Source: Parapedobacter luteus
GTDB lineage: Bacteria; Bacteroidota; Bacteroidia; Sphingobacteriales; Sphingobacteriaceae
Direction: 5' to 3'
Length of the DNA: 64,000 nt
Assembly (NCBI RefSeq): GCF_900168055.1
Contig: NZ_FUYS01000012.1
Coordinates: 1-64,000, forward strand
The translations under genes and the position numbers were made by a program. Shown here one piece after another: positions 1 to 64,000 of the stretch. The number at the start of each line of letters is the position of its first letter. Position 1 is the stretch's first letter. The notes under the pieces are model-generated. The model ran no database searches. It was not told the origin of the DNA and saw only the letters and a program-made list of their open reading frames with translations.

Positions 1-256
1 CCAGATCGGCCGAAGGTACCTCCAGCCGCACACCGTTGGGATAAATAACCGATAAGACACAATGGCCTGCCCTCTTGGGTGAACCCATCGGAATAAAGCC
101 ATTATCCCCGCCGGATTGATCCTCTTTCCAGCGACTGATCCAATAACCGAACTTACCCACGGTGATGCCATGCTGAAGGCAGAACTCCTGCCGGGTCAAA
201 CCACTCTCACGCCACTGACGGACAAGGGTAAACATGTAGTCTCTACGCTCTTTCAT
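1..256 (-). CDS. tnpA: IS66-family accessory protein TnpA (partial, runs off window start)
   Basis: Reading the minus strand from the ATG at 254-256 gives an open frame of 85 codons to the window edge. It begins MKERRDYMFTLVRQWRESGL, followed by TRQEFCLQHGI and FGYWISRWK. This is the short helix-turn-helix protein that comes first in IS66-type elements and is followed by TnpB and the TnpC transposase. Here those genes would lie to the left of base 1. IS66 accessory proteins are required for transposition, but their exact role is poorly defined. The gene starts about 28 bases inside the probable element end near base 284. The family call is fairly secure from the N-terminal pattern. Whether the element is intact cannot be judged. 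Confidence 0.8.
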   Translation of the reverse strand, partial: MKERRDYMFTLVRQWRESGLTRQEFCLQHGITVGKFGYWISRWKEDQSGGDNGFIPMGSPKRAGHCVLSVIYPNGVRLEVPSADL

Positions 257-284
257 ATCAATAATATTTAGCCCGTAAAACTAC
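1..284 (-). mobile_element. Right end of an IS66-family insertion sequence
   Basis: The tnpA start is followed outward by a short non-coding stretch. Read on the minus strand from 284, it begins GTAGTTTTACGGGC, and a GTA start is typical of IS66 terminal repeats. I place the element edge at about 284 by inference; the other inverted repeat and the expected 8-bp target duplication (possibly 285-292) lie partly outside the window. The element sits against the truncated lanB-like gene. Confidence 0.6.
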
Positions 285-298
285 AGCGGATCAATTAA

Positions 299-802
299 TC
301 AATAAAGATGTACTTGGTCGGGCGGATACTCATATAGCGTGCTGTTCGTAAAATAATTTAGTTGGCGTTGGCTTGACTTTTCTTGTGTGGCCAAGCTAAT
401 AAGATATGAAGTATATTCCGTGTCCAGTCGAAAGGTCGGGAAAAACTCCCCGGAGAGTTCAAGACATGTTTTTAATTCATCCGTCTTTCCCAAAGCCACT
501 CCGGCAAACTTTCCGTATGGTGTAGGCCGTCCGGCCATCCTATTGACATACTTATACAGGGATGTCAGCAGCTTACTTTTTGACGGAGTGTACTCACTTC
601 CAAGATGGTTTACCAATTCACGAAAAAGGTCTTCACTTGCAACGTAAATGGCATCAAGGATTTCAGGGTTCAACAACAAACTGTTTACATAGTTCCAAGC
701 ATCTTCTTTGCTGTCAAGCCTATTTAATCTATGAATGACAGAAGATGGTAAACGTGGAGTACGTAACAGGAAGAAATTGAAATCCCTGAATCTTGGTGTC
801 AT
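299..802 (-). pseudogene. Lantibiotic dehydratase (LanB) N-terminal fragment, truncated
   Basis: The 167-residue product has the opening signature of class I lantibiotic dehydratases: FFLLRTPRLP at residues 10-19 and RPTPYGKFAG at 92-101. Full LanB proteins run to roughly 800-1000 residues and dehydrate Ser/Thr of a precursor peptide by tRNA-dependent glutamylation, so more than four fifths is missing. The stop codon (299-301) lies within about 15 bases of the inferred IS66 edge. This suggests the element cut the gene, with the stop in the flank or arising by later decay. The ORF starts one base after the response regulator stop, so the two were probably co-transcribed. A genuine small stand-alone LanB_N protein is the alternative, but less likely. 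Confidence 0.72.
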
Positions 803-803
803 A

Positions 804-1190
804 TCAGTCCTTTAGATGTTTGGCCAACACCTCATCTACGCAACGGTTGAAACTATCGTACGATACGGGCTTAAATAGTTCATAGATGTCTCCTTTGGGC
901 AGGATACCCCGAAAAAGATTTGGCGGGGTACCTGACACAATGACGATGCTTGCATTCGATGGGAGTTTTCCGAAATGAAAGTCACCACATGCTCCCGGAG
1001 GAATAAAAAGGTCGAGGAAAATGATGGAGGGCGTATGTTTAACCAGTATATCCTTTACTTCCGAAAGTTCACTTACGACAGCAAGCAGTACCAGATCGTC
1101 TCTCCGACCAATGTAATCCTCCATCATTTCGATAGCCAATGCTTCATCCTCGATCAGCAAACAGGTAGTACGGTTAAACTTACTATACAT
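804..1190 (-). CDS. Single-domain response regulator
   Basis: This 128-residue protein is only a CheY-like receiver. Acidic residues E14-D15-E16 follow the first strand, the probable phospho-acceptor is D60 in IIFLD, a Ser sits in VIVSGT (about 86) and the conserved Lys is K107 in LFKPVS. There is no LytTR or HTH output domain, so it either acts through protein contacts or is what remains of a larger regulator. It lies one base upstream of the lanB fragment and 45 bases after a short ORF at 1236-1412, all on the minus strand, which suggests a small operon. No histidine kinase is visible in the window. The receiver assignment is secure; its function is not. Confidence 0.8.
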   Translation of the reverse strand: MYSKFNRTTCLLIEDEALAIEMMEDYIGRRDDLVLLAVVSELSEVKDILVKHTPSIIFLDLFIPPGACGDFHFGKLPSNASIVIVSGTPPNLFRGILPKGDIYELFKPVSYDSFNRCVDEVLAKHLKD

Positions 1191-1235
1191 TACAAGAAAG
1201 CCTCGCTATTTTTAAAGCCTCTGTTATCAGATAAC

Positions 1236-1412
1236 TTATTTACCACCCAGTATAGAGGTGGTCATCGATGTTGTAAGGGTTATTGTATAAAGACCTTCGA
1301 CTTCGCCCCAGAAATTCCCATAATTTGAGTTTTCAATGTGATCCGCACTGCAGACCACTTCTCTTTCGATTTGAAGAAATTGTTCGATTTGATTTTTGTT
1401 TAGCATTTCCAT
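1236..1412 (-). CDS. Candidate RiPP precursor peptide (58 aa)
   Basis: A short minus-strand frame starts at the ATG at 1410-1412, with a second ATG two codons later, and stops at 1236-1238. The N-terminal part is polar and helical-looking (MEMLNKNQIEQFLQIERE). The C-terminal 19 residues (GLYTITLTTSMTTSILGGK) contain eight Thr/Ser, exactly the residues LanB enzymes dehydrate. The only Cys is residue 21, upstream of that tail, so a classical lanthionine in the tail could not form from its own Cys. The usual Bacteroidota double-Gly leader site is not followed by a core. The case rests on position: it is the first ORF of the response regulator/lanB group. I do not recognise the family; a chance ORF remains possible. 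Confidence 0.45.
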   Translation of the reverse strand: MEMLNKNQIEQFLQIEREVVCSADHIENSNYGNFWGEVEGLYTITLTTSMTTSILGGK

Positions 1413-1615
1413 GATAATAACAATTAGATTTTCAATAAAATTTTATGCTAAACTGGATGAACCAATGGACTCCTAAAAATTTTTTCGACCAACTACAAAT
1501 TGAACATCACAAAAGATGATTTTAGCACCATATCATATTTTCACCTTTTTTTATCTAATTGATTATATTTTAGTTGTCTGTTTTTAAAGAAATCGTGTGT
1601 TAGGGTTGTTTCGCG

Positions 1616-1771
1616 GTGGTAGAAGAGTCGTATTATAACATACAATCCGCAAAAGAAAAGAGGAAAGTTGTTAACTATTTACCTATAGGAGAGTTTATTG
1701 AAAATATTAGAACAAACATTGACTGGCACCCGGCATCACTTAAAACCAGAACCATGTATTCTCAAAATTAA
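1616..1771 (+). CDS. Possible small protein, 51 codons, unknown
   Basis: A plus-strand frame from a GTG at 1616 encodes about 51 residues, beginning VVEESYYNIQSAKEKRK and ending SLKTRTMYSQN. It has no signal peptide or motif that I recognise. Its main support is that a strong plus-oriented terminator lies 80 bases downstream while no other plus-strand gene precedes it. It may equally be the decayed tail of a lost gene or a non-coding transcript. Confidence 0.2.
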   Translation: MVEESYYNIQSAKEKRKVVNYLPIGEFIENIRTNIDWHPASLKTRTMYSQN

Positions 1772-1850
1772 TTAAAACTATTTTGGCATTCTTGGCCTCA
1801 GGAGGATTAATTCAGTAAGTATCAGTGATTCATTTTCTGAACTCAAATGG

Positions 1851-1886
1851 AAGTGCGATTCTTGTGCAGAGTCGCACTTTTTTTAT
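1851..1886 (+). terminator. Rho-independent terminator, plus orientation
   Basis: AAGTGCGA (1851-1858) pairs with TCGCACTT (1872-1879) around a 13-base loop and is followed by a T-rich run (1880-1884). The T-run lies on the plus strand only, so it ends a rightward transcript, although no clear plus-strand gene precedes it. Confidence 0.7.
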
Positions 1887-1914
1887 TTAAAGGAGAATAG
1901 TGACGCATGTATCT

Positions 1915-2478
1915 TTATCTCCTGATTTTATACCTCACCGTGCCGCCGATTTTCATGTCCCTTGTGCCGAAAAAGCCCGCCTCGGCTTCAATCACATCGC
2001 GATTCTTCAACGGTATCTGATATCCGGCCCCTAAACTTTTATATAAACCATACGCATGCCCTCCGTCCGAGATACTACCATCAGACAAGTTGGTATAATA
2101 ATCGTCATATCCCACACCGAGTGCCGTAGCGAGGTAAAAGCCGCCCATGTAATACCTTGCTCCGACATTGAGCGAATACTCCTGATGAATACGAACATCG
2201 CCATAGACATGCGTACCATCCAGTTCACCCCAATAATCACCGGAAACATCTTTCCTTGTCCTTTCATACATGAGCGCAGTCGTAAAACCGAATTTTTGAA
2301 AAGGTCGGTATTCATACATTAAACCGCCTCCATATGCCAATCCCTTGGTGTCAAGGTTATATCCAGCCATGGGGCCGAAGCTGAAATTATGCTTTGGCGG
2401 GGTAAAAGTATCCTGCGCATTTGCAACCCATATCCCTGAAAAAAACAATAAGATCAAGACAAGATTCTTTAGACTCAT
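1915..2478 (-). CDS. Outer-membrane beta-barrel protein, exported
   Basis: I start the gene at the ATG at 2476-2478, because from there the product opens with a clean signal peptide (MSLKNLVLILLFFSG, then ANAQ as cleavage site); the frame extends 18 codons further upstream without such a signal. The mature part of about 165 residues is built of alternating strands rich in Tyr, Gly and Phe (NFSFGPMAGYNLD, GGGLMYEYRPF, SLNVGARYYMGGF, YLATALGVGYDDYY) and ends in VRYKIRR, as expected for a small outer-membrane barrel. No specific substrate can be read from it. It is monocistronic as far as visible. Confidence 0.6.
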   Translation of the reverse strand: MSLKNLVLILLFFSGIWVANAQDTFTPPKHNFSFGPMAGYNLDTKGLAYGGGLMYEYRPFQKFGFTTALMYERTRKDVSGDYWGELDGTHVYGDVRIHQEYSLNVGARYYMGGFYLATALGVGYDDYYTNLSDGSISDGGHAYGLYKSLGAGYQIPLKNRDVIEAEAGFFGTRDMKIGGTVRYKIRR

Positions 2479-2622
2479 AATCGAAGTTTTAGCGTTTGAT
2501 AACTTTTTAATTACCAACGAAAATAGAATCAAAAAACCTGAAAATCACCTATTTTAACATTTTTAACTTTTTAGGCCGCAAATACTACGCACGAAACAAT
2601 GAAGTGGTCCGAATAACCATCC

Positions 2623-3270
2623 TTATTCAAAATCCACTTGAACTTTCAGTCCAATCACTGGCGAATAAACGCCGTACAGTGGTGTGGAGAGCATTGCCGG
2701 ACTAACCCTGGCGGCAAGGTTTTCACTGATGCTCCATCGATTTTTTAATATATCAGAAACGTATGCTTCGACAGCGTTCAATCCCCACCATCCGACCGCA
2801 AGCAGCACTGTTAAATCCCGGTTTCTCCGATGTGCATCTTTTGCATTGGTAAATCGCGTTGTCTGTATTTCATCGCCGAACTGATATAATGACCATGGAG
2901 GTGGTGCATCATTGTGCAGTATCCGGTATTGGGCTTCAGCCAAATACGTTTTATAATAATTTTGGTTAAAATTATAAATCAAAACTCCCGCCACAAAACC
3001 GCCATAAATCACGGGGACCTTAACCCACCAGAGGCCACCATTGGTATATTGTCCCCATCCCGGTACAATAAGGGATCGTTTCCAGACCTTGGCCGTCCTC
3101 GCCTCCATGGCAAGGCGGGTGGAGTCTTTTAATAATTCGTCTTTAGCAGTATCCTCTATTGGGAAGAAGCCCGAGTCGAATGTTCTTACAAAGAAATATT
3201 CACTTCCTTTCACTGTACAAGATATGGGCGGTATCGCAAAAATTAAGGCGAAAACAAAAAGAAATTTCAT
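2623..3270 (-). CDS. DUF5683 family envelope protein
   Basis: Starting at the ATG at 3268-3270 (16 codons inside the longest frame) gives 215 residues with a signal peptide, MKFLFVFALIFAIPPISC. The diagnostic stretch is KRSLIVPGWGQYTNGG followed by WWVKVPVIYGG, the hallmark of DUF5683, a Bacteroidota family with conserved hydrophobic segments (GGFVAGVLIY, LLAVGWWGLNAVEAYV). The function of the family is unknown. It is often found near cell-division or envelope genes, but here it stands alone, facing a long upstream region. Cys18 could instead be a lipobox cysteine, although the residues before it (PPIS) are not ideal. Confidence 0.7.
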   Translation of the reverse strand: MKFLFVFALIFAIPPISCTVKGSEYFFVRTFDSGFFPIEDTAKDELLKDSTRLAMEARTAKVWKRSLIVPGWGQYTNGGLWWVKVPVIYGGFVAGVLIYNFNQNYYKTYLAEAQYRILHNDAPPPWSLYQFGDEIQTTRFTNAKDAHRRNRDLTVLLAVGWWGLNAVEAYVSDILKNRWSISENLAARVSPAMLSTPLYGVYSPVIGLKVQVDFE

Positions 3271-3430
3271 GATAGGTTCATTAAGGGCTGCTATCGCAAT
3301 TTTAGCAAAAGTATTCATAATTCTTCAATATCTTATAACGGGTGTTGTAGCAGTTCTGCTACTGCATATACCGTACTTATCACCGGTACTGCTCAGCAAT
3401 TGCTTCTGCCTTGCTCCGTGCCTGACTCAC

Positions 3431-3514
3431 TATTAATATAGTATTAATAGAGGTTTAATAAAGGGTTGATAAAGGTTTAGTAAAGATTATACCTTTACTA
3501 AACCTTTATCAATA
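3431..3514. repeat. Phased 11-bp repeat array ending in a 20-bp perfect inverted repeat
   Basis: Five direct units of exactly 11 bp follow each other: TATTAATATAG (3431), TATTAATAGAG (3442), GTTTAATAAAG (3453), GGTTGATAAAG (3464) and GTTTAGTAAAG (3475). After a 7-base loop (3486-3492) two units return in inverted orientation, CTTTACTAAAC (3493) and CTTTATCAA (3504). As a result 3466-3485 and 3493-3512 are perfect 20-bp inverted repeats. The array sits just upstream of the -7 element of the DUF6266 gene and could be an operator for a regulator contacting one face of the helix. Confidence 0.75.
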
Positions 3515-3537
3515 CACTATTTTATCATTATTATTTC

Positions 3538-3545
3538 TATATTTG
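3538..3545 (+). promoter_or_regulatory. Bacteroidota -7 element (TATATTTG) for the DUF6266 gene
   Basis: TATATTTG matches the consensus TAnnTTTG and lies 41 bases before the ATG at 3587. No clean -33 TTG is seen at the usual distance, because that position is close to the inverted repeat ending at 3512. This may mean the promoter needs an activator. Confidence 0.5.
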
Positions 3546-3586
3546 TAGAGAATCAGGTACAAAGCAGGTAATACGGAGGTACAACT

Positions 3587-4228
3587 ATGGCTACTACAAG
3601 AAGCGGAATAAACGGAGTCTTTATTGGAAAAGTAGGCTCGATTGTCGGGTACGAACTCGGCGGGAAAAACGTCATTCGTGCAATAGGCAGGCGCACGAAA
3701 CCCTTTTCCAAGCTGGAATTATTGAACCAAGCGAAGATGAAGGCCGTATCGGAATTCCTGCGCCCGATCAAACTCTACATAAAGTTCGGGTTTCAGCATG
3801 AAGTACCTCCAGGCAGCCACGCCGGTGCTTTTCAGCTGGCGCAATCGTACACCCGCAAAAATGCGATCGAACTGGATGAACAGGGATCCCCATTCATCAA
3901 CCCGGCAAAAGTGCTGATCTCAAAAGGCGAGTTGGATCCACCGTTGAATTGCACCGTCGAACGGGACGGCAACCGCCTGACGTTTCGTTGGGATTACATT
4001 GACAAAAAACAAAGCCCCACTGACCGACTGGTGATATTGTTATACAACCCCGAGGAGCCTATCCGCATCTTCAAGGACCTTGGAGGCAAGCGGAAAGCGC
4101 AGCAGGAGGAATGGGAAATCGAATCGTTGCATTTATTCCCCGCGCCGATTCATGCTTATGCCGCATTCCGGAGCACATGGCCTGACCAGATTTCCAATAG
4201 CGTGTATTGCGGCGTGATTCCGCAGTAA
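3587..4228 (+). CDS. DUF6266 family protein
   Basis: The 213-residue product opens with the family signature: FIGKVGSIVGYELGG then NVIRAIGRRT. No signal peptide or membrane segment is present. The rest includes an Ig-like beta region (TVERDGNRLTFRWDY) and a C-terminal stretch ending in SNSVYCGVIPQ. DUF6266 is a family of unknown function found often in Sphingobacteriaceae, frequently in several copies. The gene is preceded by an 11-bp phased repeat array and a TATATTTG element, so it is probably transcribed on its own. The ATG at 3587 follows GGAGG by 11 bases (cggaggtacaact), which supports this start. Confidence 0.78.
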   Translation: MATTRSGINGVFIGKVGSIVGYELGGKNVIRAIGRRTKPFSKLELLNQAKMKAVSEFLRPIKLYIKFGFQHEVPPGSHAGAFQLAQSYTRKNAIELDEQGSPFINPAKVLISKGELDPPLNCTVERDGNRLTFRWDYIDKKQSPTDRLVILLYNPEEPIRIFKDLGGKRKAQQEEWEIESLHLFPAPIHAYAAFRSTWPDQISNSVYCGVIPQ

Positions 4229-4249
4229 GGCAACCGTGGTGGCCATTGT

Positions 4250-4561
4250 TTATTGCGTGCTATAGCCGGTATCTTGTCCTTCGTAATCAAGTTTGTAGTC
4301 ACCGATATGCTTTTCACTTCGCGCAATTTTCTTCTTGTGGACAAAGTAGTTGACCACGCCGGCAACCAACACCACTGCGGAAATGGCAAAAAAGACGTAT
4401 TCATAGACGTGCCCGCCGGGCAATTCCAGCAACCGATCGACCGATATCCCAGCTATCGCGAAATACATGGCCGTACGCAAGAAAGAAAGGAATGTCGACT
4501 GATTGGCCAGTATCGTGCGTTGCAAGGCAAGTCGTTCGCGCAAAATCAGATCCTTGTTCAT
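4250..4561 (-). CDS. DUF202 (YidH-type) small membrane protein
   Basis: The protein begins MNKDLILRERLALQRTILAN and continues STFLSFLRTAMYF, the conserved start of DUF202 proteins, with membrane helices at about residues 35-53 and 63-83 and a charged tail. The open frame extends far upstream, but that part overlaps the thioredoxin gene on the other strand and looks unlike the family, so I take the ATG at 4559-4561. An ATG nine codons earlier (4586-4588) is the other reasonable start. DUF202 proteins are small inner-membrane proteins of unknown function. It is divergent from trxA with about 106 bases between them. Confidence 0.7.
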   Translation of the reverse strand: MNKDLILRERLALQRTILANQSTFLSFLRTAMYFAIAGISVDRLLELPGGHVYEYVFFAISAVVLVAGVVNYFVHKKKIARSEKHIGDYKLDYEGQDTGYSTQ

Positions 4562-4667
4562 GAGCTCAAAGGTAAGCCAATCCTGCATTTTCGTCAAGAT
4601 CCCGGCTGTGCTCAGCATACCAAACAATCCAGCGGTACCGAAGTTAATTACAAGGAGGTAAAATAAC

Positions 4668-4964
4668 ATGAACACATTTATCGAATTAATCAATGGCGAC
4701 AAGCCCGTATTGGTAGACTTCTTTGCCACATGGTGCGGTCCTTGCAAGACACAAGCACCAATTTTAGAAGAGGTGAAACAACGTATCGGTGATGGTGCAT
4801 CCATTATCAAGATTGATGTGGATAAAAATCCATCGGTCGCTGCCAAATACCAGATACGGGGTGTGCCTACGCTAATGATTTTCAAAAATGGTGAAATAAA
4901 ATGGCGGCAATCGGGCGTATTTCCCGCTCATGAATTGGAACGGCTACTAAAGGAAAACGTATAA
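4668..4964 (+). CDS. trxA: Thioredoxin
   Basis: This 98-residue protein has the redox motif WCGPC (Cys23, Cys26) in [10 protein letters not shown] and the cis-proline segment [14 protein letters not shown], giving a complete thioredoxin fold without signal peptide. It should act in the cytoplasm reducing protein disulfides. A strong Shine-Dalgarno-like AAGGAGGT sits 9 bases before the ATG, unusual for this phylum and supporting the start. It is convergent with the rRNA methyltransferase gene, whose stop is only 8 bases away. The symbol is general; a genome may carry several thioredoxins. Confidence 0.88.
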
Positions 4965-4972
4965 TTTGTGCG

Positions 4973-6154
4973 CTACAAAGCCACCAGTCGGGCCACAAAC
5001 ATACTATCTGCCCGGTGATCGTACCCTTGCAGCGTCTCCATGTGTTCAAGGTGGAGCCGATGGTGTTGCTGTAAATACCTTACGACCTCCTCATTTTCTG
5101 CTGCAAATACCGAGCAGGTGATGTAAATCAACGGCTTGCCGGGTTTCAGGTGTTTTACCGCCTGTCCGGCGATTTGCTGCTGTAGCGCCCCGAAACGTTG
5201 GATAGTCCCAGCCTGAAAAGCCGTAATCATCTCAGGAGTCCGGCCCCAGGTGCCCGATCCCGAGCAGGGCACATCGAGGATAATGCCGTCAAACTGCTCC
5301 TTTCCGAGTACAGCTGCCGTATCCCCTTTGGTAAGATCGATGATTTTCTGCCGGTATGATCGGATACCCGCTGCCTGAAAGCGCTCATCAAGGTTGCGCA
5401 GGATGCTGCTGCGTATATCAGACACCAGCAACTGCACGCCGGGGCAGTTGTCCAACAGCAGGAGTGACTTCCCTCCTGCTCCCGCGCAGGCGTCCCACCA
5501 GCTTTCACCGCGGGAAGCCTTAAAAAATCCACCTGTCCTTTGTGATGAATAGTCCTGCACCTCATACTTGCCGGCAAGGCCGGGAACACGTGCCAATGCG
5601 GTACCGTTGGGCAATGCCACGGTAAAATCGCCTATTCGCCGAAAGTCAATGCCTGCATTTTCAAGCGCACCAATGACATCGGCCGCGTAGCGCGGCCGCA
5701 AACGGAGAAAAAGGTCCGGCTGTTCAAACAAACTGAGGAGGAATCTATGCGGGTCAATACCCGATGACAACTGATTCAGAAAAGGAAAGACGTCCACTAA
5801 GCGGAATGGGGTATGCGTTTCCAGCAAGGCTATCTTCTCTTCCAACGGGGCTTGAATAGCCGGATAAAGCGCGGGCAGCAACAGTTCGGCTACGGCACTA
5901 TCCGCACTGCATAAAAATTCAGCAATGGCCAGTTGCAGCGAAAATTCCGATTGCCTGGCCGCATGTCCAATCCGGAAATAATGGTATGCCAGGCGGGAGG
6001 CCATGCGCCTGTCTTTGGAGCCCATCTGGGGATTCCGCTTATAAAATCCTGTTAGGAAACGGGCCAATGGCGTACCCTTTTCTTCCTGTTGGTATGCCAA
6101 CAATAGGCGTTCAACCGTTCGGATTTGCTGGTTTATCCGCTGTTCCGTTGACAT
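4973..6154 (-). CDS. RsmB/NOP-family rRNA (cytosine-C5) methyltransferase
   Basis: The product of about 393 residues has an N-terminal helical part related to NusB/RsmB and a C-terminal SAM-dependent methyltransferase. Visible motifs are the SAM loop DACAGAGGKS (about 221-230), the DVPCSGSGTWGR motif with Cys297, and YITCS with the catalytic Cys347, the two-cysteine arrangement of RNA m5C methyltransferases. The likely substrate is 16S rRNA, but the exact nucleotide cannot be assigned. The frame also offers a GTG one codon earlier; I use the ATG at 6152-6154. It follows the lipoprotein gene by 14 bases, so guaA, the lipoprotein and this gene may form one transcript. Confidence 0.85.
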   Translation of the reverse strand: MSTEQRINQQIRTVERLLLAYQQEEKGTPLARFLTGFYKRNPQMGSKDRRMASRLAYHYFRIGHAARQSEFSLQLAIAEFLCSADSAVAELLLPALYPAIQAPLEEKIALLETHTPFRLVDVFPFLNQLSSGIDPHRFLLSLFEQPDLFLRLRPRYAADVIGALENAGIDFRRIGDFTVALPNGTALARVPGLAGKYEVQDYSSQRTGGFFKASRGESWWDACAGAGGKSLLLLDNCPGVQLLVSDIRSSILRNLDERFQAAGIRSYRQKIIDLTKGDTAAVLGKEQFDGIILDVPCSGSGTWGRTPEMITAFQAGTIQRFGALQQQIAGQAVKHLKPGKPLIYITCSVFAAENEEVVRYLQQHHRLHLEHMETLQGYDHRADSMFVARLVAL

Positions 6155-6168
6155 CACGGCATGACGTT

Positions 6169-7434
6169 TTAATTCAGCGGTTGGAAATCACCACTCCGGT
6201 ATTGCAAGATAGCTATCGCATTATTTACATATCCCCAGGAGGGGTTGTATTCAAATTTAAATGCGTTGTGCAAGCCGGTGTATTCCTCCTGAACGATATG
6301 CTCCCTATATTCGGCGCCATACTTAGCCAGTAAGCCACCAAAATAGCGGGCAGCATCATACCCTTTGTAGGCAAATTCAGTGGGTGCTATCCCAAATTCC
6401 TGCCGGTACAGCTGATTGAAACTGCGCACATCAGACGCCTGCGTATTTATGTAATAAGAGGTCGTGATGGCCGTTTGAAAGGCACCTAACCCGTCATTTT
6501 CATCAAACGGCAACTTGGCCCAATTCGGGTGTCCAAACAAATTGATCCGATAGGAAAGTTCGTCCTGCAGCTTATGCAAATGCGCCAAGACCGGTGAAAT
6601 CTGGTATTTATTGGCGGTGCCTAAAACCACCAAATTCTTTCCCGATAAGTGGATGCTGTTTTCCAGACTGGCTTCATCCTGCACTTCCACCACTTTGGCG
6701 TTCTTCTTAATACGCTGTATTTCGACCTTCAGCGGTGATAAAAACTGCCGGCTGGCGGCATCCTGCGTATTGTATAGCACGATGACATCCCCCGTCTGGT
6801 ATTGCTTCGTAATATGCGCGGCCAATGTGTGCACATGCGCCGTAATCGGAGCCGTGATAGTCACCAAATTGGGCAAATTGAACTCCGAAGGCATGCTGGC
6901 TGCCAAGGGTGAAATCTGCAACGCATCGGACAAGGCTGCGTTAAAACCAAACACCTGTATCTCTTTTGGATACACGGGGCCTACGATCAATGCTGCATTT
7001 TGTACTTCTTCCAGCTTTGCAATACGGGCATTTTCGCCTGCATCATCGCGCGTATCCAGCACATTGACTTTGAAATTGACACCCTGCTCCGCTAATGCGT
7101 CCAAGCCTAATTTAAAGCCCTGAAAAAAATCCAGTGCTAACGCGGACCGTTTAATATCTTCGGCACTTGGTGCATGCGGATTGGCCTTGTTCAATTCAAA
7201 AGGCAACAGCAGCGCAATCCGCTTTACATCCACTTTTTCCGCGTCGGTGACGGCTTTGTCCGCTTCCTTTTTATCCTTATCAGCAGGTGTGTCGGTCTTA
7301 GGGGGAGCACTGCTTCCCGAGCCACGCAGTACGCGCACTTTGGGCGTACATCCCATGATGAACAGTGCTATCACAATGCCAATGAGATATTTATTCCCAC
7401 TCGATGGTAGCCGGAGGCTTCGAACTGATATCAT
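6169..7434 (-). CDS. Lipoprotein with periplasmic-binding-protein type 1 (LppC/ABC receptor-like) fold
   Basis: Starting at the ATG at 7432-7434, the protein has a lipoprotein signal ([15 protein letters not shown], lipidated Cys29), then a Ser/Pro/Lys-rich linker (to about 65). The remaining 350 residues resemble type 1 periplasmic receptors: [44 protein letters not shown] and [13 protein letters not shown]. Related Bacteroidota proteins usually carry LysM domains upstream; none is seen here. It is presumably an envelope lipoprotein that binds a small ligand or takes part in peptidoglycan synthesis, as LppC/LpoA does. Its start overlaps the 3' end of guaA by 44 bases, suggesting translational coupling. 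Confidence 0.7.
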
Positions 7435-8941
7435 ATACAACTCTGTTTATCCCCTTTACATGATTGATTATCTCATTTGATATTTTTGCCAGCAAATCAT
7501 ACGGCAAATGTACCCAATCCGCCGTCATGCCATCCAGCGAGCCGACCGCGCGAAGTGCCACAACGTGCTCGTACGTACGCTCGTCTCCCATGACACCCAC
7601 CGACTGCACGGGCAGAAAGATGGCACCGGCTTGCCAAACCTGATCATACCAGCCGGACTCGCGCAGGTTGCGGATATAGATATCATCAGCTTCCTGCAAT
7701 ATCCGTACCTTTTCGGGCGTGATTTCGCCTAATATCCGTATCGCAAGCCCGGGGCCCGGGAAAGGATGCCGGCCTAATATATTTGGTGCGACGCCAAGCG
7801 CCTTGCCCACCCTGCGCACTTCGTCTTTGAAAAGTGTATTCAAGGGCTCCACCACCTTTAGCTTCATAAAGTCAGGCAAACCGCCAACGTTGTGGTGGGA
7901 TTTGATGGTGGCGGAAGGTCCTTTCACCGAGATGGATTCAATGACGTCGGGATAAATGGTTCCCTGGCCAAGCCATTTTACTTCCACGCCTTCAGGTAGT
8001 TCGGCCTGCACCGCATGGGCAGCCTCGTCAAACTCGTCGATAAATGCAGCACCGATGACCTTACGCTTTTGCTCCGGCTCACTTACACCGGCCAGCTTTT
8101 GGTAAAACCGTTCTTTGGCGTTGACACCTTTGATATTGAGCCCCATATGCTGGTAAGATTCCAACACCTGCTCATACTCATTTTTGCGCAGCAGCCCGTG
8201 ATCGACAAAAATGCAATGCAGATTTTTACCGATGGCCTGGTGCAGCAATACAGCAGCTACGGTAGAATCCACGCCGCCCGACAGGGCCATGATGACATGG
8301 TCATTACCCAGTTTTTCCTTCAGCGCCGCGACTGTCGTCTCGACAAATGCATCGGCCGTCCACGACGGTGTACAACCGCAAATATCGATGACAAAATTCT
8401 TCAGCAACGTCGTGCCGTCTGTACTATGAGTCACCTCAGGATGGAATTGTATGCCGTAAGTCTGGCTGCCTTTGATGTGGTAAGCGGCTACCTTCACCTT
8501 ATCCGTACTGGCAATCACCTCGAACTCCTCGGGGATAGCCGAAATGGTGTCGCCATGGGACATCCACACCTGCGAATCTATCGGGATATCCGCCAGCAAC
8601 GGATTGCCGTGATCCACGAAATGAAGATTCGCACGCCCATATTCACGGATGGTGGATGCGATGACTTCACCGCCAGAATGCTGGGCGATATACTGTGCAC
8701 CATAGCAAACGCCCAATACCGGAAAGCGGGCCTGCAATGCGCGGAAATCAACTTGCGGTGCGTCATCCTGACGCACCGAATAGGGACTTCCGGAAAGAAT
8801 AACGCCTTTTACGGTTTCGTCGAAATCAGGCAGATGGTTATACGGATGAATCTCACAATACACATTCAGCTCCCGTACCCGGCGTGCGATCAATTGGGTA
8901 TATTGGGAGCCGAAATCAAGGATAATGATCTTTTCTGGCAT
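7391..8941 (-). CDS. guaA: GMP synthase (glutamine-hydrolysing)
   Basis: The 516-residue enzyme converts XMP, glutamine and ATP to GMP. The N-terminal glutamine amidotransferase has the nucleophile Cys79 in GVCYGAQ and the His-Glu pair in QFHPEV (His167, Glu169). The ATP-pyrophosphatase part has the P-loop SGGVDS at 221-226, and the dimerisation domain ends KPPATIEWE, the universal GuaA C-terminus. Length is normal. The -7 element TACCTTTG lies only five bases before the ATG, so the mRNA may be nearly leaderless. A 335-codon frame on the opposite strand (8015-9022) is a shadow of this gene. Confidence 0.97.
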
Positions 8942-8945
8942 GGGC

Positions 8946-8953
8946 CAAAGGTA
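8946..8953 (-). promoter_or_regulatory. -7 element (TACCTTTG) before guaA
   Basis: The minus strand reads TACCTTTG at 8953-8946, matching TAnnTTTG. The guaA ATG begins only five bases downstream, which would place the transcript start at or next to the start codon. No good -33 TTG is visible at the expected spacing. Confidence 0.45.
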
Positions 8954-9150
8954 CGGATTAGCACTGAGATTTGCGGTATCCCGCTTCGATTTGGTAAAAT
9001 CTTTATCAACGTCAATCCATGACTGCCCGAACTTTAAAGTGAAATGTGCCTGTTACATATTTCCCTTTCTCCGTGCCTGCAGATTTAATCAACGTTATTT
9101 TCAGTACCTGCCGCATTGTCGTCAAATGCCGAACAATCGAATCGTTTAAA

Positions 9151-9187
9151 TAAAAAACCCTTGTCCTACATAAGCGTGAGACAAGGG
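9151..9187 (-). terminator. Rho-independent terminator of fbaA
   Basis: CCCTTGTC (9158-9165) and GACAAGGG (9180-9187) form an 8-bp stem. Read on the minus strand, the stem is followed by TTTTTTAT (9157-9150). It lies 25 bases beyond the fbaA stop, the right orientation and place to end that transcript. Confidence 0.88.
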
Positions 9188-9211
9188 CTGTTATGCGGGT
9201 TGGGCGAAAAG

Positions 9212-10291
9212 CTACAGCTTGCTGTTTACATCCAACGCATTCAATTCTTCAAAGGCCTGCGTAAGGCGTTTCACGAAGCTCTCTTCTCCCTTACGCAACC
9301 ATACGCGGGGGTCATAGTATTTTTTGTTGGGGGAATCCGGTCCTTCCGGATTGCCAATCTGGCCTTGCAGGTAGCCTTCTTTGGATTGGTAATACCCCCG
9401 TATACCGTCCCAGAAAGCCCATTGCATATCGGTATCGATGTTCATCTTGATGGCACCGTATGAAATGGCCTCGGTAATTTCTTCGGGCGCAGAGCCTGAA
9501 CCGCCGTGGAAAACAAAGTTGACCGGCTTTTCGGCCGACAGGCCAAACTTATTGCGGATATATTCCTGTGAATTGTGCAGGATGACAGGCTGCAATTTCA
9601 CGTTACCGGGTTTGTATACGCCGTGTACGTTGCCAAATGCTGCGGCGACCGTAAACTTATCACTTACTTTGCTCAGTTCTTCGTATGCATACGCAACTTC
9701 CTCCGGTTGTGTGTACAGCTTTGAACTATCAACATCTGTGTTGTCCACGCCGTCTTCCTCGCCTCCTGTTACACCGAGTTCGATTTCTACGGTCATACCA
9801 AGAGGCTTCATCCGCTCCAGGTATTTCTTCGATAGCTCGATATTCTCCTCAATAGGCTCCTCAGACAAGTCGAGCATGTGTGACGAAAATAACGGTTTGC
9901 CATATTGCTTGAAAAAGCGCTCACCGTAGTCAAGCAAGCCATCGATCCAGGGAAGCAGTTTTTTTGCCGCATGATCTGTATGAAGAATAACGGCCACACC
10001 ATAATGCTCGGCCAGTAAGTGGACGTGCTGTGCCGCCGAAACCGCGCCCAGTATGCAAGCGTTCAATCCGTCATTGTTTAAGGTTTTTCCGGCAAAAAAT
10101 TGGGCACCGCCATTGGACAATTGGATTATTACCGGAGAATTGACCGCTTTGGCGGTTTCCATCACGGCATTGATAGAATTGGTACCGATTACGTTGACAG
10201 CTGGCAACGCAAACTGATGAGCCTTAGCTACCTCAAAAAGTTCTTGTACGGCATCACCGGTGACAACTCCTTTAAAATCTTTCAAACTCAT
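9212..10291 (-). CDS. fbaA: Class II fructose-bisphosphate aldolase
   Basis: This 359-residue enzyme cleaves fructose-1,6-bisphosphate to glyceraldehyde-3-phosphate and dihydroxyacetone phosphate in glycolysis, and runs in reverse in gluconeogenesis. Length matches E. coli FbaA. Recognisable metal and substrate segments are VILHTDHAAKKLLPW with the zinc-binding His and catalytic Asp, EIELGVTGGEEDGVDN, AAFGNVHGVYKPGNV, VFHGGSGSAPEEI and KMNIDTDMQWAFWDG. It is followed by its own terminator at 9151-9187 and preceded by 86 bases without a perfect promoter consensus, so it is probably monocistronic. Confidence 0.96.
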   Translation of the reverse strand: MSLKDFKGVVTGDAVQELFEVAKAHQFALPAVNVIGTNSINAVMETAKAVNSPVIIQLSNGGAQFFAGKTLNNDGLNACILGAVSAAQHVHLLAEHYGVAVILHTDHAAKKLLPWIDGLLDYGERFFKQYGKPLFSSHMLDLSEEPIEENIELSKKYLERMKPLGMTVEIELGVTGGEEDGVDNTDVDSSKLYTQPEEVAYAYEELSKVSDKFTVAAAFGNVHGVYKPGNVKLQPVILHNSQEYIRNKFGLSAEKPVNFVFHGGSGSAPEEITEAISYGAIKMNIDTDMQWAFWDGIRGYYQSKEGYLQGQIGNPEGPDSPNKKYYDPRVWLRKGEESFVKRLTQAFEELNALDVNSKL

Positions 10292-10377
10292 GGTATTATT
10301 TTATTTTTTTATGGCTTCGAAAGTAGGGATAATTTTTTTAAATACGTAATTCCGTTGTCTTTCTGTGCGGCTTTCGC

Positions 10378-12450
10378 TCAATAACGCAGGGCTATCCCGC
10401 CATAAAAATTCCGTGTTGGGGCAGCGTTGAAAAAGCGGCCGCCGAACGCATTGATATCATTGCCAAGGCTATATTTTTGGTTCAGTAAGTTATCGCCGCC
10501 AACAAACACCTGGAATCTCAATTTCCGGTTCAGTGCGGTGTCCCAGCTTACTTTAGCCTGCAAGAGGTGATACGCGTCTGCAAATACGGTATTGGCGTCA
10601 TTCAACGGGATGGATGCCGTGTAATTATGCATGATATAGCCGCTGATTCCCAATGGAAACTGCGCCAATATGCTGCTGACCACCGTACTGGCTGGTACGC
10701 CTGTGAGTTTGTTGCCGGTAAAATTGTCGTCTCCCACCCGGTAGTCGCCAAAACGGAACCTGCTCAATGTAAGGTTGGTTCCCACCTGTAGGCCGCGCAA
10801 GCCGCCCTGATAGCGGGGTTCCACAGCCCATAGTACAGCCGAAAGTTCGGCGCCCCGTTGATCGACCTCGCCGGCATTGTCGAAAAACTCCGCACCTGTC
10901 TCCCGCAACTGACGGATAATTGCATCATCCATGCGGTAATAAAATAGTGAGCCATCCACAAAAGCCCGGCGATTGCTGGTCTGCCAACGGAAACCGACCT
11001 CATAGTTCCAGCCGGTTTCCGCCCGTAATGCCGTATTGATGATGTTATCCGATGGCCGTATTTCAGCAATTGTGGGCGGCGAATACCCACGCGAAACAGA
11101 CAGCCGACTGGCCAACCGCGGCGTGATCAGATAGGATAGCGCCACCCGTGGCATCCATGCCGCGTCAAATTGCCGATCATTGAATGAAGATTCATTTCCT
11201 GGAAAAATAGATTGATACCGATAGCGGTAATCATTAAGGCTGAGCGCGGCTTCCATCGTCAGTCGGCTGCGTACGTCGGCGCTAAGGCGCACGAAGTAAA
11301 AGTGCTGTTGGCTCTTCAAGGCATCGATGGCCTGTTCATCGCCGCGCATGCCACCATGGTTATCGTAGTTGGCGATATCCGTACCGCCATGCTGCCATTC
11401 GAGCCCAGCATTGAATCGCCAGGAAAAGGTCTCCGGATCGCCATCAGCATAATCGATATAAGTCCGTAGCCCGATGTTGTATTCATCCCGGATTTCATAA
11501 TTGGTGATAAACGGGTTGCTAAAATCGGTATGCGTACCGAAAATGCTGGCCACATGCCTGAGCTTCGCGCTGATTTGTGCCTCATGCACGATTCCGCCTA
11601 CCAACGTTTTATTGACAATGCCGGCCTGTTGTTCCAATGCGCCGGGTATTGCCGGCGTGGCCGGACGGGCCAGCCTCGGATCTTCATGGTATTGCGCCTC
11701 CGTCAATCCCCCCGGGGTGCGGTATCGCAAGTCAGAATACAAGGCAATCAAACGCAATTCATTGGCCGGCGTATAGTTCCATCGTTGTACGGTCTGAAAG
11801 GCAGCCCGTTTCATCGACGAATTTTGGCGGTACCCGTCTGCACGCTGGTAGGCCTGGCTGAACCCAAACCGGTACGTCGATGATGGGCGGAGCTCGGTTG
11901 TCAGTTGTTCTTGAAACAGCCCGAACGAACCTCCGTTGATACGCAGCGAGGCCCGATCGCCAGCTTCATTGGACATGCCCACTGGCCTGATGAGTACGAC
12001 ACCGCCCGAATTGGCACCAAAAAGGCTTCCATCGGGCCCTTTCAAAACCGCTATACGATCCACACCGTCCGCATCCAACAGGTTTAAATAGGTATTCCCC
12101 CCCGCGTCGGTAAGCGGTATTTCATCCAGGTACACTTTCACATTCCGCACACCGAACGGCGATCGCAATAAGCTGCCCCGAAGCGAAAGCCGGTAACTGC
12201 CCGGTGAACGTTCCTCCATCCGGACGCCCGGCACCATATTGAAAGCCGGCAGCAAGGTGTGGCCGCTCTGTTGTTCAAGTGTACTGCGGCTGACGACCCC
12301 CGCCGAAGCGGTAAGCCGCAACAACGGCTGCTCAACAAAATATGCCCGTACCGTTACTTCCTCAAGGTGGGTTGTGGTGTCTTGGGCTGACCAGGCGAAA
12401 ACTGGCAACGAAAACGCAATGAAAACAAAGGTGATGGCACGTATCATCAT
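10378..12450 (-). CDS. TonB-dependent outer-membrane receptor
   Basis: The 690-residue protein has a signal peptide (MMIRAITFVFIAFSLPVFAWSA), then a plug domain (LEEVTVRAYF, VPGVRMEERSPGS, LRGSLLRSPFGVR, VYLDEIPLTDAGGNTYLNLL, DRIAVLKGPDGSLFG) and a long beta-barrel ending in NFYGGIALRY with a terminal aromatic residue. Unlike the SusC protein at 30.3 kb it lacks an STN domain, a carboxypeptidase-regulatory domain and a SusD partner, so it resembles siderophore/iron or vitamin receptors. The ligand cannot be told. No linked regulator or ABC importer is present. Confidence 0.88.
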   Translation of the reverse strand: MMIRAITFVFIAFSLPVFAWSAQDTTTHLEEVTVRAYFVEQPLLRLTASAGVVSRSTLEQQSGHTLLPAFNMVPGVRMEERSPGSYRLSLRGSLLRSPFGVRNVKVYLDEIPLTDAGGNTYLNLLDADGVDRIAVLKGPDGSLFGANSGGVVLIRPVGMSNEAGDRASLRINGGSFGLFQEQLTTELRPSSTYRFGFSQAYQRADGYRQNSSMKRAAFQTVQRWNYTPANELRLIALYSDLRYRTPGGLTEAQYHEDPRLARPATPAIPGALEQQAGIVNKTLVGGIVHEAQISAKLRHVASIFGTHTDFSNPFITNYEIRDEYNIGLRTYIDYADGDPETFSWRFNAGLEWQHGGTDIANYDNHGGMRGDEQAIDALKSQQHFYFVRLSADVRSRLTMEAALSLNDYRYRYQSIFPGNESSFNDRQFDAAWMPRVALSYLITPRLASRLSVSRGYSPPTIAEIRPSDNIINTALRAETGWNYEVGFRWQTSNRRAFVDGSLFYYRMDDAIIRQLRETGAEFFDNAGEVDQRGAELSAVLWAVEPRYQGGLRGLQVGTNLTLSRFRFGDYRVGDDNFTGNKLTGVPASTVVSSILAQFPLGISGYIMHNYTASIPLNDANTVFADAYHLLQAKVSWDTALNRKLRFQVFVGGDNLLNQKYSLGNDINAFGGRFFNAAPTRNFYGGIALRY

Positions 12451-12589
12451 GGGTATCCAAAGTTTGGACGAAGTTAATCATTATGCACACATCATGTACG
12501 TGTGCTGCCGTTTGTAACATGAATTAAACTTTATTTCGCGAAAATGGTCTAATCAATAAGCACACATCGGAATGGAGGGAAAGATAATC

Positions 12590-13252
12590 ATGAGAACAAT
12601 CCTTGCTTTTATCTTAATCGGCAGTACAATTGCCGCGTTCGCACAGCGGACAGAAGATACTACACGTCAAAATAAGACCATACATATATCGAAGCTGGAG
12701 ATCGGCAAGAAGAAAAAAGAGGTGTTTACAGGAAGGGATTCGTCGTTGATTGTGCGTATCGACACGTTGATCATGAACGATCGCAGTCAGTTGGTGTTTT
12801 ACGGCAAAAAGGACGTAGCGCTTCACGTAGCGCACGCGGAGATAGGCAAACGCGCCTACATATTCGGCACCGATGGCAAAAACAACGGCACCGATTTTGA
12901 CATCGATATGCGGCTGGAAAAACTGGGTGCATTGTATGTTTTAGCCGGAGGCCATGACGCCAATAACAATGGGTCGCGCACGTTTCCAAACGGGAATGGC
13001 GGCCGTGTAAATTTCACCTACGACAGCACGGGCATCGTGCCGCAGACAGGCGATAAAAAAGCGTCCCACTACCTGCAAATTGATACCCGTGCGGGTGGAT
13101 ATCGTGTTAATCCGCAGAATGACCTCAACAACATCTATAGCCTGATTAATCTGGGCGTGCGGGGAAGGCCGCTGGGCAACCTGGCACAGGGTACGGTATA
13201 TTCGGGCTCTCCCGGACGAGACGGCAAAAGTACCGTGAAGGCAAGGGAGTAA
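12590..13252 (+). CDS. Exported protein of unknown function
   Basis: I do not recognise the family. GGAGGG at 12574-12579, ten bases before the ATG at 12590, is a good ribosome site and overlaps an earlier in-frame ATG (12572), which decides for the later start. The 220-residue product begins with a signal peptide (MRTILAFILIGSTIAAFAQ). The mature part starts with short strand-like repeats (IHISKLEIGKKK, SLIVRIDTLIMND, DVALHVAHAEIGKRAYIFG) and then turns Gly/Asn-rich (LAGGHDANNNGSRTFPNGNG), ending in GSPGRDGKST. It looks like a periplasmic or surface beta-rich protein. It is convergent with the downstream SDR gene, 7 bases apart. Confidence 0.6.
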   Translation: MRTILAFILIGSTIAAFAQRTEDTTRQNKTIHISKLEIGKKKKEVFTGRDSSLIVRIDTLIMNDRSQLVFYGKKDVALHVAHAEIGKRAYIFGTDGKNNGTDFDIDMRLEKLGALYVLAGGHDANNNGSRTFPNGNGGRVNFTYDSTGIVPQTGDKKASHYLQIDTRAGGYRVNPQNDLNNIYSLINLGVRGRPLGNLAQGTVYSGSPGRDGKSTVKARE

Positions 13253-13259
13253 CGGTAGC

Positions 13260-14177
13260 TTATCGCTTACCGCTTAGCGCCTTTACTGCTCCTCCGATTT
13301 CGGGATACGTAAAGCGGAACCCCGCATTGCGGATTTTTTCGACCGACAGCCGGGCACTGCTGAGCAACATCTCGCTCATTTGGCCTAAAACTGCTTTCAG
13401 GATGCCGCGGGGAATGTTAGGTAGCCACAGCGGTCTCCCCTGTTGCTTCGCGATGAGGCGAATAAACGCCGAGAACGTAGCGGGTTCAGGCGCTGCCATG
13501 TTATAAACGCCCTGTATCCCAGGATGTTCGAGGGCGAAAATATACATCGCCACGGCGTCATCAATGTGTATCCATGGCATCCATTGTTTACCCGTGCCGG
13601 GCACCGCTCCCAAACCCGCGTTTACAAAACCGACGAGTTTGCGGTATATGCCGCCATCGTATGACAATACAACCCCGCTTCTTAATGAAACCGCCCGTAT
13701 TCCCTGGTGGCGCCCTTTGCTCACCGCCCGCTCCCATTCCAAACACGTCTGTCCGAGGAAATCGTTAGCGGGGGCAATATCCTCGCTTATCCATCTATCC
13801 CCCATGTCGCCATAATAACCTGAAGCAGATGCGGATACAACGGTCCTGATCTCGTGCCCGATTTGCTTTTTCAGCAAGTCATACAGCAACACGATACTGT
13901 GTGTCCGGCTTTCCAGGATTGCCCGTTTCCGTTTGTTGCTCCAGGGTTGCGCGATGTTCTCACCGGCCAGGTGGATGATAGCTTGCGCTCCATCGACGCA
14001 GCGCGCGTCCACTTCGCCCGCCGAGATATCCCATTCGTAAACCCGCACATCCGGCAAACCAGAAGGCTGCTTCTGCCTACTTAGTACATTGACCGCATAA
14101 CCACGGCGGACCAATGCTGCTACCAGCGCCCGGCCCACCAAACCACTTGCTCCAGTGACCAACACACGTTTTTCCAT
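13260..14177 (-). CDS. TIGR01777 family (YfcH-like) SDR epimerase
   Basis: Starting at the ATG at 14175-14177, the 305-residue protein opens with the NAD(P)-binding loop VLVTGASGLVGRALVAAL. It contains the family-specific segments IIHLAGENIAQPWSNKRK, SASGYYGDMGDRW, AVSLRSGVVLSYDGG, WMPWIHIDDAVAMY and YNMAAPEPATFSAF. These place it in the YfcH/TIGR01777 group of NAD(P)-dependent nucleotide-sugar-epimerase-like proteins, whose substrate is unknown. It follows the other SDR gene (14207-15079) by 29 bases on the same strand, so the pair may be an operon. Confidence 0.85.
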   Translation of the reverse strand: MEKRVLVTGASGLVGRALVAALVRRGYAVNVLSRQKQPSGLPDVRVYEWDISAGEVDARCVDGAQAIIHLAGENIAQPWSNKRKRAILESRTHSIVLLYDLLKKQIGHEIRTVVSASASGYYGDMGDRWISEDIAPANDFLGQTCLEWERAVSKGRHQGIRAVSLRSGVVLSYDGGIYRKLVGFVNAGLGAVPGTGKQWMPWIHIDDAVAMYIFALEHPGIQGVYNMAAPEPATFSAFIRLIAKQQGRPLWLPNIPRGILKAVLGQMSEMLLSSARLSVEKIRNAGFRFTYPEIGGAVKALSGKR

Positions 14178-14206
14178 AATCAAGCCAGTTAAAGTGCAAA
14201 CAAAGC

Positions 14207-15079
14207 CTATGGCAAGCCCAGCGCATAGCGGAGCGATGCACTGAACGGTGCCAACTTCGCCGGATAGAGCCGGTTCAGACCGTTATTCAATGCCACTAAA
14301 TCCCTCCCCATATAAACAATAAATGCGGCCGTAACGTCTTGTTCAAACTTATAGATATGCCGCCCCAAAAAAACCGACATGGGCACGCCCAATCTCGGCA
14401 ATGCCCACACTTTCTTTTTTAACTTGGCTACGTCTAAGTAACGTTCAAAAGCTTCTTTGTAGGTCATGATTTCCGGCCCTCCCACATCAAAGGTCTGCCC
14501 ATAGGCATCGGGGTCGAGCAGCATCTTATTGAAATAGGCACATACATCCAATAAATGAATGGGCTGGCAACGGCTCGTGGCAAATTCTTTGGGAAGAACC
14601 ACCAGTTTTTGCTTCGCCAGATTCGACATGATATTCATCAATGCAGAACCTTTACCTATAATATTACTGATCCGTACCACGGTGTAGTCCAATCCGCTTT
14701 TGCTGATATACGACTTAATCTTGCTGACGCTCTCGTCGGCAAGCTTGGTCACATAAATCAAATGCCGGCAGGTCGTAAGCTTTAGCGCGCTGACGTATTT
14801 CTGCAACGCAATTAACTCCATTTCCAGCCGGATGTCAATTTCGTTTACCGGCGATTGGTTAAAATACAACGCCACTTGGGTTTCTTTATCCAACCCTGCG
14901 GGCAGTGTACCCCGGAATAAATCGCCTTCAATCAAATTGATGCCATACCGCTCAGGTACGTGCTTATAAAAAAACTTCTTACTCCTAATCAGGCACGTCA
15001 CCTGATGTTCCTCTTCGGCAAGGCATACGGCTATATTTCTCGCTAAATAATTATTAAGGCCGGTTATCAGGACTTTCAT
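14207..15079 (-). CDS. NAD(P)-binding atypical SDR (NmrA/complex I 39-kDa-like)
   Basis: The 290-residue protein begins MKVLITGLNNYLARNIAV. This is a Rossmann start in which the normal GxxGxxG glycines are largely replaced (GLNNYLA), so cofactor binding may be altered. Further segments fit the atypical SDR group: LIEGDLFRGTLP, HLIYVTKLADES, YTVVRISNIIGKGSAL, QPIHLLDVCAYFNKML and FDVGGPEIMTYKEAFERYLDVA, close to the NDUFA9/UbiE-associated sugar-epimerase-like proteins. The substrate is unknown. It is probably co-transcribed with the downstream TIGR01777 gene. Confidence 0.7.
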   Translation of the reverse strand: MKVLITGLNNYLARNIAVCLAEEEHQVTCLIRSKKFFYKHVPERYGINLIEGDLFRGTLPAGLDKETQVALYFNQSPVNEIDIRLEMELIALQKYVSALKLTTCRHLIYVTKLADESVSKIKSYISKSGLDYTVVRISNIIGKGSALMNIMSNLAKQKLVVLPKEFATSRCQPIHLLDVCAYFNKMLLDPDAYGQTFDVGGPEIMTYKEAFERYLDVAKLKKKVWALPRLGVPMSVFLGRHIYKFEQDVTAAFIVYMGRDLVALNNGLNRLYPAKLAPFSASLRYALGLP

Positions 15080-15270
15080 ACGCTATTTATACCACTTAGG
15101 CGGGTTGGCTATTTTTATAGCAACTACAATTGAAACCAGTTTATGTTTCCGGTTATGGATAATTTTGTGCAAAATTAACATTTCTCCTTGTTTATAAAAC
15201 GAATTGTGGTTTTATTGTCAATATTCCGTTGCTGGCCGTATAGATTATGGCGATAATAAACAATAAAGCC

Positions 15271-15278
15271 TATATTTG
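15271..15278 (+). promoter_or_regulatory. -7 element (TATATTTG) before the photolyase gene
   Basis: TATATTTG fits TAnnTTTG and ends 23 bases before the ATG at 15302. No -33 TTG is found at 17-24 bases upstream, so this is a one-element match only. Confidence 0.4.
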
Positions 15279-15301
15279 TAGAATTTAATCTCCTTTGAAG
15301 C

Positions 15302-16549
15302 ATGGACAACAGGACAATTTTGGTTTGGTTCAGAAATGATTTACGCATTCATGATAATGAAATTCTACTCCGCGCAATCGAACGTAGCCAACGCATTGTA
15401 CCTGTTTATTGTTTTGATCCGCGTTACTTTACTTCTACCAAATACGGTACCAAAAAAACCGGCGTGTTGCGCGCCGCATTTTTACGTGAAAATGTCCTGG
15501 CCTTACAGCAAATGCTTCAGCAGTTAGGGGGCGATCTGATTATCGCCCATGGCTATCCTGAAGTGGTGCTGCCTCAAATTGCCGAGAAATACCAAGTCGA
15601 TGAAGTTTATCACCATCGGGAGGTGGCTTACGAGGAAACGCACATCTCCGCCCTGGTGGAGGAAGCATTATGGAAAATGCAGATCAATCTACGTCATTTT
15701 ATCGGCCACACATTATACCATAAAGAAGACTTACCTTTTCCGATTAAAGACATTCCGGATGCTTTTGCGGTTTTCAAAAAAAAGACCGAACGGGAAAGCG
15801 CCATCAGGCCTCAACTGGGTAATCCCGATGCGGTACGCGTGCCTGAAGGGCTGGACACCGGCCGCCTCCCGGACCTGACGGAGCTCGGTTTTGATGAAGA
15901 AGAGATTCGACAGGCCTCCCAGCTAACGTTTAAGGGAGGTGAGTCCGTCGCATTGAAGCAAATGCATACCTATTTATATGATCAGCCGGCTCAGCCCGAC
16001 TTTTCGCGCTTATCGCCCTACATTGCTGTCGGCGCATTATCACCTAATACCTTGTACCATGCAGCGAAAGAAGCGGAACACGCAATGGCGAAAAAACGGG
16101 TTGAACAAATTATACTTCGGTTATTGTGGCGCGACTATTACCGGTTTATGTTCAAGAAACACGGCAACCGCTTTTTTCAGATCGACGGCCTGACCGGCCA
16201 TTCGCCGGAAATGCTTGAAGATGACGGGGCTTCTTTTGAGCAATGGAAAGCTGGAAACACGGGGAATCCTGCTGTGGATAAGGGTATACGCCAATTGAAT
16301 GATACAGGACATATTCCCTATAATTATCGGATTATCGTCGCAGCCTATCTCATCCAGGAGCTGAAAGTCAATTGGCTTAAAGGCGCGGCCTGGTTTGAGG
16401 AAAAGCTCCTTGATTACGGGCCGTCCAATAACTATGGCAACTGGGCGCACCTCGCCGGGGTCGGAAGCAGCATGAAAGACAACAAGCCGATAGACATTAA
16501 AAAGTTGACCGCGCAACTTCATCCGAAGGAGGCATTCGCTTTTGAATGA
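15302..16549 (+). CDS. DASH-type cryptochrome / photolyase family flavoprotein
   Basis: The N-terminal antenna domain begins ILVWFRNDLRIHDNEIL and VPVYCFDPRYF, the DASH-type opening. The FAD-binding helical domain is seen as YDQPAQPDFSRLSPYIAVGALSP (split here by length only), RLLWRDYYRFMFKKHGN, GNPAVDKGIRQLNDTGHIPY, and YGNWAHLAGVGSS. Such proteins use light and FAD to repair cyclobutane dimers, mainly in single-stranded DNA, or act as blue-light sensors. The C-terminus is short and unlike other DASH proteins: after GVGSS the usual Asn-Ile-x-Lys-Gln and W-x-PEL segments are reduced to a 25-residue tail ending HPKEAFAFE. Confidence 0.85.
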   Translation: MDNRTILVWFRNDLRIHDNEILLRAIERSQRIVPVYCFDPRYFTSTKYGTKKTGVLRAAFLRENVLALQQMLQQLGGDLIIAHGYPEVVLPQIAEKYQVDEVYHHREVAYEETHISALVEEALWKMQINLRHFIGHTLYHKEDLPFPIKDIPDAFAVFKKKTERESAIRPQLGNPDAVRVPEGLDTGRLPDLTELGFDEEEIRQASQLTFKGGESVALKQMHTYLYDQPAQPDFSRLSPYIAVGALSPNTLYHAAKEAEHAMAKKRVEQIILRLLWRDYYRFMFKKHGNRFFQIDGLTGHSPEMLEDDGASFEQWKAGNTGNPAVDKGIRQLNDTGHIPYNYRIIVAAYLIQELKVNWLKGAAWFEEKLLDYGPSNNYGNWAHLAGVGSSMKDNKPIDIKKLTAQLHPKEAFAFE

Positions 16550-16615
16550 TAAATCTCCAAGTCAAATCGTAAAAATCCTATTGTTACTAAAATTTGGCTA
16601 TAAAATTGTGGGATA

Positions 16616-16650
16616 TTGCTATGGTAAACAATTTAATAATTATAACTTTG
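16616..16650 (+). promoter_or_regulatory. Bacteroidota promoter of sucA-odhB
   Basis: TTG (16616-16618), a 24-base spacer and TAACTTTG (16643-16650) resemble the phylum's housekeeping promoter, with the spacer one base longer than usual. The sucA ATG follows at 16676. Confidence 0.5.
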
Positions 16651-16675
16651 ACGCATTATTGCATTAAACAACTAA

Positions 16676-19471
16676 ATGGACAAGCTTTCTTATCTTAGTA
16701 ACGCAGATTCGGCCTATATCGACTCGTTATACAGAGCATATAAAGAAGATCCCAATTCGATTGATTTTGGCTGGCAAAAATTCTTCGAAGGTTTTGATTT
16801 CGGCCAAAACGGTACCGCCTCAACCACCGACACCACGCCTGATCATGTGCTGAAGGAAATCAATGTGCTGAACATGATTAACGGCTACAGGGACCGCGGT
16901 CACTTATTTACCGAAACCAATCCGGTACGTCAACGCAGAAAATATTACCCGGGCAAAGAATTGGAAACATTCGGCTTAAGTGAAGCCGATATGGATACCG
17001 TATTTAACGCGGGTGTGGAAGTAGGGCTGGGCCCAGCTAAATTGCGTGATATACGCCAGCTGATTGAAGACACATACTGCCGCTCCATCGGTGCGGAGTT
17101 TAAATATATCCGCAGTCCGGAAAAAATAAAGTGGTTGCAGGACCGTATGGAAGGTGAGCGCAATACCCCCAATTTTCCGATCGAGAAGAAAAAAAGGATA
17201 TTGAAAAAGCTCAACGAGGCCGTAGTATTTGAAAGTTTCCTCGGCACCAAGTTCCTCGGCCAAAAGCGTTTCTCGCTGGAAGGCGCCGAAAGCTTGATCC
17301 CAGCCCTGGATTCGGTCATTGAGAAAGGCGCAGAGCTCGGTATCCGGGAGTTCGTGATTGGTATGGCACACCGTGGCCGCCTCAACGTGTTGACCAATAT
17401 CCTGGGTAAATCATATGAAAGTGTCTTTTCTGAATTTGAAGGCAAAACGTATGCTGAAGAGGCAGAACAGGATTTTGGCGGGGATGTCAAATATCACCTG
17501 GGATACTCGACAGACATCACCACGGATAATGGTTCCAGCGTTCATTTGAGCTTGGTACCTAACCCGTCTCACCTGGAAACGGTGGATCCGGTTGTCGAAG
17601 GCATTGTGCGCTCAAAGATTGACATGAAATATGAAGGGGATGCTACGCGTATCGCGCCGATACTCATTCATGGCGATGCGGCGATAGCGGGGCAAGGTAT
17701 AGTGTACGAAGTTATCCAGATGTCAAAACTGGAAGGCTTCCGCACAGGGGGCACCATCCATATTGTCGTCAATAACCAAGTAGGCTTCACCACAAATTTC
17801 AAGGATGGACGCTCGTCGACTTATTGCACGGACATTGCCAAGGTAACGTTATCTCCGGTATTTCATGTCAACGGGGACGATGTCGAAGCACTGGTCTATG
17901 CGATAAATATGGCCGTCGAATACCGCCAGAAGTATCATACCGATGTGTTCATCGACTTGCTGTGCTACCGAAGGTATGGACATAATGAGGCCGATGAGCC
18001 GAAATTTACGCAGCCACTGCTTTATAAGGCTATTGAAAAACATCCCAGCCCGCGTGAGATCTACAACAAAAAGCTGCTTGAGCAAGGGAGCGTAGATGCC
18101 AACTTGGCCAAGGAAATGGAAAAGGATTTCCGGAAACTCCTACAAGCACGTCTGGACGAGTCAAAAGAAGAAGAAAATCTGACACAAGACAACCCGATGT
18201 ATTCGGGCGCGTGGAAAGGGCTCCGTAAAGCAAAATATGAAGATATTTTTGTACCTGCCCAAACCGGGGTTGACGAAAAGGCATTCCTGAGCCTTGCGAA
18301 AGCCATCAGTACGCTGCCAAAAGACAAAAAGTTTTTCCGTAAAATATCGCGCCTCTTTGAAGAACGGCTCAAAATGGTTGAAAACAAAACCTTCGATTGG
18401 GCAATGGGTGAGCTGATGGCCTATGCCACACTACTCAACGAAGGGGCACGCGTACGGGTTAGCGGGCAAGACGTGGAGCGTGGTACATTCTCCCATCGCC
18501 ACGCGGTGCTGACGCTGGAAGACTCCGAGGAAGAATATATCCCGTTGCAGCAAATTACCGGCGGTGAGCGGTTCAATATCTACAACTCGCACCTGTCGGA
18601 ATATGGCGTACTGGGATTCGAATATGGCTATGCACTGGCCAATCCGCAATCACTGACCATTTGGGAAGCACAGTTTGGGGATTTCTACAATGGGGCACAG
18701 ATCATCGTGGACCAATACATCTCCAGCGCTGAAACCAAATGGCGGCGCTCCAACGGCTTGGTAATGCTCCTGCCGCATGGGCTGGAAGGGCAAGGCCCGG
18801 AGCACTCTTCGGCTCGCATCGAGCGGTTTTTGGAGCTTTGTGCCGAAAACAACATGCAAATCGTGAACTGTACCACACCGGCAAATTTTTTCCATGTCCT
18901 ACGCAGACAACTTAAGCGCGACTTCCGGAAACCGCTCGTTGCCTTCACCCCCAAAAGCCTGCTGCGCCATCCAAAGGTCGTAAGCAACATCGCGGAGTTC
19001 ACGACGAAATCCCAGTTCCAAGAGGTGATTGATGATAGTTTCGTAAAATCTGCAGATGTAAAACGGGTGCTTTTCTGCTCCGGCAAGATCTACTATGATT
19101 TGCTTGAAAAACAGCAGGCAGATAACCGCAAGGACGTAGCAATCGTTCGGGTAGAGCAACTTTACCCCACGCCGATGGATAAACTGCGTGCAGTACGGAA
19201 TAAATACAAGAATGCCAAAGAGTTCCTCTGGGTACAGGAAGAACCGGAAAACATGGGCGCATGGCCTTATATTTGCCGCAAATTCAGGAATCGGAACATT
19301 TCGTTGGAGGTTATTTCCCGTAAGGAAAGCAGCAGCACGGCTACGGGATACGCCAAACAGCATATCACCCAACAACTGGCCGTGGTAGGCAGGGCGTTTG
19401 AAGATAAGGCAGGACCGGAAGTGAAAGAGAAAGTGAAAACCAATGTCAAAGTTGCGTCTAAGGTAGATTGA
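16676..19471 (+). CDS. sucA: 2-oxoglutarate dehydrogenase E1 component
   Basis: The 931-residue thiamine-diphosphate enzyme decarboxylates 2-oxoglutarate and passes the succinyl group to the lipoyl arm of E2 in the TCA cycle. The N-terminus has the E2-binding helix ([20 protein letters not shown]), and the core carries [55 protein letters not shown] and NNQVGFTT. The pyrimidine domain shows [40 protein letters not shown] and [12 protein letters not shown]. These are the standard E1o motifs at normal length. It is followed 26 bases later by odhB; lpd (E3) is not in the window. Confidence 0.97.
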
Positions 19472-19497
19472 TCCAAGCACTTAACACAGTCAAACAT

Positions 19498-20757
19498 ATG
19501 AGCGTAGAAATAAAAGTACCGACCGTAGGCGAATCCATTTCAGAAGTGACCTTATCCCAATGGCTAAAGCAGGATGGCGACTACGTAGAAATGGATGAGA
19601 ACATCGCCGAATTGGAATCGGACAAGGCCACATTTGAGCTGCCGGCAGAAAAGGCTGGTATTTTGAGAATAGTAGCCCAGGAAGGTGATACCCTGGAAAT
19701 CGGCGCCTTGGTGGCCACGATTGAGGAAGGAGAAGCTTCCGCTGCCAGCGGCGACAAAAAAGCGGATACGCAGGAGCCGGCCAAAACGGCGGACAACAGT
19801 CCATCTGATAATGCACCGGCCGCGCAATCCGACGGTGAGGTGAGCTATGCCGCGGGAACGGCTTCCCCCGCTGCGGCAAAAATCCTCAGGGAAAAAGGTA
19901 TCGACCCCGCCTCCATAACGGGTACGGGCAAAGATGGCCGTATAACCAAAGAAGATGCCGAGAAGGCTCAAGTGAAGTCGGAGGCTCCCAAAGCGAAACC
20001 GACGGAAGCCGGTAAGCCGGCAGCAGCCACCGAAACGCCTAAGGCTGCCAGCGGTGCGAGAAATGAGCGGCGCGAAAAAATGTCCTCGTTGCGTAAAACC
20101 ATTGCCAAACGATTGGTGGCTGTAAAAAATGAAACCGCCATGCTCACCACCTTCAATGAGGTGAACATGAAGCCTATCATGGATTTACGGGCCAAATACA
20201 AGGAAGTATTCAAAGAAAAACATGGTGTTGGCCTCGGCTTTATGTCCTTCTTCACAAAGGCGGTATGCACAGCGTTGAAAGAATGGCGCGCCGTAAATGC
20301 ACGCATTGAAGGCGACGAAATTGTATACAGCGATTTTGTCGATGTCTCCATCGCCGTATCGGCGCCCAAAGGACTTGTGGTACCTGTCATCCGGAATGCA
20401 GACACCTTGTCCCTTCATGAAATTGAAAAGGCTGTGGTGGAACTGGCTACCAAAGCACGCGACAACAAACTGTCTATCGAAGAGATGACCGGAGGTACCT
20501 TTACCATTACCAACGGTGGGGTATTTGGCTCCATGATGTCTACGCCCATCATTAACGCCCCTCAATCGGCCATCCTCGGCATGCACAATATTATCGAACG
20601 CCCCGTTGCCGAAAACGGGCAGGTCGTCATCCGGCCGATGATGTACATCGCCCTGTCGTATGACCACCGGATTATCGATGGCCGTGAGTCGGTCAGCTTT
20701 CTCGTGCGGGTCAAGCAGCTGCTTGAAGACCCGGCAAGGCTCTTGCTGGAGGTCTAA
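19498..20757 (+). CDS. odhB: Dihydrolipoyllysine succinyltransferase (2-oxoglutarate dehydrogenase E2)
   Basis: I start at the ATG at 19498 ([17 protein letters not shown]), the usual E2o beginning; the frame extends ten codons upstream. Domain order in the 419 residues is: lipoyl domain with Lys43 in [11 protein letters not shown], an Ala/Pro/Glu-rich linker (about 78-115), the peripheral subunit-binding domain ([16 protein letters not shown] and [13 protein letters not shown], about 120-158), a second linker, and the catalytic acyltransferase with His390-x3-Asp394-Gly in YDHRIIDG. It forms the core of the complex with SucA upstream and is terminated at 20797-20834. Confidence 0.96.
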
Positions 20758-20796
20758 CGGCCACCCGCAGACCGTACCGGTTCGGAAATCATCATT

Positions 20797-20834
20797 GCGC
20801 TATTGGAAAGAAGTTCCTTTAGCGCTTTTTTTTT
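20797..20834 (+). terminator. Rho-independent terminator of sucA-odhB
   Basis: GCGCTA (20797-20802) pairs with TAGCGC (20820-20825), reinforced by inner GGAA/TTCC pairing, and is followed by nine T residues. It lies 40 bases after the odhB stop. Confidence 0.92.
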
Positions 20835-20908
20835 GAGCTTACCCGAGTTGCGCGTTTCGCAGGTGCTTGAATGCCCATGCATGGCGGCGACGCTGATGAC
20901 AATAAACA

Positions 20909-20940
20909 TTTGTAAAAAAAAGCAAGTTTATCTATGTTTG
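20909..20940 (+). promoter_or_regulatory. Bacteroidota promoter of the gtrA operon
   Basis: TTTG (20909-20912), a 20-base spacer and TATGTTTG (20933-20940) match the -33/-7 consensus well. The gtrA ATG is at 20957. The leader also contains GGCAAA-AC-TTTGCC (20940-20953), a small inverted repeat next to the predicted start site. Confidence 0.65.
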
Positions 20941-20956
20941 GCAAAACTTTGCCCAT

Positions 20957-21352
20957 ATGGTGTTCGATTCCGAGTTTTTCGCCAAATTCCTGCGATTTGG
21001 TATCGTTGGTTTATCCGGTGTTGTAGTCGATTTTGGTGTTACATGGACCTGCAAAGAAAAACTACGCTTCCATAAGTACATTGCCAATTCACTTGGTTTC
21101 TGCGTGGCAACGGTAAGCAATTACCTCTTCAATAAATATTGGACATTTAAAGTGATAAGTAACCAAAGCATGTTCCTGGAGTTCTCTAAGTTTCTGGGAT
21201 TCGCGCTGGTTGGGTTGTTAATCAACAACTTGGTGGTCATTATCTTACACGGAAAATCAAAACTCAATTTTTATCTTTCCAAGCTTATCGCCATTGCCAT
21301 CGTGTCGATATGGAATTTTTTAGGCAATTATATTTATACTTTTTCAGCTTAA
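20957..21352 (+). CDS. GtrA family membrane protein
   Basis: This 131-residue protein has four predicted membrane helices. It shows the GtrA pattern FLRFGIVGLSGVVVDFGVTW near the N-terminus and NYLFNKYWTF after helix two (about residues 55-65). GtrA-like proteins are thought to flip or help flip polyprenyl-phosphate sugars across the inner membrane. The following gene, 14 bases on, encodes a GT39-type glycosyltransferase of the class that uses such lipid-linked sugars on the periplasmic side, so the pair makes functional sense. It is the first gene of a three-gene operon with a good promoter at 20909-20940. Confidence 0.85.
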   Translation: MVFDSEFFAKFLRFGIVGLSGVVVDFGVTWTCKEKLRFHKYIANSLGFCVATVSNYLFNKYWTFKVISNQSMFLEFSKFLGFALVGLLINNLVVIILHGKSKLNFYLSKLIAIAIVSIWNFLGNYIYTFSA

Positions 21353-21366
21353 TTTAACGCCGGCCT

Positions 21367-23076
21367 ATGTCCAAATCCGCGAATACCGTCATTTTCTATT
21401 TTCTGTTGGTGTGGCTGGCCATCAACCTCGTGCAATCTGCTTTTTCCGAACTGCACTACGACGAAGCGTATTACTGGGTTTATAGCCGCTTTCTGGATTG
21501 GGGGTATTATGATCATCCTCCGATGGTGGCCCTATTTATCAAGGCCGGAACGCTGCTGACGCAATCTCCTTTAGGAACCCGGTTGCTGAGCGTGATCTCC
21601 AACGTTATCGCCGTGCTCATGTTGTGGAAGATAGCGAAGAATTATGCTGACAATGCCAGGCTATTTGTGCTGCTGTACAGTAGCATGCTCATCCTGCACG
21701 TGTATAGTTTCATCACTACGCCGGATACTCCCCTGTTCTTCTTTACGGTGCTTTTCTATTATGTCTTGCGCCGTTATCTCTCGGATGATCGTCCTAAATA
21801 TGCGGTCCTGTTGGCACTGGTTATCGCCTGCATGTTGTACAGCAAGTACCATGCGCTATTGATCATACTGTTCACCGTGCTTGGTCACTGGAAGCTGCTC
21901 AAGCGCCCAAGCTTTTGGCTTATCGCTGCGTTGGCCATCGTCTTTTTCCTGCCCCATATTCTGTGGCAGGTCAATAACGACTTCCCTTCCCTGTTTTATC
22001 ACCTCCTTGACCGTACGTCGCAGGTTTATCGCTTCTCATTTATCAGCGACTTCATCCTGGGGCAACTGCTCATCGTTGGCCCGTTGACGGGCGTTTTTCT
22101 GTATTACTACGTCTATAAGCAAAAAACAACTGATACGTTTCTCCGCATCTTAAAATTCAATTGCTTTGGATTTCTGCTGTTCTTTTTGCTTAGTGCTTTC
22201 AATAGCCGCGTTCAGGCGCACTGGACGCTGTTGGCGTTTATCCCTTTCTTTATACTTGCGTATACTTACCTTGCCGGGATGCCTGCCTTACCGCCATGGT
22301 TCAGGCGACTGTCCTATGCCAACATCGCTTTGATCCTTTTGGTAAGGGTATTATTGATCGTTCCCGTGCCTGCATTATCAACGATAAAAGGGCTTAAGCA
22401 GTTTTGGGGGAAAGAGCAATTTGCTGAACAGTTGCACCGTATCGTAGGGGACGATCGCCTGATCATGGACAATGGGTTCCAGGATATTTCGTATTATAAC
22501 TTCATGAATAATACCGTCAAGGGGTTGTCTTATAACACACGGCATTACCGGAAAACCCAGTATGATTATTGGCCAATCGAAGACAGTACCCGGAACCGGG
22601 GCGCCTATTTCGCGTCGTTTGGTCGTCTCAACGTTGACAAGCAAGATTCACTTGATACCGAGCGTGGACGTCTGTATTTCGCGTATATCGATTCCGTAAG
22701 GACATATCAAAAAGTGACTATCGCCGTGAAGGGCGTCAAGGAGCAGGCCGCTGCGGGCGAACGGCAGGCAGTAACCCTCGAAATATATAATCCATACGGT
22801 GATACCATCTCGTTTTCCAACGAACAGCAAAAATGGGCATGTTTCATTGAATACGGCTTTATTAAACATTTTTTCGAACACGTTGATTATAACGCCATCA
22901 GCGGCGACTACCACCAGCTCCGTATCGCTCCCGGTGAATCGGCTTCCCTCGCCACGCATATTCGCATGCCGGACGTCCCTGGCGACTATGCCTTGGTTTT
23001 TTCGATAAGGACAGCACCGTTCGCCGGCTCAAGGAACAGTAAGAAAATACCGGTAACTATCACAACCACTAATTGA
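21367..23076 (+). CDS. GT39/ArnT-like polyprenyl-phosphate-dependent glycosyltransferase
   Basis: The 569-residue membrane protein has about ten hydrophobic helices in its first 330 residues. The PMT/ArnT catalytic loop is ELHYDEAYYWVYSRFLDWGY then YDHPPMVALF (about residues 28-60), with the acidic pair Asp-Glu. A soluble, probably periplasmic C-terminal domain follows (about 350-569), including the beta-rich part KVTIAVKGVKEQAAAG. Such enzymes transfer a sugar from a polyprenyl phosphate to protein, lipid A or another glycolipid in the periplasm. The acceptor is not evident. It lies 14 bases after gtrA and 6 bases before the barrel-protein gene. Confidence 0.85.
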   Translation: MSKSANTVIFYFLLVWLAINLVQSAFSELHYDEAYYWVYSRFLDWGYYDHPPMVALFIKAGTLLTQSPLGTRLLSVISNVIAVLMLWKIAKNYADNARLFVLLYSSMLILHVYSFITTPDTPLFFFTVLFYYVLRRYLSDDRPKYAVLLALVIACMLYSKYHALLIILFTVLGHWKLLKRPSFWLIAALAIVFFLPHILWQVNNDFPSLFYHLLDRTSQVYRFSFISDFILGQLLIVGPLTGVFLYYYVYKQKTTDTFLRILKFNCFGFLLFFLLSAFNSRVQAHWTLLAFIPFFILAYTYLAGMPALPPWFRRLSYANIALILLVRVLLIVPVPALSTIKGLKQFWGKEQFAEQLHRIVGDDRLIMDNGFQDISYYNFMNNTVKGLSYNTRHYRKTQYDYWPIEDSTRNRGAYFASFGRLNVDKQDSLDTERGRLYFAYIDSVRTYQKVTIAVKGVKEQAAAGERQAVTLEIYNPYGDTISFSNEQQKWACFIEYGFIKHFFEHVDYNAISGDYHQLRIAPGESASLATHIRMPDVPGDYALVFSIRTAPFAGSRNSKKIPVTITTTN

Positions 23077-23082
23077 GTAATT

Positions 23083-24105
23083 ATGGCTATTTGCTATCGT
23101 ATATTTGTTACAAGCCTTCTCTTATTTGTGACCATCGCCGGCTCACATGCGCAGGATGTCGGGTGGAACACTTACTTCCATGGTTTTGCCGATAACCGGG
23201 AGTATGGCAAGTCGGATCAGTACTCGCAGTCGATTCTTGGCGTCCGGATAGCGCCTGAAATTTACTTATCGCTGGATAGCATCCACTTTTTGCACGGAGG
23301 GGTAAATTTTCTGCATGAATTCGGCAGCAAAGGAACCGTTGCCAAGCAGCTTGCGCCAACCATCTATTATAACTACAAGCAACAGGGCCACGACTTCTAT
23401 ATCGGGATGTTTCCCCGTAGGGACTTATTAAGCGGTTATCACCGCGCGATAATGAATGACACGCTGAATTACTACCGCCCAAACATTGAGGGCATGTTGT
23501 GGCGGTACCAAAAAAACGCCTTCCATCAACAACTGTGGATCGACTGGACGAGCCGGCAAACCGAAACCGCACGGGAGCAATTCATGGTCGGCCTTTCGGG
23601 CCGCCTAAACATGGGCCGCTTCTACCTATCACACAACGCCATGCTCTGGCATGACGCAGGCAGAAAAAATAACACAGATGAAAACGAGATGCCCGTACGG
23701 GACAACGGGGCAGCCATGGCCAAGGCGGGGATTGATTTATCCGGCTTGTCATCGCTCGATTCATTGGATATCAATGGTGGCATTCTGGTGGGTTATGACA
23801 GGCTACGCGGTATTTATGGGTGGCGCATCCCGAAGGGGTTTATCACTGACCTGTATGCAGAATACCGTAAAATATTCATCGCCAACACCTTCTACGTAGG
23901 CGACAAATTGGATGTAGCGTATGGCGATCGATTTTATACTGCAGATTTTTATGATCGGCTTGAATTGGGCTGGAAGCCGTTGCAGTACAAAGGCCTGGAA
24001 AGTAGATTTACGCTAAGCTTCCACTTTACACGTGGGGCAATCGACAATCAACAGCAGTTTACCTTGCAGTATAACCTCGGCCGGCTGTACACGAGGCAGC
24101 GCTGA
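23083..24105 (+). CDS. Outer-membrane beta-barrel protein of unknown function
   Basis: The 340-residue product has a signal peptide (MAICYRIFVTSLLLFVTIAGSHAQ). A mature domain of alternating strands follows, with many Tyr, Trp and Gly (GWNTYFHGFADNREYG, APTIYYNYKQQGHDFYIGMF, FMVGLSGRLNMGRFYLSHN, TLSFHFTRGAIDN, FTLQYNLGRLYTRQR). It resembles porin-like outer-membrane barrels, but I do not recognise the family. It is the third gene of the gtrA/GT39 operon with only six bases between stop and start, so it may be a substrate, exporter or surface anchor for the glycan made there; that link is inference from position. Confidence 0.6.
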   Translation: MAICYRIFVTSLLLFVTIAGSHAQDVGWNTYFHGFADNREYGKSDQYSQSILGVRIAPEIYLSLDSIHFLHGGVNFLHEFGSKGTVAKQLAPTIYYNYKQQGHDFYIGMFPRRDLLSGYHRAIMNDTLNYYRPNIEGMLWRYQKNAFHQQLWIDWTSRQTETAREQFMVGLSGRLNMGRFYLSHNAMLWHDAGRKNNTDENEMPVRDNGAAMAKAGIDLSGLSSLDSLDINGGILVGYDRLRGIYGWRIPKGFITDLYAEYRKIFIANTFYVGDKLDVAYGDRFYTADFYDRLELGWKPLQYKGLESRFTLSFHFTRGAIDNQQQFTLQYNLGRLYTRQR

Positions 24106-24127
24106 CTTCATCGCTCGGTGATGGGGA

Positions 24128-24159
24128 TTTGCATATGAAAGGCAATTTCGCTAAGTTTG
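24128..24159 (+). promoter_or_regulatory. Bacteroidota promoter of glpDKF
   Basis: TTTG (24128-24131), a 20-base spacer and TAAGTTTG (24152-24159) match the -33/-7 consensus. The glpD ATG at 24210 gives a leader of about 45 bases. No operator repeat is obvious. Confidence 0.65.
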
Positions 24160-24209
24160 AAACAAACAAATGAGCACGCCTATTAGACATCGTTATTCCT
24201 CCGCCGTTC

Positions 24210-25790
24210 ATGAATAGCCCACTACTTGACAGAAATACCGCACTCCAGCGGGCCGCGGCCCCTTCCCAATGGGACCTCGCCATCATCGGTGGCGGCGCAA
24301 CGGGGCTGGGTATTGCGGTGGATGCCGCGACAAGGGGATACAGCACGATACTGCTGGAACAGCATGACTTTGCCAAAGGCACCTCCAGCAGAAGCACCAA
24401 ATTGGTACATGGCGGTGTCCGTTACCTGGCCATGGGCGACATCAAACTGGTTTATCACGCACTGTATGAACGGGGCTTGATTTTCAAGAATGCCCCTCAC
24501 CTCGCCCATATTCAATCGTTTATCATTCCTTGTTACTCATTTTTTGACAAATGGAAATATCTGATTGGGCTAAAAGTGTACGATTGGTTAGCCGGGCGCT
24601 ACCGCATCGGCATATCAAAGTCGGTGTCAAAAAGGGAGACGGCGGATCAGATCCCCGGAATTAAGACTAACCGCCTGAAAGGCGGGGTCCGTTACTTTGA
24701 CGGACAATTTGACGATGCCCGGCTGGCTATCAACCTTGCACAAACGGCTGCGCAACACGGGGGCGTCGTACTCAATTATTGTAAGGTCACCGAACTGCTT
24801 AAAGATGACCGGGGCAAGGTCGCAGGTGTAGGATTTACCGACGAAGAAACGGGCCGGCGATTTACACTCAATGCTAAGGTGGTAGTCAATGCCACGGGGG
24901 TTTTTGTCGATGATATCCTGCAACTGGACACCGACGAACACCGATCATTGGTAAGGCCCAGCCAAGGAACCCACATTGTCGTTGATCGTGCTTTCCTGGG
25001 CAGCAGCGAAGCCTTGATGATTCCAAAAACCAGTGACGGCCGGGTGCTTTTTGGCATTCCCTGGCATGATCATCTCTTACTCGGAACCACGGATACGCCA
25101 ATCGCGACGCATAGCCTGGAACCCCGCCCCCTGGATACGGAAATAAACTTTATACTCGAAACAGCAGCGACGTATTTAGCTAATCCGCCGCAAAGAAAAG
25201 ATGTCCTCAGTATTTTCGCTGGGTTGAGGCCTCTCGCCGCCCCTACCGGAACGAACGAATCGACCAAAGAAATCTCGCGCGACCACAAGTTGATGGTTAA
25301 TCCATCGGGGCTGATTACCATCACGGGGGGCAAATGGACAACGTATCGCAAAATGGCCGAGGAAACGGTAGACAAAGCGATGGAAACAGGTGGATTAACA
25401 CCGCGGGCTTGCCGCACGAAAACCGTCAAAATACATGGTCACCAGACACCAGTTCAAAAGGGGCATTGGGCGTATTATGGCAGCGACGCCTCCGGCATCC
25501 AAGCGTTGGTGGACAGTGAGCCGGCGTTGGCGGAAAAACTGCATGCCGGATTCGACCACATCGCCGCCCAAGCGGTGTGGGCTGTGCGGCATGAGATGGC
25601 AAGAACCCTGGAGGATGTGCTGGCGAGGCGACTCCGGATATTGTTTCTCGATGCTGCCAAGTCCTTGGAAATGGCCCCGAAAGTAGCCGGTATCATGGCC
25701 GCAGAGTTGGGAAAAGATACTGCATGGATAGCCGCCCAAATCGAACAGTATACAATGCTTGCGGCAAATTATTTGCCAGAACGTAAATAA
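24210..25790 (+). CDS. glpD: Glycerol-3-phosphate dehydrogenase (FAD, respiratory)
   Basis: The 526-residue flavoenzyme oxidises glycerol-3-phosphate to dihydroxyacetone phosphate, passing electrons to menaquinone at the membrane. The FAD loop is [21 protein letters not shown], slightly over 30 residues from the start, followed by [17 protein letters not shown]. Further family segments are [37 protein letters not shown] and the [18 protein letters not shown] motif, with the C-terminal helical domain ([16 protein letters not shown]). Length fits GlpD/GlpA proteins. It is first in a glycerol operon with glpK 44 bases downstream and glpF after it. Confidence 0.96.
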
Positions 25791-25834
25791 ACACTACCGT
25801 TAGGTGTTTACAACGAATGAAAATAACCAATATA

Positions 25835-27319
25835 ATGAACCAGTATATTTTATCTTTAGACCAAGGTACGACCAGTTCACGCGCCATCATCTTCGACCGA
25901 TCGGGCAAAATTGTTGCGTTGGCGCAAAAAGAATTTAACCAATATTACCCCCAATCGGGATGGGTAGAGCACAATCCGAAGGAAATCTGGTCGACGCAAC
26001 TTTCCGTGGCGACCGAGGCGGTGGCGAACGCCGGGCTAAAAGCGTCGTCCATCGCAGCGATAGGCATCACGAACCAACGGGAGACAACCATTATATGGGA
26101 CAGGCGTACCGGACAGGCCATCTATCCGGCGATTGTCTGGCAGGACAGGCGCACAGCGGCCTATTGCGACGAACTCAAGGAAAAAGGACTTGGCGATACC
26201 ATCCGGCAAAAAACAGGGCTATTGATTGATGCGTATTTTTCTGCCAGTAAAATCCACTGGATATTGAAACATGTAGCAGGCGCATACGAAAAAGCCAAGA
26301 ATGGTCAATTGGCTTTCGGTACCGTCGATGCCTGGCTGATCTGGAACCTTACGGGAGGCGAAAAGCACCTTACCGACGTAACCAATGCGTCGCGCACCAT
26401 GTTATATAATATCCATACGTTGGAATGGGACGACGAGTTGCTGGAGCTCTTTGACATACCGAGGAGCCTACTGCCGGAGGTGAGAAGCTCTTCGGAAATT
26501 TACGGCGAAACAGCCGCCAGCATGCTGGCTACGAGGATTCCCATCGCCGGTATTGCCGGCGATCAACATGCCGCGCTTTTCGGGCAATTGTGCACCAAAA
26601 CAGGCATGGTGAAAAATACGTACGGTACCGGATGTTTCATGCTGATGAATATCGGCGACAAGCCCATCCTCTCGGCAAACAACCTGGTTACTACCATTGC
26701 TTGGAAATTGGGTGACAAGGTGAGTTACGCACTTGAAGGCAGCATTTTTATCGGTGGTGCCATCGTGCAGTGGCTCCGGGATGGGCTGGGCATCATCCGC
26801 AATTCGGCCGATGTGGAAACCCTTGCCAAGAGCGTGAGCGATACCGATGGCGTATACCTCGTACCGGCATTTGCCGGGCTGGGCGCTCCCCATTGGGATC
26901 CCTATGCCCGGGGAACCATCGTCGGGCTTACCCGGGGCAGCACGGCAGCGCATATCGCACGGGCAGCCTTGGAGGGCATCGCATTCCAGACGGTCGACAT
27001 CCTTCGCGCCATGGAGGCAGATGCGGGCGTCGGCATCAAGGAGTTGCGCGTAGACGGCGGGGCCACCGCGAATAACCTACTGCTGCAGCTCCAGGCAGAC
27101 ATATTGCAGGCACTGGTAGTAAGACCGCAAATCACGGAAACCACCGCCATCGGCGCTGCATACCTGGCGGGACTGGCAGTAGGCTTCTGGCAAAGTGTGG
27201 ATGATATCCAAAGCCAATGGCAAATTAACCAGACATTCGCGCCCGATGCGAGTTATGATGCCGCATCGGCCATCAGCAGGTGGCATCGAGCCGTCGAAAC
27301 AGCAAAAACGTTTAAATAA
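25835..27319 (+). CDS. glpK: Glycerol kinase
   Basis: I take the ATG at 25835, giving [17 protein letters not shown] as in other GlpK proteins. An in-frame ATG at 25817 adds six residues without support. The 494-residue FGGY kinase phosphorylates glycerol with ATP. It shows the N-terminal phosphate loop [64 protein letters not shown], and the C-terminal adenosine site [20 protein letters not shown]. The product feeds GlpD upstream. No HPr phosphorylation His region characteristic of Gram-positive enzymes could be confirmed. Confidence 0.96.
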
Positions 27320-27385
27320 CCGGTAGCTGGTAATCACGGATCACCGGCTATCGACCGCTGACCATCGAACATCAAAAAAACAATT
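27320..27385. repeat. Degenerate short-repeat filler between glpK and glpF
   Basis: The 66-base gap contains imperfect echoes of ATCAC-GG, ATCGACCG and ACCATCG. This is the kind of degenerate microrepeat seen between genes in some Sphingobacteriaceae. No promoter is apparent, so glpF is probably read through from glpK. Confidence 0.3.
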
Positions 27386-28123
27386 ATGACCCCATTTATT
27401 GCAGAAGTTATTGGTACCGGTATCCTTATCTTATTGGGTGGCGGCGTGGTCGCCAACGTCGTGCTTAATGGCACGAAGGGCCACAATAGTGGCTGGATAG
27501 TCATCACCACGGCATGGGCATTGGCTGTGTTTGCCGGGGTGGTCATCGCGGCCCCCTACAGCGGTGCGCACCTCAACCCGGCAGTCACCTTAGCCATGTT
27601 CATCGCCGGCAATATCGATGCTGCCAGCTCCGTGCTTTACGTTGCTGGTCAATTCATCGGTGCCATGGCGGGAGCCTTTATCGTCTGGCTGGTGTACCAA
27701 GATCACTTTCGCATCACGGAAAACCCCGGAGCCAAGCAGGCCGTATTCTGCACAGCACCGGCTATCCGCAACCTTCCCGTAAATTTAATCGGTGAGGCCG
27801 TCGGTACTTTTGTGCTAATCCTTACCATCTTCTACTTCACCGATGCCGAACTTACGGACGAACGGGCAATACCGATTGGCCTGGGTTCGCTCGGAGCGCT
27901 TCCGGTTGCCTTTCTGGTATGGGTCATCGGCCTATCATTGGGCGGTACCACGGGCTATGCCATCAATCCAGCGCGCGACTTGGGACCGCGCATCGTGCAT
28001 GCCTTGCTGCCCATCAAGAACAAGGCACGATTCGACGCTTCTTATGCGTGGGTACCCGTCATTGGGCCGCTTATCGGCGCAACACTAGCCACGGCGATTT
28101 TCTTGTGGCTGGGCACTGCGTAG
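27386..28123 (+). CDS. glpF: Glycerol facilitator (MIP/aquaporin family)
   Basis: The 245-residue channel has six membrane helices and the two half-helix signatures: SGAHLNPAVTLAM (about residues 54-66) and GYAINPARDLGPR (about 190-202). The Asp right after NPAR marks the glycerol-conducting branch, as opposed to water-only aquaporins. The operon with glpD and glpK agrees with glycerol uptake through the inner membrane. No strong terminator follows, and the ECF sigma gene begins 142 bases later with its own -7 element. Confidence 0.93.
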   Translation: MTPFIAEVIGTGILILLGGGVVANVVLNGTKGHNSGWIVITTAWALAVFAGVVIAAPYSGAHLNPAVTLAMFIAGNIDAASSVLYVAGQFIGAMAGAFIVWLVYQDHFRITENPGAKQAVFCTAPAIRNLPVNLIGEAVGTFVLILTIFYFTDAELTDERAIPIGLGSLGALPVAFLVWVIGLSLGGTTGYAINPARDLGPRIVHALLPIKNKARFDASYAWVPVIGPLIGATLATAIFLWLGTA

Positions 28124-28234
28124 ATCGATAATGCCACCGCATAAGCCAAAATAATACCGTATTGTAAAGCCTAAGTAACTAATTATAAAAGAAAAGTTAA
28201 TAAAAACATAACATATAGGCGCGGTGCCTTTAGC

Positions 28235-28242
28235 TAATTTTG
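28235..28242 (+). promoter_or_regulatory. -7 element (TAATTTTG) before the ECF sigma gene
   Basis: TAATTTTG matches TAnnTTTG and ends 23 bases before the ATG at 28266. No TTG occurs at the proper distance upstream. Confidence 0.4.
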
Positions 28243-28265
28243 GCCTTGTAAAAGTGACATAAGTT

Positions 28266-28865
28266 ATGGCACACTCAAGACCAGACTGTACAGACGAGAT
28301 GCTGCTCAAAGCAATTTGCAATAACGATGTTCGGGCGTTTGAAGCGCTTTTTGAACGTTATGCTGAACGCCTGTATAACTTTGCGCTCCGGTATGTCCAG
28401 GATCCGACCATTGCCGAAGAACTAATGATGGATGTAATGCATTGGGTATGGATGCGTCGCGAACGTCTGGACAACATCAAGCAGGCCGCCTCTTACCTAT
28501 CCAAAGCCATACGCAACAAAGTATTCGATCACTTACGCAAAACCACTATCGATACTTTACCACTGGATGCGCTTCCCGAACGGGGAAATCAACTCGTTGA
28601 CCCTACACCGACCAACCATTCCCTTGACTTAGCCGAATTGCGGGAAAGCTATGAACGGACGCTCCAATCTCTGCCGGCACAGTGCAAAAAGGTCTTCGAA
28701 CTGAGCCGCGAAAATGAACTGTCGCATGCCGAAATTTCTTCCATCTTAAACATTTCCGTCAAAACCGTGGAAGGACATATTACCAACGCCCTCAAAATAA
28801 TGCGAAGAAACCTCCCGTCTTCCACCGGCGTAGCGTGCTCCCTATTCCTCCTGTTGTTGCCATAG
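28266..28865 (+). CDS. ECF-type RNA polymerase sigma factor
   Basis: The 199-residue protein has sigma region 2 (FEALFERYAERLYNFALRYV then IAEELMMDVMHWVWMRRERL, about residues 23-72) and region 4 with its HTH (SHAEISSILNISVKTVEGHI and ALKIMRRNLP, about 154-185). The ending, SSTGVACSLFLLLLP, is a short hydrophobic tail seen in some Bacteroidota ECF factors. It precedes a FecR-type anti-sigma gene and a SusC with an STN domain, the standard trans-envelope signalling set. It probably activates the SusC/SusD operon when the substrate binds SusC. Region 3 is absent, as expected. Confidence 0.93.
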   Translation: MAHSRPDCTDEMLLKAICNNDVRAFEALFERYAERLYNFALRYVQDPTIAEELMMDVMHWVWMRRERLDNIKQAASYLSKAIRNKVFDHLRKTTIDTLPLDALPERGNQLVDPTPTNHSLDLAELRESYERTLQSLPAQCKKVFELSRENELSHAEISSILNISVKTVEGHITNALKIMRRNLPSSTGVACSLFLLLLP

Positions 28866-29066
28866 ATTCGCCTTTGTTGTGATATAGCGCTTCAGCTACA
28901 CATTTTTTGATGATAACACGCTGAGCCCTGACCTGCATGCACGAACCGATCATTTGGATTATATTATTTTTCTAAAAACCAGCCTTTTACAAAAAAACAT
29001 ATCATTAATCAGAAAAAGAGCAAGGGTACTATCCATTTTTTTCGCCTTAACCAATAGAGACGCCAA

Positions 29067-30080
29067 ATGAATACGTCAGAAGTCAATAGGGAACTGATAA
29101 AAAAATACCTGACCGGACAAGCCAGCAAACAGGAAATAGCGGCTGTCCGTCGCTGCCTCCAGCAACCAGAAAGCAGGCAGTTGTTTGATAGCGTTTGGCA
29201 AGAATTGCACGGTGAGATGGAAACACCTGCAGCAGACACAATCAGCAACCCCAATCGCATGGAAGCCTGGAAAGCCACTATCCGCCAACGGATTGTACAG
29301 GAGAAGGCACACCAGGCGGAAAAAAAGGAACGTCGTATCGTGTTTTTCCGTTATGCCGCCGTGTCTATCATAATATTGGGCACCATTTTCTGGGGTCTGT
29401 TGCATATAAACAACGGCCAGGATCATGACAGTAAATGGATAACGCGTAATAATCCCCCAGGCCAGCGTGCGCAGATCCGCTTAGCGGATAGCAGCATAGT
29501 CTACCTCGGTGCCGGCAGCAGCCTAAGTTATCCCAAACGCTTCCAGGGCAAGAAGCGGGAAATACGGCTCGAAGGTGAAGCCTTCTTCGAAATAGCAAAA
29601 GACAAACACAAGCCATTCCTGGTGCACAGTGGCGATATAGTCACCCAAGTGCTGGGCACCTCATTCAAGATAGACGCGTTTATGAATTCACCGGTCGTGG
29701 TCGCCGTCAGCTCGGGGAAGGTCCGGGTCGGGGAAATGGCCGGCAAATCGATGGAGGCGATCGCCGATCTCACTGCCGGACAACAGCTCACTTGGAACAA
29801 GGATGCAGGCGGTGCCGTGACCGTCATGGCGAATCCAGAGGCCATCTTGGCTTGGAAAGCCGGTAAACTGATGTTCGACGACCACCCCCTCAGCGAAATC
29901 GCCAATATACTGGAACGAACTTACGATATCGATATCACTATACAGAACAATGCACTAGTCAATAAGCGTATCCGTATCACGCTCGAGAAAAGCTTCCCCT
30001 TGAAAACGGCGCTAGACGTTCTCTCAGCATCAGGAGGGTTCCGTTACGTTTTGGATAACAGAACTGTTAGGATTTATTAA
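29067..30080 (+). CDS. FecR-type anti-sigma / sigma regulator
   Basis: The 337-residue protein has a cytoplasmic N-terminal part (1-90), a single membrane helix at about 92-114 (RYAAVSIIILGTIFWGLLHI), the periplasmic FecR domain (QIRLADSSIVYLGAGSSLSY, EIRLEGEAFFEIAKD, VLGTSFKIDAF, VAVSSGKVRV) and a C-terminal DUF4974/STN-like domain (KLMFDDHPLSEIANILERTY). It should hold the ECF sigma factor and release it when the STN domain of the downstream SusC signals. Domain order and position are typical. Confidence 0.93.
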   Translation: MNTSEVNRELIKKYLTGQASKQEIAAVRRCLQQPESRQLFDSVWQELHGEMETPAADTISNPNRMEAWKATIRQRIVQEKAHQAEKKERRIVFFRYAAVSIIILGTIFWGLLHINNGQDHDSKWITRNNPPGQRAQIRLADSSIVYLGAGSSLSYPKRFQGKKREIRLEGEAFFEIAKDKHKPFLVHSGDIVTQVLGTSFKIDAFMNSPVVVAVSSGKVRVGEMAGKSMEAIADLTAGQQLTWNKDAGGAVTVMANPEAILAWKAGKLMFDDHPLSEIANILERTYDIDITIQNNALVNKRIRITLEKSFPLKTALDVLSASGGFRYVLDNRTVRIY

Positions 30081-30228
30081 TTCGGGTCTTCATCAAAAGT
30101 GGATATGAAAACATAGAAAAAGCTTACAGAAATAAAAAGGGGCCACCTGAAGCAGGCAGCCCTTGAAATACGAAAATGTGTCGAAGCCTGTGGTTGGTCG
30201 CCGGATGGCCTCGACGGTAAGGAAACGT

Positions 30229-30248
30229 GTATGTGGCAAACCACATAC
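30229..30248. promoter_or_regulatory. Perfect hairpin in the susC leader
   Basis: GTATGTGG (30229-30236) and CCACATAC (30241-30248) form a perfect 8-bp stem with a CAAA loop, 36 bases before the susC ATG. There is no T-run, so it is not a terminator. It could be an RNA stem that modulates translation or mRNA decay, or a protein-binding palindrome. Confidence 0.5.
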
Positions 30249-30284
30249 GATTTGCCATTTCCATTAAAAATCAAGGACAAAGTT

Positions 30285-33200
30285 ATGCAAATGCAATCAT
30301 ATACTATCCCCATAAACCAAATTTATCACCTTAAAGCAGCCAGAATGGTTTTATTCTTGCTGTTCACGCTGCTGGCTATATGCCATGCCAATGTATCGGC
30401 AGGACAGCCTACCGATAAGAAAATCTCGTTGACACTTGAGCAGACAACGCTCAAAGAGAGCCTTTTGCAGGTAGAGAAACTCAGCGGTATCCCGTTCACC
30501 TATTCTACAGAAGCACTGGCTGCACAGGAAAAAAAAATCACCTTAACGGCTCAAGAACTCACCGTAAAGCACGCCCTCGACCAGATTCTCGCCGGAACAG
30601 GGCTTCGTCACCGAGTAATTTCGGGTTACGTCGTCATTGACCCAATACCTCAACAATCTCCCGTAAGAGGCACCGTTAAAGACGCATCAGGCAATCCGAT
30701 TTCGGGAGCAACGGTGCAGGTCAAAGATCATTCCCTTTCCCGCACGTCCACCAATCAACGTGGCGGGTTTACTATTGATGCAAATAGCGACGATGTGTTG
30801 TTAATCACCAGTATCGGCTTTAATCCCTTGGAAGTGCCGATCAACAACCGCAGGACATTGGACGTCGTAATGCAAGAAGCTGTCGCAGACCTCGAGGAAG
30901 TCGTGGTGACGGCACTTGGCATTGAACGGGAGCGCAGATCACTGGGGTACTCTGTCACCGAACTGTCCGGGGAAGATCTAACCGAAGCCTTATCAAATAA
31001 CTGGACAGAGGCATTGTCGGGTAAGGTTGCTGGGCTAAACATGCTAAAATCAGGTGCCGGTCCGGCCGGATCCAACCAAATTATCCTACGCGGAGAAACT
31101 TCGTTAAGCGGCGATAATGCGGCACTGATCGTTGTAGACGGTGTCGTTATCAGTGGCAGCAGTGGCCAACTTACCGGAACAGGCTCCAATCCCTACCTAA
31201 ACCAGGAATCACCCGTGGATTTCGGTTCAAGCTTAGCGGATTTAAACCCTGAAGATATCGAAAGCGTATCCGTATTAAAAGGCCCTGGAGCTGCGGCCCT
31301 CTACGGTGCTCGCGGTGCAAATGGCGCGATTATCATTACGACCAAGCAAGGTAAGCGGGAGCAACAAGGCGTTGGCATCACCTTCAACTCCAACCTTTCT
31401 TTGGCCACTATTAACCGTTGGCCGGATTACCAGCATGAATATGGGCAGGGATTAACAGCCAATAATTTTTATTATTCCTATGGCGCGACCGAAGATGGAC
31501 CAACTACACTAAGCACGAGTTCGGCTTGGGGACCTAAATTCGACGGGCAACTGTTTTATCAATACAGCCCCGATAATTATCGCCAGCCTGCTACTGAACG
31601 AACTCCTTGGGTCGCCTACCCCAATAACCGGAAAGATTTCTTTGAAACAGCATATACGTATACAAATAGCTTAACCCTACAAGGCGGGAATGACCGGACA
31701 ACGGCCAGGCTATCGTTTACCAATGCCACCAACTCCTGGATTGTACCTAACACGGGCTACGCCCGCAATACAGTTGCGTTGCAAGTCAATCAGAAATTGA
31801 CAGACAAGCTGACAGTTTCTTCACGGGTAAACTATAACAACCGGCATAGTGACAACCTGCCCACCACGGGTTATAACAACCAGACCATCATGTATTTCAT
31901 ACGCGGCCTGGTGCCCAATTTCGATATCAACTGGTTCAAAGACTACTGGATTCAGGGACGAGAGGGCATCGAACAACGCCGCCCGTTCAGCCTTCAATTG
32001 GATAATCCCTACCTCCAGGCCTATGAAATGCTGAACAAAAGCAATAGGAATGGCATAATCGGCAATGTACAGGCAAGCTACGATTTCACCAGCGAACTGA
32101 GCTTGATAGTGCGTACCACGATGGACTTCCAGTACGAATCCCGCTCGCAGCAGCGGCCTTGGAGCACCCAAAAGTATGCCAATGGTATGTATCGCGAACA
32201 GGACATTTATAGTCAGGAAACCAATGCGGATTTCCTTCTACGATACAATAATGGACGGAACGATCGGTTTTCCTATAGCCTCTCCTTTGGCGGCGCGTTA
32301 ATGAATAATAAGTACATCCGTGATGAATATCGTGCAGAGAACCTTGCACGGCCGAACATCTATACATTGGCAAATAGCCGTGACCTGCTCATCTCCATGC
32401 CGTATCGGCGGGAATATGCCGTAAATAGCCTATATGGAATGGCAACAGTTGGCTACAAAGACTTTCTCTATGTAGATGTGACAGCCAGACAAGATTGGGC
32501 GAGCACACTGGCACAGCCCGTGCACAACAGGGTCACACCATTCTTCTACCCAGCACTGAATGTAAGTGCCATACTGTCTGATATCATCCAGCTACCTGAC
32601 GTCGTTTCTTATCTTAAACTGAGAGGTTCGGTTGCATCGGTTGGCAGCGGCGGCACTACAGCGTATCTAACATCCTATGCCTATTCGCCCAGGCAAGAGT
32701 TTCCCTCGGGATTAGCAAATCCGACGACGATACCCGATTTGAATCTCGGTTTCGAGCGCACGGTAAGCTACGAAGCAGGCGCTGATATCCGGATGTTTAA
32801 AAACCGGTTGAACGTGGACATTACCGCTTACCATAGCAATTCGTTTGACCAAATCCTTATTTCGCCGGTCGATCCCGCCAGTGGTTACGCCAACCGGACG
32901 TTGAATGCCGGAAGTGTGCAGAACAAGGGACTGGAAATAGAAGCCAATGGAATTCCACTGAATACGAGTAGCGGCTTCAACTGGAGAGTTTATGGTACAT
33001 ATGCTACGAACATCGATCGTGTCGTCTCGCTGGCAGACAGCATGTCGTCCATGCAATTATCCACGATCTTCGGCTCGCGTGGCTCCATCGAGGCCAGACC
33101 TGGCGGACGTTTCAGGGATATGTATGGAATAGGGTACCAGCGATCGCCAGATGGCCAAATCATTTACAATGAAAACGGATACCCGTTGCAAGGCGATTCA

Positions 33201-33761
33201 CTGATCTACCTGGGTAATCCTACGCCAAAATGGCGTTTCGGGTTTGGTAATGAGTTCAGCTATAAACGATTTAGACTCAATGTGCTGTTTGACGGCCAGT
33301 TTGGAGCCAAGGCCTTCTCACTGACCCATGCGGTATTAATGGAAGAAGGCAAGTTGAAGAAATCATTGCCCGGGCGCTACCATGGCATCATCGGCGATGG
33401 TGTCATCCGGAATCCTGATGGCACTTTCCGAAAAAACGATGTGGTAGCCACGGACATACGCGACTATTATTACCTCCACTTTAACCGCGATAATCAGGAA
33501 TCCAACATGTTCAGCACAGACTTTATTAAACTACGTGAAGTGAGACTCGATTATACGTTGCCAACGGCATTGGCAAACCGACTGCGGTTGCAACGAGCTA
33601 CCTTAGGCGTATACGGACGCGACCTCCTGGTATTTACCAATTGGCCCGCGTTCGACCCCGAATTTGGAACACTTGGCGACGGTGTGATTATACCCGGCGC
33701 AGAAACCGCGCAGTTCCCATCAACCCGGACAATTGGCTTTAATTTAGTTATTGGTCTTTAA
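30285..33761 (+). CDS. SusC/RagA-type TonB-dependent transporter with STN domain
   Basis: I use the ATG at 30285, preceded by AAGGA, rather than the longer frame from 30231. The 1158-residue protein has a signal segment (MVLFLLFTLLAICHANVSAG), an STN signalling domain (ISLTLEQTTLKESLLQVEKL to about residue 125), a carboxypeptidase-regulatory-like domain (GTVKDASGNPISGATVQVKD), the plug (VVVTALGIERERRSLGYSV, VDGVVISGSS, VLKGPGAAALYGARGANGAI) and a long barrel. It imports an oligomer with SusD downstream. The STN domain fits regulation by the adjacent FecR/ECF pair. Substrate is unknown because no hydrolase is linked. Confidence 0.95.
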   Translation: MQMQSYTIPINQIYHLKAARMVLFLLFTLLAICHANVSAGQPTDKKISLTLEQTTLKESLLQVEKLSGIPFTYSTEALAAQEKKITLTAQELTVKHALDQILAGTGLRHRVISGYVVIDPIPQQSPVRGTVKDASGNPISGATVQVKDHSLSRTSTNQRGGFTIDANSDDVLLITSIGFNPLEVPINNRRTLDVVMQEAVADLEEVVVTALGIERERRSLGYSVTELSGEDLTEALSNNWTEALSGKVAGLNMLKSGAGPAGSNQIILRGETSLSGDNAALIVVDGVVISGSSGQLTGTGSNPYLNQESPVDFGSSLADLNPEDIESVSVLKGPGAAALYGARGANGAIIITTKQGKREQQGVGITFNSNLSLATINRWPDYQHEYGQGLTANNFYYSYGATEDGPTTLSTSSAWGPKFDGQLFYQYSPDNYRQPATERTPWVAYPNNRKDFFETAYTYTNSLTLQGGNDRTTARLSFTNATNSWIVPNTGYARNTVALQVNQKLTDKLTVSSRVNYNNRHSDNLPTTGYNNQTIMYFIRGLVPNFDINWFKDYWIQGREGIEQRRPFSLQLDNPYLQAYEMLNKSNRNGIIGNVQASYDFTSELSLIVRTTMDFQYESRSQQRPWSTQKYANGMYREQDIYSQETNADFLLRYNNGRNDRFSYSLSFGGALMNNKYIRDEYRAENLARPNIYTLANSRDLLISMPYRREYAVNSLYGMATVGYKDFLYVDVTARQDWASTLAQPVHNRVTPFFYPALNVSAILSDIIQLPDVVSYLKLRGSVASVGSGGTTAYLTSYAYSPRQEFPSGLANPTTIPDLNLGFERTVSYEAGADIRMFKNRLNVDITAYHSNSFDQILISPVDPASGYANRTLNAGSVQNKGLEIEANGIPLNTSSGFNWRVYGTYATNIDRVVSLADSMSSMQLSTIFGSRGSIEARPGGRFRDMYGIGYQRSPDGQIIYNENGYPLQGDSLIYLGNPTPKWRFGFGNEFSYKRFRLNVLFDGQFGAKAFSLTHAVLMEEGKLKKSLPGRYHGIIGDGVIRNPDGTFRKNDVVATDIRDYYYLHFNRDNQESNMFSTDFIKLREVRLDYTLPTALANRLRLQRATLGVYGRDLLVFTNWPAFDPEFGTLGDGVIIPGAETAQFPSTRTIGFNLVIGL

Positions 33762-33772
33762 CAATATTTCCA

Positions 33773-35236
33773 ATGAAAATGAAGAAGATAGTATACTGGA
33801 GCCTAATCGCTGTAAGTATTGCAGCAAGTCTCTCCTGTACCAAGAATTTTATTGAGAAAAACACAAACCCTAATGCATTGCAGGACGCATCGCCAGAGGC
33901 CTTGTTGGCCCCCGCCTTGCACCAAGTAGTCACGAGAAACCAAAACAGAGGCATGCGTATTGGGAACGAACTCATGCAGGTACATGTCACCGTCGTTGAA
34001 AGCCGCGAATTTCATCGGTATTTCATCAGGCCCAGCGAGCCCGATTGGATGTGGCGCCACTGGTACCTGCAGCTCAACAATATCCGCGACATCTATACCA
34101 GCGCCAACACTTCGCAAGAAAACGGCTATCAGACGTTTTTGGGTATTTCGCTTATCCTCGATGCTTGGGTTAGTTCCATGATCACCGATATGTTTGGTGA
34201 TGCACCCTATTTCGAAGCATCGAAAGGCCATGAGGGCAACGTCCAACCCCACTTCGATAGGCAACAAGACATTTATGCCGATATCTTCCGTAAATTGGAA
34301 GAAGCTAATGAACTACTTGGAGCCGACGTTGAATTGCCTGAACACATCAAAGGCCTGGATCCACTATATAATGGAGCACCCGACGCCTGGCGCAGGTTTG
34401 GCAATTCGCTCTACCTCCGCCTCTTGCTGCGTGTATCCGGAAAAGCTGCATCGGGCGCGATTGCCAAAATAGCCGAAATAGTGGACACGAACAGCGGAAA
34501 TTATCCGATATTTACCGACAATAGTCATTCTGCCATTCTACCAACCGGTGCAACACAGCCCATTACATCGGAATTTTTCCAATGGCGCGATCTGGACTTC
34601 AATGGCGACAAGGGATATTCCGAGTTTTTTATCAACAACCTAAACGAATGGCAGGACCCCCGGCTGCCCCGATGGGCTACTCAGGTTTCCGGCATCTACG
34701 CTGGAATGCCCAGCGGATATGCGCCAGGAAGAGGGGTTGAACGAATGTCTACCTTGCTCGTATCGCTCAAGCAGGATCCGCTCCTCGGGAATATAATGAA
34801 CTGTGCCGAACTCCAGTTCATACTGGCAGAGGCTGCCCTAAAAGGCTATATAACGGGAGATCCCCACAGTTACTATGAAGCAGGCGTTGTCAGCGCTATC
34901 ACCCACTGGGGCCTTGAAGTGCCCGAAGGCCATCTCGAAAAAAACGCTCTAAAATGGGACGACAACCTCAACTTCAACGAAAAAATGGAGCGCATTCATC
35001 TGCAAAAATATTACACCTTATTTTTTACCGATTTCCAGCAATGGCATGAACATCGTCGAACCGGCCATCCTGTACTCCCGAAAGGCGAAGGGCTGATGAA
35101 CGACGGCCGCATGCCCTCGCGGCTGATGTACCCCATAAACGTGCAAACCCTCAATAGAGCTAATTACCTTGAAGCCGTACAAGCTATGGGAGGAGACGAT
35201 CTTAATGTGAAAGTATGGTGGAATACACCTGATTAG
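33773..35236 (+). CDS. SusD/RagB-like nutrient-binding lipoprotein
   Basis: The 487-residue lipoprotein has a signal peptide ending SIAASLSC, lipidated at Cys22. It has helical TPR-like segments of the SusD-like type 2 group (ASPEALLAPALHQVV, YLQLNNIRDIYTSANT, LILDAWVSSMITDMFGDAPY, RFGNSLYLRLLLRVSGK, AELQFILAEAALKGYI, KYYTLFFTDFQQWHEHRRT). It starts 11 bases after susC and should form the lid that captures the ligand on the cell surface. This subgroup often accompanies receptors for peptides or non-glycan nutrients, so a glycan should not be assumed. Confidence 0.93.
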   Translation: MKMKKIVYWSLIAVSIAASLSCTKNFIEKNTNPNALQDASPEALLAPALHQVVTRNQNRGMRIGNELMQVHVTVVESREFHRYFIRPSEPDWMWRHWYLQLNNIRDIYTSANTSQENGYQTFLGISLILDAWVSSMITDMFGDAPYFEASKGHEGNVQPHFDRQQDIYADIFRKLEEANELLGADVELPEHIKGLDPLYNGAPDAWRRFGNSLYLRLLLRVSGKAASGAIAKIAEIVDTNSGNYPIFTDNSHSAILPTGATQPITSEFFQWRDLDFNGDKGYSEFFINNLNEWQDPRLPRWATQVSGIYAGMPSGYAPGRGVERMSTLLVSLKQDPLLGNIMNCAELQFILAEAALKGYITGDPHSYYEAGVVSAITHWGLEVPEGHLEKNALKWDDNLNFNEKMERIHLQKYYTLFFTDFQQWHEHRRTGHPVLPKGEGLMNDGRMPSRLMYPINVQTLNRANYLEAVQAMGGDDLNVKVWWNTPD

Positions 35237-35260
35237 AAGATTCATATAAAAACAACAGCG

Positions 35261-36565
35261 ATGAAGAACTCGATATATTTATTGATTTTTGTCCTTTCAG
35301 GAATTTTTTTTGGAGGGTGCTTAAAAGTAGACGAAAATCCGGCAGCAGGGGCCCCCGCTGCATGGACAGGGATACCGGCTGTACGAAGTGTATATAAAGC
35401 CGGTGATGTAAGACTTTCTCCGCAAGCACTTGGCGGCGCCCATCAGACAAGCGGCGTCGTCATATCAGAGTACGCAGGGAATAACCTTCCTCCTGGCTTT
35501 GTGGTCATCCAAAACAACTGGCGCAACCAAATACGGGGGCTAATCCTCCAGGTAGGTACAGCGCTTGCTCCCTCCTTCGCAAAAGGCGACTCGTTACTTA
35601 TAGACCTCAACGGCGCAACGCTGACGAGAATCGACGGTGCTTTAGCGATAACCAACCTTTCGCCTACACAGATCTCCAAGGTCTCGTCCAGCAATCCGGT
35701 TATCGTCCAGACCGTTGCTATTTCCAACCTTCAGCGATGGCCCGATCGATACGAAAGTACCTTGGTAGCCGTTACGGCCGATGTCGAGCCATTCCCTCAA
35801 ACCGGGGAAACTTTTGCGGGAACCAAAAAAATCACCGATGGTCCTGACCATATGCTCGACGTTGTCACAGATCCCGGAGCCGCTTTCGCCAATGAACACA
35901 TCGCACCGAGCGCAAGCTTCCAAGGTATCCTCTTTATGGGAGGAGGCAACACGCCGCAATTGCGGCTGCAGAAACTGGAAGACATGATGGATCCGAGCGG
36001 CCCCGTATATCCCGGATACCCCGAGGACTTCGAATTTCCGTTTGACGGAAAACAAAACTACAATGTCACCGGTGAACATCAGTATGACAATGAAGATCAA
36101 ACCGTCGTCATCGATAACAATGTGGATCTGAGAACCGGGAACTGGAAGTTTGAACAATCGCTGCTGGGCAATTTGGCAAACGACCGCGTCGTTTCTGGCA
36201 GACAGGCCGTCAGGTTCCAGCAAAACCTGTCCGTTCCGTCTTACCTGCAAATGAACTATGACGTACCAAACGGAGCCACCAAAGTTACGTTTTGGTATGG
36301 GTCGTACGGCAATGACGTAAGCTGTTCATTTGATTTGGAATATTCTACCGACGAAGGACGAACTTGGCATAAGATAGGCGAAACCATCAGCGATGCACAT
36401 CCCAGAAGTCAAAGTGCTAGTGCCAAACTTGCGACTTACACGATGGACATTCAAGGGCCGGTGCGGTTCCGTATCCATAAACTCGGCTTAGGTCCGAGCA
36501 GCGGCACCGCAGTAAGGAACGGCCGTTTGGGGGTAGATGATTTTGCCATATACCAGAATTACTAA
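35261..36565 (+). CDS. DUF5689 domain surface lipoprotein
   Basis: The 434-residue protein has a lipobox FFGGC (Cys20). The DUF5689 domain follows at about residues 45-225 (VYKAGDVRLSPQALGGAH, TSGVVISEYAGNNLPPGFV, GDSLLIDLNGATLTRIDG). A C-terminal jelly-roll/choice-of-anchor-like domain ends the protein (YNVTGEHQYDNEDQ, TKVTFWYGSYGNDVSCSFDL, VRFRIHKLGLG, RLGVDDFAIYQNY). It is the third gene after susC and susD with 24 bases between, so it is probably a surface binding protein of the same uptake locus. No catalytic motif was recognised. Confidence 0.8.
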   Translation: MKNSIYLLIFVLSGIFFGGCLKVDENPAAGAPAAWTGIPAVRSVYKAGDVRLSPQALGGAHQTSGVVISEYAGNNLPPGFVVIQNNWRNQIRGLILQVGTALAPSFAKGDSLLIDLNGATLTRIDGALAITNLSPTQISKVSSSNPVIVQTVAISNLQRWPDRYESTLVAVTADVEPFPQTGETFAGTKKITDGPDHMLDVVTDPGAAFANEHIAPSASFQGILFMGGGNTPQLRLQKLEDMMDPSGPVYPGYPEDFEFPFDGKQNYNVTGEHQYDNEDQTVVIDNNVDLRTGNWKFEQSLLGNLANDRVVSGRQAVRFQQNLSVPSYLQMNYDVPNGATKVTFWYGSYGNDVSCSFDLEYSTDEGRTWHKIGETISDAHPRSQSASAKLATYTMDIQGPVRFRIHKLGLGPSSGTAVRNGRLGVDDFAIYQNY

Positions 36566-36597
36566 GCCCAACGGATTGATTGATAGTCGACTTAACC

Positions 36598-36637
36598 AAC
36601 GGCATGCAGCTACATTGTCAAAAAGCTGCATGCCGTT
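36598..36637. terminator. Strong hairpin between convergent genes
   Basis: AACGGCATGCAGCT (36598-36611) and AGCTGCATGCCGTT (36624-36637) form a perfect 14-bp stem around a 12-base loop. It lies between the ends of the DUF5689 and exonuclease genes. No clear T-run follows on either strand, so it may be a bidirectional terminator or an mRNA-end stabiliser. Confidence 0.65.
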
Positions 36638-36655
36638 CTGGTTTGGCAACCACCA

Positions 36656-37603
36656 TTATCCCAACGATTTCACTGTCAACGTGTGTTTATAATGATTTGC
36701 CAGATGCCTGCCCTCCCCGTGTATCGTCCATATTTCCCTCGGCCCCACCTGCTCCACATAACGCAGGATATCCTGCCAGTCCACATGATCAGAGATGTAC
36801 AGCTCCATGTCGTTCCGATGTTGCAAATGTTTCCACCCCGATGCGAAAACGCGCAGCACATTCGTCGCCCGGTAATAGCTGTTGAAGGTCATCGGGGGCA
36901 CCATGTAAATCGGGTCGACACCATCAACTTTCATCGCTTTCCGGTTATAGGGTTCATATCGCAACTGTGTGATTCCCATCGATGCATAAAGCCTATGCAA
37001 TGGCAGTATACTATGGTGCAACAATACCGCGCGTTCAGGACAATGTTCATTGATCAAGGCCGTCAACCGTTGCGCTTTTCCTAAGGCGTAAGCGCCAAGC
37101 AAGATGGGATGGGGCTTTCCGTTCAACTTGACTATCTCGGCCACCGGATCGGGGTGACTGATACCGGGATCCGCAAATGTACTCTCCGTAATCAATACAT
37201 CCGCCCGCACAATTTCGAGCGGTTCACAAGTGCTGTCGGCCTGCATTTTATAGTCGCCCGTGTACAGGTATCGAACTCCATCATACTCCATTAAAATCTG
37301 TGCAGACCCCAGCATATGCCCGGCGGGAATCAACCGGATGGCTATATTGCCGATCTTAAAAGGTTGATGGTATGAAAACGTCGTGTAGGTATGCCCGGGT
37401 TGCCTGTTGTAACGATGGCGCATGAATGCTGCCGTGGCTGCCGTACAGCAAATTTGCCCATGTCCCGGCGTAGCATGGTCACCATGGGCATGGGATACCA
37501 GTGCCCGGTTCACAGGCAGCAGCGGATCGACAAAAAAATCGCCATACCGGCAATAATAGCCTTCCGGCCGTTTAACGAGGAAATCAGCTAAAATCGATGC
37601 CAT
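36656..37603 (-). CDS. Ligase-associated DNA exonuclease-like metallo-beta-lactamase-fold protein
   Basis: The 315-residue protein begins MASILADFLVKRPEGYYC and has the metal motif SHAHGDHATPGHG (His39-x-His-x-Asp-His), GHMLGSAQILMEYDG, YLYTGDYKMQADSTCEPL, LITESTFADP and a C-terminal His motif (WTIHGEG). This matches the ligase-associated exonuclease family (TIGR04122) of beta-CASP-related nucleases. These genes normally sit with an ATP-dependent DNA ligase and a DEXH helicase; neither is in the window. It overlaps the coaE stop by one base, so it is probably co-transcribed and translationally coupled with coaE. Confidence 0.8.
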   Translation of the reverse strand: MASILADFLVKRPEGYYCRYGDFFVDPLLPVNRALVSHAHGDHATPGHGQICCTAATAAFMRHRYNRQPGHTYTTFSYHQPFKIGNIAIRLIPAGHMLGSAQILMEYDGVRYLYTGDYKMQADSTCEPLEIVRADVLITESTFADPGISHPDPVAEIVKLNGKPHPILLGAYALGKAQRLTALINEHCPERAVLLHHSILPLHRLYASMGITQLRYEPYNRKAMKVDGVDPIYMVPPMTFNSYYRATNVLRVFASGWKHLQHRNDMELYISDHVDWQDILRYVEQVGPREIWTIHGEGRHLANHYKHTLTVKSLG

Positions 37604-38199
37604 TACAACCGTTGAGAGCGAAAAAATTGGTCGAGCTTCAGCACCTGCGGAATCACAGCTTGTATACCATCGTTGACAATGACGTAGTCAGCGAGCTTCG
37701 TCTTCTCCTCATCGGGCCATTGCCGGGCGATGCGGGATTTCACCTGCTCAACCGTGACGTTATCGCGCTTAACTACCCGTTCGATGCGCACTGCTTCGGG
37801 CGCCTCCACCAATATGTTATACCGATTTAACTTGAAGGAACCACTTTCAAAAAGCAAGGCGGCCTCCTTTATCGTGTAGGAGGCGTCCTGGCGGGCCGCC
37901 CACTCCTCCCCTGCCTGGATAACCACAGGATGTACCAAAGCGTTCAATCGTTTCAACTTATCTTCGTTGTTGAAGACCTGTGCTGCCATATACATGCGGT
38001 TTAGCGAACCATCGTCATGGTAAGCCTCCCCCCCAAATTCGGCCTGAATAGCTCGGACCAGCCCGCTATCTGTCGTCATCAGCCGCTTGGCCTCCCTGTC
38101 CGCGTCAAAAACGGGAATCCCCAAAACCTCAAATATCCGGCAGATGGTGGATTTCCCGCTACCGATTCCTCCGGTTATGCCTACCTTCAACGATTCCAT
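37603..38199 (-). CDS. coaE: Dephospho-CoA kinase
   Basis: Starting at the ATG at 38197-38199 gives about 198 residues opening MESLKVGITGGIGSGKSTIC, the P-loop of CoaE. It is followed by GIPVFDADREAKRLM with the catalytic Asp, HPVVIQAGEEW and EAALLFESGSFKLNRYNILV. It phosphorylates the 3'-OH of dephospho-CoA, the last step of CoA synthesis. The annotated frame extends ten codons upstream into ybbR, but family members start at this Met. It lies 4 bases after ybbR and overlaps the exonuclease gene by one base. Confidence 0.95.
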   Translation of the reverse strand: MESLKVGITGGIGSGKSTICRIFEVLGIPVFDADREAKRLMTTDSGLVRAIQAEFGGEAYHDDGSLNRMYMAAQVFNNEDKLKRLNALVHPVVIQAGEEWAARQDASYTIKEAALLFESGSFKLNRYNILVEAPEAVRIERVVKRDNVTVEQVKSRIARQWPDEEKTKLADYVIVNDGIQAVIPQVLKLDQFFRSQRL

Positions 38200-38203
38200 T
38201 ACC

Positions 38204-39151
38204 TTATTTCCTGACAAAAAAATCGACATTCTGCGGTTCTACTTTCACCAGCTTGCAAAATTTAGGCATTTGCGTGATAATCACGGGTAAGCTCGTTACG
38301 CCGTTATCAACCCAGTCGTCCATGTTGACGACCGCTTCAAACGCATTATTGGTGACCTTCATATAGTCGCGCAGCGAAACCATCACGGTAAGTCTCACCT
38401 TGCCCGGAAATAATTTCACCGAACTAAACTGCTGAGCGTTCTCCGCCTTCAGCGGCACTTCAAGGATTTTCTCTGTTATTTCGCCAACGGGAATGGTCAC
38501 TTCCACAGCAGTGGGATAGACATTGATGTTGGCACGTCGATTTTGCTTCAGATGAGCTACCGTATGGACATCACTGTTAACGCTTTCAGACCGGATGGTG
38601 TCGGTCTCCCAATGCTCTATTTGTACGACGTCTTCAAGCGGGCCGGTTATGGTCACATATTCGGGTGAAATGCGTAATTCGTCGATGACGTCATATTGTT
38701 TGTTGAACCGCAGATTATACAAGGCCTTTACAGGGACCTTCCGTTCTGTCTGCTTCGAAAAATCAAAATAAAGCGTATCAGGAGACACGGAAATCACGCG
38801 CTGATTGGCAGGGAACTGGCGATTTATAAATCCGAGTTGATTGGCAACAACAATCCAGCTACGGTTTTGGAGCCCGCTGAGATCGACTTGAATGCCCTGC
38901 CGCGTTGTTTGCAGCGTCCTAAACAACAACTGCCATCCGGTGGCTTCCAGCCGTATAGTTACCGTATCGGATTGGAGGGGATGAAAAGCCCGATTATCCG
39001 GCGCATTTACGTACTGCACGCCTGATTTTACGGTATAAACGTAGCTATTCGATATCGCAAAAAGCGCCCAGGCAAGGAAAGAGAAAATGATGCATTTAAC
39101 GAAAATGCTTAGTTTGCGCCGCTGTGTTTTATTGAGCTTCAGAATCGGCAT
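38204..39151 (-). CDS. YbbR-like domain protein
   Basis: The gene starts at the ATG at 39149-39151; the longer frame begins with TTG. The 315-residue protein has one N-terminal membrane helix (VKCIIFSFLAWALFAISNSY, about 20-40) and then repeated YbbR-like beta domains (RKVPVKALYNLRFNKQYDV, SPEYVTITGPLEDVVQI, PVGEITEKILEVPLKAEN). In Firmicutes YbbR (CdaR) controls the diadenylate cyclase CdaA; no cdaA is nearby here, and this placement beside yajC and coaE is common in Bacteroidota. Its exact role in this phylum is not established. Confidence 0.82.
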   Translation of the reverse strand: MPILKLNKTQRRKLSIFVKCIIFSFLAWALFAISNSYVYTVKSGVQYVNAPDNRAFHPLQSDTVTIRLEATGWQLLFRTLQTTRQGIQVDLSGLQNRSWIVVANQLGFINRQFPANQRVISVSPDTLYFDFSKQTERKVPVKALYNLRFNKQYDVIDELRISPEYVTITGPLEDVVQIEHWETDTIRSESVNSDVHTVAHLKQNRRANINVYPTAVEVTIPVGEITEKILEVPLKAENAQQFSSVKLFPGKVRLTVMVSLRDYMKVTNNAFEAVVNMDDWVDNGVTSLPVIITQMPKFCKLVKVEPQNVDFFVRK

Positions 39152-39264
39152 ACCAAACAAGCTTAGCAACGGTTAAATTTATAACTAACGGGTCCCGGTA
39201 AGGCCACAAAGTCGCCGGATATCCTTTTCCTTTTATGGCCTTTGTAGCTTTACCGGAAGCCGAA

Positions 39265-39594
39265 TTAAGCCTTCGGTGCCGCGTTTTGCGCCTTCGAAGC
39301 ATCCAGGGCAATCGCTGACTTATCAAAGCGAATTTTTACGCTGCCGCCAACGTCAACCAGAAACGTCGTTTCGGATATTTCAACAATACGTCCGTGTATA
39401 CCTGCCGTTGTCACTACCCTATCGTTTACTTTTAATTCCTCGATGTATTTCTTATGATCTTTGGCCTTCTTCATCTGTGGCCGAATCATGAAGAAATAAA
39501 AAACGACAATAATTAAAATCATGGGTAGGAATCCCATGATTCCTCCTGCCCCACCTGCTCCCCCAGCTTGCAATAGAATTGTTGATGTGATCAT
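39265..39594 (-). CDS. yajC: Preprotein translocase subunit YajC
   Basis: The 109-residue protein has a short Gly/Ala-rich N-terminus, one membrane helix (IMGFLPMILIIVVFYFFMI) and the YajC signature RPQMKKAKDHKKYIEELKV, then the small beta domain (DRVVTTAGIHGRIVEISETT). YajC is an accessory part of the SecDF-YajC translocase in the inner membrane. It is 35 bases after the DUF1573 lipoprotein gene and 113 bases before ybbR on the same strand. Confidence 0.92.
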   Translation of the reverse strand: MITSTILLQAGGAGGAGGIMGFLPMILIIVVFYFFMIRPQMKKAKDHKKYIEELKVNDRVVTTAGIHGRIVEISETTFLVDVGGSVKIRFDKSAIALDASKAQNAAPKA

Positions 39595-39629
39595 TTGTTT
39601 TGTAATTATTGGTTGTTGTATGTTGTTGT

Positions 39630-40094
39630 CTATTTCTCCACTTCACCACGTAGGTGCAGCAATGTGTTCGGGCTTGATGCATTCGACGTGACCGTCACCA
39701 CCTTGTGCTGCTTACCCAATTGCCCGGCGCTATTAAACACGACTTTCACCATGCCTTCATCACCCGGAGCTATCGGGTTTTTTGAATATTCAGGGGTTGT
39801 GCATCCACATGATGCCTGCACATTGGATATAATGAGCGGAGATGTACCTGTATTGGTGAATTTGAACTCATGTTCGACCTTCTCTCCCTCTTTGATCTTA
39901 CCAAAATCATAGGCATCATTTTCGACTTCCAATACCGCACTGACCGAATCGCCCCCTGGTATGATGGTCTGGCCAACAGGTTGCTCACCCTGCTGTTCCA
40001 AAGGTATTTCCTCGGCGTCCTGTTCTTGGTTGTTCCCGGTGTTACAGGATGTGATTAACATCAGTCCTAAAACAAATAAGGGTGTCCATTTCAT
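39630..40094 (-). CDS. DUF1573 domain lipoprotein
   Basis: From the ATG at 40092-40094 the product has a lipoprotein signal (MKWTPLFVLGLMLITSC), an acidic/Gln-rich linker, and the DUF1573 domain (YDFGKIKEGEKVEHEFKFTN, TSPLIISNVQASCGCTTPEY, VVFNSAGQLGKQHKVVTV), an Ig-like fold with the conserved SCGC. Length is 154 residues. DUF1573 proteins are abundant in Bacteroidota and of unknown function. The position between nusB and yajC is a common gene order in this group. The frame's extra eight upstream codons lack a signal peptide and are not used. Confidence 0.85.
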   Translation of the reverse strand: MKWTPLFVLGLMLITSCNTGNNQEQDAEEIPLEQQGEQPVGQTIIPGGDSVSAVLEVENDAYDFGKIKEGEKVEHEFKFTNTGTSPLIISNVQASCGCTTPEYSKNPIAPGDEGMVKVVFNSAGQLGKQHKVVTVTSNASSPNTLLHLRGEVEK

Positions 40095-40163
40095 TGTTCT
40101 TGCAATTAAAGTTGACAACTAAACTAACTATATCATTAAACAAGGTATAACCACACTTGTTTG

Positions 40164-41111
40164 TCATTGTACGAGTCCCCGCCCGTGTTTACGTATGCGC
40201 CCGGCGGCTTGTAATTCATTCAGGATCTTATCCAAGATGCCGTTGATAAAGGTATTGCTTTTGGCCGTACTAAACACCTTGGATATTTCGATGTATTCGT
40301 TGATAGTTACCTTGACCGGAATGGTCGGAAAATTAAGCAACTCACAAATCGCCATGCGCATCAACAGGTTGTCCAGCAACGCAATTCTGTCAGATTCCCA
40401 ATTTTTGGTTTTCATGCTTATCAACTGTTGATATTCATCTGCATAACGGATAGCATGCCCCAGCAAATCGAGAATGAATTGTCTGTCTTCCTGCCAGTTA
40501 GGTGTCAGCTCCGCCAGTTCATTTTGATGCGGGTTTTCGCTGATGAAATTCTTGAAGGTCTTTGCAATCATCGCTTGCAACACCTCTTTGTCTACCTGCC
40601 AGTTAATAAATTTTTCCTCAAACACTTGCTCAATCGCCGGAGCCTTCAGGATAATCTTCTTGAAAATGAATTTGATAATATCTTTTTCTGCCGCGATCGA
40701 ACGATCATCCTGGCTCAAGTACGTCGCATAGGCCTCTGTATCGCGCAACTGGAAAAAGACCATACGCACGATCTCCGGGTCAAAGCTCCAGGATACTTTA
40801 TACTGTTTCAGCCCCGCTTTATATTTCTCATTATGACGCAATAACTCGATAAACGTATTGTTGTATAACCGCGTATTGGGCGACAAGTCCGCTGCTGAAG
40901 GCAAAAACTTATTTGCACGTTCGTCCGCGTCGATGCGCACATAATCCGATACTTCATCCAATAGGTTCAGCGTCCAGATATACATCTCGTATACCTGATC
41001 TACGCTTTTTAGCAGCGCTTTTTCAAACTTACCCACCTGCTTATCTTCCGATAACTGGTAGGCGTACAATGTTTGTAATACTTTGACCCTTAGGTGTCTT
41101 CTATTTAGCAT
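40164..41111 (-). CDS. nusB: Transcription antitermination factor NusB (long Bacteroidota form)
   Basis: The 315-residue protein begins MLNRRHLRVKVLQTLYAYQL, the start of NusB, and the C-terminal half has the usual NusB helices (ALLDNLLMRMAICELLNFPT, IPVKVTINEYIEISKVFST, FINGILDKILNEL). E. coli NusB has about 140 residues. The long middle helical extension (about 60-210) is characteristic of Bacteroidota. It helps NusE and the rRNA antitermination complex. It starts a minus-strand series nusB-DUF1573-yajC-ybbR-coaE and lies 41 bases after the leucine-dehydrogenase-like gene. Confidence 0.92.
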   Translation of the reverse strand: MLNRRHLRVKVLQTLYAYQLSEDKQVGKFEKALLKSVDQVYEMYIWTLNLLDEVSDYVRIDADERANKFLPSAADLSPNTRLYNNTFIELLRHNEKYKAGLKQYKVSWSFDPEIVRMVFFQLRDTEAYATYLSQDDRSIAAEKDIIKFIFKKIILKAPAIEQVFEEKFINWQVDKEVLQAMIAKTFKNFISENPHQNELAELTPNWQEDRQFILDLLGHAIRYADEYQQLISMKTKNWESDRIALLDNLLMRMAICELLNFPTIPVKVTINEYIEISKVFSTAKSNTFINGILDKILNELQAAGRIRKHGRGLVQ

Positions 41112-41152
41112 AAATTATATAAAGAACGATTGGATGAAATGATAGCGCTTTA

Positions 41153-42229
41153 TTATTTGATTTTACGCATATCGGCTATCCGTGATTCGGCAATCTGATT
41201 TGCGGCATGGTAAGAAGCCACATTTTCCGTCATCGACTTGCGTAATACCGAGCGAGTAACTTCATAAATATTTTCTGTAAGTGCCGCCGTGCGCGAGGCA
41301 CTATGGCCTGCAATTTCGGAGTAACAACTGATCAGCCCACCGGCGTTTATCAAGTAGTCGGGCGCATATAAAATCTTCCGTTCCATCAACAATTGTCCGT
41401 CTTCCTGCTCGTTTCTTAGCTGGTTGTTTGCAGAGCCCGCGATGATGCGGCATCTCATCTTGGAGATGGTATCTTTATTGACCGTTCCCCCCAAGGCGCA
41501 TGGTGAGTAAACGTCGACATCCAAGTCATAGATGTTGTTGTTGGATACCGCAACCGCCTTATACTTGTTGGCGACTTCGGCCAGACGCTCTTCGACGATG
41601 TCACTGACATATACTTTGGCATTTTCTTCGCGCAATAAAGCAATCAGCTGCTCGCCCACATTACCGGCTCCTTGTACAGCTACGGTACGGCCGGCTAAGC
41701 TGTCGTTGCCATACAGCTCTTTCAGCGCTGCTTTTATCCCGTAATAAACCCCTTTGGCAGTAAACGGTGCGGAATCGCCGCTCCCTCCGAGTGATTTGGG
41801 TAACCCGGCCACATGCTTGGTCTCCATATGCAGGTATTCCATATCCTTTGGTGTTGTTCCGATATCCAAGGAAGCGATAAACGTACCGCTAAGTTCGTCT
41901 ACAAACTGGCCAAACCGGCGGAGCAACACCTCATTCTTCTGAGTACGGTGATCACCGATGATGGCTGCATTGCCACCTCCCAGGTTTACCCCCGCCACGG
42001 CAGCCTTATACGTCATTCCCCTTGAAAGCCGAAGTACATCGTCAATCGCTTCATCGGTGTTTTGATACGGAAGCATCCTGACTCCCCCGATTGCAGGGCC
42101 CAACGTAGTATCATGGATAGCGATTATCGCTTGCAACCCTACTTCACCGTCATTACAGAACACAAGCTTTTGATGGCCGAATTGAGCCATTAACTTAAAG
42201 GACGAATTATCTTTGGTAGGTACGGACAT
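41153..42229 (-). CDS. Leu/Phe/Val dehydrogenase family protein with substituted catalytic Lys
   Basis: I start at the ATG at 42227-42229 (MSVPTKDNSSFKLMAQFGH), 62 codons inside the longest frame. The 358 residues align with amino-acid dehydrogenases: AIIAIHDTTLGPAIGGVRML, LRLSRGMTYKAAVAGVNLGG, the Asp of LDIGTT (about 122), DMEYLHMETKHVAGLP and the NAD-binding loop VAVQGAGNVGEQL. The substrate-binding Lys75 in MTYK is present. In leucine dehydrogenases the segment reads GGGK with the catalytic Lys, whereas here it reads GGGNAAIIGD, with Asn87. Activity is therefore in doubt. Normally it would deaminate branched-chain amino acids with NAD. A -7 TAAGTTTG lies 39 bases upstream. Confidence 0.85.
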   Translation of the reverse strand: MSVPTKDNSSFKLMAQFGHQKLVFCNDGEVGLQAIIAIHDTTLGPAIGGVRMLPYQNTDEAIDDVLRLSRGMTYKAAVAGVNLGGGNAAIIGDHRTQKNEVLLRRFGQFVDELSGTFIASLDIGTTPKDMEYLHMETKHVAGLPKSLGGSGDSAPFTAKGVYYGIKAALKELYGNDSLAGRTVAVQGAGNVGEQLIALLREENAKVYVSDIVEERLAEVANKYKAVAVSNNNIYDLDVDVYSPCALGGTVNKDTISKMRCRIIAGSANNQLRNEQEDGQLLMERKILYAPDYLINAGGLISCYSEIAGHSASRTAALTENIYEVTRSVLRKSMTENVASYHAANQIAESRIADMRKIK

Positions 42230-42267
42230 ATAAATTATAACACGAACTATGAACTGCAATATTGGGG

Positions 42268-42275
42268 CAAACTTA
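42268..42275 (-). promoter_or_regulatory. -7 element (TAAGTTTG) of the leucine-dehydrogenase-like gene
   Basis: The minus strand reads TAAGTTTG at 42275-42268, a consensus match, 39 bases before the start at 42229. The opposite strand carries TATTTTTG at 42319-42326 toward the ABC gene, so this 168-base gap is a divergent promoter region. Confidence 0.45.
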
Positions 42276-42397
42276 GCAAAAATATTGATGCATGTAACCA
42301 GCACGGCCAAACATTTCGTATTTTTGCTTCCCTCGTATGGCTGAATAATGACGCTTCCGTGCATGTTCTTTTTTGGCCGTCGGCTAATAATGCTCAT

Positions 42398-44179
42398 ATG
42401 AAACACCTTGCGCACCTCAACAAATATTTCTATAAATACCGTTGGCGAATGATTCCCGGCGTCATCTTCGTCATCGTTTCCAATTATTTCGGTGTATTGC
42501 CCGCGCAGGTTATCCGCATTGCTTTTGACCTGGTCAAAGAAAACATCAGTATGTACCGCTTATTTGACGGGTTTGAGCGCCAGCAGCTTGTTTACGAAAT
42601 ATTCGGATACAGTTTATTGCTGTTTGGTGTGCTGGTATTGTTGCTTTCGCTTATCCGAGGCATTTTCCTTTTTTTGATGCGTCAGACCATCATCCTCACA
42701 TCAAGGCACATCGAGTATGATTTGAAAAACGAAATCTACAACCACTACCAACAGCTGGATATGGCGTTTTACCGTAGAAACAACACGGGAGACCTCATGA
42801 ACCGGGTAACAGAAGATGTCAATCGGGTACGTTCGTACCTCGGGCCAGCCATCATGTACTCCATCAATACGGTGGTGCTTTCCGTCATGGTTATTGCCGC
42901 GATGGTCAGCGTAAACCCTACGTTGGCTGCCTACGCGCTGATGCCTATACCCATACTGTCCGTCATCCTGCTATTCGTCAACAAAATCATCAATCGCCGC
43001 AGCGAGCGTATCCAACAGCAGCTATCCACGCTCTCGTCGTTTGTCCAAGAGACATTTTCCGGAATCCGCGTAATAAAAACCTACAATCGCGAAGCCGATA
43101 AAATGGATCGTTTTACGGACGAAAGTAATCATTACCGGCAAGCGTCACTGGCACTGGTAAAAACGGAAGCCATTTTCTTTCCGCTTATCCTATTGCTTAT
43201 CGGGCTGAGTACGGTCATCACCGTGTATGTAGGTGGACTGGAAGTGGCCAAAGGTACCATCACCTCGGGTAACATCGCCGAATTTATCATTTATGTCAAC
43301 CAACTGACGTTTCCGGCTATGGCGCTGGCCTGGGTAACCTCGCTTATCCAGCGTGCTGCAGCATCTCAAAAGCGCATCAACGAATTTCTCCGCACAACAT
43401 CGGTGATTCAGTCGGCCGCTCAGGGTCATTTCCGGGCTCAGGGACATATTCGTTTTGAGGCGGTGAGCTTTACGTATCCGGACACAGGGATCCAAGCCGT
43501 CAAAAACGTGTCGTTCGAGGTAAAGCCCGGTGAAGTGCTTGCGATTATCGGTAAGACCGGATCAGGCAAGTCTACACTGGCGAATCTGCTCATGCGCATG
43601 TATGATGTGGATTCGGGCGCGATTACGATTGACGGCATTGATATCCGGCAATTGCCCTTGCAGGCGTTCAGAAGCCAAATCGGTTTTGTCCCCCAGGACG
43701 TATTCTTATTTTCTGACACGATAGCAAACAATATTGCATTTGGGCTGGACGAGGTTCATATGGATGCCGTGGAGAACGCCGCCAGGCATGCTGCCGTTTA
43801 CGACAACATCACCGCATTTGAGGAAGGGTTTTCAACCACCATCGGTGAGCGCGGCATCACGCTATCCGGCGGGCAGAAACAACGGGTATCCATCGCCAGG
43901 GCACTCATCAAGAATCCTCAAATCCTGATTTTTGACGATTGCTTGTCTGCTGTGGATACCAAGACCGAGGAAGAAATTCTACGCAACCTGAGCACGGCCA
44001 TGCAAGGCAAGAGCACCATCTTTATTGCCCACAGGGTATCAACGATAAAAAATGCCGACCACATTATGGTGTTGGATGAAGGCTCGATTATCGAACAAGG
44101 AACCCACGAAGAGTTGCTTGCCCGGCAGGGCAGCTATTTCGAACTACACGAAAAACAGCTGCTGGAAGAAGCCGTATAG
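42398..44179 (+). CDS. ABC exporter half-transporter with Asp at the Walker B catalytic position
   Basis: From the ATG at 42398 the protein has about 593 residues: a six-helix type I exporter membrane domain (to about 325) and an ATPase domain. The Walker A motif is IIGKTGSGKST, the signature is LSGGQKQRVSIARAL and the H-loop is IFIAHRVSTI. The Walker B reads ILIFDDCLSAVD, with Asp where the catalytic Glu normally stands. This is typical of the degenerate partner in heterodimeric exporters, yet no second half-transporter gene is adjacent. It likely exports a lipid or drug across the inner membrane. The start upstream at 42359 lacks family support. Confidence 0.88.
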   Translation: MKHLAHLNKYFYKYRWRMIPGVIFVIVSNYFGVLPAQVIRIAFDLVKENISMYRLFDGFERQQLVYEIFGYSLLLFGVLVLLLSLIRGIFLFLMRQTIILTSRHIEYDLKNEIYNHYQQLDMAFYRRNNTGDLMNRVTEDVNRVRSYLGPAIMYSINTVVLSVMVIAAMVSVNPTLAAYALMPIPILSVILLFVNKIINRRSERIQQQLSTLSSFVQETFSGIRVIKTYNREADKMDRFTDESNHYRQASLALVKTEAIFFPLILLLIGLSTVITVYVGGLEVAKGTITSGNIAEFIIYVNQLTFPAMALAWVTSLIQRAAASQKRINEFLRTTSVIQSAAQGHFRAQGHIRFEAVSFTYPDTGIQAVKNVSFEVKPGEVLAIIGKTGSGKSTLANLLMRMYDVDSGAITIDGIDIRQLPLQAFRSQIGFVPQDVFLFSDTIANNIAFGLDEVHMDAVENAARHAAVYDNITAFEEGFSTTIGERGITLSGGQKQRVSIARALIKNPQILIFDDCLSAVDTKTEEEILRNLSTAMQGKSTIFIAHRVSTIKNADHIMVLDEGSIIEQGTHEELLARQGSYFELHEKQLLEEAV

Positions 44180-44197
44180 AAAACCGGGGAGCCGTAC

Positions 44198-46987
44198 CTA
44201 AGGAAGCTCCCTAAGGTGGATATCCCTGTAAGACACATGCGTTCCGTGGGCTTGCAGCTCAATCTGTTCCATTGGAAATATCGGCAACGTCCTGTTCCAA
44301 TAGTTTTCCAGCACAACGTTATCCGTTACGAGCTCGCCATTCAGGTATACCGTCACACGATCGTCCACCATAATAATACGAAACGTATTCCACTCGCCCA
44401 GAGGGTTATCAGCTACTTTAAGTGGATCACGGGGATTCCGTTCGTTGTTGTAGAGTCCTCCGGATCCTACTTGCGCACCAACGTCTACGCGCGAGGTATC
44501 CCATATCTGTACTTGGGGAGTGCCTCTGAGGTATATCCCCGCGTCCCCTTCTTTACCTTCTTTCGCAAGCTTCCAATCAACCCATAGCTCGAAATTGGCG
44601 TACTGGCCTACCGTCGCGACGTTGTCACCCTTGCCATTGAAATGCAACACCCCATCTTCGACATACCAGCCCTGCCGCATAATTTCGTCTGCCTTTTCCT
44701 GGGCTGCCGCGAGCGCTTCCGGACGCATCGATGCCCGCTCGATAGGGTTTGCTACCAAACCTTTCCAACCGGTCAGGTCGCGGCCGTTGAATAACGACGT
44801 GTAGCCTCCGTCACGCGGTAGCTCGTCGATATGCTTCTGGATGGCCTCCCTGAGGTAGCTGCTTTCGCTGCCGGACAAAAGCGCCATCACCTTGGTCAGC
44901 AAACGGGTGACATCCGGCCCGTAAAGTTCCTTATTTTCCAGCGCAATATTCATCACTGTATTGGCCGCAGTGGCCTTCAATTGCTCGTCATCGAGAAATT
45001 TACCTGCAAATAACAGCGCGTTGTAGGTCTTGTTGGCTTCCAAGGCGGCTAATACCGACCGTCTTTGCTCGACAGACTCTGCACTATCAAACAGGTCACG
45101 CAGGTGAAGCACTTTTTGCTCAATAGGAATATTAGCAAGGCCGACGATGCGTATCAAACCCTTGAATACGGCATCCCGCTGCGTTGAATCCATGACTTTC
45201 CTGCGGCTCAGTTCAATTAACTTAGGCAACGCTTCGGCGCCAGACCATTTTGCCAATGCGCTGGTAGCTGCACGACGCATCCCCGGATCGTTATGGTCCG
45301 CATAACCGGCGACCAAGGCCAGGGCCTCTTCCCCACCGATTCCAGACAAGACCGGAAAAAAAAGGGAGCGCGACGTCATGTCCGATTTCCGGCACCGCGC
45401 GATTACCGCTGTCACCTGATCTGCCCTGTTGCTGCTGCGGTTTACGGAAACAACAGCGGCCTGCTGTACTTGGCTTGCGTATTCACTGCTTGCCGCCGGA
45501 AGCAGATCCAGCAAATCCGGCAAGTCACTTGGCCGGACAACCTGCGGCAACGCCTGATACGCTGCGGTTTTAACCTGCACGGGGGCATTTCCTTGTATAA
45601 TCTCAAAGATAACCGGAACACTCGATCCTACTCCCTTTTGTGCCAATAGTTCGATAAGCAGCACCTGGAGCTCGGGATCATTCTCCCCAGCTAATGCTTC
45701 GGTCAGCAGCGCGGGCAGCTCGGGGTTTTCAGTTATCAGTAACGCATCCTTTATAGCCGCCCTTGTTTCCTTATCAGATTCACGGAGCATGCCGATCAGC
45801 TCACCCGTTGCCTCATCTCCGACTAATTTCTGCAAGGTACTGACAGCCGTAGCACACACTTCAGGCGTGCCGACATCCAGCGCTCTCCGGACCTCCGGAA
45901 GCACCGATGTGGAACGATGGTCGCCAAAATACCGTAGGATAGCTACCTGTACCGATTCGTCGGCCTTGAACATGCCCTTGGCAAGCTGTCGTGAAGTCCG
46001 CTCATCGAGGTGTGGTACCAACAATGTCAATGCTGCATTCCGATAGATGCTGTTGTCGTCCTTTGCACCTTTTACCAACGTGTTCACGCGTTTATTTCCG
46101 TCTATTTGGGTAAGTAGCCGCAACGCCGCAATGCGCGTATGTACCTGGTAATCTTGTTTTGTCGACCGGAACAGCCGCGCAGCAATTTTCTCGGCAGTTG
46201 CCGTCTCTCCGATGGCGGCCAGGCGGTAAGCATAGTTGACATAAGCCGCTGTTGCATCGGTAGCGTCATACACATAATCCACTTCATCGGCAGCCTCACG
46301 CAAAAACGGCTCAGTACCTGGTCCGCCGATACGCGAAAGCGCGTAAAGCACAGCCTTACGCAAAGACTTATCTGACGTATGTAGCCGTGCCAGCAAAGCC
46401 TGCTCTGCCGGCTTATACGCCATGAATCCTAATGCGTTGGCGATGTTTACGGCGGACTGGTCGGTAGCATCCTGCAACGCGGCCACTAGTGCGGCACCTG
46501 CCGATTCCGTACCGATTCGGGCTAATGCGCGGGCGGCTTTTTCATTTAGGTAATCGTCATTCAGATACCGTTTCAATGCCTCCACGGCCGTATCATCCCC
46601 CGCATTCTGCAGCAGTTGAATGACGAACCCTTTATTATCATTGTCCGTAATGGCATTTAACGCTGCCAATGCACCTTTGATAAAAGTCACCCGCTGGGCA
46701 GCCTTTCCGGCCGTAAGCACATGGTAGCTATAACTATTGGCGGCATATTCGACACCGGCGTTATCCCCCTTGCCCGGAGGCGTGAGCTGACGAAGCAATG
46801 CAGAAATATCCGACTCGGAAAACCGTTCGAGCTGCGCCATCGCTTCATTCAGCGCATCGGTTGTTTCGGCCGGTTGTTTCGCCAATAGCGCGGCTATCTT
46901 CTGGTCCGCCGGCGTATTGTCCAATTGGGCGTACACAGGAAGCTGCAGAATCAGCAGCACAAAAAATGGATATATTGATTTAATCAT
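44198..46987 (-). CDS. HEAT-repeat protein fused to 3-keto-disaccharide hydrolase (DUF1080) domain
   Basis: The 929-residue protein has a signal peptide (MIKSIYPFFVLLILQLPVYAQ), about 670 residues of HEAT/armadillo-type helical repeats (for example LKRYLNDDYLNEKAARALAR, DKSLRKAVLYALSRIGGPGT, RRAATSALAKWSGAEALPKL), and a C-terminal jelly-roll domain (about 715-929). The latter has DUF1080 hallmarks: SLFNGRDLTGWKG, WYVEDGVLHFNGKG, FELWVDWKLAKEG, GDAGIYLRG, GGLYN and GEWNTFRIIM. The domain is known for cleaving 3-keto-glycosides. It lies 25 bases after the Gfo/Idh/MocA oxidoreductase gene that could make such keto substrates, and should act in the periplasm. Confidence 0.85.
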   Translation of the reverse strand: MIKSIYPFFVLLILQLPVYAQLDNTPADQKIAALLAKQPAETTDALNEAMAQLERFSESDISALLRQLTPPGKGDNAGVEYAANSYSYHVLTAGKAAQRVTFIKGALAALNAITDNDNKGFVIQLLQNAGDDTAVEALKRYLNDDYLNEKAARALARIGTESAGAALVAALQDATDQSAVNIANALGFMAYKPAEQALLARLHTSDKSLRKAVLYALSRIGGPGTEPFLREAADEVDYVYDATDATAAYVNYAYRLAAIGETATAEKIAARLFRSTKQDYQVHTRIAALRLLTQIDGNKRVNTLVKGAKDDNSIYRNAALTLLVPHLDERTSRQLAKGMFKADESVQVAILRYFGDHRSTSVLPEVRRALDVGTPEVCATAVSTLQKLVGDEATGELIGMLRESDKETRAAIKDALLITENPELPALLTEALAGENDPELQVLLIELLAQKGVGSSVPVIFEIIQGNAPVQVKTAAYQALPQVVRPSDLPDLLDLLPAASSEYASQVQQAAVVSVNRSSNRADQVTAVIARCRKSDMTSRSLFFPVLSGIGGEEALALVAGYADHNDPGMRRAATSALAKWSGAEALPKLIELSRRKVMDSTQRDAVFKGLIRIVGLANIPIEQKVLHLRDLFDSAESVEQRRSVLAALEANKTYNALLFAGKFLDDEQLKATAANTVMNIALENKELYGPDVTRLLTKVMALLSGSESSYLREAIQKHIDELPRDGGYTSLFNGRDLTGWKGLVANPIERASMRPEALAAAQEKADEIMRQGWYVEDGVLHFNGKGDNVATVGQYANFELWVDWKLAKEGKEGDAGIYLRGTPQVQIWDTSRVDVGAQVGSGGLYNNERNPRDPLKVADNPLGEWNTFRIIMVDDRVTVYLNGELVTDNVVLENYWNRTLPIFPMEQIELQAHGTHVSYRDIHLRELP

Positions 46988-47012
46988 CGGTAATAGCGTT
47001 ATATATAAGCAA

Positions 47013-48284
47013 TTAGATAGACCATTGACCGCGCATAGGCTGGTCCAACAGTCTGTTGGCCGCTTCGTCGTTTATAAAAACCTGATTTTCGGGATCAAAC
47101 TGCAACGACCTGTTTAGACGCAAAGCCACCAAGCCCATATTGACGATTGTACACGAACGATACCCATTCTCTTCATTAAGCGCAAATTTTGTCCGGGTTT
47201 TAACCGCTTCGACAAAATCGGTCACCTGTGGATCCGGATCGGGGAACGCGGCTAACTTGCGCTCCATATCCGGAATATCAGACTTAAAGCCACGATAAAG
47301 TTTTCCCTGGGGACCTTCGATATAAGGCATGCCCACATCTTTGCCTTCACCATCGAGAATAATCTGGCACCCATCTGCATAGGTATACGTGATGCGTCGC
47401 CAGGTGCCTACGGCGTCGCTGTGCTGCTGAGGGGCATCTACTTCCACGGAAACGGGGCTCTCATTATCTTTATTAAGAAAATACTGCACCGGGTCGATGT
47501 AATGTTGTCCCATGTCGCCCAGGCCTCCGCCATCGTAATCCCAATATCCCCGGAACGTGGTATGCACGCGGTGCGTGCTGTATGGTTTGTATGGTGCAGG
47601 ACCAAGCCACATGTCGTAGTCAAGTTCTTTAGGCACCTGCTCCACAGGCAAGTTCTCCTGGCCCACCCAGTAGAACTTCCAGTCAAATCCAGTATGTTTG
47701 CTGATGGTGACCTTAAGTGGCCATCCCAACATGCCGGAATCGACCAGCTTCTTAATCCGTTTTACCGGCACATTCATTCCATAGAAATTGGCTTCAAAGC
47801 GGAACCACGTATTCAGCCGGAAAATATTGCCATGCTGCTTAACAGCCTCGACCACCCGCTTACCTTCGCCGATGGTGCGAGTCATTGGCTTTTCGCACCA
47901 GATGTCCTTTCCCATACGTGCCGCCTCCGCCGCCATAATGCCGTGCCAGTGCGGAGGGGTGGCGATATGAACGATATCCACTTCGGGCAACTGAATCAGC
48001 TCACGAAAATCCGCAAATTGCTTAATCCCTTTGTCTTTAAGCTGCTTCATCGCAATGGCGAGATGGCGTGTATCTACATCACAGATTGCCACCGTCTTGG
48101 TACCGGCGTAACCAAAATGCCCCCGGCCCATAGCTCCTACACCTATTACCCCTTTGGTCAGGTGATCACTGGGGGCTAAGTACCCAGCCCCTCCTAATAC
48201 AAAACGGGGAACGATGCTGAACGCCGCTGCCCCCATCAAAGATTTCTTGATAAACTCCCGACGGGAGGTGTTTTTTTCTTTCAT
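47013..48284 (-). CDS. Tat-exported Gfo/Idh/MocA family oxidoreductase
   Basis: The 423-residue protein begins with a twin-arginine signal (TSRREFIKKSLMGAAAFSIV). It continues with the NAD(P)-binding domain (GVIGVGAMGRGHFGYAGTKT, ICDVDTRHLAIAM), the family segment DIVHIATPPHWHGIMAAEAA and the Glu-Lys-Pro motif in DIWCEKPMTRTIGEGKRVVE. The C-terminal domain has GYWDYDGGGLGDMGQHYIDP. Proteins of this Tat-exported group oxidise sugars, often at C3, with a tightly bound nicotinamide cofactor. Together with the next gene it suggests periplasmic oxidation and cleavage of glycosides. A good promoter precedes it. Confidence 0.88.
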   Translation of the reverse strand: MKEKNTSRREFIKKSLMGAAAFSIVPRFVLGGAGYLAPSDHLTKGVIGVGAMGRGHFGYAGTKTVAICDVDTRHLAIAMKQLKDKGIKQFADFRELIQLPEVDIVHIATPPHWHGIMAAEAARMGKDIWCEKPMTRTIGEGKRVVEAVKQHGNIFRLNTWFRFEANFYGMNVPVKRIKKLVDSGMLGWPLKVTISKHTGFDWKFYWVGQENLPVEQVPKELDYDMWLGPAPYKPYSTHRVHTTFRGYWDYDGGGLGDMGQHYIDPVQYFLNKDNESPVSVEVDAPQQHSDAVGTWRRITYTYADGCQIILDGEGKDVGMPYIEGPQGKLYRGFKSDIPDMERKLAAFPDPDPQVTDFVEAVKTRTKFALNEENGYRSCTIVNMGLVALRLNRSLQFDPENQVFINDEAANRLLDQPMRGQWSI

Positions 48285-48315
48285 ATTTTGTGATTCCGAA
48301 TCGGTACGAATGTCA

Positions 48316-48344
48316 CAAATTTATTATTTCCCCGGTTAAACCAA
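48316..48344 (-). promoter_or_regulatory. Bacteroidota promoter of the Gfo/Idh/MocA-DUF1080 operon
   Basis: On the minus strand TTG (48344-48342), an 18-base spacer and TAAATTTG (48323-48316) match the consensus. The start codon lies 31 bases downstream of the -7 element. Confidence 0.62.
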
Positions 48345-48440
48345 AAATTTTCTGTGCCTTTCTCAGGGATTTCGCTTCTCCTCTCCATCCGTAAGTTCAC
48401 GCTGGATGCGCGTAAGGAAACTTGGCGCGAAGAGCAAGCG

Positions 48441-49643
48441 CTAACGGATCGGCGTGTCGGCAAACGTCTCCTGTTTACGGTTGACACGTTCCCAAATGGC
48501 CCCCTGCTGACCGCTGAAATACCGGACTATTCCCGCAAGTACAGCATAGTTCATTACACAGAAATAATACGGCACAAACGTCGCCTTTATTTTCAGTGCT
48601 CTCCGCTCAAGCAAGAAGCCGATGCATGCTAACGCATAAAACGACAATTGTCCCAAAAACAGCAGGGTGTAGAGATCCCCTTTGTCCGTAAGGTACAACA
48701 AGCCATTGAGGACAAAGACAACAGGCAGCAGTATGGGCGCAACGGTCCACCGCAACACCCGGTGACTGATGTATTGGAATGTCAGCACCGGATTGGTAAA
48801 CGGATTCAACACCCCTTTAAGCCGCATAATGGACTGGATTCCGCCGGCAGCTATCCGGATTTTGCGCTTTAGCTCTTCCTTTACATTTTCCGAAGCCAGC
48901 TCCGTAGCACATGCGCGGGGTTCATAGACCACACGGTATCCCTTTTCGGCAATCCGCATGGATATCATGAAGTCATCCAATATGGTATCCGGGGGCACGG
49001 TTTCATACAACCTTGTGCGGATGCTGAACAACTCGCCGGCGCTGCCGACCACAGAATATAATTCCGCGTCCCATTTTTTCAATGCAGATTCATATTTCCA
49101 ATAGAAACCCTCGCCCGCGGCACTGGCGTCGGCCTCCTCGCCCGAATATACTCGCTTCTCGCCAGCTGCCGCACCGATTTGCTCGTCTGCGTAATGTCTG
49201 CATAAGTCGAGGAGGGCGTCGTTGCTAAGCAACGTATTGGCATCGGTAAACACGACAACATCGGTTGTGACCTGCTCCATGACGCGATGAATCGCCGCAA
49301 TCTTGCCGCGTCGTTCGTCTGTATGTAATAAGTGTATCTGCGGGTATTTCGCGACGCGTTGAGGGGTTTCGTCCGTAGTGCCATCTGTCACGAAAAAGTA
49401 GTGAAGCTTTTCTTTCGGATACGATAACGCCAATGTATTGGCTATTTTCTGCTCAATGATTGCTGCTTCATTATATGCAGCAACAATTACAGAACAGGAA
49501 GGCAGCGCGCCCGGATCGGTATGCGGAATGAGTCTTTTCCGTCCTAAAAATCTTCTGACGATCACCAGTGCGTACAGTAATAGGCCGTAACCCACATAGG
49601 TGTAAACGATAAAAAACAGGCTAATCCAAAAAATATATTCCAT
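48441..49643 (-). CDS. Family 2 glycosyltransferase, membrane-bound
   Basis: The 400-residue protein has one N-terminal membrane helix (WISLFFIVYTYVGYGLLLYA) and a GT-A fold (SVIVAAYNEAAIIEQKIAN, FFVTDGTTDETPQ, VVVFTDANTLLSND with the DxN/DxD metal site, VGSAGELFSIR, DDFMISMRIAEKGYRVVYEP). Two or three C-terminal helices follow (APILLPVVFVLNGLLYL, LLFLGQLSFYALACIGFLL). It resembles processive polysaccharide synthases of the cellulose/poly-GlcNAc type, but product and donor are not evident and no export partner is adjacent. It is preceded by 75 bases after the NUDIX gene. Confidence 0.85.
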   Translation of the reverse strand: MEYIFWISLFFIVYTYVGYGLLLYALVIVRRFLGRKRLIPHTDPGALPSCSVIVAAYNEAAIIEQKIANTLALSYPKEKLHYFFVTDGTTDETPQRVAKYPQIHLLHTDERRGKIAAIHRVMEQVTTDVVVFTDANTLLSNDALLDLCRHYADEQIGAAAGEKRVYSGEEADASAAGEGFYWKYESALKKWDAELYSVVGSAGELFSIRTRLYETVPPDTILDDFMISMRIAEKGYRVVYEPRACATELASENVKEELKRKIRIAAGGIQSIMRLKGVLNPFTNPVLTFQYISHRVLRWTVAPILLPVVFVLNGLLYLTDKGDLYTLLFLGQLSFYALACIGFLLERRALKIKATFVPYYFCVMNYAVLAGIVRYFSGQQGAIWERVNRKQETFADTPIR

Positions 49644-49718
49644 GAGGTCCTCGCAAAACAGGTGCGAATGTAGCTAATTATCGGGGCTTGTTCGCCCTGA
49701 ATGGCTTGCCTAACCCCA

Positions 49719-50177
49719 TCAAAATTCCAATCCGTAGCTTTTTTCCGACACCAGCACCCGCCAAGCGGCCCGATCCATTTCGAATGTCAGATCTTCCGCT
49801 TTCAGGTCGCTCACCGGCACCCAGCGGAACACCTGATCAAGCGCCTTCCCTTCTTCAAAATCGAATGGCTTTTTGCTGAACCGACAAACTAATGAATCGT
49901 TGTTCTTCACCAGGTAATAAACACCGATTACCTGGCTGTCGTTAAATGCCGATTTGAAAAAAACATCGGTAGTATGCACATGACGCAAAATCTGAATACC
50001 TGCACCGCATTCCTCCTTAAATTCCCTGTCGAGTCCCTCGCGTAGCCCTTCGCCATATTCGAGCCCGCCTCCGGGAAATTTTGTGAACTCCATACCATAT
50101 TCGCGCTCATCACTGATCAGCACCTCTTGTCTGTCATTAATCAATATGCCGTACACGCGTATGTTAAATTTATTCAT
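49719..50177 (-). CDS. NUDIX hydrolase
   Basis: The 152-residue protein carries a full Nudix box: GGGLEYGEGL followed by REGLDREFKEECG (about residues 37-59), matching Gx5Ex7REUxEExGU. Upstream is the strand segment IRVYGILINDRQEVLISDE. It hydrolyses nucleoside diphosphates linked to another group; the substrate cannot be deduced. An AAAGAGGTAATA stretch precedes the ATG and could be a ribosome site. No operon partner is apparent besides the downstream GT2 gene on the same strand. Confidence 0.92.
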   Translation of the reverse strand: MNKFNIRVYGILINDRQEVLISDEREYGMEFTKFPGGGLEYGEGLREGLDREFKEECGAGIQILRHVHTTDVFFKSAFNDSQVIGVYYLVKNNDSLVCRFSKKPFDFEEGKALDQVFRWVPVSDLKAEDLTFEMDRAAWRVLVSEKSYGLEF

Positions 50178-50327
50178 GCTAAATTATTACCTCTTTCCAA
50201 ACAAGACGGAGCTTCATCCGTTATTTGCATTAGGATTAACAAGTCCAAAATTACGCTTTAAAATATGATTCTTGTCATATTTTAAATATAATCGGACTGT
50301 TAAAAAACGATTATCAACGCATTTGAT

Positions 50328-50335
50328 TACCTTTG
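50328..50335 (+). promoter_or_regulatory. -7 element (TACCTTTG) before the desaturase gene
   Basis: TACCTTTG matches the consensus and ends only nine bases before the ATG at 50345, predicting an almost leaderless mRNA. A -33 TTG is not clear. Confidence 0.5.
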
Positions 50336-50344
50336 CGGTACATT

Positions 50345-51340
50345 ATGCAAGCATTAACACAACAGATACCCGAAGGATCTCGAAAAGAAGTGATGGCGTA
50401 TTTAGAGCCATTCATGCTCAATGAAATGAGTGAGTACCTGAAGCCCGTGGAAGAAATGTGGCAACCTGCCGACTTGCTACCCGACGCTTCGCGGGACACG
50501 TTTTTTCAGGAAGTAAAAGAATTGCAGGAAAGTGCAAGGGAATTGCCTTATGACTTAGTTGCCGTACTGATTGGTGACACCATCACCGAGGAGGCATTGC
50601 CGACCTATGAATCGTGGCTGACCATGGTGGAGGATGTGAATAAGAATGAACAGGGTGGCTGGATGAAATGGGTACGGGCGTGGACGGCCGAGGAAAACCG
50701 CCATGGGGATTTGCTGAATAAATACCTCTATCTATCCGGCCGCATCAATATGCGTGAAATGGAGATGTCCACGCAGTACCTATTGCAGGATGGCATCAAT
50801 ATTGGCACCGGCAATGACCCCTACCGCAATTTTATTTATACGTCATTCCAGGAATTGGCCACCAACATATCACATCGGCGCGTCGCCGGATTGGCCAAGA
50901 AAGATGGCGATAAGCTGTTGGCCAAGATGTGCGGCGTTATCGCATCGGATGAAGCACGGCATGCCAAAGCATACATGTCATTCATTTCCAAAGCCATGGA
51001 GGTGGATGCCAGTGAAGTCATGTTGGCGTTCGAAGACATGATGCGCAAAAAGATCGTTATGCCTGCCCACTTGTTGCGCGAATCAGGCGAGCCGCAAGGC
51101 GAAGCGTTCGCTCATTTCTCCGATGCAGCGCAACGGCTTGGCGTCTATACAGCTGTTGACTATGTCGACATTCTGAAGGAATTGATCCGCGAATGGAAAG
51201 TCGAATCCATCCGGGAGCTCAACGAGGCCGGTGAGCGTGCGCGGGACTACCTGGTGCGACTGCCGGACCGGCTCCTGCGCTTGGCGGACCGGATGAAAAT
51301 GCCCGAAAAAAGCTACAGCTTCAAATGGATACATAGCTGA
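50345..51340 (+). CDS. Acyl-ACP desaturase (fatty acid desaturase type 2)
   Basis: Using the ATG at 50345 (the longer frame starts with TTG) gives 331 residues. The two di-iron ligand motifs are present: EENRHGD (about 115-121) and DEARHAK (about 203-209), with a further Glu in DTITEEALPTY. This is the soluble stearoyl-ACP desaturase fold, which introduces a cis double bond into acyl-ACP using oxygen and ferredoxin. Other segments are WVRAWTAEENRHGDLL and DPYRNFIYTSFQELATNISH. It is probably monocistronic or followed by the NTF2-like lipoprotein 49 bases downstream. Confidence 0.93.
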   Translation: MQALTQQIPEGSRKEVMAYLEPFMLNEMSEYLKPVEEMWQPADLLPDASRDTFFQEVKELQESARELPYDLVAVLIGDTITEEALPTYESWLTMVEDVNKNEQGGWMKWVRAWTAEENRHGDLLNKYLYLSGRINMREMEMSTQYLLQDGINIGTGNDPYRNFIYTSFQELATNISHRRVAGLAKKDGDKLLAKMCGVIASDEARHAKAYMSFISKAMEVDASEVMLAFEDMMRKKIVMPAHLLRESGEPQGEAFAHFSDAAQRLGVYTAVDYVDILKELIREWKVESIRELNEAGERARDYLVRLPDRLLRLADRMKMPEKSYSFKWIHS

Positions 51341-51389
51341 TAGGGATATCCGCAACACGGATATCGTTGTCATAGCGATAAAAAATCCA

Positions 51390-51839
51390 ATGATAAAAAC
51401 CATCAACTTACTGGCCATCGCCCTGTTTTTTTCCGTTGTTTCTTGCCGGAACCCGGCGCACACGGGTTCGTCTGCCGGCCCGGAGGCCGCGATTTTGGCA
51501 GCAATGAAGAAACAGGAAAACGCATGGAATGCTGGAGACATCCACACCTTCATGGAGACCTACTGGCGTCATGACAGCTTGATGTTTGTAGGAAGCCAAG
51601 GTCCGGTATTCGGCTGGCAGCCTACATTGGACCGCTACCTCAAAACCTACCCGGATACCGCCGCCATGGGCAAACTTCATTTCGATCGCTTACGGATCAA
51701 GCAGTTATCGCCTACCCATTGTTTTGTGTTGGGCAGATGGCATTTGACTCGTACAATCGGCGATGCATCCGGCTATTTCACCCTGCTGTTTGAGCAGATC
51801 GAAGGCGAATGGGTCATTGTCGCTGATCATTCGAGTTGA
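51390..51839 (+). CDS. NTF2/DUF4440-like lipoprotein
   Basis: The 149-residue protein has a lipoprotein signal (MIKTINLLAIALFFSVVSC, Cys19) and an NTF2-like/DUF4440 domain: ILAAMKKQENAWNAGDIHTF, MFVGSQGPVFGWQPTLDRYL and GYFTLLFEQIEGEWVIVADHSS. Such domains are small alpha+beta cones with varied enzymatic or binding roles; none can be assigned. It follows the desaturase by 49 bases. Its last 26 bases overlap the end of ctlX on the other strand. Confidence 0.85.
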   Translation: MIKTINLLAIALFFSVVSCRNPAHTGSSAGPEAAILAAMKKQENAWNAGDIHTFMETYWRHDSLMFVGSQGPVFGWQPTLDRYLKTYPDTAAMGKLHFDRLRIKQLSPTHCFVLGRWHLTRTIGDASGYFTLLFEQIEGEWVIVADHSS

Positions 51840-52734
51840 GCGGAAGGAACACCTCGGCCATCATGCAACGCGCGCTGCCGCCGCCGTGGCACTCAACGGT
51901 ATCCAACGGCGAATGGATAATCGGGTTGAAAGCCGTTAGCTGCTCCACCTGCTCAGGGCGTAGCGACCGGTATGCCTGCGACGACATAACAAGATAACGC
52001 ATGCCCGCCCGGTTTTCGATTTGCAGCATATTGCCGGCAAACGCGTCCATCTGCGCTTGACTAATCGGCATGATGGTCTTTCCCGTCTCTTTCAACGCAT
52101 TTACAACTGTTGCCCTGTCGGCCTCCACGATACTTTCCAGATTAATCACGGCGTAGCCGTCTGCCAGGCACATCATCACATTAGTATGGTATATCGGCAT
52201 TCCGTTGCCGTCATTTGCGTCAAAAACGATCGGACGGTAGGCCATCTTTGCGCAGTACTCTTGGAGCAACACCTCATCAGTGCGGGGAGAACGGCAGGCA
52301 TACGCTAAGCGATGCCTCCTATCAAGCACCATACTGCCCGTGCCTTCCAGGAACTTCCCTTTTGTCTCCTCGCCCGTATAGTCTACCCAATGACGGATAA
52401 GAAAGCGGCTGCTGATGGCGTCAAGGACCTGTTGTTTCCGCTCTAAACGCCTGTTTTCCGCAAACATCGGATACAAGACCACCGTACCGTCTTCATGGAA
52501 AGAAACCCAGTTGTTGGGGAAAATGCTATCTGGCGTATGAGGATACGCCGTATCTTGCACAACCAGCACATCGATGTCATGACCGCGCAACTGTTCGACA
52601 AATGCATCAAACTCTGCTACAGCCAGGCGTTGAATCCGCCCGGCACTTTCTGCCGTAGGCCGCTGAAAGGCATTGTTTACAGCGGTCTGCGCGTTATACC
52701 CGAAATGTACCGGGCGAATCATTAATACAGTCAT
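51814..52734 (-). CDS. ctlX: Citrulline hydrolase CtlX-like amidinotransferase-family protein
   Basis: The 306-residue protein shows the guanidino-modifying fold: VLMIRPVHFGYNAQTAVNNA, PDSIFPNNWVSFHEDGTVVL, GTGSMVLDRRHRLAYACRSP, the His in YHTNVMMCLADGYAVIN, and the C-terminal active Cys in HGGGSARCMMAEVFLP. The NNAFQ start and FPNNW motif are those of CtlX-type proteins that hydrolyse citrulline to ornithine. The arginine deiminase-like gene lies 28 bases upstream on the same strand, so together they could turn arginine into ornithine. Specificity is inferred from family and neighbour. Confidence 0.82.
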   Translation of the reverse strand: MTVLMIRPVHFGYNAQTAVNNAFQRPTAESAGRIQRLAVAEFDAFVEQLRGHDIDVLVVQDTAYPHTPDSIFPNNWVSFHEDGTVVLYPMFAENRRLERKQQVLDAISSRFLIRHWVDYTGEETKGKFLEGTGSMVLDRRHRLAYACRSPRTDEVLLQEYCAKMAYRPIVFDANDGNGMPIYHTNVMMCLADGYAVINLESIVEADRATVVNALKETGKTIMPISQAQMDAFAGNMLQIENRAGMRYLVMSSQAYRSLRPEQVEQLTAFNPIIHSPLDTVECHGGGSARCMMAEVFLPLNSNDQRQ

Positions 52735-52762
52735 CGGTCGCTATAACTAACACTAACCAAAC

Positions 52763-54214
52763 TTATTCATCCCGCAGCAAGGGCATGCTCATGCAATGAA
52801 AGCCCCCCCGTGCACGGGACAGCTCCGCCGACGGCATCAGCACCAGCGTGTCAACCAGCCGGTCGGCCGATAACCGGCCCGCTTCGAGATCTGCCAACAA
52901 TGTGTTTACGTCCACTACATCAAAGCCAGCCTCCCGGAATGCCGCTGTGGTCCGGTCGTTGCGGTCGTACCCCAGCACCACCCCGTCCTGGATAGCCAAT
53001 AGGTTACAGCTATCCGTCCACTGCTCACGTGCGTCATACGGAAATTCGTTGTTGCCCGACAAAATTATCCGCACGTCGGCGGCGGAACACCCTAAGTCCG
53101 ACACGCTGATGTCAACAAGCAGATCTTCCAGGCTTTCAAAACGGCGCGGGTTCGCTATATTGTTCTTTTCGAATTGAATGATTTCCAGGCGGTCGGCCTT
53201 GTGTGTCTGGATGCGCAAAGCACGATGTACTTCATCAACCTGTAACCCTTTTAAGCGTTCTCGGGAAAAATCGCCCAACATAACCCAAACGTTTTTCTTC
53301 ACTTGCGTAAAGACCGTATCAATGTGCATATAATCGCGTTTGCTGGGTATTTTCACGATGGTAGCCTTGCTGACAACACCGTGCTCAAACAACTTCGTTA
53401 TAGCCTGGGCTGCAGCTACCCTGCTGGTACGCTCGCTTACGCCGATAAGGACATGTTCCTTACTGACCACCATGACATCGCCTCCTTCCAGCGTGACCCT
53501 TTCGGTCGCCGAATCCTTTGGCAGAAGAAAATGATGCTGGGTGTCCGTCAATTCGATGATCCTATCTTTATACCCCGAAAAAATCGGGTGATGGTGAAAG
53601 ATGTACTTGGCAATCAGCGCCTCCCGTTTCCGGGCTTCTTTTTTTGGTTTGTTGAGCAAAATATAGTCATTGACAACAATACCGATATCCCGCGTGAATA
53701 TAAAGTTGGGGATTGGCGGGAAGATAAATTCCGTTTCATTGTACGTGCCACTGAAAAAGACCCTCGCCAATGTTGCTGGCGCGTAGCCCATCATCTTCTG
53801 CTGGATGTCATAACTGCACGCTTCGATGGCGCAGACGGAAGCGACCAACTGGCTTTTTATCGATGGATTTTCCAGGATTTCGGTAAGCAGTACCTGCAAT
53901 TCAACGACTTTGTCCGACCGGTAAAAATCACCATGGCCTGGCTTATAAAACCCACGGTTGCTTGCCGGATCATCGATCTCAGCTAAGCGTCCCTTTATTT
54001 TTTCTTCATCCAGGAAATACAGCAATAGCTTAATGTAATAGTCATACTCATTGCGCCGGATGGTATCCAAATGGACGATGTCTTCAAAGAGCCAATCCTG
54101 CGCCTTAGAAGGTACGACTTTACCCAATCCACTATCCGGGCTGTGCACCAACACCCGCCGTAATTTGCCCGTTTCAGAAGTTACATGAATCCGATTTTCT
54201 ACAGCCATATCCAT
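52763..54214 (-). CDS. Arginine deiminase family protein
   Basis: The 483-residue protein begins with the ADI pattern TSETGKLRRVLVHSPDSGL, then ANEY-like segments (DTIRRNEYDYYIKLLLYFLD), PNFIFTRDIGIVVNDYIL, TLEGGDVMVVSKEHVLIGVS, HIDTVFTQVKKN and a C-terminal active-site Cys in RGGFHCMSMPLL. It should hydrolyse arginine to citrulline and ammonia. Classical ArcA has about 410 residues; the extra length lies mainly in the middle (about 75-160). The carbamoyl-transferase and carbamate-kinase partners of the energy-yielding ADI pathway are not linked; ctlX follows instead. A -7 TAATTTTG lies at 54238-54245. Confidence 0.85.
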   Translation of the reverse strand: MDMAVENRIHVTSETGKLRRVLVHSPDSGLGKVVPSKAQDWLFEDIVHLDTIRRNEYDYYIKLLLYFLDEEKIKGRLAEIDDPASNRGFYKPGHGDFYRSDKVVELQVLLTEILENPSIKSQLVASVCAIEACSYDIQQKMMGYAPATLARVFFSGTYNETEFIFPPIPNFIFTRDIGIVVNDYILLNKPKKEARKREALIAKYIFHHHPIFSGYKDRIIELTDTQHHFLLPKDSATERVTLEGGDVMVVSKEHVLIGVSERTSRVAAAQAITKLFEHGVVSKATIVKIPSKRDYMHIDTVFTQVKKNVWVMLGDFSRERLKGLQVDEVHRALRIQTHKADRLEIIQFEKNNIANPRRFESLEDLLVDISVSDLGCSAADVRIILSGNNEFPYDAREQWTDSCNLLAIQDGVVLGYDRNDRTTAAFREAGFDVVDVNTLLADLEAGRLSADRLVDTLVLMPSAELSRARGGFHCMSMPLLRDE

Positions 54215-54237
54215 AACGCGTCAAAAAAGGCAATATA

Positions 54238-54245
54238 CAAAATTA
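54238..54245 (-). promoter_or_regulatory. -7 element (TAATTTTG) before the arginine deiminase gene
   Basis: The minus strand reads TAATTTTG at 54245-54238, 23 bases before the start codon and just after the glmM stop. It suggests that the deiminase and ctlX are transcribed apart from glmM. No -33 TTG is seen. Confidence 0.4.
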
Positions 54246-54263
54246 TACAGGGTTTTGGAACGG

Positions 54264-55646
54264 TTATCCCATAATGCTCTCGATCTCACGGATGATTCGC
54301 TGTGCGATGGATATCGCTTCCTCCGGCGTAGGTGCTTCGGAATAAATCCGGATAATTGGCTCCGTGTTCGATTTCCGCAGGTGCACCCATTCATTTTCGA
54401 AGTCGATCTTCAGCCCGTCGATGGTGCTGTGGGGTACATCGCGATATCGTTGCTGCATCGCAGCCAATAGATTATCGACATCCAACCCCGGAGTGAGCAC
54501 AATTTTGTTTTTAGACATGTAATACTGCGGATACGCAGCCCGAAGTTCGGAAATACGCCTACCGCTTTTGGCCAGGTGCGTAAGAAAAAGCGCAATCCCG
54601 ACAAGTGCGTCACGGCCGTAATGCAATGCTGGATAGATCACCCCACCATTGCCTTCTCCGCCAATCACCGCGCCTACTTCCTTCATTTTTGTGACCACAT
54701 TGACCTCGCCTACCGCAGCCCCGTGGTATTGGGCGCCCCGGTTGACCGTTATATCACGCAAAGCCCTCGTCGATGACAAGTTGGATACCGTATGGCCGGG
54801 GGTATGCTGCAACACATAGTCACTCACTGCCACCAGTGTGTACTCTTCGCCAAAAAGCTCGCCATTTTCCATCATGAAGCAAAGTCGGTCGACATCGGGA
54901 TCAACCGCGATACCCAAATCGGCCCCGGTATCGACGACAAGCGCCGCAAGGTCGGTCAAATTTTCGGCGAGGGGTTCAGGATTATGTGGAAAATCGCCGT
55001 TCGGTTCGCAGTGGATTTTATATACGGTATCCACGCCTAGTGCTTTCAACAGTGCGGGAACCGCTATCCCGCCGGTGGAATTAACGGCATCCACCGCTAT
55101 CTTGAATCCCGCTTGCCGTATAACGTCGGCATCGACCAGGGGTAATGCCAGCACTTGGTCGATGTGTCGCTGTAAATAATCATCCCGGTGCATCACGCTT
55201 CCCAAACGGCGTACGTCAGCAAAGTCGACATCCAGGCTTTCGGCTATCTTCAATACCTGCTGCCCCTCTGCATCATTGATAAATTCGCCTTTCTCATTCA
55301 ATAATTTAAGGGCATTCCATTCGATAGGATTATGGCTCGCCGTAAGGATGATTCCTCCCCCTGCCCCTTCCCCGGGTACCGCCACCTCCACAGTAGGTGT
55401 AGTAGACAACCCTAAATCGACGACGTCGACACCGATACTTTGGAGTGTGCCGACGACCAAGTTGCGTACCATATCACCGGAAATACGTGCATCACGACCG
55501 ATGACTATTCGGCTGTTCCCTGTCCGAAGCTGAATAAACTTTCCGAATGCCGCAGTAAACTTAACAATGTCAATCGGTGTAAACGCCTCTCCGGGTTTCC
55601 CTCCGATGGTACCGCGGATACCTGATATGGATTTGATTAATGTCAT
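54264..55646 (-). CDS. glmM: Phosphoglucosamine mutase
   Basis: The 460-residue phosphohexomutase interconverts glucosamine-6-phosphate and glucosamine-1-phosphate on the way to UDP-GlcNAc for peptidoglycan. It starts LIKSISGIRGTIGG and has the phosphoserine loop TASHNP (Ser104), the metal-binding DPDVDR, the sugar-specificity GEGNGG and the C-terminal phosphate loop RKSNTEPIIRIYSE. The SGIRG start and GEGNGG are those of GlmM rather than glucose phosphomutases. It is transcribed divergently from the PAP2 gene. Confidence 0.9.
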   Translation of the reverse strand: MTLIKSISGIRGTIGGKPGEAFTPIDIVKFTAAFGKFIQLRTGNSRIVIGRDARISGDMVRNLVVGTLQSIGVDVVDLGLSTTPTVEVAVPGEGAGGGIILTASHNPIEWNALKLLNEKGEFINDAEGQQVLKIAESLDVDFADVRRLGSVMHRDDYLQRHIDQVLALPLVDADVIRQAGFKIAVDAVNSTGGIAVPALLKALGVDTVYKIHCEPNGDFPHNPEPLAENLTDLAALVVDTGADLGIAVDPDVDRLCFMMENGELFGEEYTLVAVSDYVLQHTPGHTVSNLSSTRALRDITVNRGAQYHGAAVGEVNVVTKMKEVGAVIGGEGNGGVIYPALHYGRDALVGIALFLTHLAKSGRRISELRAAYPQYYMSKNKIVLTPGLDVDNLLAAMQQRYRDVPHSTIDGLKIDFENEWVHLRKSNTEPIIRIYSEAPTPEEAISIAQRIIREIESIMG

Positions 55647-55747
55647 TTTCTTGTTTTTTGGCTGCTGACTATGTTGTTTATAATGTTTATTTTCGAGGCC
55701 ATAAAAGTAGGAATATTGTTCTGGATTTAAAATTACCCCGCGGTTAA

Positions 55748-55776
55748 TTGAAAGTTCAAATTTATTCTTACTTTTG
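55748..55776 (+). promoter_or_regulatory. Bacteroidota promoter of the PAP2-ZIP operon
   Basis: TTG (55748-55750), an 18-base spacer and TACTTTTG (55769-55776) give a full consensus. The ATG is at 55798, leaving a leader of about 15 bases. Confidence 0.66.
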
Positions 55777-55797
55777 TTGCAACTTTGTGTAATTTAC

Positions 55798-56382
55798 ATG
55801 ATCGATCAGCTTATCTCTCTGGATCAGGAGATTTTTTTAGCCATCAACCAAGGGTTGAGCAACGCGTTCTTTGATTGGCTAATGCCTATATTACGGAACC
55901 CATACACGTGGGCTCCCCTGTACCTTTTCATTATTATTTTCTGTATTAAAAATTATAAAAAGAAAGGTGTACTTGTTGTTTTCCTGGTATTGATTACATT
56001 CGGCATAGCGGATGCGCTTTCGTCTTCCGTCATTAAAAAATCCGTTCAGCGGGTGCGGCCATGTAACGATGTGGAGTTTAAGGAAGAAGTCAACGTCCGG
56101 GTCCGGTGTGGCAGTGGGTACAGCTTTACTTCCTCGCATGCGACCAATCATTTTGCCATCGCAATGGTCCTGATCATGGTTTTTTATAGCCGGTGGAAGC
56201 CGATACTGGGGTTGGGGCTTTTGTGGGCCGCAGCTGTCAGCTTCGCGCAGGTCTACGTGGGCGTACATTATCCGCTGGATATCATCTGCGGTGCGATCCT
56301 CGGTTGTCTTATCGGCTGTTTTACCGGCCTAATTTTTCGTTTTGCAAACCCCAATCCTCTTCCGGCAAATCCTACCTTATGA
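55798..56382 (+). CDS. PAP2 family membrane phosphatase
   Basis: From the ATG at 55798 the 194-residue protein has five or six membrane helices. The PAP2 motifs are KKSVQRVRP (motif 1, intact), SFTSSHATN (motif 2, with the catalytic His kept) and AQVYVGVHYPLDI (motif 3, with His and Asp kept). The Arg that usually begins motif 3 is Gln here. Such enzymes dephosphorylate lipid phosphates such as undecaprenyl diphosphate or phosphatidylglycerol phosphate at the outer face of the inner membrane. The stop overlaps the ZIP start (ATGA), implying translational coupling. Confidence 0.88.
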   Translation: MIDQLISLDQEIFLAINQGLSNAFFDWLMPILRNPYTWAPLYLFIIIFCIKNYKKKGVLVVFLVLITFGIADALSSSVIKKSVQRVRPCNDVEFKEEVNVRVRCGSGYSFTSSHATNHFAIAMVLIMVFYSRWKPILGLGLLWAAAVSFAQVYVGVHYPLDIICGAILGCLIGCFTGLIFRFANPNPLPANPTL

Positions 56383-57122
56383 GTTCAGTGCTGATTATAG
56401 CGATTTTATTTGTTTCCGCATTTGCGAGTGGCGTATCGGTTTTTTTCATAAAGCGCGATAATACCAATGCCTTAAAGTTAGTCCTTTCCTTCAGTGGTGC
56501 CTACCTATTCTCCATCACGGTATTACACCTCATTCCCCACGTATATCATACACATAGCGCGTCCAGTGAGTTTATTGGCTTGTTTGTGCTTCTCGGCTTT
56601 ATTTTTCAGCTGGGTCTGGAGCAGTTCTCCCACGGCATTGAGCATGGGCATATCCATCATTTGAAGAAGCCTGGCGGGGCCTTTCCGTTGGGCATCATGC
56701 TTAGCCTTTGCCTACATGCCTTCCTTGAAGGGATGCCCCTTGCTTCGCACCACCGGCATGAGCTCACCTTTGGAATCGCGCTGCATCACGTCCCGGCAGC
56801 TTTCGCTTTGGGTAGCCTACTGTTGCATACCGCGCTTTCCAAACGGTATATTATCACGTTATTAGCGGTATTTGCCGCGATGACGCCCTTTGGATACTTA
56901 GTCAGCCAGGCGATAAGTATGGGTCAAATAGGTCATGTCGAACAGTATTTTGACCGTATTATGGCGGTAGTTATCGGTATTTTCCTTCATATTTCAACGA
57001 CGATACTGTTTGAGTCGGGATCGGCAGATCATCATAACTTTAACCGGAAAAAAATGATTGCGGTGGCCTTGGGGATAGCCATTTCCTTACTTAACTTCCT
57101 GTTTGACTCGCATACGCATTGA
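56379..57122 (+). CDS. ZIP family metal transporter
   Basis: The ATG at 56379 overlaps the PAP2 stop; the longer frame from 56193 lies inside the PAP2 gene in another frame and is not used. The 247-residue protein has about seven to eight helices, a His-rich loop (HGIEHGHIHHLKKP, about 87-100) and the ZIP signature in helices 4-5: SLCLHAFLEGMPL and IALHHVPAAFALG. It moves zinc, iron or similar divalent ions into the cytoplasm. Why it is coupled with a PAP2 phosphatase is unclear. Confidence 0.87.
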   Translation: MSSVLIIAILFVSAFASGVSVFFIKRDNTNALKLVLSFSGAYLFSITVLHLIPHVYHTHSASSEFIGLFVLLGFIFQLGLEQFSHGIEHGHIHHLKKPGGAFPLGIMLSLCLHAFLEGMPLASHHRHELTFGIALHHVPAAFALGSLLLHTALSKRYIITLLAVFAAMTPFGYLVSQAISMGQIGHVEQYFDRIMAVVIGIFLHISTTILFESGSADHHNFNRKKMIAVALGIAISLLNFLFDSHTH

Positions 57123-57125
57123 TGA

Positions 57126-57599
57126 TCAGTGATCGACAGCCGACGGTCGGTATCCGCGCAGTTTGTCAAGCAGTTCATTAAGAATACGGCATTCGTCTTC
57201 GCTGATGTTGTCTCCGAGAATATCCATCATCATCATATCCTCTTCCAATTCAGCCAATGTGTCAAGCCCCTTTTGGGTGATTTTTACGTCAACAGCCCGT
57301 CTATCCCGGTCACAGACGCCACGGGTTACCAGCCCTTTCCCCACCAAACGGTCAATAATGCGTGATACATCGGGCATTTTGTCCAGCATCCGCTCCTTAA
57401 GCAAGCTGTTCGTAACCGGGTTCGGGTGCTGCCCCCTTAAGATACGCAAGACGTTGAACTGTTGCAATGTAATGTGTTGTTTATTCGCCCGCTTTTCCAG
57501 AATGCCGGTAATCCAATTGCTTGTGAATACGACATTTATCGTCGCCTTTTGTCGTTCGTTACGGAATTTCCGCGTTTGAATCTCGTCTTCGATTTTCAT
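57126..57599 (-). CDS. MarR family transcriptional regulator
   Basis: The 157-residue protein has the winged-helix pattern of MarR: ITLQQFNVLRILRGQHPNPV, LLKERMLDKMPDVSRIIDRL, then VGKGLVTRGVCDRDRRAVDV in the wing, with flanking dimerisation helices. It probably represses its own promoter and neighbours in response to a small ligand or oxidant. The last codons read into a degenerate repeat (the tail PSAVDH). Its upstream region is an 82-base tandem duplication containing two copies of a 47-bp element; the first copy includes the start codon. Confidence 0.92.
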   Translation of the reverse strand: MKIEDEIQTRKFRNERQKATINVVFTSNWITGILEKRANKQHITLQQFNVLRILRGQHPNPVTNSLLKERMLDKMPDVSRIIDRLVGKGLVTRGVCDRDRRAVDVKITQKGLDTLAELEEDMMMMDILGDNISEDECRILNELLDKLRGYRPSAVDH

Positions 57600-57722
57600 T
57601 GAAATAATTGTTTTTAAGCGGCAATGAAGCTTGCATGAGCCATTTCATATCCTTTTGAGCAGCGGCTCATGCAGGTTTCATTGAAATAATTGTTTTTAAG
57701 CGGCAATGAAGCTTGCATGAGC
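57594..57722. repeat. 47-bp direct duplication in front of marR
   Basis: The 47 bases at 57594-57640 recur without a mismatch at 57676-57722 (offset 82). The copy next to the gene includes the marR start codon and second codon. The other copy holds a decoy ATG followed by a stop after four codons. Between them, GCATGAGCC (57633-57641) and GGCTCATGC (57664-57672) form a 9-bp inverted repeat. The region fills the gap between mqnA and marR. Confidence 0.9.
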
Positions 57723-57748
57723 TTCTTTTCATCTATAAACAAAGCCGC

Positions 57749-58489
57749 TCACGGATTGATTGGCGCGCGGTCAAGCGTTTTCATCAACCTTAAAAACATC
57801 GCAACGGCTTTTTTTTTGTCTTCGTTATATTGATAGTCGATATGCTCCATCAAATATTGGCGATAGTCAAAATCAAGCCTGGGCGGTAGTTGTTTGATAA
57901 GCTCTTCCCGATGGGCCAGTCCATAGGCCAGTGCTTCGTCAAATGCTTGGATAAAGGACACCGGAAGTGGTTTGTTGGCCACCCAAGCTGCAAATGTAAA
58001 CGGTAACCCGGTAAACTGCTGCCAGTGCAGCGCCAAATCATAAACATAAGCATGCGAATGCTGCTTTCCGAACGTACGATCACCGATTTCGACATAAGCA
58101 TCGGCATCACCGCTGGTCAGTACCGCTACCTCACGTTTCCAATGGTGCTGCAACAGGATTTGTGCAAGCCCATTTGATGTCCTGGACTGGCTGTCCAGGC
58201 GGAGCGTGTCGATTTCCTCAATTGGTTTTTCACTGAATATAAATACCGAATTGACCGCTCCTGTTGCGCCGAGGCAATAATCGGAAACAATCTCCGCATC
58301 AGGCAGATCAAGCAGGGCGGCTACCGGAACAATGCCCAAGTCAGCTTCGTTGTGGATTAGTTTGTACGCACATCGGCTAGGAACGTCCAGGCTCAATGTT
58401 ATGCGATCGATAACAGCCGAACGTTGCAAGCCGTAAATAAAAGGCAATGTATTCGTATAAGACACCGCAGAAACTCTCACTTTTTCCAT
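57749..58489 (-). CDS. mqnA: Chorismate dehydratase (futalosine pathway)
   Basis: The 246-residue protein begins VRVSAVSYTNTLPFIYGL, the MqnA opening. It shows a periplasmic-binding-like fold: RCAYKLIHNEADLGIVPVAA, SDYCLGATGAVNSVFIFSEK, LRLDSQSRTSNGLAQILLQH, YDLALHWQQFTGLPFTFAAW and DYRQYLMEHIDYQYNEDKKK. MqnA dehydrates chorismate to 3-enolpyruvylbenzoate, the first step of the alternative menaquinone route. It is the last gene of an operon with a histidine phosphatase and mqnE, with 11-base gaps. Confidence 0.94.
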   Translation of the reverse strand: MEKVRVSAVSYTNTLPFIYGLQRSAVIDRITLSLDVPSRCAYKLIHNEADLGIVPVAALLDLPDAEIVSDYCLGATGAVNSVFIFSEKPIEEIDTLRLDSQSRTSNGLAQILLQHHWKREVAVLTSGDADAYVEIGDRTFGKQHSHAYVYDLALHWQQFTGLPFTFAAWVANKPLPVSFIQAFDEALAYGLAHREELIKQLPPRLDFDYRQYLMEHIDYQYNEDKKKAVAMFLRLMKTLDRAPINP

Positions 58490-58500
58490 GCGCGTACGTA

Positions 58501-59127
58501 TTATTCGGTAAGCAATCCTTCTAAATGCTGAATATTGTAGGCGTCTGCTATCGAAAATCCGCGGCCATCGTACAGCACCTTATAGAGCGCGGTATTGGTG
58601 TGCGGAAAATCATCCATCTGCGCAATATCCCGGTTGATCAACAAGCAGAGCAATACACGCATTGCCCTGCCGTGCATGCAGACCAATACCTTTTCTTCCT
58701 CGCGGACGGAAAGGATGCGGTCAAGCGCCTTCCGCTGCCGCGCAGCCAATTGATTTGGCGATTCGCCTCCGGCTACCGCAGCGTCCAGCTCGCCGTTGCG
58801 CCACCGCATAATCAAATCAGCAAACCCCTCCATGATTTCCGGTGTTTGCTCTTTGCCTTCGTAGATCCCCCATCCAATCTCATCCAGCCCTTCCAACTGT
58901 TCCATGGGTATGCCGTCCTGCATAAATGGAGCTACGGTTTGGTGCGTTCGCAACAAGGTAGACGTGTATATCTTATCGAAACGCTCGTCCCTGTAATGCG
59001 CATAGAAGGCCTCAGCCTGTTTTCTGCCCATCTCGTTCAATGGCGAATTGATCCCCCGGCCTTGTACGATACCCTTCAGATTGAGATCGGTTTGACCGTG
59101 ACGAATGATGTAAAGTAATTTTTCCAA
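58501..59127 (-). CDS. Histidine phosphatase family protein (TTG start)
   Basis: The 208-residue protein carries the phosphohistidine motif LLYIIRHGQTDLN (His10 nucleophile), VQGRG, SPLNEMGRKQAEAF and a second catalytic His in VCMHGRAMRVLLC. It belongs to the cofactor-dependent phosphoglycerate-mutase-like phosphatases. The frame has no ATG near the start: a stop codon lies shortly upstream and the next Met is residue 32, so translation must begin at the TTG at 59125-59127. It lies between mqnA and mqnE with 11-base gaps on each side, so a role in the pathway or its nucleotide by-products is possible but unproven. Confidence 0.88.
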   Translation of the reverse strand: MEKLLYIIRHGQTDLNLKGIVQGRGINSPLNEMGRKQAEAFYAHYRDERFDKIYTSTLLRTHQTVAPFMQDGIPMEQLEGLDEIGWGIYEGKEQTPEIMEGFADLIMRWRNGELDAAVAGGESPNQLAARQRKALDRILSVREEEKVLVCMHGRAMRVLLCLLINRDIAQMDDFPHTNTALYKVLYDGRGFSIADAYNIQHLEGLLTE

Positions 59128-59138
59128 GAAGTATACGG

Positions 59139-60347
59139 CTATTTATCGTTCAACACTGGTAACTGATAATATCGCGACTGTTTGCCGGGCTGCTCGTCTT
59201 CAAAGACCACGTCTTTATAGTCGGTAATCACCCGATAAAGCGTATCCCGCTCAACGGGATGCCTTCCGGCATTTCGGATCAATTCAACCAGTTCGCGCGT
59301 CGACATTGCGGGATGCTGTTCTTCGGCACCGGCCATGGAATAAATTTTTGTGGTGTCATCCAGCGTTCCGTCAATATCGTTTACACCAAAGCCCAGTGCC
59401 AGCTGGGCCGTTTCCCGGCTAATCATGGCCCAATAGGCTTTGATGTGCGGAAAATTATCCAAGTAGATACGGCTAATCGCATAGTTGCGCAAATCCTCGA
59501 CCACGGTTGTCTCCGGAACATGCGACATCTGGTTGTCCTTATTTCGAAACTTGAGCGGAATGAAGGTCTGAAATCCGCCTGTCTTATCCTGCAGGCGCCG
59601 CAACCGCTCCATATGGTCTATGCGGTGCCAGTATTGCTCGATATGGCCATACAGCATGGTCGCGTTGGAATGCATCCCCAGCCGGTGCCACACCTCATGA
59701 ATCTGAAGCCATTGCTCCGCATTGCATTTATCCTTGGCTATCTGCTCCCGAATTTCGGGATGAAAGATCTCGGCTCCCCCTCCCGGCATCGAATCCAGTC
59801 CCGCGTCCTTCATCATCGCCATACCCGTCGCATAGTCGACCTTGGCTTTTTTAAAGATATAATGATACTCTACCGGCGTTAGCGCTTTCACGTGAAGATT
59901 TGGACGGTGACGCTTAATCGCGGTAAACAAATCCATATAAAAAGCCATATTGTACTGAGGCAATACGCCGCCGACGATATGCACCTCCGTTACCGGTTCG
60001 TTGTCATACGATCGGACCTGATTGAGCATTTCCTCCATCGTGGCTTCCCATCCATCATCGCGATGTTTAATCAATCGTGAATAGGAGCAGAACTTGCAAT
60101 CATATACACAAAGATTTGTGGGCTCGATGTGAAAATTGCGATTAAAGTAAGTGACGGCGCCGTGCCTTTTTTCCCGGATAAAATTTGCCAATACACCTAA
60201 ATACCCCAATTCGCCCCGTTCATACAAAAGCAGGCCTTCTTCTTCATTTATCCGCTCTCCGGCGTATACCTTAGCGGCGATGGCGCTTAACGCACCATCA
60301 AGGCGCTTATTTTCAAGGAGGAAGGTAAGTTTTCGTTCAGCATCCAT
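59139..60347 (-). CDS. mqnE: Aminofutalosine synthase (radical SAM)
   Basis: The 402-residue enzyme has the radical-SAM cluster motif CVYDCKFC (Cys80, Cys84, Cys87) preceded by FNRNFHIEPTN. It also has HIVGGVLPQYNMAFY, LHVKALTPVEYHYI, LDSMPGGGAEIF, HSNATMLYGHIEQYWHRIDH and FIPLKFRNKDNQM. The GGGAEIF and YNRNFHIEPTN-like segments point to MqnE, which joins 3-enolpyruvylbenzoate to adenosine, rather than to MqnC. It starts the operon mqnE - phosphatase - mqnA behind a well-matched promoter. mqnB, mqnC and mqnD are not in the window. Confidence 0.93.
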   Translation of the reverse strand: MDAERKLTFLLENKRLDGALSAIAAKVYAGERINEEEGLLLYERGELGYLGVLANFIREKRHGAVTYFNRNFHIEPTNLCVYDCKFCSYSRLIKHRDDGWEATMEEMLNQVRSYDNEPVTEVHIVGGVLPQYNMAFYMDLFTAIKRHRPNLHVKALTPVEYHYIFKKAKVDYATGMAMMKDAGLDSMPGGGAEIFHPEIREQIAKDKCNAEQWLQIHEVWHRLGMHSNATMLYGHIEQYWHRIDHMERLRRLQDKTGGFQTFIPLKFRNKDNQMSHVPETTVVEDLRNYAISRIYLDNFPHIKAYWAMISRETAQLALGFGVNDIDGTLDDTTKIYSMAGAEEQHPAMSTRELVELIRNAGRHPVERDTLYRVITDYKDVVFEDEQPGKQSRYYQLPVLNDK

Positions 60348-60366
60348 TTCCTGAAATCTTAGCCAA

Positions 60367-60397
60367 CAAACTTAGGCAAAATTGCGTTTATTTACAA
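60367..60397 (-). promoter_or_regulatory. Bacteroidota promoter of the mqnE operon
   Basis: On the minus strand TTG (60397-60395), a 20-base spacer and TAAGTTTG (60374-60367) match the consensus. The mqnE start is 19 bases after the -7 element. Confidence 0.66.
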
Positions 60398-60420
60398 CGC
60401 AGCACCCGCAATCACGGCCG

Positions 60421-62241
60421 TCATTCGCCAAATTGCTGCATATCAATTAATTTTTTATATAGCCCACCCTTAGCCAACAATTGTTGGTGCGTGCCTTCTT
60501 CCACGATGTGACCGGATTCGAGCACAACGATTTTATCGGCATTCTGGATCGTGCTCAAACGGTGGGCAATGACCAGTGTTGTACGGTTTTCCATCAGCTT
60601 GCCGAGCGCTTCCTGTACCAGTTTTTCCGATTCGGTATCCAGTGCAGACGTCGCCTCGTCAAGCAATAAAATGGGTGGGTTTTTCAGTACAGCGCGGGCA
60701 ATGCAAATCCGCTGCCGTTGGCCTCCAGACAACCTGATTCCCCGATCACCGATGTAGGTATCGTACCCTTTTTCGGTGTCCAGAATAAATTCATGTGCAT
60801 TGGCAATTTTCGCTGCGGCAATTACGTCATCCAACTGTACATGCTCAGCCGCAAACGCGATATTGTTATATATCGTATCGTTGAATAAAAACGAATCCTG
60901 GTTGACCAATCCAATCAGCGAACGCAAATCGCTCGTTTTCAAATTCTTTACATTGACTCCATCAAGCAACACTTCGCCTTCTTTGACGTCTATAAACCGT
61001 GGGATTAGATCCATCAATGTCGATTTTCCACCGCCAGAAGGTCCTACCAGCGCGACGGTCTTGCCTTTAGGAATCTCCAGATTGATGGCTTTGAGCACCT
61101 GCCGATCGCCATAAGAAAAACTTACATCGACCAACCGGATACCTTGATTGAACGCCGTGAGCGGCTTCGCTGCAGGCGCATCGGGCAACTCGTTCTTCTG
61201 GTCAATTAAATCGAGCACGCGCTCACCTGCCGCTATCCCGGAGTGAATGTTGGCAAATGAGTCTGTGAGGGCCTTTGCGGGCCGCATGACCTGCGAAAAC
61301 AACGCAATATAACCTATAAATGCCGCAGCCGATAAGTCATCGGAACCACTCAACACCAAATTTCCACCATAAAGCAGTATGACAGCAACCATCACGACGC
61401 CCAAAAGCTCAGAGACGGGCGATCCCAGCTGCTGCCGCCGGACCATCCTTCTGCTTATTTTGGAAAGCAATATATTTTCGTCATTGAATTTTTTCTTGAT
61501 GAAATCCGTCGCATTGAAAGCCTTGATGATTTTCACGCCCGACAACGCCTCATCCAAATAAGCAATCATATTGCCGTATACTTGCTGTGCCCGGATGGCC
61601 TGTGCCTTTAGCCGCTTCACAATCCGGGAGATGAGAAAAGCGGACAATGGAATGACCGCCACTGCGAACAACGTCAATTCGGTGGAAATCAGAAACAACG
61701 CTATAATATAAAACACCAGCGTGAGCGGCTCCTTAAACACCACCTGTAGTGTACCGGTCACCGAAAATTGTACAACCTGCACATCCGACGCTATCTTTGA
61801 GATAATATCGCCCTTGCGTTGACTGTTGAAATAGCCGACATGCAAATCCATTACATTGTCGAAGACTGCTTTGCGCAGGTTCAATAGGGTATGGATACGG
61901 AGATTTTCCATAATCCGTTGCGACAAATAGCGAAACAGGTTGCTGAGGAACACGGAGACAACGATAATCAGACATACCCTTTTCAAGGCTTCATAAGGAC
62001 CGTACAACAATCCGGCCTGCGTCGCATAGTAATTAAAATAATCGATCACATCATACCAGTTTTCGGGCTTTGCTACTTCGGCAGCAGTCCCATTGGTATT
62101 AAACAGGGTGTGCAGCAAGGGGATCACCAACGCGAGATTTAACGTGCTGAACACGACGCTCAACAACGTGCAAAGAACGTAGGGAATAGCAAATTTTTCA
62201 ATGGGTTTGGCGTACGAAAGTAATCGAAAGTAAGTCTTCAT
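60421..62241 (-). CDS. ABC exporter (MsbA-like) half-transporter
   Basis: The 606-residue protein starts at the ATG at 62239-62241; the longer frame begins with TTG. It has a six-helix membrane domain (to about 330) and a canonical ATPase: Walker A VGPSGGGKST, signature LSGGQRQRICIARAV, Walker B ILLLDEATSALD with the catalytic Glu, and H-loop VIAHRLST. It resembles lipid-A/lipid flippases of the MsbA group and can work as a homodimer. A TAACTTTG -7 element lies 18 bases upstream at 62260-62267. The substrate is not evident from the sequence. Confidence 0.93.
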   Translation of the reverse strand: MKTYFRLLSYAKPIEKFAIPYVLCTLLSVVFSTLNLALVIPLLHTLFNTNGTAAEVAKPENWYDVIDYFNYYATQAGLLYGPYEALKRVCLIIVVSVFLSNLFRYLSQRIMENLRIHTLLNLRKAVFDNVMDLHVGYFNSQRKGDIISKIASDVQVVQFSVTGTLQVVFKEPLTLVFYIIALFLISTELTLFAVAVIPLSAFLISRIVKRLKAQAIRAQQVYGNMIAYLDEALSGVKIIKAFNATDFIKKKFNDENILLSKISRRMVRRQQLGSPVSELLGVVMVAVILLYGGNLVLSGSDDLSAAAFIGYIALFSQVMRPAKALTDSFANIHSGIAAGERVLDLIDQKNELPDAPAAKPLTAFNQGIRLVDVSFSYGDRQVLKAINLEIPKGKTVALVGPSGGGKSTLMDLIPRFIDVKEGEVLLDGVNVKNLKTSDLRSLIGLVNQDSFLFNDTIYNNIAFAAEHVQLDDVIAAAKIANAHEFILDTEKGYDTYIGDRGIRLSGGQRQRICIARAVLKNPPILLLDEATSALDTESEKLVQEALGKLMENRTTLVIAHRLSTIQNADKIVVLESGHIVEEGTHQQLLAKGGLYKKLIDMQQFGE

Positions 62242-62259
62242 CAAGAACTAAACAAGTTG

Positions 62260-62267
62260 CAAAGTTA
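62260..62267 (-). promoter_or_regulatory. -7 element (TAACTTTG) of the MsbA-like gene
   Basis: The minus strand reads TAACTTTG at 62267-62260, a consensus match, 18 bases before the ATG. A TTG at the right distance is not present. Confidence 0.45.
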
Positions 62268-62350
62268 CCAAAAAAAGCAAGGCGACCGGAAAAATACGGA
62301 CTTAATTATTGAATGTATTTATTTATTTTAGTCGCCTAAAAGTAAAAAAA

Positions 62351-63520
62351 ATGCAAATAGAGCTTGCTAAGCGGATTCAACATACGGAAGAATATTATTT
62401 TTCAAGGAAGTTACGGGAAATCGACGCACTCAACCAAACGGGGGCTAAGGTTATCAATCTAGGCATCGGAAGCCCGGATTTACCGCCTCACCCAAGTGTC
62501 GTGGAGACCCTCCATCAATATGCGGCCATGCCAACGACGCATGGGTATCAAAATTACAAAGGAATCCACCCCCTGCGCAAGGCAATTGCCGACTGGTACC
62601 ACCGGTACTATGGCGTGTCGATTCATGCGGACCGCAACGTGCTACCGCTAATCGGCTCCAAGGAGGGCATTGTTCATGTCTGTATGACCTATCTTGCAGA
62701 AGGTGACAAGGCGTTATTTCCCAATCCGGGGTATCCGGCCTATGCGTCAGCCGTACGGCTAAGCGGCGCTACCGGTGTTCCCTATAAACTCGCTTCGCAG
62801 CGTAATTGGTTGCCTGATTTGGATGCATTGACTAAAGGCGACCTTAGCGGGGTGAAACTCATGTGGCTCAACTATCCGCACATGCCCACCGGCGCAGCGG
62901 CCACAACGACTTTTTTTAACGAAGTGGTCGCTTTTGCGAAGCAGCACCGCATCCTGCTTTGCCACGACAATCCTTACAGCTTTATCCTTAACAATCAACC
63001 GCAAAGCCTCTTGGCTGCTGATGGAGCCCTGGATGTGGCAATTGAGCTCAACTCATTGAGTAAATCATCCAATATGGCCGGCTGGCGTGTAGGCACGCTT
63101 ATCGGCGCCGAAGAACGCATCAATGAAATTATCCGCTTTAAAAGCAACATGGATTCCGGGATGTTTCTTCCCGTACAAATGGCTGCTGCAAAGGCCTTAT
63201 CCCTGGATCCGGAATGGTACCAGGAGTTGAATAAGACCTACAGCCGCAGACGGGAAAAAGTATACCAGCTTCTGGATGCGTTAGCATGCACGTATGACAA
63301 GCAGCAGGTTGGCCTATTTGTATGGGCAAAAGTTCCGGCCTCCCAGGCCGATGGCTACGCACTAAGCGATGAAATCCTTCGGCAATCCAGGGTATTCATC
63401 ACCCCCGGCGGAATTTTTGGGGATGGCGGCAATGCATACATCCGGGTAAGCCTCTGTGCAACGGAGGCCGTGCTGGATGAAGCCTTGGACCGCATTGCAA
63501 ATGCCGTGATAACCCAATGA
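62351..63520 (+). CDS. PLP-dependent aminotransferase (class I/II)
   Basis: The ATG at 62351 gives MQIELAKRIQHTEEYYFSRK, the usual start; the 14 upstream codons are discarded. The 390-residue fold type I enzyme shows VINLGIGSPDLPPH, THGYQNYKGIHPLRKAIADW, LIGSKEGIVHVCM, LFPNPGYPAYASAV, LNYPHMPTGA, and the PLP Lys in ELNSLSKSSNMAGWRVG. It lies 31 bases before a prephenate dehydrogenase gene, so it probably transaminates prephenate or aromatic oxo acids. The substrate remains inferred from context. Confidence 0.9.
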   Translation: MQIELAKRIQHTEEYYFSRKLREIDALNQTGAKVINLGIGSPDLPPHPSVVETLHQYAAMPTTHGYQNYKGIHPLRKAIADWYHRYYGVSIHADRNVLPLIGSKEGIVHVCMTYLAEGDKALFPNPGYPAYASAVRLSGATGVPYKLASQRNWLPDLDALTKGDLSGVKLMWLNYPHMPTGAAATTTFFNEVVAFAKQHRILLCHDNPYSFILNNQPQSLLAADGALDVAIELNSLSKSSNMAGWRVGTLIGAEERINEIIRFKSNMDSGMFLPVQMAAAKALSLDPEWYQELNKTYSRRREKVYQLLDALACTYDKQQVGLFVWAKVPASQADGYALSDEILRQSRVFITPGGIFGDGGNAYIRVSLCATEAVLDEALDRIANAVITQ

Positions 63521-63551
63521 TGTATTGAATAAACCATATACGCAAAGACAA

Positions 63552-64000
63552 ATGAAGGTAGCCATCGTTGGTGTAGGACTCATTGGCGGGTCCATTGCCA
63601 TCACCTTAAGAGAAAAAAAAGTAGCCACTAGGCTTGTGGGGGTAGACAAGAGTGAGCATAATCTAAAAAAAGCGATACAGCTGGGGCTTGTCGACGAGGG
63701 TATGACCATCGACGAAGCTGTTGATCATTGCGACGTGATCTTTCTCACCATCCCCGTTGATGCTATTCTGACTATCTTGCCTCCCCTGCTCGACCGGGTG
63801 ACCAACCAAGTAATTGTCGACATGGGTTCGACCAAAGAGCGCATATTAGCACGCGTAACCAACCATCCGCAACGTGGCCGGCTGGTGGCCGCCCACCCCA
63901 TGGCTGGTACCGAATACTCCGGTCCGGAAGCCGCTGTCGCCAATCTATTCAAGGGTAAAATGATGGTATACGTCGATGCGATGGATAGCGATGAAGATGC
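63552..64000 (+). CDS. tyrA: Prephenate dehydrogenase (partial, runs off window end)
   Basis: From the ATG at 63552 the frame is open for 149 codons to the window edge. It begins KVAIVGVGLIGGSIAITLRE, an NAD-binding loop, and continues CDVIFLTIPVDAIL, VDMGSTKERIL and the prephenate-dehydrogenase motif AAHPMAGTEYSGPE. The enzyme oxidatively decarboxylates prephenate to 4-hydroxyphenylpyruvate in tyrosine synthesis. The upstream aminotransferase (31-base gap) fits an aromatic amino acid operon that continues beyond base 64000. Confidence 0.92.
   Translation, partial: MKVAIVGVGLIGGSIAITLREKKVATRLVGVDKSEHNLKKAIQLGLVDEGMTIDEAVDHCDVIFLTIPVDAILTILPPLLDRVTNQVIVDMGSTKERILARVTNHPQRGRLVAAHPMAGTEYSGPEAAVANLFKGKMMVYVDAMDSDED

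Follow-up and report, generated by a model that had tools for sequence, protein, structure and literature searches.

Introduction

Nisin, the class I lanthipeptide made with NisB/NisC, is under two-component control, as is suggested for the gene cassette described below. For the class I clusters of Chryseobacterium OV715 and Runella limosa, expression with LanA, LanB and LanC gave thioether rings (PMC9993889). With all three systems the cassette has in common a two-domain, full-length LanB and a Ser/Thr-bearing precursor with a leader. It differs in that no LanC was found by the cassette, no Cys is present in the tail, neither a transporter gene nor one for a leader protease was seen among its genes, and a stand-alone receiver gene lies between precursor and lanB. 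Class I precursors of Bacteroidota have LxLxKx5L leaders, often with Gly-Gly, and the class was counted there by LanC (PMC7268733). A similar L-x-I/L-E-K stretch, comparable to these leaders and to the model NF038153 (lant_leader_L1a), is present in the leader of the family described here; in contrast to those precursors, the family lacks Gly-Gly ahead of the tail as well as any Cys within it. Dehydration of LanB type in the absence of a LanC step would be shared with goadsporin, dehydrazoles and thiopeptides, in which azoles or a pyridine-type ring are formed by further enzymes, whereas the genes identified in the present cassette, whose neighbours were partly scanned, encode a receiver, LanB, a LytTR protein and a kinase only. 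The best-ranked matches in the open-licence PMC literature contained no description of this cassette, which is weak evidence of absence.

Here, we analyze a 58-codon ORF in Parapedobacter luteus, located in the window (the whole stretch of 64,000 nucleotides analyzed, positions 1 to 64,000 of NZ_FUYS01000012.1; contig C17 of genome G000). We consider it likely that the encoded peptide is the precursor from which a class-I-type RiPP, linear and dehydrated, is made without a cyclase, the pathway being probably off in the genome of this strain. The features are listed in Table 1.

Table 1. Coordinates of the features at the precursor locus in the window.
Feature	Position	Strand	Basis or remark
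One end of IS66-family element	1..329	-	inverted-repeat end GGGCGGATAC at 320-329
IS66 accessory protein TnpA, runs off contig	2..256	-	NF047593, 3.8e-22
lanB, 5' part up to the IS66 insertion (157 codons plus 2 nt)	330..802	-	remainder on G000:C3
8-bp target-site duplication TCATATAG	330..337	.	repeated at G000:C3:5277-5284
Stand-alone receiver-domain protein, 128 aa	804..1190	-	weak Pfam match and predicted fold
Precursor peptide gene, 58 aa	1236..1412	-	homologues and purifying selection in close pairs
Putative core: Cys-free tail rich in Thr/Ser (residues 40-58)	1239..1295	-	alignment, Cys count
Conserved leader part, residues 8-25, QIEQFLQIEREVVCSADH	1338..1391	-	alignment of 10 rows
Candidate operator CGACCAA-N8-TGAAC	1486..1505	+	74-93 bp upstream of precursor start

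The putative precursor ORF and its coding status

The ORF translates to MEMLNKNQIEQFLQIEREVVCSADHIENSNYGNFWGEVEGLYTITLTTSMTTSILGGK without an inner stop and is the first of three minus-strand genes. The initial annotation had placed it at the head of a group with a receiver-only protein and a dehydratase fragment. Its first position and the receiver protein stand, but the 'fragment' represents the beginning of a lanB gene into which IS66 has inserted, and the remainder is found on contig C3. Neither Pfam (E up to 1) nor NCBIfam (E up to 5) gave a match to the 58-aa ORF. Of its last 19 residues, 8 are Ser or Thr, whereas the 39 residues before them include two (hypergeometric p = 0.001). The sole Cys is residue 21; the description of a Thr/Ser-rich tail with a single Cys upstream of it is thus accurate.

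The same division is seen in 17 full-length homologues of 49-59 aa (own copy included). Mean Ser/Thr content is 37% in the last 19 residues and 11% before, no Cys occurs in the last 19 residues of any of the 17, and a leader Cys is present in five, only at positions 19 or 21. Tail length varies among the homologues. In the alignment of 10 rows, L13 and D24 of the leader are invariant and E16, S22 and A23 occur in at least 90%; in the tail, T45 is invariant and T48 is found in at least 90%.

For 4 of 12 homologue pairs, all of them close, dN/dS could be computed and was 0.09 (G141/G207), 0.14 (G243/G207), 0.15 (G141/L070) and 0.02 (L069/L078). The pair G141/G243 has a single change, which is non-synonymous, and in the remaining seven pairs silent sites are saturated, with pS > pN in each. 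Conservation and the low dN/dS of close pairs mark the small gene as real and coding. Its product is a member of a so far unnamed family.

Searches and distribution of homologues

In the order sample, 22 of 400 genomes matched the peptide at E up to 0.05, and 15 genomes were retained with 16 matches, one of which is the truncated copy described below. The other seven (G007, G178, G184, G193, G280, G322 and G325; E 0.013-0.044) were dropped as chance matches, mostly within longer frames. The family sample gave 20 genomes with a match at E up to 0.1, nine of which (G010, G033, G044, G080, G103, G138, G168, G183 and G184) were judged chance by frames, lengths or stops; a wide region of G168 (L033) contained no cassette. 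Among 395 genomes of the phylum, five weak matches outside the own genome lay in open frames of 175-752 aa, none of them convincing. A peptide-seeded search for related loci found nothing, and a second scan was seeded with the LanB alignment; it took the best 80 of 309 relatives, to which its counts refer. Peptide searches of the family and order samples alone found 15 of the 17 homologues, and the LanB-alignment scan contributed L068 and L080.

The 17 homologues comprise 13 loci (L065-L072, L076-L078, L080 and L133), the loci L025, L026 and L028, and the own copy. Carriers are Sphingobacterium, Parapedobacter, Olivibacter, bacterium A37T11, two MAGs and further relatives; in the family sample, three of the nine genomes of the genus carry the peptide. 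A real precursor copy in G291 is cut by the contig end after about 28 residues and was kept outside the 17. L068 (JAQSXG010000043.1), titled as a Neobacillus MAG, has a Sphingobacterium-like cassette. In the LanB tree its enzyme falls among those of Sphingobacterium, and the contig has probably been mis-binned.

Gene order of the cassette

The order peptide - receiver - lanB was found for 17/17 homologues, so that the conserved small gene lies close to a full-length lanB, except that the own lanB is split and that of L071 cut by the contig end. The expectation that homologues lie next to lanB was thus borne out, and no frameshifted homologue was found, the G291 copy being truncated by its contig end. 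With Cys-free tails upstream of receiver and lanB in all 17 cases, the initial proposal of a RiPP precursor of an unusual dehydrated class, having neither a double-Gly leader nor a Cys-rich core, gains support.

A convergent LytTR gene and a PF06580-type histidine kinase gene follow lanB in 15/15 relatives with enough contig, i.e., 12 of the 13 loci of the LanB scan (L071 ends inside lanB) plus L025, L026 and L028. The domains of the L031 cassette are PF04738 and PF14028 (LanB), a weak Response_reg (receiver), His_kinase, and Response_reg with LytTR. In the own genome, the kinase/LytTR pair is not located after lanB but on another contig, C21. The own kinase orthologue has 64% identity to the cassette kinase of Sphingobacterium mizutaii, the next paralogue 32%. 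On C3, lanB is followed over 2.6 kb by other genes, among them those for a secreted-looking small Cys protein (resembling NVEALA by eye), DUF1573 and HTTM (L023:218-2464). On C21, a gene resembling a signal peptidase by eye (L153:7877-8755) lies beside the LytTR gene. The genes of C3 and C21 may once have formed a single cargo block that was disrupted by IS66 and by IS3-like elements.

The constant neighbourhood of a receiver gene (17/17) and a two-component pair (15/15 relatives) would also fit a small regulatory protein, e.g., a partner of kinase or receiver, with LanB acting on something else, and the conserved part of the peptide matches no catalogued leader. Among the three peptides scanned with NF038153, no match was obtained for L066 and L067 (E up to 1) or the window ORF (E up to 5); a Pedobacter precursor is matched by this model (4.6e-11). 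However, the Ser/Thr enrichment is confined to a Cys-free tail of varying length, a pattern resembling that of a modified core. A lanB is close by for each of the 15 copies that the peptide searches alone had found, and no other candidate precursor upstream of lanB stood out by eye in the cassettes. We regard a regulatory protein as unlikely and assign the peptide with high confidence as the precursor for LanB.

The stand-alone receiver

The receiver protein matches Pfam PF00072 below the cut-off (E 0.0036), but it keeps the acidic residues 14-16, the phospho-acceptor position Asp60, Ser86 and Lys107, and its predicted model (24 rows, pLDDT 92.5, pTM 0.87) has CheY-like receivers as best matches (E 5.1e-5, TM about 0.6-0.7). 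Fold and residues together place it among receiver domains. E14, E16, D60, S86, K107 and P108 are invariant in nine cassette rows; L072 has Thr at position 86. Candidate roles are a phosphate sink, a partner of LanB, or a link between kinase and maturation, any of which the protein may have. In the receivers of the Cytophagales loci L094, L103 and L110, Asp and Lys are lost; there, the domain may therefore only bind.

LanC and the question of rings

In the fetched flanks (up to 5 kb), none of 13 cassettes had a LanC gene in a search seeded with four LanC loci, whereas the same search found LanC in 32 of the best 80 loci. At E up to 0.001, PF05147 (LanC) had no match in 9 of 15 cassette genomes (G000, i.e., the own genome, G068, G015, G243, G225, G411, G368, G019 and G291). 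In the other six, LanC is located on other contigs (G405, G045, G063), more than 2 Mb away (G207, G141), or is a weak partial match 17 kb from the cassette (G180); the genome of L080 is a seventh with LanC elsewhere. Co-occurrence with lanC, which the initial annotation had considered alongside lanB, was thus not borne out for these cassettes.

Five Pedobacter clusters (L073, L074, L075, L079 and L132) have the same receiver-lanB order and a convergent LytTR gene with kinase, and three of them (L073, L074, L079) also encode a Thr-tailed peptide. They differ from the cassette in having LanC as well as double-Gly precursors with Cys; genes for a HlyD-like and a C39-type transporter were recognized there by eye. 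LanC and Cys-bearing precursors thus go together in these sisters and are both missing here. The Pedobacter Thr-tailed peptide reached an hhalign probability of 3.8 against the precursor family, so that homology is unsupported. In the Pedobacter loci L162 (1501-1650(-)), L163 and L164, a 50-aa Thr-tailed peptide, ending in DTLTMTTTMTGFAI in two of the three, comes first in a cluster that also has Cys-bearing double-Gly precursors and LanC.

An ordinary class I lanthipeptide would require that the leader Cys (residue 21) is used or that a LanC encoded elsewhere forms (methyl)lanthionine rings. The Cys does precede the tail in the window peptide, and a LanC-like gene exists somewhere in 6 of the 15 cassette genomes. 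Yet only 5 of 17 homologues have a Cys at all, never in the tail, most of the genomes have no LanC match, no LanC lies in the cassette flanks, and the five LanC-bearing Pedobacter sisters have Cys-bearing double-Gly precursors; ring formation of this kind appears quite improbable. The system falls outside the class I lanthipeptides because there is neither a LanC with the cluster nor a Cys in the core (0/17). The system works like the first half of the class I lanthipeptide pathway. Without tail Cys and LanC, thioether rings are not expected and the product would be a linear dehydrated peptide. The absence of rings is here read from the absence of parts, since sister clusters with LanC use Cys-bearing precursors; we hold a linear, ring-free dehydrated product to be quite likely.

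Other loci with Ser/Thr-rich peptides were seen in Cytophagales (L094, L097, L103, L107, L110, L113, L121, L122, L125 and others), which encode a 41-48 aa peptide and LanB. The peptides have an LxLKKExIVxL-like leader and some have a tail Cys. Usually, LytTR and kinase genes are present, together with a receiver-like protein with eroded active site. In nine Cytophagales genomes, LanC was absent from L103, L106, L118, L121 and L125 and present once each in L092, L107, L110 and L113. These loci look like a second branch of the same idea. In L095 (Chitinophaga hostae), a peptide at 4315-4497 with a leader-like LALEKEIISKAD stretch and an SSVPTIPTT stretch is encoded after the kinase/LytTR pair and before receiver and lanB.

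LanB and its interruption by IS66

The ORF at 299-802 (-) contains the start of a lantibiotic dehydratase (PF04738, 1.3e-20). The window contig starts inside an IS66 element, and the remainder of lanB was found on C3 (5,873 bp), adjoining the end of an IS66 transposase gene (TnpC by eye). The IS66 ends GTATCCGCCC and GGGCGGATAC are flanked by the identical 8 bp TCATATAG on C17 and C3. A target duplication of 8 bp is usual for IS66; with TnpA/TnpC genes, inverted repeats and this duplication, the element belongs to the IS66 family. Together, the two lanB halves (473 + 2,662 nt) amount to 1,045 codons in one continuous frame free of internal stops, which matches the length of the S. mizutaii LanB (1,044 aa). 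Because of the shared duplication and the fitting halves, we infer that C17 and C3 are neighbours, although the IS is not assembled through. The same comparison gave no connection between C21 (kinase) and C3 (lanB) by way of a single IS66 copy; the target duplications differ (GAATTGAT versus ATTTGGCG). IS66 end sequences were found near contig ends of the own C3, C7, C11, C17 and C21, and IS66 copies have probably set the breaks of this assembly.

Since lanB is split, the pathway is probably off in the own genome, and the strain probably makes no active LanB. The interruption would also fit the remnant of a lanthipeptide cluster, i.e., a leader with a shortened or decayed core that has been drifting since IS66 broke lanB. 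Against this, tails alike in kind and of comparable length occur where lanB is uninterrupted, close pairs are under purifying selection, and the window ORF has no frameshift relative to its relatives in the alignment. A remnant is hardly credible, and the earlier suggestion that the ORF may be the leader of a shortened core is not supported.

For NisB, R14, Y80, R83, R87, W616 and H961 matter for dehydration, and T89 and R784 do so mildly (PMC4341554). Columns were placed by alignment with NisB, except for R14 and H961, which are absent from the printed NisB rows and were placed by motif. Included were also R786 and R826, which we take to be further functional residues of NisB and which were matched to LanB columns in the same way. 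The corresponding LanB positions R13, Y84, R87, R91, W633, H997, T93, R804, R806 and R852 are all invariant in the 7-row alignment, so that residue columns of both glutamylation and elimination are conserved in 7/7 LanBs. The own LanB halves carry the catalytic motifs, and PF14028 is present over its full length in the L031 LanB and in the own C3 part. Solved relatives by sequence are 9g04 (5.5e-108; named only thiopeptide-type protein), which we take to be MadB, and NisB 4wd9 (2.4e-62). PEARLs are not known to have the elimination domain. The full-length PF14028 and the invariance of the elimination-residue columns therefore argue against recruitment of this LanB for another tRNA-dependent reaction on the Thr-rich tail, such as PEARL-like amino-acid addition or stable glutamylation. 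LanB relatives in such roles are reported to exist (PMC11212132), but for the present enzyme we consider them very improbable. Based on sequence, we infer dehydration of the tail.

A LanB tree was calculated from 81 sequences, namely the own C3 part and those of the best 80 of 309 relatives. All 14 LanBs that come with this peptide (13 loci and the own genome) fall into a single clade (SH-aLRT 100). One Hymenobacter and five Pedobacter loci, each of which has LanC in its flank, group with this clade at support 90. The tree is rooted at the midpoint, and any direction of change read from it is conditional on this root.

Upstream element and possible two-component control

A block upstream of the precursor aligns in ten loci, and k-mers common to the precursor upstream regions comprised little beyond chance and A/T runs. 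The direct repeat CGACCAA-N8/9-TGACC (≤ 2 mismatches) occurs 89-94 bp before 11 of the 17 precursor starts; six regions (L067, L072, L076, L077, L080 and L133) have at least 3 mismatches. The same repeat is present upstream of 8 of 16 kinase genes, including the own one, with at least 3 mismatches in the other eight. Its distance from the kinase gene ranges from 117 to 272 bp, and it occurs there on either strand. Exact occurrences of the pattern in the own genome number seven versus four for a reversed control, and two of the seven are at the precursor and kinase promoters. The low values from shuffled sequences overstate the motif, because it was derived from the tested sequences, several of which are closely related to one another, and shuffling preserved base composition alone. 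The shared upstream element suggests that the LytTR protein regulates both the precursor operon and the kinase genes. As far as promoter sequences can tell, two-component control of the precursor operon is somewhat more probable than its absence. Autoinduction in the manner of nisin or Agr, with the peptide as the kinase's own signal, is a tentative suggestion from gene co-occurrence and the shared upstream element.

Proposed mechanism

The leader (LxIEKE...SAD) would dock on LanB, which would glutamylate Thr and Ser of the tail from glutamyl-tRNA and then eliminate glutamate to yield dehydrobutyrine (Dhb) and dehydroalanine (Dha). With less certainty, the kinase and the LytTR protein would activate their own genes as well as the precursor operon via the shared upstream element, the trigger of the kinase possibly being the peptide, as in nisin autoinduction. 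Similarly less sure, the receiver protein may link kinase phosphorylation to LanB or to the peptide. In the genome of the window, precursor and receiver remain and the product is probably not made.

Implications

Searches for class I systems that lean on LanC or on Cys-rich cores would miss these loci. Should the cassette yield a linear Dhb peptide governed by a two-component system, it would add a minimal route to peptides with dehydroamino acids and a possible modified-peptide signal in Gram-negative Bacteroidota. As a speculative extension, linear, Cys-free, Dhb-rich peptides of lone LanBs might form a new RiPP class of Bacteroidota and act as the signal of LytS/LytTR-type systems, the receiver tying kinase state to maturation. 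Cytophagales (Spirosoma, Fibrella, Dyadobacter) may share this design, with peptides and receivers that have diverged. The receiver gene between precursor and dehydratase raises the testable idea of phosphorylation-controlled RiPP maturation.
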